NCBI GenBank assembly: GCA_022496185.1
Contig: WTXG01000109.1
Location: forward strand, 58,976 to 122,975
Length of the DNA: 64,000 bases
Direction of reading: 5' to 3'
Source of the DNA: Multifurca ochricompacta
Lineage: Eukaryota; Basidiomycota; Agaricomycetes; Russulales; Russulaceae
The notes below the pieces were generated by a model. It had not been told where the DNA came from. It ran no database searches and saw nothing but the letters and a program-made list of their open reading frames with translations. Each line of letters opens with the position of its first letter. Positions within the stretch are counted from its first letter, which is position 1. Positions 1 through 64,000 of the stretch are shown one piece after another. Made by a program: the position numbers and the translations under genes.

Positions 1-578
1 GTGTTCATCATGACGTGTGATGTGGTTACGTAGCAAAACTATGAAGTCAAGTGTGCACTGTCTTTCAAGTACATGGAGGTTGAATGAGAAGTCAATACCA
101 AGGAGCTAATCCCTTAGTACCGGTGAGCAGAGAAGTGCCAGAAGCACTGAGACAATTCAGAGGTCAGGTCTTAGAGATCACCCAGAAGGTAATGCACCAA
201 GTCAATTAAGAAGTCAAGTCTGAGCTGTACAGGGCTATCTACGTAGGTCTTATATACATAACAGAGTCGGAGCCTGAATCGGAGTATTGTACTGGGTGTA
301 TCAACAAAGTTGTAATCTATCCATATAAAGAACAGAGTCAGGGTGGGCCAGGTGAGAATATATGTAGATGAATCCAGTATAGTTGCGATTCTGGTGGGAA
401 AATACATAAGAGTTCTTGTGTAAAGTATGAGTCAGAGATAAGCACAGCCCGGGTCAAAGATAAGGGACAAATATGTACAAAGGGGGTCATAAACGTGATC
501 AACAAAGGACAAACAGGGCCAAATGGCATGTCATGTGGAAAGAAAAAGAGACAAGATGATGCAGTGGGGTTCGTAACA
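1..578 (-). repeat. 3' LTR of A1 (family A), truncated by window edge
   Basis: Aligns along its length with the LTRs at 16498-17092 and 23789-24381 and ends in gtaaca. About 16 terminal bases (tgtaatgcctgg...) lie outside the window. On the minus strand it has a TATATAAG box and the predicted transcript start AGACTTGACTT. Confidence 0.93.
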
Positions 579-594
579 TTGCCCCCTTTCTAAG
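579..594 (-). other. Polypurine tract of A1
   Basis: The minus strand reads ctta-gaaaggggg-caa immediately before the 3' LTR, the expected plus-strand priming site of an LTR retrotransposon. Confidence 0.75.
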
Positions 595-609
595 TCCTAG
601 CAGAGCCAG

Positions 610-1800
610 CTAGAGTGGCATACCATCGTCATCCTGTACCAGGGAGAGGTAGTTGTCAGCTACGGCATAGTGGTCCATGTCGTAGTTCTCCTTCTCCTCA
701 TCTGTGGGGCAAATGTGTGTTCATAAAAAGCCATAGGGCCCTCTTCTCCCACATTGAAAGCAACCATTGTAAACATGGCAGTCGATCTCTCAATGGCCAG
801 CGTTGTGGGAGAGACATTTGCCACACCAACCCGAGGGGTTCTGGATGGTGGGGGCCTGTGTGAGCCATTGGAATAGGCATTGGTGGCTCCAGTGTGAGGT
901 GCTCTGGCAGTGTCGGCATTGTTTCTTGGCCATAGGACAACACCAGCTAAGGTGGTACTTGCTGCTGCAATGCCAGCAAAGCTTACCATCGGGATTTTCA
1001 TGAAGGTGTGGCATTTTGAGGGCATGCAGGTTGAGCCAGGGTGCAAGGTCAAGGTGATGACGGGGAAGGGGTCAGGCAAAAATGTCTGCGTACCGTTTGG
1101 ATATAATTTGGTATGCCTCCCCTAACTCCAGTCTTGTCCTAATGCTTGCCAGGTGGTGTTCTATGTCAAAGACCCCCCAGTTGATCCTCACCATTTGCCG
1201 TTCATAGTCATGGCATTGCATCTCTAAGTTGTCCCTAAGCGCCTGGAACTTATGCAGCTGTGCAACTTCAGCAGTCAGTTGTGGCATGCGTAGATCTCGA
1301 AGCACCTCATTGATGGTGAAGGCATGAGGGTTGTGGGCTGAAAGGTGCTGTAGATGTTCTGGCCCCAAGACGTAGTGGAGCCAGTTGACTTTCTTTTCCT
1401 CTAAGTATACCGGGGCCCCATAGACTGGCCCTCCTTTTTCCAAACATCCAGCTACGTCCATACCTTTGTTGGTGTAATAAATATATTTGGCCACTTCAGT
1501 GGTGCCATTGTTTCTCGACATCGGAATCATGAGTGGGAAGTAAAACTGGGACCCAGGGTTGTTCAGGAAGAAGGGGAACTCAGGGGCTTCATCGCCAAAG
1601 TCGACATCGATCAGGTCATTGGGATGGGGATGTTTGGGCAGATCAAAATCTTCATTGACATTGGAGGCTCTGATCCCTTTGGCCACTTCAGCAGCGGCAT
1701 TGTAGTCAATAGGAGATAATGGGCAAGAAGGAGGATGCAAAGGAGAAAGTAAGGGAAACACATTGATAGCAGCAGAGGCATGGATGTTGGAGGGAGACAT
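610..1800 (-). pseudogene. A1 ORF3 region: acidic/coiled-coil domain plus four zinc knuckles
   Basis: About 395 codons downstream of the chromodomain and in the same frame as it, so in family A this looks like a Pol C-terminal extension. The order is a Ser/Pro-rich start (Met at 1798-1800), an acidic segment, a conserved block around AKYIYYTN..MDVAGC and YGAPVYLEE, a probably helical charged region, then Cys/His clusters: CWHCSSKYHLSWCC and CRHCQSTSHWSHQC (both CX2CX4HX4C), then CGKC...H and CFQC. A TGA interrupts the frame after RYADIFA, at the same place as in A2. A TAG at 610-612 ends it. The tandem knuckles suggest nucleic-acid binding; I do not recognise the N-terminal half as a named family. 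Confidence 0.75.
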
Positions 1801-3270
1801 GGGTTGGATTTGAAGTAATTGTGGGGAAGGCAGTTGTCTGGTAGTGTGTATTGCGGTCTGCTCTTTATCTGCTTCAGGGTGGCATCTATAGAAGTCTTCT
1901 ATGAGCTTGGGCGCAAAGACGTCCACAGCAGGTTCCCACGAGTTGTCAGCATCAGGGAATCCCTTCCATTTGATCAGATAGTAGAGTTGGCGTTTGCACC
2001 CTTGGCCTTTCCATTTTGCATCAGCGATATGCTCAACCTCCCATTCTTGTTCGCCATCAACTAATTCGGGAGGGGGTCATGGGAAGTTCTGTCCATGGAT
2101 CGAAGTTTCTTTGTACAGTGTCAGGAGACTGGCATGGAACATGGGGTGTATTTTCCAGGCGGGGGGTAATGTCAGTTTGTACGTGATATCCAAGAGCTTC
2201 TGTTCAATTGAGAAGGGTCCGTGGTGTCTGGGAGCTAATTTTGCTGTTGGGTGCGATGTGTGGATATTACGTCCCTCTAGCCAGACCTGATCTCCGACTT
2301 GATAGGGTGTAAACCTTGTGGGCTTCTCGGCTAGGGTCCTTTGCGCCTTCTGAAGGTTTCTACTGGCCGATTCTCATATTTCCTCCCATTGGCTGATATG
2401 TTGTGTGACCAATGGTACATTGGTGGGCTTATCTGTCCATGTCATGTGGGGGTTCCATCCCATTATAAGGGAGAAGGGGGAGGTCTTGGTTGTCCCATTT
2501 GGCCAGCTGTTGTGTGCAAACTCCGCTGTTGCCAGCCACTCTGCCCAGTCATTCTGTCTTTCATTGCACCAGAAATGAAGATATTGTTCTAGCCATTGGT
2601 TCGTTCATTCCGATTGTCCATCCATTTGAGGGTGATATGCTGTGGAAATATTCTGTTGGATGTCAAGACATTTGCAGAGCACCCAGGCAAACATGGATGC
2701 GAATCATGGGTCTCGGTCAGAAATAATCTTCTGAGGGAGTCCATAGTGTCGATAGATGTGGTTCAGATAGAGTTTAGCAACTCCCTCCACTGATATCGTC
2801 TCATTGCAGGGGATGAAGAGAGCGGCTTTCGAATAATCATGGTCTGTAATGGTAAGTATCGAATTGTATCCCTGTGACTGTGGCAGCTTGACAATAAAGT
2901 CCATAGCAATGGTCTGGAAAGGGGCTGTCATGACTGGTGTAATGGGTGAAGGTGCCGGCAGTTTTGGGTGAGTGTTTACTTTATTTGCCTGACATTCCAC
3001 GCATCCCTTGATGTATGCTTCTACATCCTTTTTCATGTTTGGCCACCAGTAGTCTCATTTGGCAAGGGCATAAGTGTTTGCAATGCTGGGGTGTCCTGCA
3101 GAGGGAAGGTTGTGGTGAAAATGGATCACCCCCCTCTTAACATTGTCACCACCAGTGACAACCAATTGATCACCGTCTTTCCACCAAAGGCCATTCTTCA
3201 TTTTAATGTTGTGTGGCTCTGCCCAAGATTTGCACAATTCTTGGTTCATATTTTGCATTACTTGGGCCCA
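1801..3270 (-). pseudogene. A1 Pol C-terminal part: integrase and chromodomain
   Basis: Minus-strand fragments show the integrase zinc-binding HHCC region (FHHNLPSAGHPSIANTYALAK, then GCVECQANK), the catalytic-core start (TIAMDFIVKLP), IISDRDP with the second Asp, the segment entering the DNA-binding domain, and a chromodomain tail (WEPA..VFAPKLIEDFY.RHPEA) running into ORF3. Several frameshifts and stops are present. The N-terminal end of the integrase is cut by the palindromic element at 3273, inserted at a TA dinucleotide; the reading resumes at 4868 with LWAQ context on the other side. Confidence 0.85.
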
Positions 3271-3272
3271 TA

Positions 3273-4865
3273 CAGTGGGTCAAAAAACTGTCCCGATGTT
3301 TGCACCATTTCTAGTATTCACTCTATAGCACCTCAGCATTTAGGAATCTGGTTATGGTGTGGCTGTATGTCTGAAAGCCCTGCTTCCTGGCTACCATGCC
3401 CAATTTGGATCAAAGAGATTGGCCATGATATAAGCATTTTATGATCAAATCAAATCAATCAATCATCGGGACGGTTTTTTGACCCACATTTTAAATCCAC
3501 TATCTGCCCAATTACTCCTTTTTTTCACCCCTTTTTGCCTTGGTAACTCCTTGAATCCTTTTAGTCATCCTTTCTATAACCTTTTGCCATCATTCTGGTG
3601 CATTTTTATTCCACTCCTCCACCACCCTCTCCCACAACTCAGGTATCCCCTTGACTGGTTAAGAACCTTCTTCAGATCCACCCAGAGGTGTCCAATGGGG
3701 CTAATATTTCAAGGGATTGGGCTATCCATACCAGGATTCAATATTCCTGTCTTAAAACTGCTGGCTTGCCTTCTTGGAATTGTGTTTTGGGTCATTGTCC
3801 CACTGAAACATGCTTTCACCCTCCACCATTTCTTACTTTTCAAACCTTTCCACCACTCTGCCATCCAAAATATCACAGTACTGGCATGGATTCATGATCC
3901 CATAAACCCCCATAAGCATTCCTAGTCCATTCCACCCCATACAAGACCAATACCATAAGTTCTTCCTCCTCCATGCTTGACTGTCAGGGTGGTGGTTCTG
4001 TCAGAGAGTGGTTACCATGAAAATTGGACAGTGGATGACTGGAAAAGGATCTTGTGGTCAGGTGAGACTATAATGAACAGAATTGGTTCAGACAGAAGGA
4101 GCTACACTTGGGAAAAATAAGGGAGAACCACCCTCTGACAGAACCACCACCCTGACAGTCAAGCATGGAGGAGGAAGAACTTATGGTATTGGTCTTGTAT
4201 GGGGTGGAATGGACTAGGAATGCTTACAGGGGTTTATGGGATCATGAATCCATGCCAGTACTGTGATATTTTGGATGGCGGAGTGGTGGAAAGGTTTGAA
4301 AAGTAAGAAATGGTGGAGGGTGAAAGCATGTTTCAGTGGGACAATGACCCAAAACACAATTCCAAGAAGGCAAGCCAGCAGTTTTAAGACAGGAATATTG
4401 AATCCTGGTATGGATAGCCCAATCCCTTGAAATATTAGCCCCATTGGACACCTCTGGGTGGATCTGAAGAAGGTTCTTAACCAGTCAAGGGGATACCTGA
4501 GTTGTGGGAGAGGGTGGTGGAGGAGTGGAATAAAAATGCACCAGAATGATGGCAAAAGGTTATAGAAAGGATGACTAAAAGGATTCAAGGAGTTACCAAG
4601 GCAAAAAGGGGTGAAAAAAGGAGTAATTGGGCAGATAGTGGATTTAAAATGTGGGTCAAAAAACCGTCCCGATGATTGATTGATTTGATTTGATCATAAA
4701 ATGCTTATATCATGGCCAATCTCTTTGATCCAAATTGGGCATGGTAGCCAGGAAGCAGGGCTTTCAGACATACAGCCACACCATAACCAGATTCCTAAAT
4801 GCTGAGGTGCTATAGAGTGAATACTAGAAATGGTGCAAACATTGGGACAGTTTTTTGACCCACTG
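3273..4865. mobile_element. Palindromic (foldback) Tc1/mariner derivative
   Basis: The ends are cagtgggtcaaaaaactg and its reverse complement, flanked by TA on both sides (3271-3272 and 4866-4867), the Tc1/mariner target duplication. The whole unit is an almost perfect inverted repeat: left arm 3273-4013, right arm 4126-4865, with a 112-bp unique loop. Each arm carries the C-terminal half of a Tc1-type transposase. About 215 bp inside each end is a second, inverted copy of the terminal motif (catcgggacggttttttg). This is not an intact element; it looks like one that replaced its 5' half with an inverted copy of its 3' half. It disrupts the A1 integrase. Confidence 0.9.
4020..4660 (+). pseudogene. 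Tc1/mariner transposase remnant (C-terminal half)
   Basis: Plus-strand translation from the loop into the right arm shows a Tc1-like order: W.V.DWK.ILWSGE, then GSDRRSYTW, VKHGGG, a block resembling the usual QDNDPKH segment (SGTMTQNT in one frame, DNDPKH in the next), and a PIGHLW region related to the usual DLNPIEHLW. Several frameshifts and stops separate the blocks, and the N-terminal DNA-binding half is absent. The left arm (about 3480-4013, minus) encodes the same C-terminal part in mirror image. Confidence 0.75.
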
Positions 4866-4867
4866 TA

Positions 4868-6957
4868 GATCCATATCATGTAAGCTAACAACCGCTGTTT
4901 TTGCAAAAACATCTTCTGGTAATACCATGATATTATCATTGTTGTCTTCCCCTTCATTGCTATTGGCTGGTCTAGACAAGGCATCCACTCACACATTGCA
5001 AGCTCCAGGGAGATGTTTGAGCGTGAAATTGTACTCTTCAAGCTCTAGAACTTCTTGTGCGATGCACCGGCTGATTTTATGGGGTTCTCACCAATAGAGG
5101 AGGTTGGAGTGGTCGGTATAAATGATAGTCTTGTGTGGGGATCCGGCTAAGTACGGTTGCCAATGTCGCAATGCCTTCATGATTGCCAATAGCTCTCTAT
5201 CCCAGATGTCATAGTTTCTTTCTGCTGACGAGAAGGTTTCCGAATAAAACGCCACTGGATGAAGAATTCTGGCATAATCTTGTTGGGAAAGGACAGCTCC
5301 ATTTGCATACATAGAAGCATCGACCTCGAGTTTGAACAGCTTTTCTAGGTTTGGCTGAATAAGAACAGGTTCAGAGCTGATGATCATCTTTATTTGGTCA
5401 AAGGCCTCTTGTTGTAATGTTCCCCAGTGCCAGGGTATGTCCTTTTTCAGTAAATTGTTGAGTGGTCTGGCTATGGCTGAGAACCCTTTGACAAATTGCT
5501 GGTAGAAGTTACAGAATCCAATGAATGATCTGATGTCTTTGGTGCATTGAGGAGTTGACCATTCCTGAATGCCTTGCACCTTTACAGGATCCATACATAC
5601 TTGACCACCTTCCAAGATGACACCTAAGTATTTGACACTGGTTTGTTCAAAGGAACATTTGGCTGGTTTTAGGTAGAGGTCATGTTTTGCTAGGATATCC
5701 AGTACTTCATGAATGTGGGTACAGTGATGATCAATGCCGTTTCTTGTGGCCACTAGAATGTCATCCATATATACAACTACTTCTTCTGTGAGGATCAGGT
5801 CTCGGAAAATATGATTCATCATTGATTGGAAGGTCATGGGTGAGTTTGTCAAGCTGAAGAACATGACACTGGGTTCAAAAAGTCCTTGATTGGTCTTAAA
5901 GGCAGCTTTGGGCTGGTCACCTTCTTGAATACGGATGTTGTTATAACCCCAGCAGATGTCCATCTTTGAAAATAAGGCCTTGTCATGCATCTTGTTGATG
6001 ATTTCCAAGATCAGAGGAAGCGGGTAGTTGTTCTTCACCGTAAGTTCATTAATCCATCTGTAGTCCTGTACTGGTTGCAGCTTTCTGTCCTTCTTTTTAA
6101 TGAAGAAGAAGGGCAAGGCATAGGGCGAGTTAGAGGGTCATATGTATCCTTTCGCCAGATGTTCCTCTAGGAAAGTGGAAAGCGCCTCTTTTTCTGGCTG
6201 AGACAACAGGTATATCTTGCAATCAACCAACTGTGGGGCGTTCGGGATGAAATCAATGGTGTGATCCCAGGGCCAAGAGGGGGGGAAACATTGCGACTCT
6301 TCCTCTGAGAAGACCTTCCAATGTTGGTGATATTCTACGGGGACTACTTCTTCGAATGTCTTTTCCAGGTTTTTCTGCACTTCTGCTTGAGCCAGCTCTG
6401 ATGCTTTCATGGCATAACAGTACACCTGATCCACAGGTTCCATGTCACTCCAGGTGATGGCCGATCCCATGACAATGGCATGAGTGAGAGGGTGTTGTGC
6501 AGCATAGTCATATCCTAGGGATATAATGATGACTGGGTAAAAGTCTTTGTCCATGGTTGCCTTGGCCCAGTTGATTTTTGGTTCAAATGCTGCCAGCCAT
6601 GGATATCCCAAGACCATGTCTTTGTCTCCCAGGTCGGTGATAAGGAATCGAAGCTGTTTAGTCTGCTCTCCAACCTGTACTTCCAAATCACAGCAATGCG
6701 TAATCTTTCTGGCTTTGTTAGCCATCCCATCTATGTTCCAAATATTTTTCTCTTGGGGAAGTAACTGTGTCCCCAATCCTAATGCTCTCTGGAGTTGTTG
6801 ACTGATGAAGTTGTCCATTGCTCCAGAGTCGATCAATATCTGTCTGTTGGCTGTCTTCTGTTTGGTTTCAAAGTGTACTGGTATTTTTAGAGACTTGAAA
6901 TGACTAGTATACACAGAAGTTACGTGAAGCGCTCTTGCCTAGGCTGATGGGGTTGAG
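4868..6957 (-). pseudogene. A1 protease, reverse transcriptase and RNase H
   Basis: Minus strand, from 6957 downward: VTSVYTSHFKSLK, the aspartic protease core LIDSGAMDNFISQQ, the flap-side block DLGDKDMVLGYPWL, a linker, then RT ([22 protein letters not shown], the [12 protein letters not shown] block, [13 protein letters not shown] with the YMDD catalytic pair), connection, and RNase H (FKLEVDASMYANGAVL, then NYDIWDRELLAI). The frame breaks near 6137. The downstream half of RNase H continues to the insertion point at 4868. Pol is in the -1 frame relative to gag (see 6920-7695). Confidence 0.88.
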
Positions 6958-7695
6958 CCAATAAAAAATCCTTGTGGCCAAAGGCCTTATCAACCAATAA
7001 GGCACAAACTGCCTCATCTTCATTCATCATGTGTTCCCAGATGGCCTCTGCCTTTTGTTCTTTTGTCTTTGAGGTGGTTACTGGGTTTTCTTTGACAGGA
7101 GTGGGTAGATTTTGCACAGGCAGTGTCGTGGTGGTGGTTGCCGCAGTAGCTTCAGCGGCACGAACCACTTTCTTGGGGCAGAATCGTGACATATGCCCTT
7201 GAACTCAGCAGTGGAAGCAGCGCCCTTCTTTCATGAGGTTTTTCTTTTCATCGTCAGTGAGTGCTGCATGGGCTTTGGTACGGTCTGCGGACGTATCCAT
7301 GGTGTTGGGGTCTTGTGAAGTTGTAGGTTTTACCCCAAATGCTGCCTTCCATTGGTCGTGGGTTTTCCCCTTTTTTGTATCCACCCCGAAGCATGTCTGG
7401 AAATCCAGATAATCCTGTTGCTGCCTTCTGGCAGCATTCGTCCACTGACTCCATGACTCAGGGTGATGGAACTGGATGATATTTTTCACCAGGGGGTTAG
7501 GCAATCCCTGGGAGAAGAGGTCAAGTGTTGCCTCTTCGTTCACATCATACCCTGCTTGTTTGGCCAAACTACAGAACTTGGCTACATATACATCCAAGTC
7601 CCCTCTTTCCATTTTCAGAGTTTTTAACTCTCTGGCAGCCTTCTGCTTGGCCTGCCCATCCATGAAGGCATCTTTAAATCTTTGCACCACTATAT
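6920..7695 (-). pseudogene. A1 gag, C-terminal part (capsid end and zinc knuckle)
   Basis: Encodes the capsid C-terminal region (AARELKTLKM.....YVAKFCSLAKQAGYD; ATLDLFSQGLPNPLV) and a CCHC knuckle started by CFHC and interrupted by TGA (a CGA codon in related copies), then VQGHMSRFCPKK. Gag ends with TAA at 6920-6922. Just upstream of that stop the sequence reads GAT-TTT-TTA, which contains the classic -1 slippery heptamer U-UUU-UUA; Pol follows in the -1 frame. The upstream half of this gene lies at 15681-16476, separated by the insertion of B1 between duplicated tatat sites. Confidence 0.85.
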
Positions 7696-8293
7696 TGTTA
7701 CATCCAGTGTGAGATGTTCTGCACAACTTGTGTGACAGTGTTACTTGTGTATTCAGATAAGAAGCCAATAGGGCTTCTTGGAGTTAAAGGGGATGAGTCA
7801 AAGTCAAAGGGGCTGTTCCTAAGACAATGTTGAGCGGAGAAGTGCCAAAAGCACTTGAGACAGATGAGTCAAAGAGTTTCAAGGGGAAGTCCAGAAGACA
7901 AACACTGATGTATTCAATAAGTTGAGTCTGAGGTCTACAGTGTAGTTACAGCGGACTTATATATGTAATCTGATGGGTGTCTATAAGATAAGAGTCATGG
8001 AGTCAAGTGGGCCCAAATATCTGAAAGTGGAGGGTGTAAAGCCTGGCTTCTGATAGGGAATTAAGTAAGTGTCTGGTCATAAAGATAAGGAGATAACAGG
8101 TCAAATGTGTAAGCATAAACAGATAAGGTCACGGGGAGGGGAGCAAAGCATGTGACAGATCGTAGGAAGGGGAGCAAAGCACGTGATGGATTGTAGGAAG
8201 GGGATGTAATCATGAAGTGCAGTGTAGGTGGAAGAGTGGGGTTCTCATTGGGGATCATGAAGAAAATGGGGTTGCTCAGCAAGGATTGTAACA
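7696..8293 (-). repeat. 3' LTR of B1
   Basis: Begins tgttacatcc and ends gattgtaaca on the plus strand. It is preceded by tatat and followed by tcaccccctcttct, the complement of the polypurine tract agaagagggggtga. Confidence 0.95.
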
Positions 8294-8324
8294 TCACCCC
8301 CTCTTCTGGTTCTAGCAGACCCAG

Positions 8325-9518
8325 CTAGAAATGACTTGTACCATCATCATCCTGTACCAACTCCAAGTAATTGTCGGCTACATTACAATTGTCTTGGGTC
8401 TCATCCTCCAACTCCTGGGGGCATCAATGATTTTGAAGGAACCCATAAGGGCCACGCTGGCCACATGGGTGGCACAGGTCGTAGATGGGGCAGTCCAACT
8501 TGCGGTGTCCTGCATTATGACAGAGACACTTGCCACACCATCCTGACGGATTGATGATCATTGGGGCCACTCCCACTTGGTGGAAAATACAGAATCGACT
8601 CCAATGTAAATTGCTGCGGCAGTGACGACACCACTTGCAGTTGAGGGGACAGTTCCAGCTAATGTGGTACTTGCTGTCACACCTCCAACATGTCTCGCCA
8701 CAAGGGTTCTCGTGCATGTGTGGCATCTCGAATCGATTCAGCAGCAGTGTTGGAGCAGCCCCCAGCAATTGTGGGGGAAGGGGTCGTGCATAGGTGTCAG
8801 CGTACCTTTCTGCAATGGTCTGATATGCATCCCCTTTCTCCAATCTTTTCCTAATCTCTGTCAACTCTTGTTCCACCTGGAACATCCCACTGGTCAACCT
8901 CGACATTTGCTTTGCATATTCCCGGTACTGCTTGTTCAGCATGGTGCACAAGGTCAGGTTCTTCTGCAGTCTCATTACCTCAGCTTTGAGACGCAGAAGG
9001 TGCATGTCATTCAGTACTTCATCAATGGCGAAGGCCTGGGAGTCCTCAGCAGCTAGATGTCTGAGTTGTTCGTCACTCATTGTGTGATGGAGGTGGCCTG
9101 TGTATCTTTCCTCCAAATAGACTGGTGCCCTGTAGACAGGGCTGTCCTTCTTCATGCATCCCGCAACATCCATCCCTCCATTGGTATAAAAGATGTACTT
9201 AGCTATTGCAGTCATCCCATCCACCATAGTGATCTCAAGCGGGAAGTACATGGAGGAGTTTGGGTTATTTGCAAAAAAGGGGAATTCCGGGACTTCATTG
9301 TCTAACTCCATGCCCAATAGGTCATTCAGGTGAGGTTCTTTGCAGTGGTTGAAGTCGTCGTTGGGGTTGGGAGACTGATTCTTGACACGCACCTCTGCAG
9401 CTTCATAGTCAATCGGGGAGGAGGGATGCGTCGAAGGGTGAGCAGCAGGGAAATTCTTGACAACTACAACAGAGGAGGTGAAGGCATTGATGGTGGCATT
9501 GGCAGTGACAAAAGACAT
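8325..9518 (-). pseudogene. B1 ORF3: coiled-coil and zinc-knuckle protein
   Basis: A separate frame after the chromodomain stop (9598). Met at 9516-9518 (MSFVTANATINAF), terminal TAG at 8325-8327, about 398 codons. The order matches the ORF3 of B2, B3 and B4: Ser/Thr-rich start, acidic stretch, AKYIFYTNGGMDVAGC, VYLEERYTG, charged helical region, RYADTYARPLPP, then CWRCDSKYHISWNC, CRHCRSNLHWSRFC, CGKCLCHNAGHRKLDC and a degenerate fourth Cys/His group. One TGA lies near the end (after FLQNH). This is the most intact ORF3 on the minus strand. I infer nucleic-acid binding; it is not part of the canonical gypsy gene set. Confidence 0.8.
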
Positions 9519-9597
9519 GATAGATTGTATGGTGTTAGAACATTGCTGTGGGAGCATGTACTGGGGGATTCAATCAGGGTTCGGAAGTCATCCTCTT

Positions 9598-11786
9598 TTA
9601 ACTGTTTCTAGGTGCTTCTGGGTGTCGGATATGAAACTCCGAGATAAGGACCGGAGCAAAGATATTCCTGGCTGGTTCCCAGGAGTTGTCAGAGTCTGGG
9701 AATCCCTTCCATTTGATTAGGTAATGTAGTTTGTGCCCTTGGCCTTTTCGTGCGGAATCTAGAATCCGCTCCACTTCCCACTCCGCTTCTCCATCAATTA
9801 GTTCAGGGGGGGTCTTGGGAAGTTTTCTCCATGCAGGGATGTTTCCTTGTAAGGCATCAGAAGTCTGGCATGGAAGACCAGATGAATCTTCCATGTAGGT
9901 GGGAGTCGGAGTTCATATGACACATCTGACAGCTTCCTTGTTATTGTGAATGGTCTGTGACGTCAGGGTGCTAACTTGGCTGTTGGGTGTGATGTGTGAA
10001 TGTTCTTTCCCTCCAGCCATACAAGATCATTGGTGCGATAAGGTGTGAAACTCAAGGGTCTTTCCAACAGGGTCTTTTGTGCCTTCAACAGGTTTTCATT
10101 GGCTGATTTCCTGATATCTTCCCATTGGTTGATACACTGCGCAGCTGATGGGACATTTGTGGGTTTGTGAGCCCATGTGGTCTGTGGTGTCCATCCCATG
10201 ATAAGTGAGAATGGGGAGACTTTGGTTGTACTGTTGGGCCATGAATTATGCACAAACTCTGCTGTTGCCAGCCAGTCAGCCCAGTCATCTTGTCATCTGT
10301 TGCACCAGAATCGAAGATACTGTTCCAGCCATTGATTTGTCCTTTCCGACTGCCCATCAGTCTGCAGGTGGTAGGCTGTTGAGATGTTCTGGGTTATGTC
10401 CAGTGTTTTACAGAGGGCCTGGGTGAATATTGAAGTGAAGCATGGATCTCAGTCTGAGATGATTTTTTCAGGTAGGCCATAGTGTCTGTAGATGTGGTCT
10501 AGGTAGAGCTTGGCTACTCCTTCAGCTGTAATGGACTTGTTGCAGGGTATGAACAGTGCTGCCTTCAAGCAGTCATGGTCTGTGATGGTCAGGATGGAGT
10601 TGAAGCCTCTGGAGGTTGGCAATTTGACAATGAAGTCCATTGCGATGGTTTGGAATGGGAATGAGGTCATTGGAGTGATTGGGGATATTGCCGGTGGGTG
10701 TGGGTGTGTGTTTACTTTGTTGGCCTGACACTCTGCACATCCTTTCACATAGCTTTCCACATCCTTCTTCATGTTTGGCCACCAATAGTCTCATTTGGCC
10801 AGGGCATATGTGTTGGCAATGCCGGGGTGTCCGGCCGAGGGGAGGTCATGGTGAAAATGGATCACCCCCCTCTTCATGTTGTTGCCACCAGTGACAACGA
10901 GATGATCACCATCTTTCCACCACAGGCCATTAATTTCCTTTAGGTTATGTGCATCGGCCCATGAGCAGCAGAGTTCCTGACTCATGTTTTGTGATACTTG
11001 GGCCCACAGATCCATTTCATGAAGACTGATGGCTGCTGTCTTCACGAATACTGCATCGGGGAGTACCATGGTATCATCATTGTCTTTTTCACTGCTGTTC
11101 AAGTCTGATTGTCATGATAGAGCATCTGCGTGCACATTATGACTTCTGGCAATGTGCTTTAGCATGAAGTTGTATTCCTCCAGTTCTAGCACTTCCTGTG
11201 CTACCTGCCGACTGATTTTATGTGGCTCCTTCCAATACAACAGATTAGAGTGGTCTGTATGGATGATCATTTTGTGAGGGGTTCCTGCTAGGTAAGGTCG
11301 CCAATGGTGTAGGGCCTTTACAATGGCTAAGAGTTCTCTATCCCAAATGTCATAATTTTGTTCTGCTGAGGAGAAAGTTTCAGAGTAGAAGGCAACTGGA
11401 TGTAGAACTCCTAGGGCATCCCTTTGGTTTAATACTGCTCCATTGGCAAAGTGGGATGCATCAACTTCCAGTTCGAATGGCCTTTGTAAATCTGGCTGCA
11501 GGAGGACGGGCTCAGACCCCACAATGTCTCGGATCCATTCGAAGGCTCGCTGTTGGTCCATTCCCCAATGCCAGGGTATGTCCTTCTTTAATAACCCATT
11601 CAGTGGCTGAGCAATGCCTGAGAACCCTCATATGAAACGTTGGTAGAAATTGCAGAATCCTATGAAGGACCGTACGTCTTTTACACATGTAGGGATGGGC
11701 CATTCTCAGATTCCTTGTACTTTTACTGGGTCCATTTGCACCCATCCCTCTTCTAGGATGACTCCTAGATATTCAACACTTTGTTG
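9598..11786 (-). pseudogene. B1 RNase H, integrase and chromodomain
   Basis: From right to left: RNase H (FELEVDASHFANGAVL; NYDIWDRELLAIVKAL), DALS, the integrase HHCC domain (HHDLPSAGHPGIANTYALAK; GCAECQANK), core Asp (TIAMDFIVKLP), KIISD, a later core fragment (AHNSWPN...PFSLIMGW), the domain FTPYRTNDLVWLEG, and the chromodomain (AEWEVERILDSARK..., YLIKWKGFPDSDNSWEP). TAA at 9598-9600 ends the frame. Several C to T stops are present. The RT half continues beyond the solo LTR at 12284. Confidence 0.87.
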
Positions 11787-12283
11787 TGTTGAACACAGAA
11801 GATGTTCGGTGATGCTTCAGGCATCAGGTGATTAGATTAGCTACTTGTAGATTAGATTAGATACCGGAGTTTCAGACTTTTTACATTATCATTATTACTT
11901 TCTTTCTCACATTCCACAGTAGCTGACTGATGCACCATGTAACATGTGATTTCTGTAATGGCCAATGGCCTTTCTCCCTCATGTTTATTGTTTGGACCTT
12001 GTCCGGCACTTGTGGACTTATTCCCAGTGCACAGACCATCCCTTGAAGAGTATATAAGGGTGTCTGTTTTGTCTCCTACACTTCAGAGTTTTCTTCACCT
12101 CTGAAGTGTAAGTCCCAGTCTCTCTACTTACTACCTTACCTATAACTAACCATCTTTGTAGATAACTTGTTCCAGGTGTGTAGTATAGTAATACAGAGTT
12201 TTCTTCACCTCTGAAGTATAACTTGTTCCAGCCTAAACCGCTAACCTTACAGTCAGTATGCTGTGCCTCATGCCTGTTCGACA
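11787..12283 (+). repeat. Solo LTR, family C, inserted in B1 RT
   Basis: Starts tgttgaacacag and ends ctgttcgaca. It has a TATATAAG box near 12053 and tandem copies of a ttttcttcacctctgaagt motif. It matches the reverse complement of 21344-21856. Flanks are tgttg and cattg, a duplication degraded by two transitions. The RT reading frame (CSFEQ before, SVEYLGV after) is interrupted exactly here. No internal region is present. Confidence 0.85.
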
Positions 12284-13600
12284 CATTGTTCAAAGGAACA
12301 CTTGGCTGGCTTCAGATATAGATCATGTTTGTGTAAAATATCCAGCACTTGATGGACTTGTTCCCAATGATGGTTCAGATTGTCTGTAGTCACAACCAGA
12401 ATGTCATCCATATAAACCACTACTTTGCCAGTGAGGATGAGGTCATGGAAAATATGATTCATCATGGACTGGAATGTGGCTGGCAAGTTAGTGAGGCCGA
12501 AGAACATGACATTGGGTTCAAACAGCCCCTGGTTGGTCTTAAAGGCTGCCTTGCCTTGATCTCCTTCCCATATCCTGATGTTGTTATATCCCCAATGCAC
12601 GTCCATCTTTGAAAAGAGTGATTTATTCCTCATAGTATCAATGAGTTTGGAAATCAGAGGCAATGGGTAGGTGTTTTTCACAGTATAGGTGTTAATCTGT
12701 TGATAGTCTTGGATGGGTCTGAGCTTGCTGTCCTTCTTTTTAATGAAGAAGAAGGGAGAGGCATATTGTGACTTTGATGGTCAGATGTATCCCTTCGCCA
12801 ATTGTTCTTCTAAGAAGGCAGTAAGTGCAACCTGTTCCTGCTGGGACAAGGGATAGATTTTGCAATCTATGGCTGCAGGTATGTCTGATACAAAGTTGAT
12901 AGCATGATCCCAGGGGCATGTGGGAGGGAATTGCTGCGACTCTTCTTTGGAGAACACCTTCCAGTGTCAGTGATAGGCTTCTGGCACCACTTCTTCAAAT
13001 GTCTTTTCCATCTGTCCCTGCATGGCCTTTTGTGCCAGTTCTGATGCCTTGGTGGCATAGCATTGTTCCGTATCTTTCATCATCATTTCCTCTTCCTTGT
13101 TGACCCTTCAGATTACTGGATGTCAGATGGTGTAGTCATACCCAAGTGAGGTGATGATAATTGGGTAGGAGTCTTTATCCATAGTGGCATCTGTCCAGTT
13201 AATCTAAGGTTCAAAGGCGGTGAGCCATGGGTATCTGAGGACAAGATCTTCATCTCCTAAGTTCGTAATAAGGAAGTGGATAGTTTTCATTACTTCCCCT
13301 ACTTGGACATTCAGATCGGTGTAATGAGTGATTTTTCCTGCACAATTGGTGGTCCCGTCAATATTCCAGATATTCTTTTCTTGGGGGAGTGCCAACATTC
13401 CCAAGGCCATGGTTTTTATCAGGCGTGGGCTGATAAAATTGTCCATTGCTCCTGAATCTACCAGGATGTCTCAATCAGCCATTTTCTGTGTGGTTTCGAA
13501 ATGTACTGGTATTTTCAACAACTTGAAATGACTAGTATACACAGATGTAACATGGAGTGCTCATGCCCAGGCTGATGGGTTTGAGCCTATCAAAAATCCT
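12284..13600 (-). pseudogene. B1 protease and reverse transcriptase
   Basis: Protease block MDNFISPRLIKT...NIWNIDGT and DLVLRYPWL, then RT with [44 protein letters not shown] and [13 protein letters not shown] stops where the solo LTR C enters the CSFEQ..VEYLG motif. Pol overlaps the gag end at 13590-13600 in the -1 frame. In-frame stops make it inactive. Confidence 0.87.
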
Positions 13601-15089
13601 TCTTTGCAAACACCTTCTCAACCAGGATGGCACGTACTTCCTCGCTCTCCTTCATCATATTTGCCCATATGTCTTGGGCTTTCTCTTCTTTGGTTCATTT
13701 GTCGATGGTATGTGGGTTGTTTTGGACAGGGGCAGTGGGTGTGGTAATTGTGCTGGCAACTCATACTCCTTTCTTGGGGCAGTCACAAGACATATGTCCC
13801 TGTGCCTTACAGCGGAAACATCTGCCTTCTTTCATTAATGTTTGCTGCTCATCCTCTGTGAGCACTACTCAAGCCCTGGTCCTGTCTGCTGAGGTGTCCA
13901 TGGCATTTGGATCTCTTTGTGCTGGTTTGACCCCAAAGGCTGCCTTCCATTGGTCTCTTGTTTTTCCCTTCTTGGTATCAACTCCAAAGCATGTTTGGAA
14001 GTTGAGGTAGTCTTGCTGCTGTCTTTGAGCAGCATCAACCCATCCATCCCAGTCCTGAGGGTGGTGGAACTGGATGATGTTTTTGACTAGAGGATTAGGC
14101 AATCCTTGTGAGAAGAGATCCAAGGTTGCCTCTTCATCTGTATCGTACCCTGCCCTGTTGGCCAGGCTTCTGAACTTTGCCACATAGGCATTGAGTTCTC
14201 CCTTCTCCATCCTCAAGTGTTTCAATTCACAAGTGGCCTTCTGCTTGGCCTGTCCGTCTGTGAAGACATCTTTAAATCACTGGGTGATGGTTTCCCAGAG
14301 ACCTTCACTAGTGGTGCAATGTCCACTTTCAATTTGTTCATTCAGCCATTCTAGTTGTTCCATGGTCCAGTCATCCACTGCTTCTCCTCGGATCAGGGAT
14401 AGGAAGAGATTGGCTTGTTGGAAGGGGTTTATAATTTGTGGAATGTCATGGTTAAAATTTTTGAACATTGTGAATTCCAGCATAAACTTTTTGCTTTGTG
14501 AGTGATCCCCAGTAAACGTCTGAGGTAGTACTCCTGACAGGCATCCCAAAGGAGGAGGGATGTTTGGTGGTGCTATTACTGGGGCTGATGGGGTTGGGTC
14601 TGGGAGTTGGGCAGCGATGGTTGACATATTTTGGTGGAGTGGGGTAACGGTATTTGTAGACTGTATTGATATCTGAGGAGTTGTCAAAGCAGGGGCTCTG
14701 ATCATGACAACTGCTGGTGCAACCAGAAACATAGCCACTGCTAATGCTGGTGCTTCTTCACTATGTTCTTCTATGTACTCTTCTGGTTCAGAGTCTGTGA
14801 AAATGGCTGGAGGGTTTTCTCTCCATGGGCCTAGTCCAAATTCAGGTGGGGCAGGTCCTGTAGTGACCCAAGAGTGTTGGCTTTCCGAGTATCGGATACA
14901 ATACCAAACTCTCTTCTCATTGTCATATTCTACTGGTTGGTATCTTCCATCGTGATAGACATAGTATCCAAACTCGGACTCAAAATCTTTCCAGGTGGCA
15001 GAGCCAAGTACTTGCTGTGAAAGATTATTCTCTTCTCTTTGTTCAATGAGTTCTTCTCGAAAGAGGGTCTGACTGTGGCTGGAAGCCAC
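13590..15089 (-). pseudogene. B1 gag
   Basis: The N-terminal region (ASSHSQTLFREELIEQREENN..., FGYYVYHDGRYQPVEYDNE), an acidic linker, MSTIAAQLPDP, the capsid region (FTMFKNFNHDIPQIINPFQ; EWLNEQIESG; ATLDLFSQGLPNPLV) and a CCHC knuckle. There is no ATG at the beginning: the codon aligned with A1's gag ATG is GTG (15087-15089), with A at -3 and G at +4. The end reads AAG-GAT-TTT-TGA at the gag-pol junction. At least one CGA to TGA stop lies near 14277. Confidence 0.87.
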
Positions 15090-15095
15090 AATGAG

Positions 15096-15106
15096 AGACT
15101 TGACTT
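15096..15106 (-). other. B1 primer-binding site, complementary to its own transcript 5' end
   Basis: On the minus strand aagtcaagtct lies 2 nt after the 5' LTR. It is exactly complementary to AGACTTGACTT in the LTR (15332-15342), 34-35 nt downstream of the TATA box. This matches Tf1-type self-priming. Confidence 0.75.
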
Positions 15107-15108
15107 GA

Positions 15109-15675
15109 TGTTACGTCCAGTGTGAGATGTTCTGCATGACTTGTGTAACAGCATTACTTGTGTATTCAGATAAGAAGCCAATAGGGCTTCTTGGAGTTAA
15201 AGGGGATGAGTCAAAGTCAAAGGGGCTGTTCCTAAGACAATGTTGAGTGGAGAAGTGCCAAAAGCACTTGAGACAGATGAGTCAAAGAGTTTCAAGGGGA
15301 AGTCCAGAAGACAGACACCAATGTATTCAATAAGTCAAGTCTGAGGTCTACAGTGTAGTTACAGTGGACTTATATACGTAATCTGATGGGCGTCTATAAG
15401 ATAAGAGTCACAGAGTCAAGTGGGCCCAAATATCTGAAAGTGGAGGGCATAAAGCCTGGCTTCTGATAGGGAATTAAGTAAGTGTCTGGTCATAAAGATA
15501 AGGAGATAACAGGTCAAATGTGTAAGCATAAATGGATAAGGTCACGGGGAGGGGAGCAAAGCACATGACGGATCGTAGGAAGGGGACGTAATCATGAAGT
15601 GCAGTGTAGGTGGAAGAGTGGGGTTCTCGTTGGGGATTGTGAAGAAAATGGGGTTGCTTGGCAAGGATTGTAACA
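15109..15675 (-). repeat. 5' LTR of B1
   Basis: Starts tgttacgtccag, ends gattgtaaca, followed by the TSD tatat. Shorter than the left LTR (567 against 598 bp) with scattered transitions, indicating age. Confidence 0.95.
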
Positions 15676-15680
15676 TATAT

Positions 15681-16476
15681 CCCACAGATCCTCATCTGTG
15701 GTTCTGGTTCCAGCTGTGATCCTATCATTCAGCCATTCTATCTGCTCCATCGTCCAGTCATCTACAGAGTCCCCTCTGATGAGTGAGAGGAAGAGGTTGG
15801 TGCACTGGAAGGGGTTCACTATTTGCGGGACATCATGATTGAAGTTTTTGAAAGTCTTGAACTTGAGCATGAACTTTTTGCTCTGAGAATGATCACCCAT
15901 AAATGTGGTTGGCAGGACTCCTGTAAGGCGTCCTGATGGGGGAGGGAGGTTTGGTGCAGGGACTACTGGAGCTGGGTCAGGTAACTGTGCAGCAATGGTG
16001 GACATGATTGGGTAGATGATGGTCAGAGTATCAGAGGTTTGCTGTGTAATCTGGGGAGAGTCCAAAGCAGATGTTCTGAACGTGGTACTCTCTGGTGCAA
16101 CTGTCGGAGCCGTAAAACTAGTGGCTATGAACTGTGCATCTTCGCTGCTTTCTTCAATGTATTCTTCGTTCTCTGAATCTGTGACGATGGCTGGAGGATT
16201 TTCTCTCCAAGGTCCTAAGCCATACTCTGGTGGGGCAGGTCCTGTAGTGACCCAGGAATGGTGGCTTCTAGAGTAACGGATATGGTACCAGACCCGTTTC
16301 TGTTCATTGTATTCAACTGGCTGGTACTGGTCATCATGATAGATGTAGTATCCAAACTCGGTTTCAAAATCTTTCCAGATGGCAGAGCCAAGGACTTGTT
16401 GTGAAAGATTATCCTCATCTCGGTGGTCGATGAGCTCTTCATTGTGCAAGGTCTGGCTTCGACTAGATGAAGCCAT
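15681..16476 (-). pseudogene. A1 gag, N-terminal part
   Basis: Starts at an ATG in strong context (ACC-ATG-G; cat at 16474-16476) with MASSSRSQTLHNEEL, then FGYYIYHDDQYQPVEY, an acidic segment, MSTIAAQLPDPAP, and the capsid start (FKNFNHDVPQIVNPFQ; DDWTMEQIEWLND). It stops at the tatat target site of B1; the rest is at 6920-7695. It gives the reference start for family B gag, where the same codon is GTG. Confidence 0.87.
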
Positions 16477-16484
16477 GGTGGGGG

Positions 16485-16495
16485 AGACTCGACTT
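16485..16495 (-). other. A1 primer-binding site
   Basis: Minus strand aagtcgagtct, 2 nt after the 5' LTR. It pairs with the predicted transcript start AGACTTGACTT (16725-16735) with one G:U pair; a CpG lost in the LTR copy would account for the difference. Confidence 0.65.
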
Positions 16496-16497
16496 AA

Positions 16498-17092
16498 TGT
16501 AATGCCTGGTGCAGGCATTCGTCATGACGTGTGATGCGGTTGTGTAGCAAAACTACAAAGTCAAGTGTGCACTGTCTTTCAAGTACACGGAGGTCAAATG
16601 AGAAGTCAATACCAAGGAGCTAATCCCTTAGTACTGGTGAGCAGAGAAGTGCCAGAAGCACTGAGACAATTCAGAGGTCGGGTCTTAGAGATCACCCAGA
16701 AGGTAATGCACCAAGTCAATTAAGAAGTCAAGTCTGAGCCATACAGGGCTATCTATGTAGGTCTTATATACGTAACAGAGTCAGAGCCTGAATCAGAGTA
16801 TTGTACTGGGTGTATCAACAAAGTTGTAATCTATCCATATAAAGAACAGAGTCAGGGTGGGCCAGGTGAGAATATACGTAGACGAATCCAGTATAGTCAT
16901 GATTCTGGTGGGAAAATATGTAAGAGTTCTTGTGTAAAGTATGAGTCAGAGATAAGCACAGCCCAGGTCAAAGATAAGGGACAAATATGTACAAAGGGGG
17001 TCATAAACGTGATCAACAAAGGACAAACAGGGCCAAATGGCATGTCACATGGAAAGAAAAAGAGACAAGATGATGCAGCAGGGTTTGTAACA
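16498..17092 (-). repeat. 5' LTR of A1
   Basis: Begins tgtaatgcctgg, ends tttgtaaca; 595 bp. The minus strand has TATATAAG (16763-16770) and, 35 nt further, AGACTTGACTT as the likely transcript start. Confidence 0.93.
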
Positions 17093-17604
17093 CTGTATCT
17101 GAGTCATTGCAGTCATTGCAGGAACAGACAGTTGAGAACATAGTGCAGGTGTCAACCATGTGAAAGTTGAAACAGTGCGCTCTTCTGGCATAGAGTTCAC
17201 ATGAACTGAATATATCTTTATTGCTAGGTGCTGCAGGCAGTGTTATGCTCATGAGTTTGGCAAACAGATAAAGATGAAAAGAAATACACACCGGGAGTAT
17301 CACAGTAGCATCAGACCCAAGAAGTGCTTGCCACCACCTGAGAACACCTTTCTTCTCATCAACTGGAAGATTAAATGGGTACTGGTGCCATGCATAAGCT
17401 TTAAATTCACCAAGAAACTGTGCCTTGAAAGCCCCAGCACAGTTCCTCCATTGGATGAATGCATCTTTTCCCCCATACTTGATTTCCTTCTCAGCAAGAT
17501 CAACAAGGAACTGAGCAACAATTTTAAAAGTGTTGATGTGGCAGATTCCAGCATATGATGAGTCACTCTTAGTCTCTGACTTGAATAGATCTGACTTAAG
17601 GTAT
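17093..17604 (-). pseudogene. hAT-type transposase, C-terminal exons
   Basis: Minus-strand exons read KSDLFKSETKSDSSYAGI, then YPFNLP...VLRWWQALLGSDATV, then after an intron (about 17231-17291, GTGTGT...CTGCAG) LAIKIYSVHVNSMPEERT followed by STFTWLTP. This resembles the hAT dimerisation domain (WW, NS..ER). The last visible exon is cut by the A1 insertion at 17092. The first exon follows an intron into which the 17613-20758 element is inserted. The rest of the gene is at 20767-22873. It is probably a dead transposase rather than a host gene. Confidence 0.8.
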
Positions 17605-17824
17605 GCTATGTGTAGTGATTGTCAAGGGTTTTCATACCTGCGTGGGTAAGCGCCACAGGTTTTGCCGGGTACAGGTACAGGTATATGGCTCCCAACCTGT
17701 GGAAACCCATACCTGCATGGTGGGTTTGGCAGGTATAGGTGCCGATTATCCATTGACAAGATCAGTAGAATTTCCAAGATAAAACACATCTGCAGCCACA
17801 AAAATACAAGATCTCGTCTGATGT

Positions 17825-18120
17825 ATGCTACAGGGTGGTGTTAAATATGTTCTAGTATTATCCTACAAAATATCAAAGCAGATCAATGGTGCAATGTAAA
17901 ATAAAACTGTTATCAGTGATCTACATTCTTGAAAATCATGATGCATCTGTTTTATTAACATGCGACCAATTCTGCTGGTCTGGCACTATCTAAAATACTC
18001 TCTAGACTACTTTAGACTATTCTATAATCTAATTATCAAATTACTTTATTGAAACAAGGCCCACATGTATCTACAAGCTGCATGGGGCAGCGACTACATT
18101 GCATTGCATGGTGGTCTGAC
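17825..18120. repeat. Dispersed repeat G, copy 1
   Basis: About 300 bp clearly homologous to 56215-56512 (shared ctagactactttagact, tatctacaa, gcgactac). The copies are diverged. It is probably a decayed LTR or LTR part, because the sequence before it carries a degraded version of the ctgcagccccaagaggac motif of LTR F. Confidence 0.6.
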
Positions 18121-18146
18121 CTCCTTCCTATTAAGGAAGGTTGACT

Positions 18147-18859
18147 TAAATGCACAGAATTGTGCATCCAGGGACCAGGACAGTTGCACTTGTATGAAAT
18201 GAAACTAGAATAATAAAATAATAATGTAAATAAAAGATCCTTTTAATTTTCTGAACATAAAACAACAATTTTTGAGGAATCTTGAGTAGCCATAAATGAA
18301 TGCATTGTGTCCAAGTGCTTATCTCCCTGACTGGGATGGCCTGGGCCATTTATCTGAAATGCACAGAAATGCAAAGATTGGTCGTGCTTGTATAAAATTG
18401 AAACCAGAATAATAAAATAAAAATGGAATAATAAATTATCTTAATCTTATGAACATAAAATAGGAATCTTTGAGGGATCTTGAGTAGCCATAAATGAACA
18501 CATTGTGTCTGAGTGTGTATCTCCTTGACTGGGATGGCCCAGGCCGATTGTCTGAAATGTGCAATGCAAGTAAAGAACTTGCATGCATTTCATTTTATGG
18601 GTAACCCAGGTATCAAAACAATTATCCAGGGGTTACCCCTGCCAATGTCTATGTGTTCATTAAATTTTTTTGCATTCTGTGTGGTTATCTGACAGGCTAT
18701 TCATCAATGTTCTATAACATCCTATCTAATCATCTCTGTATACTGGATTTTAGTTGTGCTTGTATAAAATTGAAAGCAGAATAATAAAATAAAAATGGAA
18801 TAATTAATTATCTTAATCTTCTGAACATAAAACAAGAGCCATTGAGGGATCTTAAGCAG
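18147..18859. repeat. Degenerate repeats of about 220 bp inside the hAT-type element
   Basis: Three copies with the order tgcacttgtataaaatt, aataataaaataa, atcttaat..tgaacataaaa, ttgagggatcttgagtagcc, actgggatggcc. They start near 18170, 18380 and 18750; a segment of other sequence lies between the second and third. The third is split by the B5/F insertions and resumes at 20560-20650. Confidence 0.7.
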
Positions 18860-20559
18860 TGTTACTGTAACGGGTGAAGCTCCGTGTACACTTAGAAACA
18901 GGAAGGGCAAAGGTTTGGTGACCTAAGTCGTTGGGCGTACCATGGAGGCAAACGTCATGTGTTAAGCAATGACCAGGAACTGTGTCACCCACTGTGGTTT
19001 ATGCAACCACGATGACGGCGTTCTGAAACTGGAAGAAGCTGCAGCCCCAAGTACTGCTTTCTTATTGTGCCTATCCCTAGCACCTTAGGGTGTGTCTAAC
19101 CCTTAACACAACAGGGGACCTTATCCAGCCACTGACAACATCGTAGGTAAGGGTACTGTATCTGACCGTCCTACAACTGATGATTGTCTTGGTGACCTTC
19201 TGTTCATGGAGAGCCTCCATAACTGGAAGAAACTGCAGCCCCAAGAGGACAAGATCCAAAGGATCGAGTCACACAGGGAGGCAGGATGCCATTAGCACTA
19301 TGTATCGAACTTGTGTAGACAGTTACTCACCTGCAGCCCCAAGAGGACAAGATGGGGGCTACAGGCTGTTACAGGGGGTCTTATATACATTTCTCAGTGT
19401 AACGAGGTAAGCAGTAAGTGTAAGCAAGAATCAGCAAGTATCAGTCAGCTGTATTGCTGACTGAGCCTTATCTTTGTGATTCGTAAGCTGCTTTACTCTG
19501 CTGACTGATCATGCTCCACAGTGTGATGTCATAATGACGTCACTGTGGAGTAGATAACTGATATGTAGTCTAGCCCTTCGGTCTGGAACACATTTATCTA
19601 CTGATACATGTGGTTCTGTGCTAAAATTGGCCATGGCCCAACCTGGGCCCTTATCTAGAGCTCCACTTACCTAGAACCTTCTAGGCTGGACTCCTCTTAT
19701 CTTGATAACAGCTCCACTAAGTCTAGAACCATCTAGACTGTGGGGCCTTGCCTATTGTGGTAAACACAATAGAGAATTGACTTGTTATTGTTGAGTGGCT
19801 CTTGTGCTGACTAAGCAGCATGTGACTATTACATGTGACTCGGTCACATGATCCATGTCACGACTACATTCCCATGATCACGTGTTGAGACTGCTGGGTA
19901 ATCTTCCCACAGTCATGTGATCCAAAAGGGAGAAAAGAAAAGGAAAAATAAAGTAGAGCCATGACAGTTACATCTGGTGCAGGATGTTCCACACAACTTG
20001 TGTGACAGCGTATCGTTTGGGATCAGGTAAGGAACCAATAAGGTCTCTTGGAGTAAGAAGGGGATAAGTCAAAGTCAAAGGGGCTGTTCCCTAAGACAAT
20101 GTTGAGCGGAAAGGTGTCTGAAACACCAAGACAGACTAGTCAGAAATTCAAAGGAGGATGTCCAGAAGACAGGCACTGATGTATTCAATAAGTCGAGTCT
20201 GAGGTCTACAGCGTAGCTACAGCAGACTTATATACATAAAGGGACAGGCGTCTATAGATAAGAGAATCAGAGTCAAGTGGGCCCAAATATCCGAAAGCGG
20301 AGGGTGTAAAGCCTGGCTTCTGATAGGGAACTAAGTAAGTGTCTGGTCATAAGATAAGATGATAAGACGATAAGGAGATAGCTGGTAATCATAGACAAAC
20401 ATGGAGTCAATAGGAACAAACACGGTCACGGGGAGGGGAGTAAAGCATGTGACGGATCCCAGGATGGAGACATGATCAAGAAATGTAATGTAGGTGGTAA
20501 AGTAGGGTCGGCATTTGGGAGAGTGAAGAAAAGAGGGTTACTCAGCAGGGATTGTAACA
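18860..20559 (-). repeat. Solo LTR of family B (B5), split by LTR F
   Basis: Starts tgttac at 18860, resumes at 19967 (gttacatctggtgcagg) and ends gattgtaaca at 20559. TSD agcag at 18855-18859 and 20560-20564. No internal gypsy sequence remains, so it is a product of LTR-LTR recombination. Confidence 0.88.
18866..19966 (-). repeat. Solo LTR, family F, nested in B5
   Basis: 1101 bp, starts tgtaacgggtg and ends gccatgaca. TSD gttac at 18861-18865 and 19967-19971. The minus strand has TATATAAG near 19387 and, 34 nt on, ATCTTGTCCTC. The cagccccaagaggacaagat block occurs twice in it (near 19229 and 19333). Confidence 0.83.
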
Positions 20560-20766
20560 AGCAGCCACAAATAAATGTGTTGTGTATCTTCTTGGTCTGG
20601 GAAGGCCCAGGCCAGTTATCCGAAGTGTGCGATGCAAGTAAAGAACTTGCACGTGTTTTCACAGGTGACCCATGGGTTACCCATACCCGTAGTGACAGGT
20701 ACAGGTATGGGTATGGGTACCAACGAGTATACCCCAGGGTTACCCCTGCCAATCACTAGCTATGTG

Positions 20767-21343
20767 CAATTATGTTTATGAATCATCTGACAGAAGTCAG
20801 GAGGAAAAAATACTCACTGGAATCAAGATATGTTGCTGCTAAGTAGACTTGATTGGATAAATTTCCATCCTCAAACAATTCCTGGTGTCGACTGTTGAGT
20901 ATGCCAAAGATCTGCTGTTGGATTTCATTAGGGAACTCGCATTGGGGATTGGTTATAACATCCTTGATCGCTTGTAGCATTGCATGCCAGAAAATGAAGA
21001 CATCTGAAGCTGTTGACTCATTTGCTTCAAGGCAGGCTAATGCTTTGACAGCTGGTGTGCCAACATCAACCAACTGGGCAAGATTAAATTCAAAATCCAT
21101 TGTTGATCATGATGCATGTGGTTGAAAGTTTACTGCCAATTCCTAATGCATGTTAATTGACAATCTTTCCTGCTGGCAGTGGGATAGTGACATACCTCAA
21201 GATCAAATTTACCATTTTGTACAACCCTTTTGATAGCAGGAATTGTATGTTGTACAGAAATTGAGGATAGAATGACAGTACCAAATTGGGTCTTTCCAAT
21301 TGCTTCAAGCCCAGGACCAGTGCGCAGCACTTTGCATGCTGCT
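20767..21343 (-). pseudogene. hAT-type transposase, middle exons
   Basis: The minus strand encodes a segment near 21130-21330 (GLEAIGKTQFGTVILSSIS, AIKRVVQNGKFDLE), a short intron (GTATGT...TTAG, about 21127-21178), then DFEFNLAQLVD, FIFWHAMLQAIKDVI and NQVYLAATYLDS. These resemble the hAT catalytic-domain region before the dimerisation domain. The donor GTGAG at about 20817 begins the intron that received the 17613-20758 element. Confidence 0.78.
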
Positions 21344-21856
21344 TGTCAAACAATCATGCTGCTGGTTATACTGACTGTGGTTAGTAGCATGTTAGGCTAG
21401 AAAAGACAAGTAACTTCAGAGATAGAAGGAACTCTATATTAACTATACTACTGACCTAGAAAAGACAAGTACTATAAGAAGTGTTAGTCTAAAGGAAGTA
21501 GTGAGTAAAGTAGATGGGACTTACACTTCAGAGATAGAAGGAACTCTGAAGTGTAAGAGATGAAACAGACACCCTTATATACCCATGGGGGCCAGGGGAA
21601 ATGGTCTGTGCGCACTGGGAATAAGTCCACAAGTGCTGGACAATAAACAATGAGGGATAAAGGCCATTGGCCAACAAGGAGTCACGTGCTTACTGTGCAT
21701 TACTAAGTACATCACTAATCAGCTGAGTAAGGTGAGAAAGAAATGTAATAAAGATATTGTAAAAAGTCCGAAACTCCGGAACCTAATCTAATCTTATCTA
21801 CAGCTTTAAGCGATCTTAGATGCCTGAAGCATCTCCAGACACATCTTGTGTCAACA
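21344..21856 (-). repeat. Solo LTR, family C, inserted in the hAT gene
   Basis: 513 bp with a perfect 5-bp TSD ctgct (21339-21343 and 21857-21861). It is the reverse complement of the family at 11787-12283, with a TATA box (cttatata near 21574 on the plus strand). Confidence 0.92.
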
Positions 21857-22873
21857 CTGCTTTCAGCTCTGCAGTTGCAAGGTGGGATGCAGTTGTATGG
21901 AATTTTGTGATAACAGCATGAACAGTCTTGATAGTGTTTTGAAAGTATGGAAGCTTCACAATATCCTTTAAGGTGTTATTGATGTGATGAATGATATCTG
22001 CTAAATTCAAGGCAGTGGGCACCTCAATGACAAAGTGTCATCGAGAGACACAAGTATTGCCTGTGCTATCACAAACAACAGCACTGATTCTGGGATGACC
22101 AATGGTATTGACAGTCTAATTTGGCAAGCATCAATTAATTGGATGAGATTTACATAAATGGAGATAATACGCACCTCAAGGACAACATCTTTGATCCAAA
22201 CACCTGTGTGAGACTCGGATGTTGCCTCACGACATTCCATCAGATAAACCTTCCTGTTTGGTGTTGAAACATGTATTGTCCAGAATGCCTCCCCTCCTTT
22301 CATTGTACCACCATCACATGATACTGTCAGGTTCTCCTGTGTCCACAGGTATTGCAACTGCTTTGCCATAACATTCTCTGCTTCACTCACAATGTGCTCT
22401 GTCTCCAGTTTCTCCCGTGTAGCTGGTGTATATGTAGGATCAGCAACTGTAAACACTTGGTGCCACTCAGGCCTTGATACAAGATGTGTAGGCAGGCCAG
22501 CAGCACAGATCAATAGGAGGATGGTGAAAACTAGCTGCTTATGTCGTTCATCCCTCCCCAATGTTCAGGCCTCTTCAAACCACTCTGCTGTTGGCACCAA
22601 CCTTCCATCCTCTTTCTTTGTCTTCCTGGAAACCTGAGCTTTGCCTACCCCATCCTGATTCTGTTCATTATCTGTCTTTTCAGCTTCAGAATCCAAGACC
22701 CTTTTTGACAGTGCATTCTTAGCAGCCAACTCCTTTGCCTTCAACTGAAGGTGCTTTGGTAGTTTATTGCATGTGCATGCATGTTTTAAGGTCCATTGGA
22801 GATTTCGATTTGAAAAAGTGATGCTGCACCCTTCTCCAACACAGCAATAAAGGTGCTTTCCTGGTTGGGACAC
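21857..22873 (-). pseudogene. hAT-type transposase, N-terminal half (BED-like finger and DUF659-like domain)
   Basis: The minus strand starts with a Cys/His group (CCVGEGCSITFSNRN...LKHACTC), resembling a BED-type zinc finger, then a basic Lys-rich linker, EWFEEA, and a DUF659-like region: NLTVSCDGGTMKGGEAFWTI, ECREATSESHTGVWIKD. After a 59-bp intron (22116-22174, GTGCGT...TTAG) come SVLLFVIAQAILVSLDDT, CPLPTALNLADIIHHINNTL and TASHLATAELKAVL. A few stops break it. The solo LTR C at 21344 splits it from the middle exons. Confidence 0.78.
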
Positions 22874-23312
22874 CCAGAAACATTTTTGGAGAAATATGTC
22901 AAGTGTAGTTTTCTTGGGACATCCAAGGACAGAAAGTCATTTTGGTTTTGTGGGGGTAATGTCAATTAAATGGTAACCATCAAAGTTGGCTCTTGTGGGA
23001 GTAGTGTGCTGATTGGTATCACTGTTTTCAGGTTCATATCTGTTGGCCTGTGGTGGTGCAATGGGTGGGGCATGTGAAGCTTTTTCATGCTTTTTAGGCA
23101 GATGTGGTGGTGGTGTGATGGATCGCTTCTTTGAATATGCAGAATTCTGTTGAGCCTCAGCCATATGAAAGCCTGATGAGGTGAGGGTCTGTGTTTGGGC
23201 TTTAAAAGCTGACTTTGGTGTGTTTCTCTGTGGTACAACTGGAGAGAACATAGTTTGCTGAGGAATTGTCATTTGAAATTTGAACACAGGTGTGGGCACT
23301 ATGTTTGAAGTA
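22874..23312 (-). pseudogene. Ser/Pro-rich linker between C48 domain and hAT transposase
   Basis: An open minus-strand frame from about 23311 to 22937 encodes a low-complexity P/T/S/Q-rich stretch (FKFQMTIPQQTMFSPVVPQR; HLPKKHEKASHAPPIAPPQA) with basic patches. It follows the acceptor of a 63-bp intron and leads toward the zinc finger at 22873. It is either the N-terminal tail of the transposase or a linker joining it to the C48 domain. Confidence 0.5.
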
Positions 23313-23375
23313 CTGAGGATCTCCTGGTGGTGTTGTAAGTCAACATTTTTATGTTCAAATGGTAGTGTTACTTAC

Positions 23376-23788
23376 CAAGTTGGTCCGTTTCCAGTAACTG
23401 ACTATCTGTATCAACATGTCCATCCATGCTGAAATACAGCCATCTTCAGGCATAAGGGGAAACAAGGTTGGTAGGAGTGCATGTGCCATGGCATTTGCAC
23501 TGAATATGGGGCAGGAAAATTGATCAGACTGCAATGAGCATGGCAGATCACCCCATTGGAATACCTCAGCTCAGTGATGTGCTAACCACCAGTGCAGTAC
23601 ATTGCGTAGCTCAACTGGTGGTGGGAGCTTATATGAGTCACCATACAGGATTGATAACATCTTGATGTCAAGGATGAGTGTCGCCCAATGATTTCCTGGG
23701 TCTGAATCAGTAGGCAAAACAGCTCTGCCCCCTTCGATGCGGACTGATACACTCATGGCAATTTTGGTATGCATCCCGTTGGCAAGTG
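23376..23788 (-). pseudogene. C48 (Ulp1/SENP-like) cysteine protease domain, truncated
   Basis: Minus strand from 23788: NGMHTKIAMSVSV, then NHWATLILDIK (catalytic His), LSILYGDSYKLP (catalytic Asp), WWLAHH, a TGA, then LQSDQFSCPIFSANAMA (Gln and catalytic Cys) and MPEDGCISAW. This is the His-Asp-Gln-Cys order of Ulp1-type proteases. A 63-bp intron (23313-23375, GTAAGT...TCAG) follows. The upstream part is removed by A2 at 23789. Same strand and spacing as the hAT gene suggest one composite transposon gene; two adjacent genes remain possible. Confidence 0.72.
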
Positions 23789-24381
23789 TGTAATGCCTGG
23801 TGCAGGTGTTCAGCACAACATGTGACAAGTCGCGTAGCAAAACTATGAAGTCAAGTGCACACTGTCTTTCAAGTGTATGGAGGTCGGGTGAGAAGTCAAT
23901 ACCAAGGAGCTAATCCCTTAGTACTGGTGAGCAGAGAAGTGCCAGAAGCACTGAGATGATTCAGAGGTCGGGCCTTAGAGATCACCCAGAAGGTAATGCA
24001 CCAAGTTGATTAAGAAGTCAAGTCTAAGGTATACAGGCTATCTAGATGGGCCTTATATATGTAATAGAAGTTGGAGTCCAAATTGGAGTACATACAGGGT
24101 GCATCAATGAAGTTGCAATATAACTGAGAAGGGAACAGAGTCAGGGTGGGCCAGGTGAGAATATATGTAGACAAATCCGGTATAGTTGCGATTCTGGTGG
24201 GAAAATACATAAGACATCTGAGGTAAAGTATGAGTCATAGATAAGCACAGCATGAGTCACAGATAAGGAACAAATAGGTACGACGGAAGGCACAACATGA
24301 TCAACAAAGGGCAAGCAGGGTCAAACAACGAGTCACGTGGAAGGAAAAAGGAAATGAGACAACGCAGCAGGGTTTGTAACA
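23789..24381 (-). repeat. 3' LTR of A2
   Basis: 593 bp, starts tgtaatgcctgg and ends tttgtaaca. The preceding bases aagtg belong to the interrupted C48 gene. Confidence 0.93.
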
Positions 24382-24412
24382 TTACCCCCTCTCTAAGTCC
24401 TAGCAGAGCCAG

Positions 24413-25603
24413 CTAGATTGGCATACCGTCGTCATCTTGGACCAGGGAGAGATAGTTGTCGGCTACGGCGTAGTGGTCCGCATCATAGTTCTCCTTGTCT
24501 TGGTCTTGGGGGCAAACATGTGTTCGTAGAAAACCATAGGGCCCCCTTCTCCCACAGTGAAAGCAGCCATCGTAGACATGGCAGTCGATCTCTTGGCGTC
24601 CAGCATTGTGAGAGAGACACTTGCCGCACCATCCCGATGGGTTTTGGACGGTAGGGGCCTGTGTAAGTCAGCAGAATAGGCACTGGCAACTCCAGTGTGA
24701 GGTGCTTTGACAGTGTCAACACCACTTCTTGGCAAGGGGGCAACACCAGCTAAGGTGGTATTTGCTACTGCAATGCCAGCAAAGCTTCCTGTCGGGGTTT
24801 TCATGAAGACACAGCATTTCGAAGCAGTGTGGGTTAAGCCGGGGTGCAAGATCAAGATGTCGTCAGGGAAGGGGTCAGGCAAAGATATCTGCATACCGTT
24901 TGGATATGATCTGATATGCTTCTCCCAGTTCTAGCCACGCCCTGATGCTGGCCAGATGCTGTTCAATGTCGAAGACTCCTCGATTGAGTTTCACCATTTG
25001 TTGTTCATAGTCACGATACTGCATTTCCAGGTTGTCCCTCAGTGCTTGAAACTTGCGTAGTTGGGCAATTTCAGCTGTTAGTCGTGGCATGCGTAGATCT
25101 CGAAGGACTTCATTAATTGTGAAGGCGTGCGGGTCGTGGGCTGATAGATGTTGTAGATGTTCCAGCCCCAGGATGTAGTGGAGTTGGTTGATTTTCTTTT
25201 CCTCCAAATACACTGGTGCCCCATAGACTGGTCCTCCCTTTTCTAAACATCTGGCGACGTCCATACCTTCATTCGTATAATAGATGTACTTGGCGATTTC
25301 GGTTGTGCCGTCATTCTTAGCCATTGGAATCATCAGTGGGAAATAAAAGGGGGAGTCAGGTTGGTTTGGAAAGAAGGGGAACTCAGGTGCTTCATTGCTG
25401 AAGTCAACGTCAATTAGGTTGTTGGGATGGGGGTGTTTGGGCAGATTAAAATCTTTGTTGATGTCGATGATTCTGTCCCCTTCGGCCACTTTGACAGCCG
25501 CATTGTAGTTAACAGGAGAAAGTGGATGAGAAGGAGGATGCAGAGGAGAAGATAGGGGAAACACATCAATAGTGGCTGAGGCGTGAACTTGTGAGGGAGA
25601 CAT
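24413..25603 (-). pseudogene. A2 ORF3 region: coiled-coil and zinc knuckles, in frame with chromodomain
   Basis: Continuous with the chromodomain (WEPAVDVFAPKLIEDFY) through MSPSQVHASATIDVF, AKYIYYTNEGMDVA, VYLEEKK, a charged helical region and RYADIFA, then TGA at the same position as in A1, then HENPDRKLCWHC, SSKYHLSWCC, a second knuckle, CGKCLSHNAG and CFHCGRRGPYGFL. TAG at 24413-24415. The same fusion frame in two copies argues that in family A this region is made as a Pol extension. Confidence 0.75.
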
Positions 25604-27260
25604 GGGCTGTTTTCTGAGTGGTTGTGGGGAGTGGAGTTGTCCAACAGCATGTATCTGGTCCTGCTCTTTATCTGCCTCTGGATGGCGTCTATAGAAGTCT
25701 TCGATTAATTTGGGTGCAAAGACATCCACAGCAGGCTCCCACAAGTTGTTGGCATCAGGGAATCCCTTCCATTTGATGAAGTAGTGGAGTTGACATTTAC
25801 GCCCTCAGCCTTTCCATTTTGCATCAGCTATCTGCTCTACTTCCCACTCTTGTTCGCCTTCGATCAGCTCAGGGGGAGGTCATGGGAAGTTCTGTCCATG
25901 AATCGAAGTTTCTTTGTATGGTGTAAGAAGACTGGCATGGAAAACAGGGTGTATCTTCCAGGTGGCAGGTAATGTAAGTTTGTACATGACATCCGAGAGC
26001 TTCTGTTCAATCAAAAAAGGACTGTGGTGTCTAGGAGCTAATTTTGCCATTGGGTGTGACGTATGGATGTTACGCCCTTCTAGCCAGACTTGATCTCTGA
26101 CCTGGTAGGGCGTAAACTTAGTGGGCTTCTCGGCCAGGGTCCTTTGTGCCTTCTGGAGGTTCCAATTGGCTGATTCCCGTATTTCCTCCCATTGGCTGAT
26201 ACACTGTGCAACCAACAGCACATTAGTAGGCTTATTTGTCCATGTTGTACAGGGGTTCCATCCCATTATAAGAGAGAAGGGGGAGGCTTTAGTTGTTCCA
26301 TTCGGCCAGCTGTTATGTGCGAATTCTGCTGTTGCCAGCTACTCTGCCCAATTGTTCTGTCTTTCATTGCACCAGAAGCGAAGGTATTGTTCTAGCCACT
26401 GGTTGGTTCGTTCTGACTGTCTGTCCGTCTGAGGGTGATATGCCATAGAGATGTTCTGTTGGATGTCAAGACGTTTACAGAGGGCTTGGGCGAACATGGA
26501 TGCAAATCATGGATCTCAGTTGGAAATGATCTTTCAGGGAAGTCCGTAATGTCAGTACATGTGATTCAGGTAGAGCTTAGCAACTCCCTTGGCTGATATC
26601 GTTTCGTTGCAGGGGATAAAGAGAGCGGCTTTTGAATAGTTGTGGTCTGTAATAGTGAGTATCGAATCGTATCCTTGTGACTGTGGCAGCTTGACAATGA
26701 AATCCATAGCAATGGTCTGGAAAGGGGCTGTCGCAACTGGTTGATAGGTGAAAGTGCCGGCAGTTTTGGGTGAGTGTTTACTTTATTGGCCTAACACTCC
26801 ACGCATCCTTTGACGTATGCTTCTACATCCTTTTTCATATTCGGCCACCAGTAGTCTCGTTTGGCAAGGGCATAAGTGTTTGCAATTCCTGGGTGTCCTG
26901 CAGAGGGAAGGTCATGGTGAAAATGAATCACCCCCCTCTTAATGTTGTTGCCACTGGTGACAACCAGTCATTTGCTGTCTTTCCACCAGAGGCCGTTTTT
27001 CATCTTTATGTTATGCAGCTCTGCCCAGGATTTGCACAGCTCCTGATTCATATTCTGCGTTACTTGGGCCCATAGATCCATGTCATGGAGGCTGACAACA
27101 GCGGTTTTCGCAAAGACATCTTCTGGTAAGACAATGATGTTGTCATTATCATTTTCTCCTTCATCACTGCCAGTTGGTCTGGACAAGGCATCAGCACATG
27201 CATTACAGGCTCCCAGTAAATGTTTGAGTGTGAAGTTGTACTCTTCAAGCTCCAAAACTT
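25604..27260 (-). pseudogene. A2 integrase and chromodomain
   Basis: Shows LWAQVTQNMNQELCKSW, the zinc-binding region with a break near 26960, GC..C, the Asp-bearing segment, the later domain (FTPYQVRDQVWLEG, RRHHSPFLIEQKLSDVMYKL) and the chromodomain. Multiple stops and frameshifts; non-functional. Confidence 0.83.
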
Positions 27261-28989
27261 CACATGCTACTCATCAGCTGATCTTATGAGGTTCTTGCCA
27301 GTACAGAAGGTTGGAGTGGTCTGTGTAGATGATGGTTTTATGTGGGGATCCAGCCAAATACGGTTGCCAGTGTCTTAATGCCTTTACAATAGCCAGTAGT
27401 TCTCTGTCCCAAATGTCGTAATTTCTTTCTGCCAATGAGAATGTTTCCAAGTAGAATGCAACTGGGTGAAGAACTCCTCCAGTATCTCTCTGTGACAAGA
27501 CTGCCCCATTGGCATACATGGAGGCATCGACCTCTAGTTCAAAGGGTTTTGCTAAGTCAGGTTGTATAAGAACTGGTTTGGAGCTGATGATCACTTTTAT
27601 TTGGTCAAATGCCTTCTGCTGTGGTTCATCCCAATGCCATGGTGTATCCTTCTTCAAAAGATCATTTAGTGGTCAGGCGATGGCTGAGAATCCTTTGACG
27701 AAGCATCAGTAGAAATTACAGAAGCCAATAAATGATCTGACGTCCTTGGTACACTGAGGAGTGGACCATTCTCAAATGCCTTGTACTTTTACAGGGTCCA
27801 TGTGTACTTGTCCTCCTTCCAGGATAACACCTAGATACTCAACAGTTTTTTGTTCGAAGGAGCATTTGGCAGGTTTCAAATAAAGGTCATGTTCCACTAG
27901 GATATCCAGTACTTCATGGACTTGAGTTCGGTGGTGATGGATGTCGTTTTTCGTGGCCACTAAGATGTTGTCCATGTAAACAACTACTTCTTCTGTAAGG
28001 ATTAGGTCTCAAAAAATGTGATTCATCATGGACTGGAAGGTTGCTGGTGAATTTGTTAAACCGAAAAACATGACATTAGGTTCGAAAAGTCCTTGGTTAG
28101 TCTTGAAGGCAGCTTTGGGCTGGTTGCCTTCTTGAATGCAGATATTGTTATATCCCCAGCGGACATCCATTTTTGAAAATAGGGCTTTGTCACGCATTTT
28201 GTCGATGATTTCAGAGATCAAAGGGAGCGGGTAGTTGTTTTTCACTGTGAGTTTGTTAATCCGTCTGTAGTCCTGTACCGGTCACAGCTTTCCATCTTTC
28301 TTTTTGATGAAGAAAAAGGGGGAGGTGTAAGGCGAGTTAGATGGTTGTATGTACCCTTTTGCCAGATGTTCTTCTAGGAAGGTGGAAAGCACCTCTTTCT
28401 CCAGTTGAGACAGCAGGTAGATTTTACAGTCCACTGATTGTGGGGCATCAGGGATAAAATTGATAGCATGGTCCCAAGGTCGAGAGGGAGGGAAACATTG
28501 TGATTCCTCCTCCGAGAAGACCTTCCAATGTTGGTGATACTCAGCAGGGACTACTTCTTCAAATGTCTTTTCTGGGTTCTTCTGTGCCTCTGCCTGGGCC
28601 AATTCTGATGCCTTCATAACATAGCAATATACCTGATCCACAGGCTCCACGTCACTCCAGGTGATGGCCAATCCCATGATGATAGCATGGGTAAGAGGGT
28701 GTCGTGCAGCATAGTCATATCCTAAGGATGTGATGAGAACTGGGTAGAAGCCTTTGTCCATTGTTGCTTCTGCCCAGTTAATTCTGGGTTCAAATGCTGC
28801 CAGCCATGGGTACCCCAAAACCATGTCTTCATCTCCCAGATCTGTAATGAGAAAGCAAAGTTGCTTAGTTTGCTCCCCAACTTGTACTTCCAGATCGCAG
28901 CAATGCATGATCTTTCTGGCTTTGTTAGCCATTCCATCTATGTTCCAAATATTTTTCTCTTGGGGAAGTAACTGTGTCCCCAATCCTAG
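27261..28989 (-). pseudogene. A2 protease (partial), RT and RNase H
   Basis: Protease part from GLGTQLLPQEKNIWNIDGM through DLGDEDMVLGYPWL. The DSG-containing end is lost at the B2 junction. RT follows ([36 protein letters not shown], where YMDD has become MDN), then RNase H (FELEVDASMYANGAVL; NYDIWDRELLAI). The catalytic Asp change and several stops confirm decay. Confidence 0.85.
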
Positions 28990-29573
28990 TGTTACGTCCG
29001 GTGCGGGACGTTCCACATGACTTGTGTGACAGCGCGACTTTGTGGGTTCAGATAAGAGACCAACAAGGCCTCTTGGAGTTAAAGTGTGATGAGTCAAAGT
29101 CAAAGAGGCTGTACTCTAAGACAATGTTGAATCGGAAGAGTACCAGAAGTACTGAGACAACAAAGCTCAAGGATCCAAAGGGAAGTCCAGAAGACAAGCA
29201 CCGATGTATTCAATAAGTCGAGTCTGAGGTCTACAAGGTAGCTATGATGGACTTATATATGTAACTCAGTGGGCGTCTATGAGATAAAGATACGGAGTCA
29301 GGTGGGCCCAAATATGCGAAAGCGGAGGGCGTAAAGCCTGGCTTCTGATAGGGAACTAAGTAAGTGTCCGATTGTATGATAAGGAGATAAGAAAAGGAGG
29401 TAACAGGAACAAGCAGCGAGTCAACAAGTACAAAGGGGGTCATGGGGATGGAAGCAGTGCATGTGATGGATCCCAGGATGGAGACGTGATCAGAAAGTGT
29501 AAGGTAGGCGGCAGAGAGGGGTCATCATTGGGGAGAGTGAAGAAAATGGGGTTGGATGGCAGAGGCTGTAACA
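28990..29573 (-). repeat. 3' LTR of B2
   Basis: 584 bp, tgttacgtccggtgcggg at the left, ggctgtaaca at the right, followed by the complement of agaagagggggtga. Confidence 0.94.
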
Positions 29574-29604
29574 TCACCCCCTCTTCTGGTTCTAGCAGAC
29601 CCGG

Positions 29605-30804
29605 CTAGAAACAACTCATACCATCATCATCTTGCACTAACTCCAAGTAATCATCAGCTACATTACACTCGTCCATGGTGTAGTTCTCCTTGTCCAAGTC
29701 TTGGGGACATCTGTGGGTCCGGAGGAACCCATATGGGCCGCGTTGGCCACACATCTGGCAGAGGTCGTGGACAGGACAGTCCAGCTCGCGGTGTCCCAAG
29801 TTGTGGCATAAACACTTGCCACACCATCCCAACAGGTTGGCGATCATTGGGGTGACTCCCACTTGGCGGAATATGCAAAACCTACTCCAATGCTGATTGC
29901 TTCGACAATGCCAGCACCACTTGCGATTGAGAGGACAGTTCCAACTGATGTGGTACTTACTGTCACAGCACCAGCATGTCTCTCTGTGGGGGTTTTCATG
30001 CATACGTGGCATCTCGAACCAATTTGGTAGTAACACTGGGGCAGCCCCCAAGGATCATGGGGGTAGGGGTTGGGCATAGGTGTCAGCATACCTCTTGGCA
30101 ATGGTCTGATATGCATCTCCCTTCTCCAGCCTCTTATGAATCTCCACCAACTCTTGTTCAACTTGGAACATCCTGTTGGTCAGCCGAGCCATCATCTTCA
30201 CATGTTCTTTATATTGTCAGTTGAGTGTGTTGTGCAAGGTTAAATTCTTCCGCAGTCTCATCACCTTGGCTTTGAGACATGGAAGTCGCATGTCACTCAG
30301 TACTTCGTCAATGGCAAAGGCCCGAGAGTCTTCAGCAGCCAGATGTCCCAGCTGTTCATCGGTCATCGTGTGATGCAAACGTCCTGTGTACCTTTCCTCC
30401 AGATAAACCGGAGCCCCATAAACCAGACCATCCTTCTTCATGCACCCCGCCACGTCCATTCCTCTGTTGGTGTAAAAGATATACTTGGCAATGGCAACTG
30501 TCCCATCACCCATAGTGATCTCCAATGGGTAGTAGGTGGAGGAGTTCAGGTTATTGGCGAAGAAGGGAAATTCAGGGACTTCGTCATCTGATTCCATACC
30601 TATCAGGTCATTTGGGTGCAGTTCTTCACAATGTTCAAAATCATCATTCGGGTTAGGGGACTGATTCTTGACCCAAGCTTCGGCGGCCTCATAGTCAATA
30701 GGTGAGGAGGGGCGTGTGGAGGGGTGAGCAGAGGGGAAATTTTCAACAACTATGGTGGTGGCAGTGAAAGCATCAATGGCGGCATTGGCGGCAATGAAAG
30801 ACAT
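29605..30804 (-). pseudogene. B2 ORF3: coiled-coil and zinc-knuckle protein
   Basis: Met at 30802-30804 (MSFIAANAAIDAF), TAG at 29605-29607. Same domain order as the other B copies; two TGA stops lie in the charged helical region (near 30215) and after TYAQPLPP. Knuckles CWCCDSKYHISWNC, CWHCRSNQHWSRFC and CGKCLCHNLGHRELDC keep all metal ligands, and the fourth group (CQMCGQRGPYGFLRTHRC) is also visible. Confidence 0.8.
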
Positions 30805-30879
30805 GATCGACTGGGTAGTGGTAGGACGTTGCTGTGAGAGCATGTACTGGGGATTCTGTGTGGGGTCGGGGTTGTCCTT

Positions 30880-32520
30880 TTAACTGCCCTTGGGCGCTTC
30901 TGGATGTTGGGCATGGAACTCTGAGATAAGGACTGGAGCGAAGATATGCCGGGTGGACTCCCACGAGTTGTCAGAGCTTGGGAACCCTTTCCACTTGACG
31001 AGGTAATGCAGTTTGCACCCTCATCCCTTATGTCGTGAATCTAGAATCTGCTCCACTTCCCATTCCGCTTCTCCATCGATTAATTCAGGGGGGGGTCTTG
31101 GGAAGTTTTCCCCATGCAGGGATGTCTCCTTGTATGGCGTCAGGAGTCTGGCATGGAAGACTGGATGGATCTTCCATGTAGGTGGGAGTTCGAGTTCATA
31201 TGACACATCTGACAGCTTCCATGTTATCTTGAAAGGTCTGTGACGTCGGGGCGCTAGTTTGGCCATTGGATGTGACGTGTGGATGTTCTTCCCTTCCAAC
31301 CATACAAGATCATTGGTCTGATAAGGTGTGAACTTTGAAGGTCTTTCCACAAGGGTCTTTTGTGCCTTTAGTAGATTCTCATTGGCCGATTTCCTGATCT
31401 CTTCCCATTGGCCGATACGTTGTGAGGCTGAGGGAACGTTTGTGGGCTTCTCAGCCCAGGTAGTTCGAGGCGTCTATCCCATGATAAGTGAGAAGGGAGA
31501 AGCTTTCATAGTGCTGTTGGGCCAGGAATTATGTGCAAATTCTGCCATTGCCAGCCAGTCAGCCCAATCATCCTGTCGTCTGTTGCACCAAAATTGAAGG
31601 TACTGTTCAAGCCACTGGTTTGTCCTTTCTGATTGTCTGTCCATCTGTGGGTGATAGGCCATCGAGATATTTTGGGTTATGTCCAAGACTTTGCAGAGGG
31701 CTTTGGTGAATGTGGAGGTGAAAGGGGGGTCGCGGTCTGAGATGATCTTTTCAGGGAGGCCATAATGCCTGTAGACATGATCCAGGTAAAGTTTGGCTAC
31801 CCCTTCTGCCGTGATGGATTCATTGCATGGTATGAACAGTGCTGCTTTTGAACAGTCATGGTCAGTGATGGTCAGGATAGAGTCAAAGCCTTTAGAAGTG
31901 GGGAGCTTGACTATGAAATCCATTGCAATGGTCTGGAATGGTAGTGAAGCTGTTGGTGCAATCGGGAATAATGCTGGCAGGTGCGGGTGCATGTTTACTT
32001 TATTGGCTTGGCAGTCTGCACATCCCTTCACGTAGTTCTCCACATCCTTCTTCATGTTTGGCCACCAGTAGTCTCGTTTGGCAAGAGCGTAGGTATTAGC
32101 AATGCCAGGGTGTCCTGCAGAGGGAAGGTCGTGGTGAAAATGGATCACCCCCCTCTTAATGTTGTCGCCACCAGTGACAACGAGATGATCTCCCTCCTTC
32201 CACCACAGGCCATCGATCTTTTTCAGATTATGTGCGTCTGCCCATGATTTGCATAACTGCTGGTTCATGTTTTGTGACACCTGGGCCCACAAGTCAATGT
32301 TGTGAAGGCTAACAATGGCTACATTTGCAAAGACCTCGTCGGGGAGTACTGTGATATTGTTGTTGTCCTCTCCTCCATTATTCAGATTGGGTTGTCGCAA
32401 CAGGGCATCTGCACGTGCATTACGACTTCCTGCAATATGTTTTAATACAAAGTTGTACTCCTCCAGCTCCAGGACTTCACGAGCGACCCGTCGACTGATC
32501 TTGTGGGGTTCCTTCCAATA
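30880..32520 (-). pseudogene. B2 integrase and chromodomain
   Basis: Long open stretch 31474-32520 with HHDLPSAGHPGIANTYALAK, GCADCQANKVN, AMDFIVKLPTSKGFDS (first Asp), KIISDRDPPFTSTF (second Asp), MDRQSERTNQW (Glu), then the domain FTPYQTNDLVWLEG, GEAEWEVEQIL and a chromodomain ending HPEAPKGS at TAA 30880-30882. Broken at about 31473. Confidence 0.87.
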
Positions 32521-34351
32521 GAGCAGATTGGAGTGGTCAGTGTGGATAACAGTTTTATGAGGGGTTCCCACTAGATATGGTCGCCAATGTTGTAGTGCTT
32601 TTACAATGGCTAGTAGTTCTCTGTCCCATATATCGTAGTTTCGTTCTGCCGGTGAGAATGTCTCTGAGTAGAAAGCGACTGGGTGGAGTAATCCCATTGT
32701 GTCTCGCTGATTTAATACGGCACCATTGGCGAAGTGGGATGCATCAACCTCGAGTTCAAAGGGTTTTTCTAGATCTGGTTGCAGGAGGACTGGTTCTGAG
32801 CTGATGATGTTGCGAATCTGTTCAAAGGCTCACTGTTGTTCCTCCATCCAGTGCCATGGGACATCCTTCTTCAACAACCCATTCAGTGGTTGGGCGACTC
32901 CTGAGAACCCTCAGACGAAACGCCAGTAAAAGTTACAAAATCCAATGAAGGACTGCACATCCTTGACGCATGTGGGTACAGGCCATTCCTGGATTCCCTG
33001 TACCTTTACTGGGTCCATCTGCACATGCCCTCCTTCCAGGATAACCCCCAAGTATTCCACACTCGGCTGTTCAAATGAACATTTAGCCGGTTTAAGGTAC
33101 AGGTCATGTTCATGCAAGATGTCCAATACTTGATGTACTCGTTCTCGATGATGGGTAAGGTTGTCTGTGGTGGCTACCAGTATGTCATCCATGTACACCA
33201 CCACTTCGCCAGTGAGAATGAGGTTGTGGAAGATGTGATTCATCATGGACTGAAATGTGGCTGGTGAATTGGTGAGGCTGAAAAACATAACGTTTGGCTC
33301 AAAGAGTCCCTGGTTGGTTTTGAATGCTGCTTTACACTGGTCCCCTTCCTTAATCCGAATGTTGTTGTAACCCCAATGGACATCCATTTTAGAGAACAGA
33401 GATTTGTCTCACATGGTATCAATAAGCTCCGATATGAGTGGTAATGGGTAGGTATTTTTCACAGTATGGGTGTTTATTCGTCGATAATCCTGGACTGGTC
33501 GGAGTTTGCTGTCTTTCTTCTTGATGAAGAAGAACAGTGATGCATATGGTGATTTTGACAGACGAATATACCCTTTGGCAAGATGTTCCTCAAGGAATGT
33601 TGTGAGTGCAGCTTGTTCCGCTTGGGACAGTGGGTAGATTTTGCAGTCGATTGCTGATGGAGTATTGGGTGTAAAATCAATTGCATGGTCCCATGGTCTC
33701 GCAGGTGGGAAGTGTTGCGACTCTGCTTCTGAAAACACCTTCCAGTGTCAATGGTATTCCTCTGGTACTATCTCCTCAAAGGTTTTCTCTGTGTGCCCCT
33801 CTACTGCCTTCTGGGCAAGCTCTGATGCTTTGGTGGCAAAGCAGTAACCCAGATCCTCGCTCTCTTCTTCTATTTTCCGCACTGCTGAATGTCGGGCTGC
33901 ATAATCGTACCCCATTGATGTGATTAGAACAGGGTAGGATTCTTTGTCCATAGTTGTGTCACTCCAGTTGATCTTCGGCTCAAATGCAGCAAGCCAGGGA
34001 TACCCTAGGACTAGATCTTCATTGCCTAGGTTGGTGACTAGAAAGCGGATGACTTTCATCCTCTCTCCTACTTGGACATTAAGGTCGGTGTAATGGGTGA
34101 TCTTTCCTGCTCGATTGGCGGTTCCATCAATGTTCCAGATGTTCTTTTCCTGGGGGAGTGCCAGCATCCCCAATCCCATGGTTCTCGCCATCTGTGGACT
34201 GATAAAGTTATCGGTGGCTCCTGAGTCAACCAGGATGTCATGATCGGCTGTCCTCTGTGTGGTTTCGAAATGTACTGGTATTTTCAAAGATTTGAAGCGA
34301 CTAGTATACACAGAGGTTACATGTAGTGCTTGTGCCCAGGCTGATGGGTTT
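32521..34351 (-). pseudogene. B2 protease, RT and RNase H
   Basis: Protease ILVDSGATDNFISPQMA and DLVLGYPWL; RT ([49 protein letters not shown] intact); RNase H (LEVDASHFANGAVL, LHPVAFYSETFSPAERNYDI). A TGA in ELIDTM-stop-DKS sits at the same codon as in B4. Other stops follow C to T changes. Confidence 0.87.
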
Positions 34352-35806
34352 TGTTATGCTCAGCGGAGCGTTCTGTGCGGCGTGCACGGGTCAGTGCGGG
34401 TCCATTGCCTCAGCCATGAGCCTAGCACAATAAGGCTAGACTCTGGGCACTGTCTAGCTTCGGGATCGGTTAAGGTTTGGTGCTATAATCAAGCACAGAG
34501 GGAGACGGGATGAGCCAGCCAAAGGGAGCTAATCCCCAAAGGCTGTTAAGTGGGGACAGATGTTACGACCCTACTCTTTTTCCTGACCCTGCACACCATG
34601 CCCTATTCTTTGCACCATCCTTGACCTTCCCCTTCTCTGGACCACTCCCTGATGCCCTTGGTATGCTGCCTTGGGACCTTCTTGATGCCTGTGGCCTGTG
34701 TGCCCAGGACCTTACCCTGATGCCTGTGACCTGTTGCTCACAAGACCCATCTCCCTTGCCACCATTTACACCTAACCTGATGGTAGTTCTGCTGCTACAC
34801 TGTTGGATGTACACCACCCTTCCTTGCTGCCTTGGCTTATGCCTTGGCCACTGCTCCTGACCCTGTCCCTGTGCTTGACACCCATAGGAACCCCTGACAT
34901 TGTCCCTGCCAATCTGACCAGTCCAGACAACTAGACGACTTTGGCTTGTACTTGACCCTCTGCCAGTCATGTGACTCCTGGCCATGTGACCCTTGGCCAT
35001 GTGATCCCTGACCATGTGACTTTGGACCATGTGATCCCTGACCCTGATCACAGCATCTTCATCTGATCATTTACCCCTTTCTGATCACATGGCCCATCTG
35101 GCTCATCATTCGCTTCTCTGATTCCTGTGGGAGTATTCCCACATCCACCCTGACTCCTGTGGGACCTGTTATCTCCCCATTTACCCCTGACCCTGGTGGG
35201 AATCCTCCCACACTGATATGACTCCTGTGGGGCTGTCCCACATGATTATGCTTCTGATAAGGCTTATCCTTATCATGGACTATATTTGACATCTTATCTG
35301 CTATTGGATGATAAGGACTCTGACCCTGTTCCTGATTAGCTACAAACCAGATCCCCATACAGTATATAAGACCCTGTAGACAGTTTGTACAACCCTAGAT
35401 TTGACCTCTTGTGCCTTCAGCCTAGAGATCTTAGACCCCAATACATCAGAAGTCTTTTCCCCCTTTTTTGCGTCCTTGAGATCCCTGCAGGGACCCCCAT
35501 TGCCTCTGGCAATGGGTGTGTACCCTTCCCTTTGAACCCCTTTGCCATCTCCTAGGGCTCCAGTGTGCTCAGTGCATTTCCGGCACAGCAACTGGGCCCT
35601 GTCTCCACTTAACAGCCTTAGGGGATTAGCTCCCTTTGGCTGGCTCATCCCGTCTCCCTCTGTGCTTGATTATAGCACCAAACCTTAACCGATCCCGAAG
35701 CTAAACAGTGCCCAGAGTCTAGCCTTATCGTGCTAGGCTCGTGGCTGAGGTAATGGACCCGCGCCGACCCGTGCACGCCGCACAGAACGCTCCACTGAGC
35801 GTAACA
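34352..35806. repeat. Long inverted repeat D, built from an LTR-like unit
   Basis: 34352-34560 is the reverse complement of 35599-35806 (about 208 bp, few mismatches). The segment 34561-35806 starts tgttacgacc and ends gcgtaaca, and has a TATATAAG box near 35363 on the plus strand with AGATTTGACC 34 nt later, so it looks like an LTR in plus orientation preceded by an inverted fragment of its own 3' end. The flanks (ggttt / ttagg) do not match. The interior has low-complexity catgtgaccctggcc repeats and no credible ORF. A long-TIR DNA element is the alternative reading. Confidence 0.65.
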
Positions 35807-36113
35807 TTAGGTCAAATCTCCCTGCGCGCGACTCCATTGACCTTGCATGATCAGACCCAGAAAAAGAACTCAAATGAAAATACTGAGTGGAAGCTGCTTT
35901 CCAGTTATCAAAGACACGAGTGAAGCTTTGCCATTGATTTACATCCCCGACATGAAAGCTCCTGAAGATTCTTTATTCAAGAGAGCCCCGGGACGTCCTA
36001 GCAATCTCCCGGTTGCAGCACTACAGTCCACATTGTCCAACCACCCCTTTCCCAGTCACGACAAACACCCATTGACGCTACTCTATTGTTATGGAACATG
36101 AATAAAGCAAAGT
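35807..36113 (+). other. Unassigned sequence between D and B3
   Basis: About 300 bp continuing after the B3 insertion at 52906 (TSD aaagt). An 84-codon open frame (35847-36101, plus) ends just before aataaag. No motif is recognised; it could be the 3' end of an old gene. Confidence 0.3.
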
Positions 36114-36696
36114 TGTTACACCCGGTGCGGGACGTTCCACACGACTTGTGTGACAGCACGATTCATAGGTTCAGGTAAGAAACCAATAAGGCCTCTTGGA
36201 GTTGAAGTGGGATGAGTCAAAGTCAAAGGGGCGCTCCCTAAGACGATGTTGAACGGAAAAGTACCAGAAGTACTCGAGACAACTGAGTCAGAGATCAAGG
36301 GATGTCCAGAAGACAGGCACCAATGTATTCAATAAGTCAAGTCTGAGGTCTACAGTGTAGCTACAGCGGACTTATATACGTAACTCAATGGGCATCTACA
36401 AGATAAGGATACAGAGTCAGGTGGGCCCAAATATACGGAAGCGGACGGCGTAAAGTCGAGCTTCTGATAGGGTATTAAGTAAGTGTCCGGTCGTAAAGAT
36501 AAGGTGATAACAAGATAACAAGTCAAACATAAGCAAACGTTGCATCAACAAGTACAAAGCGGGTCACGGGGATGGAAGTAAGGCATGTGATGGATCCCAC
36601 GATGGAGACGTGATCGAGAAGTGCAAAGTGGGTGGCAGGGAGGGTCGTCGTTGGGGAGTAGAAAGAAAACGGGGGCAGATGGTAGAGGTCGTAACA
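36114..36696 (-). repeat. 3' LTR of B3
   Basis: 583 bp, tgttacacccggtgcggg ... ggtcgtaaca, close to the right copy at 52321-52905. Confidence 0.95.
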
Positions 36697-36727
36697 TCAC
36701 CCCCTCTTCTGGTTCTAGCAGACCCGG

Positions 36728-37925
36728 CTAGAAACGACTCGTACCATCATCATCCTGTACCAACTCCAAGTAGTCGTCAGCTACATTACGATCATCCATG
36801 GTATAATTCTCCTTGTCCTCGTCCTGGGGGCATTGGTGGGTGCGGAGGAATCCGTAGGGGCCGCGTCAACTGCATAAACGGCACTGGTCATGAACAGGGC
36901 AGTCCAACTCGCGATGCCCAGCATTGTGGCGCAAGCATTTGCCACACCATGCGGACGGGTTGTTGATCGTCGGGGCGACTCCTACACGGCGGAAGATACA
37001 GAACCTGCTCCAATGCAGGTTGCTACGACAGTGTCGACACCACTTGCAATTGAGGGGACAGTTCCAGCTGATGTGATACTTACTATCACAGCGCCAGCAC
37101 GTCTCTCCACGGGGGTTCTCATGCATACGCGGCATCTCGAACCGGTTTGGCAACAGCATGGGAGCAGCCCCCAATGATCGTGGGGGCAAGGGTCGGGCAT
37201 ACGTGTCAGCGTACCTTTTGGCAATAGTTTGGTAGGCATCCCCCTTCTCCAGCCTCTTTCGAATCTCCACCAACTCCTGCTCAATCTGGAACATCCCATT
37301 GGTCAGCCAGGCCATTATCTTCGCGTGTTCTTTGTACTGCTTGTTGAGTGTATTGCGTAAGGTTAGATTCTTCCGCAGTCTCATTACCTCAGCTTTGAGA
37401 CGCGGAAGTCGCATGTCACTCAGTACTTCGTCGATGGCAAAGGCTCGCGAATCTTCAGCAGCCAGATGCCCCAGTTGTTCGTCGGTCATGGTATGGTGCA
37501 GACGGCCAGTGTACCTTTCTTCCAGATATACCGGAGCTCCATAAACGGGACCATCCTTCTTCATGCACCGGCCACGTCCATCCCTCCGTTAGTGTAGAAA
37601 ATATACTTGGCGATTGCGACTGTCCCATCGCCCAAGGTAATCTCCAATGGGTAGTACGTGGAGGAATTTGGGTTGTTAACGAAGAAGGGGAATTCGGGGA
37701 CTTCGTCGTCCGACTCCATACCTATTAGGTCATTCGGATGCGGTTCTTCGCAGTGGTCGAAGTCGTCATTGGGGTTGGGGGACTGGTTCTTGACTCGGCT
37801 TCGGCGGCCTCGTAATCAATGGGTGAGGAGGGACGTGTGGAAGGGTGAGCAGAGGGGAAGTTTTCGACAACCACGGTGGTGGCAGCGAAGGCATCAATGG
37901 CGGCATTGGCAGCGATGAAAGACAT
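36728..37925 (-). pseudogene. B3 ORF3: coiled-coil and zinc-knuckle protein
   Basis: Met at 37923-37925, TAG at 36728-36730. A small deletion near 37570 shifts the frame inside the GGMDVAGCMKK block, and a TGA follows CRLCS in the fourth Cys/His group. The first three knuckles (CWRCDSKYHISWNC; CRHCRSNLHWSRFC; CGKCLRHNAGHRELDC) are intact. It starts 78 nt after the chromodomain stop. Confidence 0.82.
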
Positions 37926-38003
37926 AATGGAATCAATGGTTGTAGGACGTTGCTGTGGGAGCATGTACTGGGGATCTTCCTAGGGTTTGGGTCATCCTTT
38001 TAA

Positions 38004-39610
38004 CTACTTCTTGGGCGCCTCTGGATGTCGGTCATGGAACTCCGAGATAAGGGCCGGGGCAAAGATATTCCCAGCGGGCTCCCACGAGTTGTCGGAGTCT
38101 GGGAATCCTTTCCACTTGACTAGGTAATGCAGCTTGCGCCCTCGCCTTTACGTGAGGAATCCAGAATTGCTCCACTTCCCACTCCGCTTCTCCATCGATT
38201 AATTCAGGGGGGGTCTCGGGAAGTTCTCCCCATGCAGGGTTGTCTCTCTGTAAGGTGTCAGAAGTCGGGCATGGAAGACTGGGTGAATTCTCCATGTGGG
38301 TGGAAGTCCGAGTTCATATGACACATCTGACAGCTTCCTCGTTATCGTGAAGGCCCGTGGCGTCGGGGAGCTAATTTGGCAGTGGGGTGTGACGTGTGAA
38401 TATTCCTTCCCTCCAGCCAGACGAGGTCATTGGTCCGATAAGGCGTGAACTTTGATGGCCTTTCAGATAGGGTTCTTTGCGCCTTGAGCAGGTTTTCATT
38501 GGCCGATTTCCTGATCTCCTCCCATTGGCTGATACGCTGCTCAGCCGATGGGACATTTGTGGGTTTCTTGGTCCAGTTGGTTCGTGGTGTCCATCCCATG
38601 ATAAGTGAGAATGGAGGGGTCTTGGTAGTCCCGTTGGGCCATGAGTTGTGTGCAAACTCTGCCATTGCTAGCCAGTCAGCCCAGTCGTCCTGTTGTCCGT
38701 TGCACCAGAACCGAAGATACTGTTCTAGCCATTGGTTCGTTCTTTCTGATTGTCTGTCAGTCTGTGGATGGTAGGCGGTTGAAATATTCTGGGTGATGTC
38801 CAAGGTCTTACAGAGTGCCCTGGCAAAGGCAGAGGTAAAGCGTGGGTCGTGGTCAGAGATGATCTTTTCGGGGAGGCCATAGTGTCTGTAGACGTGATCT
38901 AGGTAAAGTTTGGCTACGCCTTCCACTGTGACGGACTCATTACAGGGTATGAACAGTGCCGCTTTAGAGCAATCATGGTTGGTGATGGTTAAGATCGAGT
39001 CAAACCCTCTGGAGATGGGGAGTTTGACTATGAAGTCCATCGCAATGGTCTGGAACGGTAACGAGGCCGTAGGTGTGATCGGGAATGGTGCTGGCGGGTG
39101 CGGGTGTGTGTTTACTTTGTTGGCTTGGCAGTCCGCGCATCCTTTCACATAGTCTTCCACATCCTTCTTCATGTTTGGCCACCAGTAGTCTTGTTTGGCC
39201 AAAGCATACGTGTTGGCAATGCCAGGGTGGCCTGCAGAGGGAAGATCGTGGTGAAAATGGATCACCCCCCTCTTAATGTTGTCGCCACCGGTGACAACAA
39301 GTCGGTCCCCCTCCTTCCACCAAAGGCCGTCGATTTTCTTTAGATTATGTGCGTCTGCCCATGACTCGCATAACTGTTGGTTCATGTTTTGTGAAACTTG
39401 AGCCCATAGGTCCATGTCATGGAGGCTCACGATGGCGGTTTTTGCAAAAACCTCTTCAGGTAGGACCGTGACATCATTATTGTCCTCTTCTCCATTGTTC
39501 CAATCAGGCCGTCGTGACAAGGCATCTGCGCGTGCGTTGCGGCTTCCTGCAATATGTTTCAACACGAAGTTATATTCCTCCAGTTCTAGAACTTCGCGTG
39601 CAACCCGCCG
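38004..39610 (-). pseudogene. B3 integrase and chromodomain
   Basis: Open frame 38342-39565 holds all integrase motifs: HHDLPSAGHPGIANTYALAK and GCADCQANKVN (HHCC zinc site), AMDFIVKLP and KIISDHDPRF (the two Asp), DRQSERTNQW (Glu), then WLEGRNIHTSHP. A frameshift near 38340 separates it from the chromodomain (AEWEVEQF..., TAG at 38004-38006). Confidence 0.88.
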
Positions 39611-41480
39611 ACTAATCTTGTGGGGTTCCTTCCAATATAATAGGTTGGAGTGATCGGTGTGAATAGTGGTTTTATGGGGAGTTCCTGCTAGGTATGGTCG
39701 CCAATGTCATAGTGCCTTTACAATGGCAAGCAGTTCTCTGTCCCAGATATCATAGTTCCGTTCTGCCGGCAAGAATTTTTCCGAGTAAAAGGCGACTGGA
39801 TGAAGTAATCCTGCCGCATCCCGTTGGTTTAGTACGGCTCCGTTCGCAAAGCGCGATGCATCTACTTCGAGTTCGAAGGGCTTTTCCAGGTCTGGCTGCA
39901 GAAGAACTGGCTCTGAGCCTACAATGTCTCGGATCTGTTTGAAGGCTTGTTGTTGTTCGTTCCCCCAGTGCCAGGGTGTATCCTTCTTTAACAGCCCATT
40001 CAAGGGTTGGGCCATGCCCGAGAATCCTCGTACAAATCGTCGGTAGAAGTTGCAGAATCCGATGAAGGATCGCACATCCTTGATACACGTGGGTATGGGC
40101 CATTCTCGAATCCCTTGCACCTTTACTGGATCCATCCGAACCCGTCCTCCTTCCAGGATAACCCCCAAGTATTCTATGCTCCGTTGTTCAAATGAGCATT
40201 TTGCCGATTTGAGGTATAGATCGTGCTTGTGCAAAATGTCCAACACTTGGTGAACACGCTCTCGGTGATGGGCCAAATTGTCTGTTGTAGCCACCAGGAT
40301 ATCATCCATGTACACTACTACTTCGCCTGTGAGGATAAGGTCGCGGAAAATATGGTTCATCATAGATTGGAAGGTGGCGGGCGAGTTGGTGAGACTGAAG
40401 AACATGACATTTGGCTTGAAGAGTCCCTGGTTGGTTTTGAACGCCGCTTTGCACTGATCTCCTTCTTTAATCCTGATGTTATTGTACCCCCACCGGACAT
40501 CCATTTTGGAGAACAGGGACTTGTCCCTCATGGTATCAATGAGTTTGGAAATGAGGGGAAGAGGATAAGCGTTCTTTATGGTATGGGCATTTATCTGTCG
40601 GTAGTCTTGAACAGGTCGAAGTTTCCCATCTTTCTTTTTGATGAAGAAGAAAGGTGATGCGTATGGTGACTTCGACGGACGAATATATCCTTTCGCAAGG
40701 TGTTCTTCGAGAAACGCTGTGAGTGCTTCCTGTTCTTTCTGGGACAATGGGTAGATTTTGCAGTTGATGGCAGACGGGGTGTCAGGCGTGAATTCAATGG
40801 CATGATCCCAAGGTCGCGCTGGCGGGAAACGTTGTGACTCCTCTTCTGAGAACACCTTCCAATGTCGGTGATAAACCTCCGGTACCACCTCTTCAAAGGT
40901 TTTTTCTGTATGCCCTTCTGCTGCCTTTTGGGCCAGTTCTGATGCTTTTGTAACATAGCAGCGTCCCGCATCCTCTTCCTCTGTCTCTGGTACCTTTGCG
41001 TGTCGGACAGCATAGTCATACCCCAATGACGTGATGAGAACTGGGTAGTAGTCCTTGTCCATGGTCGCGTCGCTCCAATTGATCTTTGGCTTGAACGCAG
41101 CCAACCATGGGTATCCCAGGATTAGATCCTCATTTCCCAAATTGGTGACAAGGAAGCGAATTGCCTTCGTCCTTTCCCCTACTTGGACATTAAGGTCAGT
41201 GTAGTGGGTAATTCTTCCGGCTTTATTGGCTGTTCCGTCTATATTCCAGATGTTCTTTTCCTGGGGAAGTTCCAGCATCCCCAAGCCCATGGTCCTCGCC
41301 ATTCATGGGCTGATGAAGTTATCAGTGGCTCCTGAGTCAATCAGGATGTCACGGTCAGCCATCCTCTGCGTAGTCTCGAAATGCACTGGTATTTTCAATG
41401 ACTTGAAGCGACTAGTATACACAGAGGTTACATGTAATGCTTGTGCCCAGGCCGACGGGGTAGAGCCAATTAAAAATCCT
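39611..41480 (-). pseudogene. B3 protease, RT and RNase H
   Basis: A 531-codon open stretch (39707-41302) covers the end of the protease (DLILGYPWLAAF), RT ([35 protein letters not shown]) and RNase H (LEVDASRFANGAVL). It is bounded by two CGA to TGA stops, at ISP-stop-MART in the protease and at AL-stop-HW in RNase H. Otherwise the best preserved minus-strand RT of family B. Confidence 0.88.
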
Positions 41481-41598
41481 TTTTGGCGAAAGCCTTCTCT
41501 ACCAAGATGGCCCGTACTTCCTCACTTTCTTTCATCATGTTTGCCCATATCTCTTGCGCCTTTTCTTCTTTCGTTGGCGTTTTCTTCTCGACAGTGGG
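41470..41598 (-). pseudogene. B3 gag, 3' end
   Basis: The last about 40 codons of gag (VEKAFAKKDF-type end) with the stop at GAT-TTT-TAA (41470-41472). Pol continues in the -1 frame. The rest of gag is beyond E1 at 50913. Confidence 0.8.
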
Positions 41599-42181
41599 TG
41601 TTACAACTCACTGTCGACTGTCTGGACAGTGGGTTGTATGCAAAGGGGAAGGGATTTGGAAGTGGGCAAAGGATGAGAGTGAGGGTGAAAGTGCAAGGGA
41701 GATGAAGCGAACAGCTCAAGGGCAGGGGATGAGAAGCCTTCCACAAGGTGGGGCTAATCTCCTAGGTAATCAGGAACCGGATCACAAGTGGACAGTCTGG
41801 AGCTGTCCATTCTATTCCCAAAGGGTTTATATACGTAATTACAACCGGGACTTTGGTCTGTGCACCACTTTAGGGGAGGTTAACTTCGCTCTAACTCCCT
41901 ACTGATCCACCAATGAGAATAGCCCCACTTTTGGGCTTAGGAATCCGCAGTCCGCAGTCCGCAGTCCGCAGTTTGTGCACTGCTGTTTAGACATTGTGGG
42001 GTTCTGTTAGTACTCTTCCCACAGGTCTCCAATTTGGCAGGAGTCCGGCCCTGGTCCGGACCGGCCCTTCTCTGGTCTTAATCTAGGGTTATCTTCGTCT
42101 CTGAGGGTTTTACAAGGTCTCTGGGAGCGTCTGAGGATTTCTGGGGGGTCAGGAGGTTTTCTAGGGTGTCAGTTCATGACA
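41599..42181 (-). repeat. 3' LTR of E1
   Basis: tgttacaactcactg ... ttcatgaca. Contains three adjacent copies of tccgcagtccgcag-type repeats near 41947 and a TATA box. Confidence 0.96.
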
Positions 42182-42197
42182 CTATCCCCTCTTTAGG
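42182..42197 (-). other. Polypurine tract of E1
   Basis: Minus strand taaagaggggatag immediately before the 3' LTR (TGTCATGAAC). Confidence 0.75.
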
Positions 42198-42222
42198 GCC
42201 TTGCTGTGCCACAGCAAGTTTG

Positions 42223-45200
42223 TCAGGGGTGTGGGGGTCTAGGCAGGGTGGGGTGTCGATGATGGAAGTCCCGAAGCAGGGTCATGGCATTCTTCATTTC
42301 AGTGAAGGGGACCCACGAGTTCTCTGAGGCAGGGTAGCCTTTCCATTTGACAAGGTAACGGATGCCCTTTCTGTTAGGGGTGTGAGCAGACTGTAAGACG
42401 GTCTCTATCTCATAATGGTCTTCTTCCCCATTCACAAGTTCTGGTGGTGGTCGAGTGAAGTTGGGTCCATGGACTGGGGTTTCTTTGTAATGGGACAGGA
42501 GAGAGTTGTGAAAGACTGGGTGGATGCGCCATGACTTAGGGAGTTCAAGCTTGCAGTTGACAGGGCCAGAATGTATGACTTTAAAAGGACCATGACGTCG
42601 GGGGCTGAGTTTGGCTTTGGGGTGAGTGGTGCGTATATTTGTCCCTTCCAACCAAACCAGCTCCCCTGTTTTGAAAGCATGGAGGGGTCCATCTGGTCTC
42701 GACTGTTTCATGAGTTCTGCAGCCACCTGGAGGGCAGCAGCTACTTCACTACGGATAGTTTCTAGGGTGCGGAGTCTTTCTTCAACTGACAGGATAGGGG
42801 TGGCAAAATGGAGTGGGGGAATAAACTCTGGTTGGAAGCCATACCAGATTTCAAAGGGAGATCTTTTAGTAGCACTGTGAGTTCTAGCATTGTGGGCGAA
42901 CTCCATAAAGGGGATCAGTTCTGCCCAGTCATCTTGTTGGAAGTTGCAAAAGACACGGAGGTATTGTTCTAGTTCTTGGTTGACCCGTTCAGTCTCTCCA
43001 TCAGTCTGGGGGTGATAGGCAGTGCTCAAGGATGATTGTACTCCTAGCTTGCTCCACATTTCCTTCATGACTTTGGATGCAAACTGGGGGCCTCGATCAG
43101 AGATGACTTGGTCTGGGAGGCCAGTGCGTCTCCATACATGTTCAAGGAATAGTTTGGAGGTTTCTGGGGCAGTGATATCTTTGGTGCAAGGAACAATGAT
43201 GGTGGCTTTACTGAACCGGTCCACCACCACAAATAGGGAGTCGTATGACTGAGATAGGGGTAAGTCTGTAATGAAGTCCATGGTGATTATTCCCCATACT
43301 CGAGTTGGAACTTGATTGGGTTGCAAAGGGATGGGTAGTCGAGGTCGAACTTTGGTTTCTTGGCAGGTGGCACATCCGTCCACATATTCTTTGACAAAGG
43401 AGGACATTCCTGGCCACCAAAATTCTCGTGATACTAGTTCATAGGTCTTCCATCTGCCTGGATGTCCTGTGGCAATGGAATCATGATGTAACTTTACAAT
43501 GTCTCTTCGTAGTTCTTGGGACTTGGGGATGTAGACTTGGCCTTTATGTAGGATTAGGCCATTTTCTAGGTTCCAGTCCTCCAGTCCTTTGGCAAGGGAG
43601 CGTGGCCCATTGTGCAAGATGGTGGTCAGGGCTTGGGTGACTTCATTGTCATGGTCTTGGCAGTCTTTGATTCTGCGGTGTAGAGTGGAGTCATGAGTTG
43701 TTGTGACTGTGGTTTTCATGGCCTGAATGCGAAAAAACTTAGAGTCCAGGAGTATGCGCTCATCATTGTCATGCTCTATCCCCTCTTTATGGTCTGGACG
43801 CCGGGACAGAGCATCAGATTTGTTGAAAGAGCCAGGTTTGTGAACAATGGTGAAGTTGTATCGAGACAGTTCAAGGGCCCACCGTGCTTGGCGGCGGGAG
43901 AGCTTCTGCTTGGAGCGGAAGTAAGTCAGGTTGTTGTGGTCAGTCCACACCTCAAAGGGAAGGGCTGCACCCTCAAGGTAGTGTCTCCAGGTGTCCAGAG
44001 CACGAACAATGGCAAGAAGTTCTTTGTCATGGATGTCATAGTTGCGTTCAGCATCCAGCATGGACTTGGATAGGAAGGCAAGGGGATGGTAGCGATTGAG
44101 TTCATCAGGTTGTTCAAGGATGGCACCAATAGCAAAGTCACTGGCATCAGTGATGACACGGAAAGCTTTAGTATGGTCAGGGAGGGCGAGGACAGGGGCA
44201 GTGGTGAAGGCATTCTTTAGGGTGGAAAAGGCAAGGTCATGGTCAGAAGTCCAGAGGAAAGGGGTATCTTTTTTGGTGAGATCATGGAGGGGGCGGGCAA
44301 TGAGGGAGAAATCTTTGATAAAACGTCGGTAGAAGTTGCAGAATCCAAGGAAGGCTTGGAGTTGTTTTAGGGTGCGTGGGGGAGGCCATTTCGTAATACC
44401 TTCTAATTTAGCAGGGTCCATCTGGACACGGCCAGCTGTGATGACTAGGCCAAGATAGTCAATGGTTGTCTGAGCAAAGGTACACTTCTCAGGCTTTAGA
44501 TACAAGTCAAACTGTTGGAGGCGCTGGAGGACTTGGTGAGTAAGTGTTCTGTGGTGGTCCATAGTGTCTGTAAATATTAAGATGTCGTCCATATAGATGA
44601 CAACATGGTCGGTGGCAAGGAGATCTTCGAAGGCTCTATTCATGAAGGCTTGGAATGTGGCAGGGGAGTTACAGAGTCCGAAGAACATGACAAGGGGTTC
44701 AAAGAGACCTCGGTTGGTCTTAAAGGCGGCTTTCCATTCATCTCCTTCTTTGATACGGATATTGTTATATCCCCAGCGGATATCAAACTTGGTGAAGTAG
44801 CGAGCATGGTGAAGTTTGTCAATGAGTTCTGGGATCAAGGGTAGGGGGTAAGCATTCTTTACTGTGATTTCATTCAAGGCTCGATAATCTTGGACAGGAC
44901 GTAGTTTTCCATCCTTCTTTTTTACAAAGAAGAAGGGACTAGCAATGGGGGACTTAGATTCTCTGATATATCCCTTGGCCAGGTGGTCATTTAAGAAAAC
45001 GTCCAGGGCTTTCTGTTCTTCAGGGGTGAGCTTGTAGATGCCGCAGTCACGCACTTTGGCATCTGGTTTGAGTTCTATGGCATGGTCCCATGGCTGGTGC
45101 TGTGGCAAACGTTGAGAGGCTTTCTCTTCAAAGACAGATCGGTATGCGAGGTATTCAGGAGGGAGTTGGTCTTCTAAGGACATAGGGGTCTTTACTTGAT

Positions 45201-45921
45201 CTGCAGCAATCTGAGTGGACATGGTAGTTTTGGCACGGATATGGACAATGAATTTGGGAGGCACTTCTTCTGGGGTAATCATGGGGTGATCTGTGATTAG
45301 GGCTGCAAAGGTTTCTGCTGCTGCTATGAGTGTCTGGTCCATCAGGGGTTGTACTGTGATTGTAGACAGGGCAGGGCAAGAGGGGTGTGTTGAAGCAAAG
45401 GTCAGAGGGGTCGTGGTAAGGGTGCAAGATGTGGGGCAATGTTTTAAGGTCAGGGTGTCATCTTTCCAGTTTACTTCTGGGTTGTGGCAACGTAGCCAGT
45501 CAGTTCCTAAGATAATGTCATGGTCCCCTATATTAGTAACATAGAACTCTGCAAGTTCTTCATGGTATTGGTCTTGGAGGGGTAGTCGTAGGATTTGGGT
45601 TGTAGTGTAGTAAATGGCTCCATTAGCGTTACTAGTTCCATCCACATTCTTGACGCGGAGAGGCTTGGCAAGGGTGCTCAAGGTTAGGTGATGTGCTTTG
45701 GCATAGTCTTGATGGATTATTAATCCTTCTGCCCCACTATCTATTAGGGCACGCGCACTGATTTTCTTCCTAGTGTTTCGTCCAATGAGTTCTGCTTTGA
45801 GCACAATAGAAGGTGATCTAGCATTTCTAGTCACTAACAAGGATACATGCTCAAAACCAAGGTTATCTAGGACCGCAGAGCGGCTCGTACAAGGAACACT
45901 GGGGTTACAAGAAGTCCTCAC
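42223..45921 (-). CDS. pol: E1 Pol polyprotein: protease, RT, RNase H, integrase, chromodomain
   Basis: 1232 codons uninterrupted. Protease ALIDSGAEGLIIH near residue 61; RT with [20 protein letters not shown] and VVIYMDDILIF near residue 442; RNase H with VITDASDFAIGAI and a DALSRRPD end; integrase zinc region HHDSIATGHPGRW and CATCQETK (about 813-850), catalytic MDFITDLP, VISDRGPQF and TDGETERVN; GPF/WRIHPVF domain; chromodomain YEIETVL...YLVKWKGYPASENSW at the C-terminus (about 1180-1225). All catalytic residues are present. The frame has no ATG at its start; it is open upstream through GGA-TTT-TTA, so it is probably reached by -1 frameshifting from gag. Confidence 0.95.
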   Translation of the reverse strand: MRTSCNPSVPCTSRSAVLDNLGFEHVSLLVTRNARSPSIVLKAELIGRNTRKKISARALIDSGAEGLIIHQDYAKAHHLTLSTLAKPLRVKNVDGTSNANGAIYYTTTQILRLPLQDQYHEELAEFYVTNIGDHDIILGTDWLRCHNPEVNWKDDTLTLKHCPTSCTLTTTPLTFASTHPSCPALSTITVQPLMDQTLIAAAETFAALITDHPMITPEEVPPKFIVHIRAKTTMSTQIAADQVKTPMSLEDQLPPEYLAYRSVFEEKASQRLPQHQPWDHAIELKPDAKVRDCGIYKLTPEEQKALDVFLNDHLAKGYIRESKSPIASPFFFVKKKDGKLRPVQDYRALNEITVKNAYPLPLIPELIDKLHHARYFTKFDIRWGYNNIRIKEGDEWKAAFKTNRGLFEPLVMFFGLCNSPATFQAFMNRAFEDLLATDHVVIYMDDILIFTDTMDHHRTLTHQVLQRLQQFDLYLKPEKCTFAQTTIDYLGLVITAGRVQMDPAKLEGITKWPPPRTLKQLQAFLGFCNFYRRFIKDFSLIARPLHDLTKKDTPFLWTSDHDLAFSTLKNAFTTAPVLALPDHTKAFRVITDASDFAIGAILEQPDELNRYHPLAFLSKSMLDAERNYDIHDKELLAIVRALDTWRHYLEGAALPFEVWTDHNNLTYFRSKQKLSRRQARWALELSRYNFTIVHKPGSFNKSDALSRRPDHKEGIEHDNDERILLDSKFFRIQAMKTTVTTTHDSTLHRRIKDCQDHDNEVTQALTTILHNGPRSLAKGLEDWNLENGLILHKGQVYIPKSQELRRDIVKLHHDSIATGHPGRWKTYELVSREFWWPGMSSFVKEYVDGCATCQETKVRPRLPIPLQPNQVPTRVWGIITMDFITDLPLSQSYDSLFVVVDRFSKATIIVPCTKDITAPETSKLFLEHVWRRTGLPDQVISDRGPQFASKVMKEMWSKLGVQSSLSTAYHPQTDGETERVNQELEQYLRVFCNFQQDDWAELIPFMEFAHNARTHSATKRSPFEIWYGFQPEFIPPLHFATPILSVEERLRTLETIRSEVAAALQVAAELMKQSRPDGPLHAFKTGELVWLEGTNIRTTHPKAKLSPRRHGPFKVIHSGPVNCKLELPKSWRIHPVFHNSLLSHYKETPVHGPNFTRPPPELVNGEEDHYEIETVLQSAHTPNRKGIRYLVKWKGYPASENSWVPFTEMKNAMTLLRDFHHRHPTLPRPPHP

Positions 45922-45973
45922 AGACAGTGCAGCTGTAGGACGTGTTAAAAATCCGAAGGTCCATCTTCGTCCA

Positions 45974-47404
45974 TCATGTATGGTACTGGATCTTCATAGC
46001 TCTTGGTGGCGGATACTGAGAGGTAGTCAGGGGGGGTCGTGGTGCTTGGGGGGGTGTTTCTTCTGATGCCAGGGCTCTTACTGGGGTAGGGCGAGGAGGT
46101 CCTTGACCTTGGATAGCCCTGGTCTTGCTGCGGCATTGATTGGCGATGTGATTAGGCTTCCCACAATAGAAGCAAAGCTTATTTTCTCGTCGATACTTCT
46201 TTTCTTCTGGGGTTAACTTGGTAGTGCGTGGAGGGGTGTTAGGGTTTCTGGGCTGGGGAGAGGCAACAAAGTTGACTTGGGCTTCTGGGTTATCAGTGGT
46301 AGCTTCTCCAACACGCAGATGGAGAGGCCGAGGTTTGGTGGTCTTGCCATAGAGCTGCCATGCTGCATCAAACTCTCTGGCCTTAGTGACAAGATCACGG
46401 AGTGTGGTGGGCTGGGGGGATAGTCCAAGGAGCTTCTGTCCTAGACCTTGGTTGATCATGCTTCGGAAGGCATAGATCTTGGTGTTTTCATCCACTGTAG
46501 CACGAGTAGCATGGGTGGACCACTCTTGGTACCAGTCATTGAAGGGGCGAGTGCCTTGGCGAATTTCATACATGGCTTTGGTGGACAGGAGGCGACTCTC
46601 TACTGGAATGAACTGTTTTTCAAAGTCAATTCTGAAGCGGTCCCAAGTCCCAAAGGAAGGGGGGTTGGCTTGGAGTGCAGTGTTGGTGCGGTCTCTGGCC
46701 CATTCGCCTGCTGGTGTATCAAGTTTAAAGTGGGTGAGGGCTGCAGAGACTCGTCTACTCTCATCAGTGAAGGCACCCTCATTTAGGTAGTAGTAGTTGG
46801 CTAGTTGGGACCAGAAACGTTCTGCTTTAGAAGCTTGACCATCAAAAGATTCTGGGGGTGCTCCCAGGATCTTTCCACTGGAGGCGGCAGTAGTACTCAT
46901 GATATTCAGAGGTGTTGGTGTCTTTGGGGGGTGTGAAGCAATGGCAGTGGTTGTGGAGGCAAGGGATATGGATGGGAGAGTAGGGGGGGTTCTGAGGGTG
47001 ATAGCACGAAGGGATTGCTCTACGGCTTCAAGGGACTGAGATACTTCTTCTTCGTCTGAGGTGATGGAAGCAACTGGGAATTGGACACGGTGGTTATTAA
47101 GATAGACCCACGCTGTATGGGTGTCAGACCAACGGACTTCCTTTCCGTTGTATGTTCCGTAGAATGTGTGGAGGTCAAGGTTGCTGATGAGGTCAATGTT
47201 GGGGAAATTACTGAGATATTCGTTTACAGGAAGGATGCGGCTGTCTCGAAGGCGTTTCCAGTCGTGTCCAAGAGTCTGAGTGTAGTAGTTGTCTCCTTTC
47301 CAGGTAGCAACAAAAGTACGGTCGTCGTAGTCAAAAATAGGGTGGGTGAAGCCAAAGGGGACTTGAGCTAATTCTTCAGCAGTAAGAGGTCGTTCTGAGG
47401 TCAT
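45974..47404 (-). CDS. gag: E1 Gag
   Basis: 476 codons from ATG (47402-47404), the first ATG of the predicted transcript. N-terminal aromatic-rich region (about 1-105), acidic and Pro-rich linker, MSTTAASSG near 170, capsid-type region (ESFDGQASKAERFWSQLANY; ALTHFKLDTPAGEWA; WYQEWSTHATRA), and a CCHC knuckle CFYCGKPNHIANQC. The annotated frame ends at YHT; an overlapping frame ends at SDF-stop (45945), the counterpart of family B KKDF-stop, and two C7 runs in the tail suggest a homopolymer indel between them. The start overlaps the stop of the preceding ORF as ATGA. Confidence 0.9.
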   Translation of the reverse strand: MTSERPLTAEELAQVPFGFTHPIFDYDDRTFVATWKGDNYYTQTLGHDWKRLRDSRILPVNEYLSNFPNIDLISNLDLHTFYGTYNGKEVRWSDTHTAWVYLNNHRVQFPVASITSDEEEVSQSLEAVEQSLRAITLRTPPTLPSISLASTTTAIASHPPKTPTPLNIMSTTAASSGKILGAPPESFDGQASKAERFWSQLANYYYLNEGAFTDESRRVSAALTHFKLDTPAGEWARDRTNTALQANPPSFGTWDRFRIDFEKQFIPVESRLLSTKAMYEIRQGTRPFNDWYQEWSTHATRATVDENTKIYAFRSMINQGLGQKLLGLSPQPTTLRDLVTKAREFDAAWQLYGKTTKPRPLHLRVGEATTDNPEAQVNFVASPQPRNPNTPPRTTKLTPEEKKYRRENKLCFYCGKPNHIANQCRSKTRAIQGQGPPRPTPVRALASEETPPQAPRPPLTTSQYPPPRAMKIQYHT

Positions 47405-48132
47405 TCAGAGCGGGTGCTAAGGCGGTATGTAGTCCACCCTTGGGCGTTCCAGGCGTAGAAGACTTGGTAGGCGGGGCGAAGGACAGCACGATCTAGACGG
47501 TAGTTGCGGATGTTCCTGTGGATCCAGTAATACTCTTCAACTATTCCTGGAGCAGAGATAACAATGCGGAGTCGCCAAAGGAGATTCTCAAAGTACAGGG
47601 GGTCTGTGGTGATACGGTTAGCTTCACTCAAGGGATGGTAGACGTCAAGGTGATTGGCTCTTTGAGTTGCAAGTTGGGCAGAGCAGTGAAGGTGGAATTC
47701 TCGTAGTTCACTGGGGTTTCGAGTTGGTAATGTCCCAGAGACGTAGATATCGGTGGCAGGGTAGATGTGGTTGACCAGGTGAACAATGGAAGGGGATCGG
47801 GATCGGGACTGATCTGATTCTACAACTGGAAGGTTTAGGAAGGGTGTTGATGTCGAAGCGAGCTGGGTGGATGTTGGGGGAATAGGGGAATAGTTTAGAT
47901 GGGCAAGGAAGGGCTCTGGGACAGGGGGAAGTGGTCGCTCTGGTGGGGGTGCACTGGGACTGGGATGGGTTTGTGCTCTTTGCCTCCTAGTGGTGTGATG
48001 AGGGGCAGGTGTGGCCGGTGTATCGTTACTGCTACGTCTTCTAGGGTTTCTCCTTCTATCTTGGGGGGAGTTGGACTGACTTCTTCTGTGTTGGGACGCC
48101 AGGTTGATAGCCCAGTCAGTAATACTAGCCAC
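47401..48132 (-). CDS. E1 ORFc, Met-poor protein of unknown function before gag
   Basis: 243 codons from GTG at 48130-48132 to TGA at 47401-47403; no ATG in the frame. The context ATC-GTG-GCT is identical to the gag GTG start of B3, and the product would begin (M)AS as Gag does. Basic/Ser-rich N-terminal part (RRNPRRRSS), Pro-rich middle, then an aromatic-rich C-terminal part (YYWIHRNIRNYRLDR; YQVFYAWNAQGWTTY). It ends in ATGA with gag, an arrangement compatible with termination-reinitiation. I do not recognise a family. Retained openness in a young element suggests it is coding. Confidence 0.6.
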   Translation of the reverse strand: MASITDWAINLASQHRRSQSNSPQDRRRNPRRRSSNDTPATPAPHHTTRRQRAQTHPSPSAPPPERPLPPVPEPFLAHLNYSPIPPTSTQLASTSTPFLNLPVVESDQSRSRSPSIVHLVNHIYPATDIYVSGTLPTRNPSELREFHLHCSAQLATQRANHLDVYHPLSEANRITTDPLYFENLLWRLRIVISAPGIVEEYYWIHRNIRNYRLDRAVLRPAYQVFYAWNAQGWTTYRLSTRSE

Positions 48133-48224
48133 GATGCAAAGGAGTCTCTTTTTATTCCCTTTTCCTACTTAGATTGAGTAATGTGAAGGTAAGTATGTAT
48201 CAAAGGCAGAAGGCCTCCACAACA

Positions 48225-49166
48225 CTATGCCTGGGGGGTAGGGGGGGTTTCTGGGCGATAATTACAGGTGCAAAGATCAATCTCACAGAGGCAGTGCCGT
48301 CTGGGTACAGGAGAACTCTCTTCAAAGTCCGAGGTATTTTCTGTGGGAGTTTCAAGGTCAGACCAGGTGGTAGTAGTACCAATTAAGGCTGTCTGGATCT
48401 GGGTGAGGCGTTCTTCTTCTTGAGTGACTGCTGCAAGGGAAAGGGTAGGGAATGTGAGCTCTTCTGGTTCTGGGGAGGGGGAGAGTTCAGCGTAGGTAGG
48501 GAGATAAGGGGGGTCTGTGAAGATGGGAGGGTTGACAAGGAATGGGCAATGGTTACGAGAGGTGGTCTCCCAGTAATCAGCAGTCCACAGGTATTCAATT
48601 TGTATGCCTTCTGTTTCTACCAGTCGCCAGCCAGAGGGGGAGGGAGCGGAGTGGAGGCGGATCTCGTCAAAGGTGAGATTAATTCTTATGTGGTCCAAAC
48701 GAAAGGTAGAGAGGTAATAAAGACGTTCCCCTCTGAGCACAAGTGTTTCAAGTTCTGGGATGCGAGGAGGGATGTGCTCTTTCCAAAGATATTCGTCGTT
48801 GACACAGATCAGGAGTGTTTCAAGGGGGTCCCCTGTGGAATGGGTGAGCTGAGCAAGGTGCCAGTAAAGGAGTTGGTGTTGGGAGTCTCGGGGAATGCTT
48901 TGGCAAGGTCCGGACAGGAATTGGTTGTACTGGGTTTGAGTGAGAACTCGCCCAAATGGGAGGAGAAGACGAAGGGGTAGATAGATAGTATCAACGTCAC
49001 ACCAGCCTTCTGCTTGTCCGTCGTCGTGGAGGGTGCTGATGAGGGGTTCTGGGTACAGGAGGGCGAGCTGTGCTTCTCTGTGAAGTTGGAAAAGGTGGTC
49101 AAATTGTCTTTGGACCCGTCGGAGGCGGTCTTCTCTTTCTGTGGGGAAGGACACTATTTTCCGCAC
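48225..49166 (-). CDS. E1 ORFb, Met-free open frame of unknown function
   Basis: 313 codons to TAG at 48225-48227, open from a TAA just before 49166, with no ATG anywhere in it. Charged start (REDRLRRVQRQFDHLFQLH), hydrophobic middle, an aromatic segment (QIEYLWTADYWETTS), an acidic Pro-rich tail and a C-terminal Cys cluster (HCLCEIDLCTC). No known domain recognised. The candidate GTG is in weak context, so the start may be elsewhere, reached by frameshift, reinitiation or splicing. Confidence 0.5.
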   Translation of the reverse strand: MRKIVSFPTEREDRLRRVQRQFDHLFQLHREAQLALLYPEPLISTLHDDGQAEGWCDVDTIYLPLRLLLPFGRVLTQTQYNQFLSGPCQSIPRDSQHQLLYWHLAQLTHSTGDPLETLLICVNDEYLWKEHIPPRIPELETLVLRGERLYYLSTFRLDHIRINLTFDEIRLHSAPSPSGWRLVETEGIQIEYLWTADYWETTSRNHCPFLVNPPIFTDPPYLPTYAELSPSPEPEELTFPTLSLAAVTQEEERLTQIQTALIGTTTTWSDLETPTENTSDFEESSPVPRRHCLCEIDLCTCNYRPETPPTPQA

Positions 49167-49219
49167 CCAAGAACTCTTTTATTTACAAGGAACCTCTACA
49201 GTTATGCACAACGTACTGT

Positions 49220-50240
49220 TTAGAGGTTGATATCAAAGTCTATATCTTCAAAGCAAGGGTACCCGTCTGAAGGGTGTATGGGAAGGAAAGGGAGGGGGTT
49301 GGTGGGTAGACGAACAGGGGAAACTAAAGGGACAAGCTCCAGATGGTCTCTAAGTATATCTCGTACTGTGAAGTATCTTTCTTCTACTAGGACCCCAATG
49401 TCAGTGAAGTTAAGGGTGCCAAACAAAGAGAGGAAGCGTCCGTCCAGAAGATCAAAGCCTTGGAGCAGTACTCTAGCCCCACTGAAGACGTCCTGGAGTT
49501 CTGGGGAGAGGGAGCGATGAAGGCGGGCAATGGAAGCGTTCCAGGAATAGACAAGGAGGCCCTTGGGGAAGGTAAGAATGTTGGGGGCCAAGAACCCTAC
49601 CTTGGCACAGAGATTGATGTTTACAAAGTGGGAGGGGGGGTAATAAGTGGAACGAAGGAAGCGATCAATACGAGGGCGAATAGGAACGATATGGAAGTGA
49701 GGAAAGCGGAAAGAAACGAGCACACCAGGAAGGTAATTAGCTCTATGCTCAAGCACGTCCAGGAAGCAGGGATATTGATCAAAAAGGCTGGTTCTCTCGA
49801 GAACTGACTGGGCACCCAAGATTCTTGATTACCGTCAATCGAATGGTAGATAAGAAATTGGTGAGGGTTGGTTGGATGGTCAAGGCACACAGGACGATGA
49901 AGGTGAAGAGCAGGAGGTGCTGGAGGATGGTCAGTGCCAGGGTGGCGAGGGGAGAGAGCGTTTGCAGTGGTGGGAGGGGGTGGGGCAGGGGTTGGAAGGC
50001 GAATATAGCGAGGAGGGGGGGTACCAAAGGTGTTGGACGCGTTCAGAAGACCTGGGGGAGCAAGGGGAGGTAGTTGGAGGGTGGGGGAGGGCACAGGGAA
50101 AGGGTGAAGTTCTGGGAGTTCCAGAGGAGGCAAAACCGACGAAGGGGGGGCAGGGGATGCTGTGGCAGCTGCCTCTACTAAGGCAGCAAAGTTGAGGATT
50201 TCGTGGGGGGGGTAAGCTCGTAGGGGGGGAGTCTGCTTGA
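49220..50240 (-). pseudogene. E1 ORFa, Met-free open frames broken at homopolymers
   Basis: Two overlapping open frames: a Pro-rich one (about 50240-49810, ILNFAALVEAAATAS then PPLELPEL, TPAPPPPTTANALSP, DGNQESWVPSQF) and a second to TAA at 49220 (SLFDQYPCFLDVLEHRANYL; DRFLRSTYYPPSHFVNINL; FPKGLLVYSWNASIARL). They look like one protein interrupted near 49800. Runs of 7-8 C near 50210-50230 also shift the frame at the beginning. No ATG in any of it. Unknown function. Broken versus naturally frameshifted cannot be decided here. Confidence 0.45.
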
Positions 50241-50312
50241 TCCGAAGAGTTGGTCAAAGGGGAGCTGTTCTGGGACACTAGGGCACTTGTCAGTCACTGT
50301 CTGCTGCAAAGG

Positions 50313-50322
50313 AGACTGTCCA
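50313..50322 (-). other. E1 primer-binding site, complementary to its own transcript 5' end
   Basis: Minus strand tggacagtct, 2 nt inside the 5' LTR edge, is exactly complementary to AGACTGTCCA in the LTR (50515-50524). A tRNA 3' end is the alternative primer, since the site begins TGG. Confidence 0.65.
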
Positions 50323-50324
50323 AA

Positions 50325-50907
50325 TGTTACAACTCACTGTCGACTGTCTGGACAGTGGGTTGTATGCAAAGGGGAAGGGATTTGGAAGTGGGCAAAGGAT
50401 GAGAGTGAGGGTGAAAGTGCAAGGGAGACGAAGCGAACAGCTCAAGGGCAGGGGATGAGAAGCCTTCCACAAGGTGGGGCTAATCTCCTAGGTAATCAGG
50501 AACCGGATCACAAGTGGACAGTCTGGAGCTGTCCATTCTATTCCCAAAGGGTTTATATACGTAATTACAACCGGGACTTTGGTCTGTGCACCACTTTAGG
50601 GGAGGTTAACTTCGCTCTAACTCCCTACTGATCCACCAATGAGAATAGCCCCACTTTTGGGCTTAGGAATCCGCAGTCCGCAGTCCGCAGTCCGCAGTTT
50701 GTGCACTGCTGTTTAGACATTGTGGGGTTCTGTTAGTACTCTTCCCACAGGTCTCCAATTTGGCAGGAGTCCGGCCCTGGTCCGGACCGGCCCTTCTCTG
50801 GTCTTAATCTAGGGTTATCTTCGTCTCTGAGGGTTTTACAAGGTCTCTGGGAGCGTCTGAGGATTTCTGGGGGGTCAGGAGGTTTTCTAGGGTGTCAGTT
50901 CATGACA
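50325..50907 (-). repeat. 5' LTR of E1
   Basis: 583 bp, nearly identical to 41599-42181, followed by the second gtggg. Confidence 0.96.
50552..50559 (-). promoter_or_regulatory. TATA box of E1 LTR
   Basis: TATATAAA on the minus strand, 35 nt before AGACTGTCCA (50524 to 50515), the proposed transcript start. Confidence 0.6.
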
Positions 50908-50912
50908 GTGGG

Positions 50913-52301
50913 TGGGTTGTTGCAGATAGGCACGACTGTAGCTTCTGCCACCCGTGCCCCTTTCTTTGGGCACTCCCTTGACATATGGCCCAGTGCTTTG
51001 CAGCGAAAGCACCTTCCTTCCTTCATTAATGTCTGCCTTTCGTCTTCCGTTAGTGCAACCCGTGCTCTGGTTCTGTCAGCTGAGGTATCCATTGCATTAG
51101 GATCCCTCTGGGGAGCATGGGCAGGCTTGACCCCGAAGGCAGCCTTCCACTGGTCTCGAGTCTTTCCCTTCTTGGTATCGACTCCAAAGCGTGTCTGGAA
51201 GTCGAGATAATCTTGCTGCTGTCGTCGAGCAGCATCAACCCATGCATCCCAGTCCTGGGGGTGGTGGAACTGGATGATGTTTTTGACCAGTGGGTTAGGC
51301 AACCCTTGCGAGAAGAGGTCTAACGTTGCCTCTTCATCTGTGTCGTACCCAGCCCTGTTGGCTAGACTTCTGAACTTGGCCACATAGGCGTCCAATTCCC
51401 CTTTTTCCATTTTAAGGGATTTTAATTCTCGGGCAGCCTTCTGCTTGGCCTGTCCATCCGTGAATGCATCCTTAAATCTCTGGGCGATGGTTTCCCAAAG
51501 AACTTCACTAGTGGTGCAATGACCACCTTCGACTTGCTCATTCAGCCACTCCAGCTGCTCCATTGTCCAGTCATCTACCGCGTCCCCTCGTATCAGAGAT
51601 AGGAAAAGGTTGGCACGTTGGAAGGGGTTAATGATCTGGGGGACGTCATGGTTGAAGTTTTTAAACATTGTAAACTCCAGCATAAATTTCTTGCTCTGGG
51701 AGCGGTCCCCTGTGAAGGTCTGGGGTAGTACTCCCGACAGTCGTCCCAAGGGTGGGGGTATATTTGGCGGCATCATGGCAGGTGGGGGTGGTGGAGGTGG
51801 AGGGGCTGGGTCTGGGAGTTGGGCAGCAATGGTGGACATGTTTTGTTTTGACGTGGTGACGGTGCTGGTGGACTGTGTAGATATCTGAGGAGTTGTCAAA
51901 GCAGGGGCTCTGAACGTGACAACTGCCGGTGCAACTGGGGTTGTAGTCGACGCTAATACCAGTGCTTCTTTGCTATGTTCTTCTACGTACTCTTCTGGTT
52001 CAGAGTCCGTGACAATGGCCAGGGGATTTTCTCTCCATGGTCCTAATCCGAATTCAGGTGGGGCAGGTCCTGTAGTGACCCAAGAGTGTCAGCTGTCCGA
52101 ATATCGGATACGATACCAAACCCTCTTCTCGTCGTCGTATTCTACCGGTTGGTATCTTCCGTCGTGATAGACGTAGTATCCAAACTCGGACTCAAAATCT
52201 TTCCAGGCGGCAGAACCAAGTGTCTGCTGCGAAAGATTATTCTCGTCTCTTCGTTCGATGAGCTCTTCTTTAAACAAGGTCTGACTGCGGCTGGAAGCCA
52301 C
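50913..52301 (-). pseudogene. B3 gag, main part
   Basis: Starts at GTG (52299-52301) in context ATC-GTG-G, no ATG. N-terminal domain ASSRSQTLFKEELIERR, FGYYVYHDGRYQPVEYDDE, then TGA after SDS (a CGA in B4), acidic linker, MSTIAAQLPDPAPPPPPPPP, capsid (FTMFKNFNHDVPQIINPFQ; WLNEQVEGGHCTTSE; ATLDLFSQGLPNPLV) and an intact CCHC knuckle CFRCKALGHMSREC. The last about 40 codons lie beyond E1 at 41470-41598. Confidence 0.88.
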
Positions 52302-52307
52302 GATGGG

Positions 52308-52318
52308 AGACTTGACTT
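52308..52318 (-). other. B3 primer-binding site
   Basis: Minus strand aagtcaagtct, exactly complementary to AGACTTGACTT at 52542-52552 in the same LTR. Confidence 0.72.
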
Positions 52319-52320
52319 GA

Positions 52321-52905
52321 TGTTACGCCCGGTGTGGGACGTTCCACACGACTTGTGTGACAGCGTGATTCGTAGGTTCAGGTAAGAAACCAATAAGGCC
52401 TCTTGGAGTTGAAGTGGGATGAGTCAAAGTCAAAGGGGCGCTCCCTAAGACGATGTTGAACGGAAAAGTACCAGAAGTACTCGAGACAACTGAGTCAGAG
52501 ATCAAGGGGATGTCCAGAAGACAGGCACCAATGTATTCAATAAGTCAAGTCTGAGGTCTACAGTGTAGCTACAGCGGACTTATATACGTAACTCAATGGG
52601 CATCTACAAGATAAGGATACAGAGTCAGGTGGGCCCAAATATATGGAAGTGGACGGCGTAAAGTCGAGCTTCTGATAGGGTATTAAGTAAGTGTCCGGTC
52701 GTAAAGATAAGGTGATAACAAGATAACAAGTCAAACATAAGCAAACGTTGCATCAACAAGTACAAAGCGGGTCACGGGGATGGAAGTAAGGCATGTGATG
52801 GATCCCACGATGGAGATGTGATTGAGAAGTGCAAAGTGGGTGGCAGGGAGGGGTCGTCGTTGGGGAGTAGAAAGAAAACGGGGGCAGACGGTAGAGGTCG
52901 TAACA
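52321..52905 (-). repeat. 5' LTR of B3
   Basis: 585 bp, tgttacgcccggtgtggg ... gtcgtaaca, then TSD aaagt. Confidence 0.95.
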
Positions 52906-55170
52906 AAAGTGACACCTTGTCTGATGTTGATCACACCCCATTGCGAATACCAACGGTCCCTTCACTATGAAGCTGTAGAAAAGAGGGACAAGTTGAATGG
53001 GAAATGATAAGTCAATTCCCTGTTATTTCCCCAACAGAACCATTCTTCCTCTTGTCCTCGGAAGGGATGCCGTTCAGACAGACCCTCCGCCCGACCAAAC
53101 CCAGAACCACCCCTCCTTTCCGACAACCCTCTCTCATACTGCCATTAGACCTACGAGAGGATGACCTACACTCGATATGCCATCCAGAACGAGTTGCACT
53201 GTGCACTCTTTTGGCACGATATGAATAACACCTCTGGTGTTGAGAACAAGAATGAATGGGAGTAGAAAGTGTGCCGATAAGTAACCAGACTAAGTCTCCC
53301 CATCGGTAATGTGCGATTGTTTCTGACGAACGCCTCGAACCCCACCCCGAGCAACTATACTGGGCATGGCACTGTCGCCGCCCCAGAAAACTGCTTGATC
53401 GCCTACGATCGACGATCAGATTGTGCTTATCTTGGAGCTTACGCCCCCCCCCCCCGAGCTGCATGAATGAACGCTTCAGACCCCATTACCGACACCCATT
53501 TTTCCTGAATTCCGACCAAGTGGCAGTATGATTTGCCCTTGTTACGACATCCTCCGCACCAAGGAACAGTCGCGCACCCCCCAGAACTCACCAGAAACCA
53601 CTGTGTAACCAATTTTTGATCGAACATGATGGACCCAGAAACACTGACGGGAGAGAAACGTACCAGAAGGACACTAGATTCTGTCTACCTGATGGAGCGT
53701 GTGGACATTTATGATGAACACTTCGACCCCAACCTCCGATCATCTTAGGATAAGGCATTGCCGCCTTCCTAGATCCTTTCCAGTCAGAGACCGACATCCA
53801 CTCTTGACACCGACGAACACACTTGCTCTGGGAATAATGCCCCAGGCAACACCAATTTTTGCCTCGTATAGGCGCACTGATCAGATGTCCACTGAAGACA
53901 CTGCGGAACGCACCTGTGGTGGAGCCAGTCACCTCCCAGGTTGTGTCAGAAAGCGATGTATTGCACACACTTGTACGGAATGAATATGTGGACACAGGAC
54001 CATGGAAGTTGCCTACCGCTGACAGAAGAATGCACCCATCCGCAGTCTATTGGGTTGCAGGACTGGTTGCGTATTATACACGCCAAAAAGAATCTCTCAG
54101 ACCCAGTAATGCAGGAGAGGTCCTTGCCAGCATCACAATGAAGAAACACCACTCGAACCCTTATCACTCCCCCTTACCCCGACCAGCTGTCTATCACAAT
54201 GACGCTGTGACCTGAAATCTACTCTGGGATTCAAACCCCAGGTAGTATGAATTCACGCCCCACCCTGATACCTCGATTAGTTGCCTATCGCAGGCTCCAT
54301 GACCCGACGAATGCACCCGCGTGAGGATAATCATCTCCCAGGTTGCGAAGATTGACAGCACAGTACACATGCTCTGAATCGAACGCGGAAGTTTTTTCAA
54401 ACAGAAGCACCCCTCTGAATGCACCAGTACTAAACCTAACACCTACTGGTTGCAGAAGAACCACGAACGCCGACCATACCAAACAACGTACACATCGACT
54501 ACCTAAATGTGTCGAAGTTCACAAGAACACCCCTACTGACTGCCGCTCTGAGGAGCTGAGACTTTGCACACTTGCGATGATTGGGAGGAACTATCACCGA
54601 ATGAATCCCACACCATGCCCGCCTCAACCATCTGATACAGAGAAGACGGAAACTTTTGTTAACCACTCTGTACGACGCTAGAATCCGCTCCAGTTGCCCC
54701 TACCAGTTGCCACAAAACTGGAAAAAGTCAAGAAGATTCAGGAGCAGCAACAGAACCAGCAGAAGCAGAAGAACTTATCTAATGATGGGATAAATATGAG
54801 GCTCAGAATCTGATACGAAGACGGGCAGAAATGTGATGATCCAAAGCCCTGGAGACCCGGAGCATGACCCTGTAGCTCCCCTCCCAACATATCGACGCAC
54901 TCGCAGACCCAGACAGCCGCACTCTAAATAAAAGCGAACCGAATGCGATGGATATCATAAACAATGACCTGGCCACTCGACAGACCCAAAAAACCGAGCA
55001 CGCGGCCCCTGTTCTCATTGTCCGCGGTGCTGACAACCTGAACAGGGGGGTGAATTCCTATTTCCTTTCGCTTTTCTTTCCCTCATCCCTCCCTCTTCCG
55101 ACCCAGACTTCCTATGAAATCGCCTTCCCTTTTTTCCAACAAGGCTTGACAACAAGAACAGCAAACTAGG
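52906..55170. other. Unassigned old sequence with weak internal repetition
   Basis: No convincing gene. AC-rich stretches recur with similar phrases (gacccc...accgacaccc; accaatttttg; gaatgcaccc; ttgcacac) every 200-300 bp, suggesting a degenerate tandem or composite repeat. A run of 12 C lies at 53444-53455. Short open frames (up to 150 codons) show no recognisable domain. Confidence 0.35.
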
Positions 55171-55175
55171 GCTGC

Positions 55176-55330
55176 GCACCGTCCGTTTTACGGTAACGGC
55201 CGTCCATTTGACGGTAATAGGACAGGTACGGCCGACCCGTCCACCGTCTGTTTTTTGTACTCACTGGATCACTGACGGGTATGGTACGGGTACGGATACG
55301 GCCGTTTACGGTATACGGTATTAGACGGTA
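55176..55330. repeat. Degenerate acggta/ggtacgg simple repeat
   Basis: Dense short variants such as ttttacggtaacggccgtcc, ggtacgggtacgg and tttacggtatacgg. Similar in style to the GGGTAY-rich subterminal parts of the hAT-type element, and preceded by ctagggctgcg, which could be an hAT-like end (YARNG), but I found no partner end. Confidence 0.5.
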
Positions 55331-56089
55331 GTACTACAGAAAATAAAATTGTGCAGGGCAGCATGAGCAATAAGCTTAGAGTGATAAAGTAATTAATAGG
55401 TGCATTCTTGAGGTTGAGGGTATTCTAGAGAGAATATAGAGTCGAGCGGGTAGCACGAGCAAGAGTTTTAGAGCAATGAAGCGATGGACGGGGATGTTTC
55501 TCGAACAGGATTATTTATCAGGGCTATTCTACAGCAGCTTTTATGTAGTTTATGCTGTAGTGTAGAAACAGGCATGGTGCAGGCTTGTTTTAGATTCTCG
55601 TGATAATGCAATAGCAACTGCTTTATCTATAGCAGATTTAGTGGCTTTATATACAATTTAGATGTGCTATATTGATACTAAATTAAAGTAAATGTCTTGC
55701 AATGTGATTTGACCACATGATTGATCTGAGATGTATATACTCAGTATCTAATTAAGTGTGAGATGCATTTTGATTTCATCAATTATGTTTTCTAAATGTG
55801 ATCACAATTACATTAAGGCCTAAATAAAGCATCGTATCTAGACTGATTGACAGCTGAACGGCCCAGTGCAGTATCAGGTGCGTGCAAGATGCAACCGCTT
55901 CTTGACAAACGTGGATTGTAATGGTGCTTCTATCCCGCGCTTGCTATGTAGATAAGATAAGATGTAATGATCGTGGTAAAACTCACTGGTGAAGATATCC
56001 TAGTCGGAAGGCTGCCTAGAACGCGGAGATTAATGCTCGCATAAGGCTTGAAGCAGTCAGAGGACTCTGCCTTGCTAATGCAGCAAGAA
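55331..56089. other. AT-rich intergenic sequence
   Basis: About 750 bp without an ORF or clear repeat; nothing I can assign. Confidence 0.3.
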
Positions 56090-56512
56090 TAGACCTATAT
56101 TGAACAATTGCTAAGAGCCTACAGCCCCAAGAGGACAAGATCAGTTGGGCCTAAGTAAATACAAAGATAGAGCGATAAAGCGCACCTGCAGCCCAAAGAG
56201 GACAAGATGTGGTCTGCAGCATAATACAGGGTGTCTTTAAATATGTCCTAGTACTATTCTATGAAATACCAAAGCTGATCGAGTGTGCGATGTAAATCTA
56301 ACTAGTTATCAGTGGCCCACTCTTCTGAGTGCCCTGACACATCTTATTTACCAACGCGTGATCGTTTCTGCCGTTCTGGCATTATCTAAAAGACATACTA
56401 GACTACTTTAGACTACACTGTAATCAGATTATCATTTTGTATTACTCAAACAATGGCCACGTGTATCTACAATGTCCATTGCTGCGACTACTTTGCATCG
56501 CGTGCATGGACC
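56090..56512. repeat. Dispersed repeat G, copy 2 (probable LTR remnant)
   Basis: Homologous to 17825-18120 over about 300 bp. Its left part has two agaggacaagat motifs shared with LTR F (near 56122 and 56198). It abuts the B4 5' LTR. Confidence 0.6.
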
Positions 56513-56513
56513 G

Positions 56514-57106
56514 TGTTACAGTCTCTGCCAAGTAACCCTGTTTTCTTCACCCTCCCCAACGATGACCCCTCTTTACCGCCTACCTTACACTTCCTGATCA
56601 CGTCCCCATCCTGGGACCCCTCACGTGCCCTGCTCCCGTCCCCGTGATTCGCTTTGGACTTGTTGACCCGTTGTTTACCTATGTTTGACTCTTATCGCGT
56701 TATCCTTTATCTTGTTATCTTTACGACCGGACACTTACTTAATACCCTATCAGAAGCTAGGCTCTACGCCCTCCGCTTTCGTATATTCGGGCCCACATGA
56801 CTCCGCATTATCTTATCTTTAGACGCCCATTCGATTACGTATATAAGTCCGCTGTAACTACACTGTAGACCTCAGACTCGACTTATTGAATACATCAGTG
56901 CTTGTCTTCTGGACTTCCCTTTGAACGCTCTGACTCGACCATCTCAAGTACTTCTGGTACTTTCCGCTCAACATCGTCTTAGAGTACAGCCTCTTTGACT
57001 TTGGCTTTTCCCGCATAACTCCAAGAGACCCCATTGGTCTCTTATCCGATATACGAACGAACGCTGTCACACAAGTCGTGTGGAACGTCCCGCACCGGAC
57101 GTAACA
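56514..57106 (+). repeat. 5' LTR of B4
   Basis: 593 bp, tgttacagtctctgcc ... ccggacgtaaca. Confidence 0.96.
56840..56847 (+). promoter_or_regulatory. TATA box of B4 LTR
   Basis: TATATAAG. 34 nt downstream lies AGACTCGACTT (56874-56884), the proposed transcript start; the same spacing is seen in families A and E. Confidence 0.6.
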
Positions 57107-57108
57107 TC

Positions 57109-57119
57109 AAGTCAAGTCT
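57109..57119 (+). other. B4 primer-binding site
   Basis: aagtcaagtct, 2 nt after the LTR, complementary to AGACTCGACTT at 56874-56884 except for one C:A position created by a CpG transition. Confidence 0.68.
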
Positions 57120-57125
57120 CTCACA

Positions 57126-58640
57126 GTGGCTTCCAGCCGCAGTCAGACCCTCTTCCGAGAAGAACTCATCGAACGCAGAGACGAGAATAATCTTTCACAA
57201 CAAGTACTTGGCTCTGCCGCCTGGAAAGATTTTGAATCCGAGTTTGGATACTACGTCTATCACGACGGAAGATACCAACCGGTAGAATACGACGACGAGA
57301 AAAGAGTTTGGTATCGTATCCGATACTCGGATAGCCGACACTCTTGGGTTACTACAGGACCCGCCCCACCTGAATTTGGACTAGGACCGTGGAGAGAAAA
57401 TCCCCCGGCCATCGTCACGGACTCTGAACCAGAAGAGTACGTAGAAGAACATAGTGAAGAAGCACTGGTATTAGCGTCGACTACCACCCCAGTTGCACCC
57501 GGAGTTGCCACGTCCAGAGCCCCTGCTTTGACAACTCCCCAGATCTCCATACAGTCTACCGACACTGTCGCCCCGTTTTACCAAAGAATGTCTACCATTG
57601 CCGCCCAGCTCCCAGACCCAGCTCCCCCCCCGCCACCGCCCCCAGCCATGCTGCCCCCGAACATTCCCCCACCGTCAGGACGTCTATCAGGCGTACTACC
57701 ACAGACATTCACAGGGGACCGATCACAAAGCAAAAAGTTTATGTTAGAGTTCACTACTTTCAAAAACTTTAACCACGATGTCCCCCAAATCATCAACCCC
57801 TTCCAGCGCGCCAACCTCTTTCTGTCATTAATTCGAGGAGAGGCAGTAGATGACTGGACGATGGAACAGCTAGAATGGCTGAACGAACAGATTGAGAGTG
57901 GTCGTCGTACCACTAGCGAAGGCCTCTGGGAAACTATCGCCCAGAGGTTCAAAGACGCATTCACAGACGGGCAGGCCAAGCAGAAGGCAGCCCGAGAGTT
58001 AAAAGCTCTGAAAATGGAGAAGGGAGAACTGGACGCCTATGTAGCAAAGTTCAGAAGTTTGGCCAACAGGGCCGGTTATGATACAGACGAAGAGGCAACA
58101 CTGGACCTTTTCTCCCAGGGGCTGCCCAACCCTCTGGTAAAGAACATTATCCAGTTCCACCACCCTAGCGACTGGGATACATGGGTTGATGCTGCCCGAC
58201 GACAGCAGCAGGACTATCTCGATTTCCAGACACGTTTTGGAGTCGATACCAAGAAGGGAAGGACCCGTGATCAGTGGAAGGCAGCCTTCGGAGTTAAACC
58301 TGCACATGCCTCCCAAAGAGACCCAAACGCCATGGATACCTCAGCAGATAGAACTAGGGCCCGGGCCACACTCACCGAAGACGAAAGACAAACATTAATG
58401 AAGGAAGGAAGATGCTTCCGTTGCAAGGCGCAAGGGCACATGTCTTGAGAGTGCCCTAAGAAAGGGGCGCGCGTGGCTGAAGCCACGGTCACGCCTGTCC
58501 GCAATAACCCACCGACCGTCGATAAGAAAACATCAACAAAGGAGGAAAAGGCACAAGAAATTTGGTCTAACATGATGAAGGAGAGCGAGGAGGTGCGAGC
58601 GATCCTTGTAGAAAAAGCGTTCGCAAAAAAGGATTTTTGA
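57126..58640 (+). pseudogene. gag: B4 gag (non-AUG start; one stop in the knuckle)
   Basis: Open from a TAA at the LTR end; the codon aligned with A1's gag ATG is GTG (57126, context ACA-GTG-G). N-terminal domain (FGYYVYHDGRYQPVEYDDE; RIRYSDSRHSWVTTG), acidic segment, first ATG at 57588 (MSTIAAQLPDPAPPPP), capsid (FTTFKNFNHDVPQIINPFQ; ATLDLFSQGLPNPLV), knuckle CFRCKAQGHMS-stop-EC, where the TGA replaces CGA, and a Lys/Glu-rich tail ending KKDF at TGA 58638-58640. Gag is structural and binds RNA. Unless the TGA is read through, this copy makes a Gag without a complete knuckle. Confidence 0.9.
58625..58640 (+). promoter_or_regulatory. Gag-Pol -1 frameshift site of B4
   Basis: gcA-AAA-AAG-GAT-TTT-TGA: a canonical heptamer A-AAA-AAG two codons before the gag stop, plus a T5 run beside the stop. 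Pol is open in the -1 frame directly across it. Confidence 0.65.
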
Positions 58641-61600
58641 CCGGCTCTACCCCATCGGCCTGGGCACGAGCATTACATGTAACCTCTGTGTATACTAGTC
58701 GCTTCAAATCACTGAAAATACCAGTACATTTCGAGACTACACAGAAGACGGCCGATCGTGACATCCTGATAGATTCAGGAGCCACCGACAACTTTATTAG
58801 CCCACGAATGGCAAGGACCATGGGGTTGGGGATGCTGGCACTCCCCCAGGAGAAGAATATTTGGAATATCGATGGAACGGCTAATCGGGCAGGAAAGATT
58901 ACGCATTACACTGATCTTAATGTCCAAGTGGGAGAGCAAACCAAAGTCATTCGCTTCCTAGTTACCAACTTAGGAGACGAAGATTTGATCCTAGGATATC
59001 CCTGGCTTGCAGCATTCGAACCAAAGATTAACTGGAGTGACGCAACCATGGACAAAGAGTTCTACCCTGTCCTGATCACATCCATGGGGTACGACTATAT
59101 GGCTCGACATTCGGCGGTACGAAGAACAGAGGAGGAGGATGAGGATGCGGGGCATTGCTTTGTCACCAAAGCATCGGAGCTTGCCCAGAAGGCAGTGGAG
59201 GGACACTCGGAGAAAACCTTTGAAGAGGTAGTACCGGAAGCATATCACCGACACTGGAAGGTGTTTTCAGAGGCGGAATCGCAGCGTTTTCCACCTGCGC
59301 GACCATGGGACCATGCCATAGAATTCACACCCGACACCCCATCAGCAATCGATTGTAAAATCTACCCACTGTCGCAGGCAGAACAAACGGCACTTACGGC
59401 ATTCCTCGAAGAGCACTTGGCAAAGGGATATATTCGTCCGTCGAAGTCGCCGTACGCATCACCATTCTTCTTTATCAAGAAGAAAGATGGCAAACTTCGA
59501 CCTGTCCAAGATTACCGACGAATAAATGCTTACACTGTAAAGAACGCCTACCCCCTACCGCTTATCTCAGAACTCATTGATACCATGTGAGACAAATCCC
59601 TATTCTCCAAGATGGATGTCCGCTGGGGGTACAATAATATCAGGATCAAAGAAGGGGATCAGTGCAAAGCGGCTTTCAAAACTAACCAAGGGCTCTTTGA
59701 ACCAAATGTCATGTTTTTCGGTCTCACCAACTCGCCAGCCACCTTTCAAGCGATGATGAATCATGTTTTCCGCGACCTTATTCTCACTGGAGAGGTGGTA
59801 GTATATATGGACGACATCCTTGTAGCCACCACAGACGACCTTACCCACCACCGAGAACGGGTGCACCAAGTACTGGACATCCTGCATGAACACGACCTCT
59901 ATCTTAAACCGGCCAAATGCTCATTCGAACAACAAAGTGTCGAGTACCTGGGAGTCATTCTCGAAAACGGACGTGTGCGGATGGACCCGGTGAAGGTACA
60001 AGGAATCCGGGAATGGCCCACACCCACATGTATCAAGGATGTACGATCCTTCGTTGGATTCTGTAACTTCTACCGACGATTCGTACGAGGGTTCTCAGGA
60101 ATCGCCCAGCCATTAAATGGGCTGTTAAAGAAAGATGTACCCTGGCACTGGACGAGTGAACAACAACAAGCCTTCGAACGTATCCGAGATATCGTTGGCT
60201 CAGAACCGGTCCTTCTACAGCCAGACTTAGAAAAGCCCTTCGAGTTAGAAGTCGACGCATCGCACTTTGCCAATGGTGCGGTATTAAACCAAAGAGACGC
60301 AACGGGATTACTTCACCCGGTCGCCTTTTACTCAGAGACATTCTCACCGGCCGAACGAAATTATGACATCTGGGATAGAGAATTGCTCGCCATTGTAAAA
60401 GCACTACGACACTGGCGGCCATACTTGGCGGGGACCCCTCACAAGACTGTCATCCACACCGACCATTCCAATCTGCTCTATTGGAAAGAACCTCACAAAA
60501 TCAGCCGACGAGTTGCGCGCGAAGTCCTCGAGCTAGAGGAATACAACTTTGTATTGAAACACATTGCGGGAAGCCGCAATGCACGCGCAGATGCCCTGTC
60601 ACGACGCCCCGACTTGAGCAGCAGGGAGGAGGACAACAATGATATCACTGTACTCCCCGAAGAAGTCTTTGCAAAGACAGCCATCGTCAGCCTTCATGAC
60701 ATGGATCTATGGGCCCAGGTTTCGCAAAACATGAATCAACAGTTATGCGAAACATGGGCGGAGGCACATAACCTGAAGAGGATCGACGGCCTCTGGTGGA
60801 AGGACGGGGATCGACTCGTTGTCACCGGTGGCGACAACATTAAGAGGGGGGTGATCCATTTTCACCACGACCTTCCCTCCGCAGGACACCCCGGCATTGC
60901 GAATACATACGCCCTGGCCAAACGAGATTACTGGTGGCCAAACATGAAAAAGGACGTGGAAACCTATGTGAAAGGATGCGCGGACTGCCAAGCCAATAAA
61001 GTAAACACGCACCCACATCCACCAGCATTATCCCCAATTACTCCTGTGACCTCGCTCCCGTTCCAGACCATCGCAATGGACTTCATTGTCAAGCTTCCCA
61101 TTTCCAGGGGCTTTGATTCCATCCTGACCATCACAGACCACGACTGTTCCAAGGCAGCATTGTTTATACCATGCAACGAGTCCATTACAGCAGAAGGAGT
61201 AGCCAAGCTCTACCTGGATCACGTCTACAGGCATTATGGCATCCCTGAAAAGATTATCTCCGACCGAGACCCCCGTTTTACCTCCACATTTGCCAAGGCT
61301 CTCTGTAAAGTCTTAGACGTCACCCAAAACATCTCGACTGCCTATCATCCACAGACTGATGGGCAGTCAGAAAGGACGAACCAGTGGTTAGAACAGTATC
61401 TGCGATTCTGGTGCAATGGACGACAGGATGATTGGGCTGACTGGTTGGCAACTGCGGAATTTGCGCACAACTCCTGGCCCAACGGTACCACTAAAACTTC
61501 CCCATTTTCACTTATCATGGGATGGACGCCGCGCACCACCTGGACCACAAAACCCACAAATGTCCCTCAGCTGCGCAACGTATCAACCAATGGGACGAGA

Positions 61601-62118
61601 TTAGGAAATCAGCCAATGAAAACCTGCTGAAGGCGCAACAGACCCTCTCAGAAAGGCCATCAAAGTTCACACCTTATCAGACCAATGAACTTGTCTGGTT
61701 AGAAGGGAAGCATATTCGTACGTCACACCCAACGGCCAAACTAGCACCCCGACGTCATGGACCCTTCAAGATAACAAGGAAGCTGTCAGATGTGTCATAC
61801 GAACTCGAGCTCCCATCCACATGGAGAATCCATCCAGTCTTCCATGCTCGACTTCTGACACCCTACAAGGAAACGTCCCTGCACGGGGAAAACTTCCCAA
61901 GACCCCCCCCTGAATTAATTGATGGTGAAGCGGAGTGGGAAGTGGAGCAGATTCTAGACTCCAGGTACAAAGGCCGTGGGCGCAAACTGCAATACCTTAT
62001 CAAGTGGAAAGGGTTCCCTGACTCTGACAACTCGTGGGAACCAGCCGGGAATATCTTCGCCCCGGTTCTTATCTCGGAGTTTCATGTCCGACATCCAGAA
62101 GCGCCCAAGAACAATTAA
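58641..62118 (+). pseudogene. pol: B4 Pol: protease, RT, RNase H, integrase, chromodomain
   Basis: Protease ILIDSGATDNFISPRMA (near 58765); [22 protein letters not shown] (near 59465), TGA at 59588, [28 protein letters not shown] (near 59805); RNase H LEVDASHFANGAVL (near 60247) and DALSRRPD; integrase zinc region HHDLPSAGHPGIAN and GCADCQANK (60870-61000), catalytic AMDFIVKLP, IISDRDPRF, DGQSERTNQW (to 61390); a 1-bp deletion near 61567; then FTPYQTNELVWLEG, RRHGPFKITRK and a chromodomain (EWEVEQIL...LIKWKGFPDSDNSWEP), TAA at 62116-62118. All catalytic residues are present, but the TGA and the deletion break the polyprotein. Confidence 0.92.
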
Positions 62119-62189
62119 AAGGAGGACAGACTCTCACCATCCCTTCCCCAGAACAACGCCTCACCAGCCACGTCCTAACCACAACTGAT

Positions 62190-63396
62190 ATGTCTTCCTC
62201 ATTCATCGCTGCCTCCGCCGCTGTCGACGCCTTCGCTGCCACCCCCGTAGTTGTCGAGAATTTCCCGTCCGCTCACCCTTCCACACGCCCCTCCTCACCC
62301 ATCGACTATGAGGCCACGAAGGCTCGGGTCAAGAACCAGTCCCCTAACCCGAATGATGACTTCGAACACAGTGAAGAACCGCACCCGAATGACCTATTAG
62401 GTATGGAGTTGGATGACGAAGTGCCGGAGTTCCCCTTTTTCACCAATAACCCGAACTCCTCGACGTATTTCCCGCTCGAAATCACCATGGCTGACGGGAC
62501 AGTCGCCATTGCGAAGTATATATTCTACACCAACGGAGGAATGGACGTAGCTGGGTGTATGAAGAAGAACGGCCCTGTCTATGGGGCCCCAGTCTATTTA
62601 GAAGAGAGGTATACGGGACGTCTTCACCACACCATGACGATGAACAACTCGGACACCTGGCCGCCGAGGACTCTCGCGCCTTCGCCGATCGACGACGGGT
62701 ACTGAATGATATGCGCCTTCCGCGTCTCAAGGCTGAGGTAATGAGACTGCGGAAGAACTTGACACTGCGCACCACGCTTAACCAACAGTACAAAGAGCAT
62801 GCGAAGATGATGGCGCGGTTGACCAACGGCATGTTTCAAGTGGAGCAGGAAACTGGTAGAGATTCGAAAGAGGTTGGAGGCGGGGGATGCGTACCAAACC
62901 ATCGCTGAAAGGTACGCTGATACGTATGCGCGACCTCTCCCCCCGCGATCATTAGGAGCCGCCCCAAAACTGCTACCAAATCGGTTTGAGATGCCGCGTA
63001 TGCACGAGAACCCCCGAGGAGAGACGTGTTGGAGGTGCGACAGTAAGTACCATATCAGTTGGAACTGTCCCCTCAACCGCAAGTTGGTGTCGGCACTGTC
63101 GCAGCAATCTCCACTGGAGCCGGTTCTGCATCTTTCGCCATAGGAGTCGCCCCGACCATATCAATCCATCCGGCTGGTGCGGCAAGTGTCTCCGTCACAA
63201 TGCAGGACATCGAGAACTGGACTGTCCAGTCCATGATCTCTGTCGCTCGTGTGGTCAGCGTGGCCCTTATGGGTTTCTCCGTACTCACCAGTGCCCACAA
63301 GACTCGGATAAGGAGAACTATGCAATGGATGATCGTAATGTAGCCGACGATTACCTGGAGTTGGTACAGGATGATGACGGTACGAGTCGTTTCTAG
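62190..63396 (+). pseudogene. B4 ORF3: coiled-coil and zinc-knuckle protein, frameshifted
   Basis: ATG at 62190 (MSSSFIAASAAVDAFAATPV), 72 nt after the Pol stop and in another frame; TAG at 63394-63396. Blocks: SPNPNDDFEHSEEPHPND, VPEFPFFTNNPNSS, AKYIFYTNGGMDVAGC, VYLEERYTGRLHHT, then indels near 62628, 62690, 62850 and 63090 move the reading between frames. Knuckles CWRCDSKYHISWNC, CRHCRSNLHWSRFC, CGKCLRHNAGHRELDC and the degenerate CRSCGQRGPYGFL...C are readable, and the acidic tail DDYLELVQDDDG closes it. I infer an RNA- or DNA-binding accessory protein; cellular role unknown. Confidence 0.82.
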
Positions 63397-63413
63397 CCAG
63401 GTCTGCTAGAACC

Positions 63414-63427
63414 AGAAGAGGGGGTGA
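63414..63427 (+). other. Polypurine tract of B4
   Basis: agaagagggggtga directly before the 3' LTR; the same sequence precedes the 3' LTRs of B1, B2 and B3. Confidence 0.8.
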
Positions 63428-64000
63428 TGTTACAGTCTCTGCCAAGTAACCCTGTTTTCTTCACCCTCCCCAACGACGACCCCTCTTTACCGCCTACCTT
63501 ACACTTCCTGATCACGTCCCCATCCTGGGACCCCTCACGTGCCTGCTCCCGTCCCCGTGATTCGCTTTGGACTTGTTGACCCGTTGTTTACCTATGTTTG
63601 ACTCTTATCGCGTTATCCTTTATCTTGTTATCTTTACGACTGGACACTTACTTAATACCCTATCAGAAGCTAGGCTCTACGCCCTCCGCTTTCGTATATT
63701 CGGGCCCACATGACTCCGCATTATCTTATCTTTAGACGCCCATTCGATTACGTATATAAGTCCGCTGTAACTACACTGTAGACCTCAGACTCGACTTATT
63801 GAATACATCGGTGCTTGTCTTCTGGACTTCCCTTTGAACGCTCTGACTCGACCATCTCAAGTACTTCTGGTACTTTCCGCTCAACATCGTCTTAGAGTAC
63901 AGCCTCTTTGACTTTGGCTTTTCCCGCATAACTCCAAGAGACCCCATTGGTCTCTTATCCGATATACGAACGAACGCTGTCACACAAGTCGTGTGGAACG
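63428..64000 (+). repeat. 3' LTR of B4, truncated by window end
   Basis: tgttacagtctctgcc onward, nearly identical to 56514-57106; the last about 20 bases lie beyond the window, so no TSD can be read. Confidence 0.95.

Follow-up and report, generated by a model that had tools for sequence, protein, structure and literature searches.

The window, by which we mean the whole 64,000-nt stretch of Multifurca ochricompacta contig WTXG01000109.1 analysed here, carries on its minus strand a gypsy-type element, E1, whose features are collected in Table 1. Its LTR pair (583 bp) shows a single mismatch, at 50429, and the CCCAC duplication is found at both ends, so that the recent insertion claimed in an earlier, sequence-only reading of this DNA holds. 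The LTR pair with its short target duplication and the domain order found with Pfam (RT, RNase H, integrase and a C-terminal chromodomain, PF00385, at residues 1170-1222 of the 1232-aa pol ORF) are those of a Ty3/gypsy chromovirus. In the self-primed Ty3 elements of the Tf1 and Tj1 type, the 5' end of the RNA is complementary to the primer site that follows the 5' LTR (PMC4600332), and E1 may resemble them, its predicted RNA 5' end, AGACTGTCCA, forming a 10-nt complement with TGGACAGTCT; it should be remembered that the RNA start at 50524 is itself predicted from this same match, by analogy with self-priming elements. A TATAAA lies near it, at 50557. A difference is the multi-ORF leader of E1, as none is described for Tf1/Tj1-type elements in the cited extract of PMC4600332.

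Table 1. Features of E1 in window coordinates (a slash marks an exon–intron joint).
Feature	Position	Strand	Basis or remark
5' LTR, 583 bp	50325..50907	-	CCCAC target duplication adjoining at 50908-50912
Predicted RNA first bases/self-primer, AGACTGTCCA	50515..50524	-	can pair with TGGACAGTCT, which closely follows the 5' LTR
Putative intron 1, 60 nt, ACA/GTGAGT...CTGAC...CCCTAG/TG	50278..50337	-	sites conserved; splicing predicted
Primer binding site, TGGACAGTCT	50313..50322	-	two bases past the LTR end
ORF A	49220..50277	-	out of frame at two places in the window copy
Intron 2, 63 nt, ACA/GTACGT...AAAATAG/TG	49154..49216	-	lost in three retrocopies
ORF B, 309 aa when read from the splice-made AUG, otherwise Met-free	48225..49153	-	dN/dS
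ORF C, 243 aa if read from GUG 48132 (AUCGUGGCU), lacking internal Met	47401..48132	-	dN/dS; putative start
gag, AUG1 at 47404	45974..47404	-	Pfam Retrotrans_gag and zinc knuckle
N-terminal extension of long Gag	46901..47401	-	no ATG in any frame in the window copy (counts)
AUG2, start of short Gag	46898..46900	-	AUC AUG A, A at -3
pol frame: protease, RT, RNase H, integrase, chromodomain	42223..45993	-	domain matches
3' LTR	41599..42181	-	pairs with the 5' LTR

The sense strand from 50524 to 47405 (3,120 nt) has no ATG in any frame, whereas dinucleotide-preserving shuffles of this leader (n = 2,000) hold 27.1 ± 4.4 and at least 12, which confirms the earlier statement that ATG is missing where tens are expected. 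ATG is the sole triplet at zero; CTG occurs as often as expected (66 vs. 66.9), and GTG (32 vs. 25.9) and ACG (32 vs. 20.7) exceed expectation. The full ATG-free run extends from 50536 to 47404 (3,132 nt); elsewhere in the window, no ATG-free run is longer than 791 nt on the plus strand or 565 nt on the minus strand. The ATG-free state continues for 504 nt beyond the gag ATG, up to the second in-frame ATG at 46900. When four pieces of ORFs A, B and C are shuffled among synonymous codons, so that their proteins stay unchanged, 9.2 ± 2.4 ATG still arise in all, with a minimum of 2 in 2,000; piece by piece, the same test is weaker, with 43%, 1.8%, 1.2% and 4.6% of the shuffles lacking ATG.

Comparison with other copies of the family, which we retrieved by leader sequence, establishes that the absence is selected, as had been proposed. 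Three pairs of young copies, belonging to two lineages, differ by 389-392 substitutions and have gained no ATG, for 6.7-10.4 expected; ATGs are gained upon decay, their number rising with it (Spearman −0.93), and 228 of the 294 gained ATGs fall at positions where E1 has ACG. The genome-wide survey of copies suggested earlier found no ATG in the homologous leader sequence of 12 of the 15 CpG-rich copies, and lineages about 14% apart are likewise ATG-free there. In the copies C238, C566 and C482, the homologous leader lacks ATG, which occurs only past a common deletion junction.

The leader codes for three proteins, A, B and C, with between-lineage dN/dS mostly of 0.03–0.32; judged by dN/dS and by third-position changes, all three are shown to be maintained as proteins. 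The three open frames without internal Met noted previously correspond in truth to ORF A, broken twice in this copy, B and C. ORF A (dN/dS 0.20-0.32 in 8 of 10 pairs) is at least 340 aa long in 12 of the 15 frames listed from other copies; counted from the splice-created AUG described below, its frame reaches at least 300 aa in just 7 of 37 copies and is broken within 34 aa in 13 of them, the breaks lying at runs of C, in young copies too (after 33 aa in C22a and 115 aa in the window copy). A programmed frameshift joining the two halves of A was rejected, other copies having one open frame across that point. ORF B (dN/dS 0.08-0.21 in 12 of 15 pairs; at least 300 aa in 14 of 40 copies) had no relatives in the protein collection. 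ORF C (dN/dS 0.03-0.08 in five of six pairs, the sixth being undefined; at least 239 aa in 11 of 42 copies) ends on a stop codon that overlaps the gag AUG (AATGA), and its relatives P0121 and P0122 contain no Met in 220 and 232 aa.

Only two GTRNGT donors occur in the leader, ACA/GTGAGT and ACA/GTACGT (a third GTRNGT lies in gag, at 47111), and each ACA/GT is paired with a downstream TAG/TG acceptor, located where A or B begins; among the eight YAG/TG sites in 50540-46900, just these two acceptors open frames of more than 40 aa. Removal of such short introns (about 60-67 nt) would write an AUG at the joint ACA/UG, with a purine at −3 in both cases: at the start of A for intron 1, which spans the LTR end and the primer site, and at the start of B for intron 2, which directly follows the stop codon of A.

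Intron 2 was removed from RNA that was later copied back. It is exactly absent in C105, and absent with one extra A left in C590 and C281, which belong to a different lineage from C105 and may represent one event; since the intron is missing, these three are copies of spliced RNA, and the element RNA is thus spliced upstream of an accessory ORF. A pattern search of the genome for this loss returned the same three copies and three 3-mismatch matches, for three in the reversed control; the B frame is stop-free in none of the three intron-less copies. The B acceptor is kept in 40 of 45 copies, all 40 with a donor-like A/GTA within 75 nt (GTACGT in 26, GTACAT in 10, GTATGT in 3 and GTACTT in 1), and is present also in the diverged C116, C134 and C67, so that intron 2 is ancestral. 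No clear branch site is seen in intron 2 of E1, and the CTAAC of other lineages sits far from the acceptor, which we counted against the splicing model. As to intron 1, both sites are intact in all 25 copies with both flanks anchored (of 45 copies), and from these conserved sites we infer that it is spliced as well. A search for a retrocopy without intron 1 found none, in agreement with its holding the primer site, since RNA spliced there should therefore leave no copies.

For ORF C, no ACA/GT and TAG/TG pair was found, and a splice-made AUG was rejected, as no YAG/TG opens its frame and no more than 18 codons follow from the one at 48224; lacking such an AUG, C falls outside the splicing design, which thus fails to cover all three ORFs. 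The possibility that C is read from the stop codon ahead of it was rejected too, the distance to the GUG being 31-36 nt, in all three phases, with 39 of 45 copies read, and the frame upstream of GUG 48132 is not conserved. Most likely, C would start at this GUG on unspliced RNA, a near-cognate start that fits it, with splice-made AUGs for A and B instead; CUG 48102, which shares the frame and context of this GUG, is an alternative candidate. The suggestion of non-AUG starts for the leader ORFs would thus probably stand for C only: A and B would need neither these nor a frameshift, because intron removal writes an AUG at each start.

Gag itself has two candidate starts, of which AUG1 lies in a weak context (UGA AUG A). 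The extension between them includes a confident, mostly beta domain (residues 1-110) and lacks Met in 53 of 59 long relatives, whose extensions together contain 8 Met in 12,470 residues for 253.7 expected; in all 59, the capsid core is preceded by a Met at a distance of 9-27 residues, and at the protein level, a Met-poor gap between two Gag starts is shown for many relatives. In the genome of E1 itself, the gap is of about 500 nt in only 11 of the 30 copies read, and 19 of the 30, including the young C229, C22a and C127, have an ATG within 300 nt. For this stretch, the synonymous test taken by itself is weak, ATG being absent from 6.5% of the shuffles.

We consider it likely that E1 makes one transcript, the alternative uses of which would depend on whether very short introns are spliced out. 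On unspliced RNA, ribosomes would scan 3.1 kb without an AUG and arrive at gag, part of them beginning at the weak AUG1 (long Gag) and the rest passing on to AUG2 (short Gag); such extended scanning as far as the gag start, one of the options raised beforehand, would be the simplest use of an ATG-free leader. A and B would be startless until splicing and would therefore divert no ribosomes from gag on this RNA, and C would be made from its GUG just upstream of gag. RNA keeping intron 1 would keep the primer site and could act as genome. Once intron 1 is out, the joint would supply the first AUG, at ORF A, and making protein A would therefore take that RNA out of replication; removal of intron 2 would produce an identical joint at ORF B. 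With somewhat less assurance, we also lean towards this being a clade-wide design: a genomic RNA that stays free of AUG over more than 3 kb and carries three Met-free accessory genes there, two of them with an A/UG split by short introns, in which intron removal, rather than a promoter or a frameshift, would pick genome/Gag-Pol or accessory mRNA, with a GUG gene and two Gag starts on unspliced RNA.

What is new here is the way in which A and B would start, i.e., from an AUG created by splicing. If true, this would provide a simple switch between the genome/Gag-Pol message and the accessory message, needing only inefficient splicing, and a way of silencing accessory genes on genomic RNA; E1 would also be a naturally occurring example of ribosomes scanning for more than 3 kb, open to direct reporter tests. 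Annotation that requires an ATG easily misses such genes, and accessory genes of other elements may thus be overlooked.

Parts of this arrangement are known elsewhere. Rice tungro bacilliform virus (RTBV, Caulimoviridae) is described in the cited part of PMC5902531 as having long Met-free ORFs with weak starts ahead of its main polyprotein, translated by leaky scanning, and a separate spliced RNA serving P4; E1 is similar in that its upstream ORFs contain no internal AUG, whichever frame is read, but RTBV involves about 900 nt, an AUU start and splicing that joins a leader uORF to ORF IV, whereas E1 involves 3.1 kb and splicing that would write the AUG of upstream ORFs. As in BARE1 and copia retrotransposons, RNA pools would be set by splicing; the small facultative intron that settles what BARE1 RNA encodes is a 104-nt stretch immediately behind gag whose removal makes a stop codon (PMC3735527, in part), while in E1 a start codon would be made, upstream of gag. 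The intron-2-less copies recall the human L1 SpIREs (spliced integrated retrotransposed elements), genomic copies without an intra-leader intron (excerpt of PMC5860796), in being the mark of element RNA splicing; there, splicing of L1 RNA reduces promoter activity or damages ORF1p, whereas the E1 splice sites are conserved and would build start codons. Start codon use also differs between spliced and unspliced RNA for S. cerevisiae GCR1 (section cited of PMC7826247), where exon 1 holds one of the start codons and the intron the other, as opposed to the AUG of E1, split across an intron.

Other explanations have to be weighed against splice-made starts. It could be argued that A, B and C are translated by RTBV-like leaky scanning of unspliced RNA from near-cognate GUG (50278, 49154 and 48132), the loss of intron 2 being a rare side product; this we find rather unlikely. 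A GUG does stand at all three ORF starts, and the leader is AUG-free, as are RTBV ORFs I-II in the account cited (PMC5902531), but GTG at A and B is the obligatory look of an AG/TG acceptor, both ORFs have matching ACA/GTRNGT donors in the right place, the GUG of A has a C at −3, and in C105, of a second lineage, intron 2 has been lost exactly. Chance or base composition is practically negligible: the sense strand of the leader is rich in C and poor in G, but no shuffle came near zero, diverged lineages are ATG-free as well, and composition alone was rejected, as CTG, GTG and ACG are not avoided. Ribosomes might also enter internally or be shunted past the leader, with AUG avoided for another reason, and a 3.1-kb scan does far exceed the 900 nt described for RTBV in that source; we hold this to be very improbable, as all-frame AUG avoidance is what scanning predicts and the leader is unremarkable, unusual structure having been looked for and none seen (mean z 0.20; −0.163 per nt vs. 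−0.186 in gag-pol).

Translation of gag from a separate RNA, made from a gag-proximal promoter or by splicing of the U5 donor to an acceptor near gag so that the leader is never scanned, appears quite improbable. A strong donor is indeed located in U5, but a separate RNA would leave nothing to purge ATG from all frames of 3.1 kb, and selection against ATG is plain. A spliced leader removing the region, which the sequence-only reading had set against its own claim, was not seen: only small introns go, and no large GT-AG leader deletion was found among the 45 aligned copies, all fetched by leader sequence, a search that copies without the whole leader would therefore escape. In six copies listed with a match to C and none to B, the upstream sequence is rich in ATG and the E1-like sequence starts at six different points, from 48475 to 48237; we take them for truncated or interrupted copies. 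Their upstream part corresponds to other repeats of the window in four cases and gives short or no matches in the other two, L064 and L067.

The sequence-only reading had described a 3.1-kb leader without ATG in the young gypsy-type element E1, and this absence is confirmed as real: none occurs in 3,120 nt, against 27.1 ± 4.4 expected. With synonymous codons shuffled and the proteins kept fixed, 9.2 ± 2.4 ATGs would still be expected in the four pieces of the leader ORFs A, B and C taken together; gag downstream of 46900 (17 ATGs, shuffle mean 12.3) and pol (79, shuffle mean 53.1) show no avoidance.

Features of E1 and its surroundings (window positions)
Feature	Position	Strand	Remarks
E1	41599-50907	-	583-bp LTRs, one mismatch; target duplication CCCAC
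Leader	50524-47405	-	predicted RNA start to gag ATG
Intron 1 (putative)	50337-50278	-	before A
ORF A	50277-49220	-	
Intron 2	49216-49154	-	before B
ORF B	49153-48225	-	
ORF C	48132-47401	-	candidate start GUG 48132
AUG1	47404	-	long Gag
AUG2	46900	-	short Gag
Short third frame	45945-45993		gag-pol boundary; two Met (MMDEDGPSDF); overlaps gag stop
Gag-like ORF	50895-51899		belongs to the outer element entered by E1
Outer repeats	36114-36696, 52321-52905		second gypsy-type element, within which E1 is nested

We searched the genome (53.8 Mb, 605 contigs) and gathered 43 distinct E1-family copies, a part of the genome's set (at least 125 scored candidates stand among the matches listed); nine of them have no ATG across the entire 50260-47405 interval. 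In E1-homologous sequence only, 12 of the 15 copies with a CpG observed/expected ratio of at least 0.5 have no ATG (the remaining three have 1, 1 and 2), and the 12 copies below 0.2 carry 7-26 each; ratio and ATG count are correlated at -0.93 (Spearman) across 41 of the 43 copies, the two with fewer than 1,500 homologous columns being left out. Gained ATGs lie at sites where E1 has ACG in 228 of 294 cases, and we read the gains as CpG decay once selection has ended. Among young copies, comparing C12 with C153, C103 and C127, 389-392 substitutions brought no new ATG, where a same-base null expects 9.6-10.4 and a triplet-context null 6.7-8.0; C153 and C103 differ by 290 substitutions and no ATG (7.8 and 3.5 expected, respectively), C12 and C179 by 375 substitutions and one ATG (9.4 and 7.1).

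That reading had also offered non-AUG translation of the leader ORFs as one alternative, which we retain as the likeliest case for C; for A and B, our explanation is now an AUG written by splicing. At the A-B junction, E1 reads CTCTAAACA/GTACGT...AAAATAG/TGTCC (slashes mark intron boundaries), so that GT-to-AG removal brings A next to TG. In copies C105, C590 and C281 the intervening stretch is gone and the junction reads ...CTCTAAACATGTCC... or ...CTCTAAAACATGTCT..., the loss being exact in C105 and leaving one additional A in each of the other two. These last two may represent one event; by its flanking sequence, C105 belongs to a different lineage. A whole-genome search with the junction pattern returned the three copies, one without mismatch and two with 1 mismatch each; elsewhere it gave three hits with 3 mismatches each, as many as a reversed control pattern gives. 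The B acceptor AG/TG is kept in 40 of 45 copies, the diverged C116, C134 and C67 included, and all 40 have a donor-like string at most 75 nt upstream (A/GTACGT in 26, GTACAT in 10, GTATGT in 3, GTACTT in 1). We read the losses as traces of element RNA that was spliced, then reverse-transcribed, much as the portion of PMC5860796 on L1 SpIREs describes. The created AUG of B has A at -3, and we firmly conclude that its start codon is written by splicing.

The layout before A is as at B (TCGACA/GTGAGT, CTGAC, CCCTAG/TGTCCCAG), and the only two GTRNGT strings of the leader are the donors of the two introns. In E1 intron 1 is 60 nt long, and its length in other copies ranges from 42 to 62 nt; its donor and acceptor are intact in all 25 copies (of 45) anchored at both flanks, and the branch-like CTGAC is altered in three (C116, C134, C258). 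Splicing of intron 1, which we infer from these signals, would delete the primer site, so no retrocopy lacking it is expected; we looked for one and found none. The created AUG would have G at -3, and by analogy with B we propose a splice-written start for A.

No acceptor provides such an AUG for C. GUG 48132 lies 31, 32, 33, 34, 35 or 36 nt after the upstream stop (39 of 45 copies readable), and these varying phases imply that C translation must begin at or after this GUG. The codon is flanked by A at -3 and G at +4, a context found between 50524 and 46890 in only 3 of 35 GTG, 3 of 74 CTG and 2 of 41 ACG; CTG 48102, also in the C frame, shares it. Of 42 aligned copies, 35 carry GTG at this position and seven carry ATG, the latter attributable to CpG decay because all seven have a preceding C. 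With moderate confidence, we take GUG 48132 as the likeliest start.

A, B and C are genes. Their substitutions pile up at third positions, and dN/dS for C is 0.03-0.08 in five of six pairs and undefined in the remaining one; for B it is 0.08-0.21 in 12 of 15 (0.41, 0.66 and 0.79 in the other three, close copies) and for A 0.20-0.32 in 8 of 10 (0.37 and 0.87 in the others). C has two relatives, from metagenomes, at 36-44% identity and both without any Met; none was found for B in the protein collection. B is open for at least 300 aa from its created AUG in 14 of 40 copies, and C for at least 239 aa from its GUG in 11 of 42. The weak point of the scheme is ORF A: between stops it spans at least 340 aa in 12 of the 15 listed frames of other copies; from the created AUG it stays open for at least 300 aa in 7 of 37 copies and breaks within 34 aa in 13, young ones included, and the window copy carries two frame disruptions. 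The breaks fall where C runs abound and could be assembly run-length errors, real slippage or loss of A. At the end of B, a C-run (48225-48280) varies in length among close copies, and B ends PQA or extends to ...GIVLWRPSAFDTYLPSHYSI. For the Met-free C relative P0121, the longest contig has 321,198 bases and there are 17 member sequences.

On unspliced RNA, the first AUG met by ribosomes would be that of gag; removal of intron 1 would create an earlier one for A, and removal of intron 2 one for B. Ribosome scanning is putative, as is the role of each leader ORF. The frame breaks of A, with the open-frame counts of B and C, lowered our confidence somewhat: alternative use of one transcript via short-intron splicing went from highly probable to quite probable, and a clade keeping more than 3 kb of AUG-free genomic RNA with Met-free accessory genes, two of whose starts are split A/UG by introns, from fairly likely to moderately likely. 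A leader lacking AUG, and leaky starts, are points of resemblance to RTBV (PMC5902531), and the small optional intron is one to BARE1 (PMC3735527); unlike in the E1 scheme, splicing is not described as making a start codon in the sections of these two sources at hand.

The predicted RNA opens with the ten bases AGACTGTCCA, which are complementary to TGGACAGTCT, located two bases past the 5' LTR. In self-primed elements, as the relevant part of PMC4600332 describes, the RNA 5' end is the primer, and this complementarity supports 50524 as the probable RNA start, which places ATG 50536 outside the RNA. E1 encodes a zinc knuckle in gag, and protease, RT, RNase H, integrase and chromodomain in pol. 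The pol frame has no Met in its first 100 residues.

At -3, AUG1, which shares bases with the stop codon of C, carries U, and AUG2 carries A; E1 has no ATG between the two. We fetched 120 of 140 Gag relatives found, and saw the capsid-core motif in 101 (not in 19), 59 being long forms and 42 short. Long Gags are Met-free from residue 2 to 30 residues before the core in 53 of 59, their extensions holding 8 Met in 12,470 residues against 253.7 expected from the rate in the rest of Gag, and a Met stands 9-27 residues ahead of the core in all 59; the short forms start 4-20 residues ahead of it. A second Gag start behind a Met-poor stretch thus appears, as known from proteins alone, to be a trait of the wider group. 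In the genome itself, 11 of the 30 copies read retain a gap of close to 500 nt between AUG1 and the next ATG, and an ATG occurs within 300 nt in 19, mostly decayed copies, also the young C229, C22a and C127. The extension has a confident predicted fold of one domain, for which a search returned no confident match.

Four copies (C54, C263, C153 and C589, at loci L035, L049, L051 and L024) are 95-100% identical to E1 in the gag start, with leader divergence from it reaching 26% (compared with window 50624-46700), as if the leader had been swapped as a block through recombination. Three others (C238, C566 and C482, at L036, L026 and L028) share a deletion with endpoints at window 47922 and about 45173, keep ATG-free A and B, and are 99% identical to E1 in their pol part; they are probably a mobile non-autonomous derivative.
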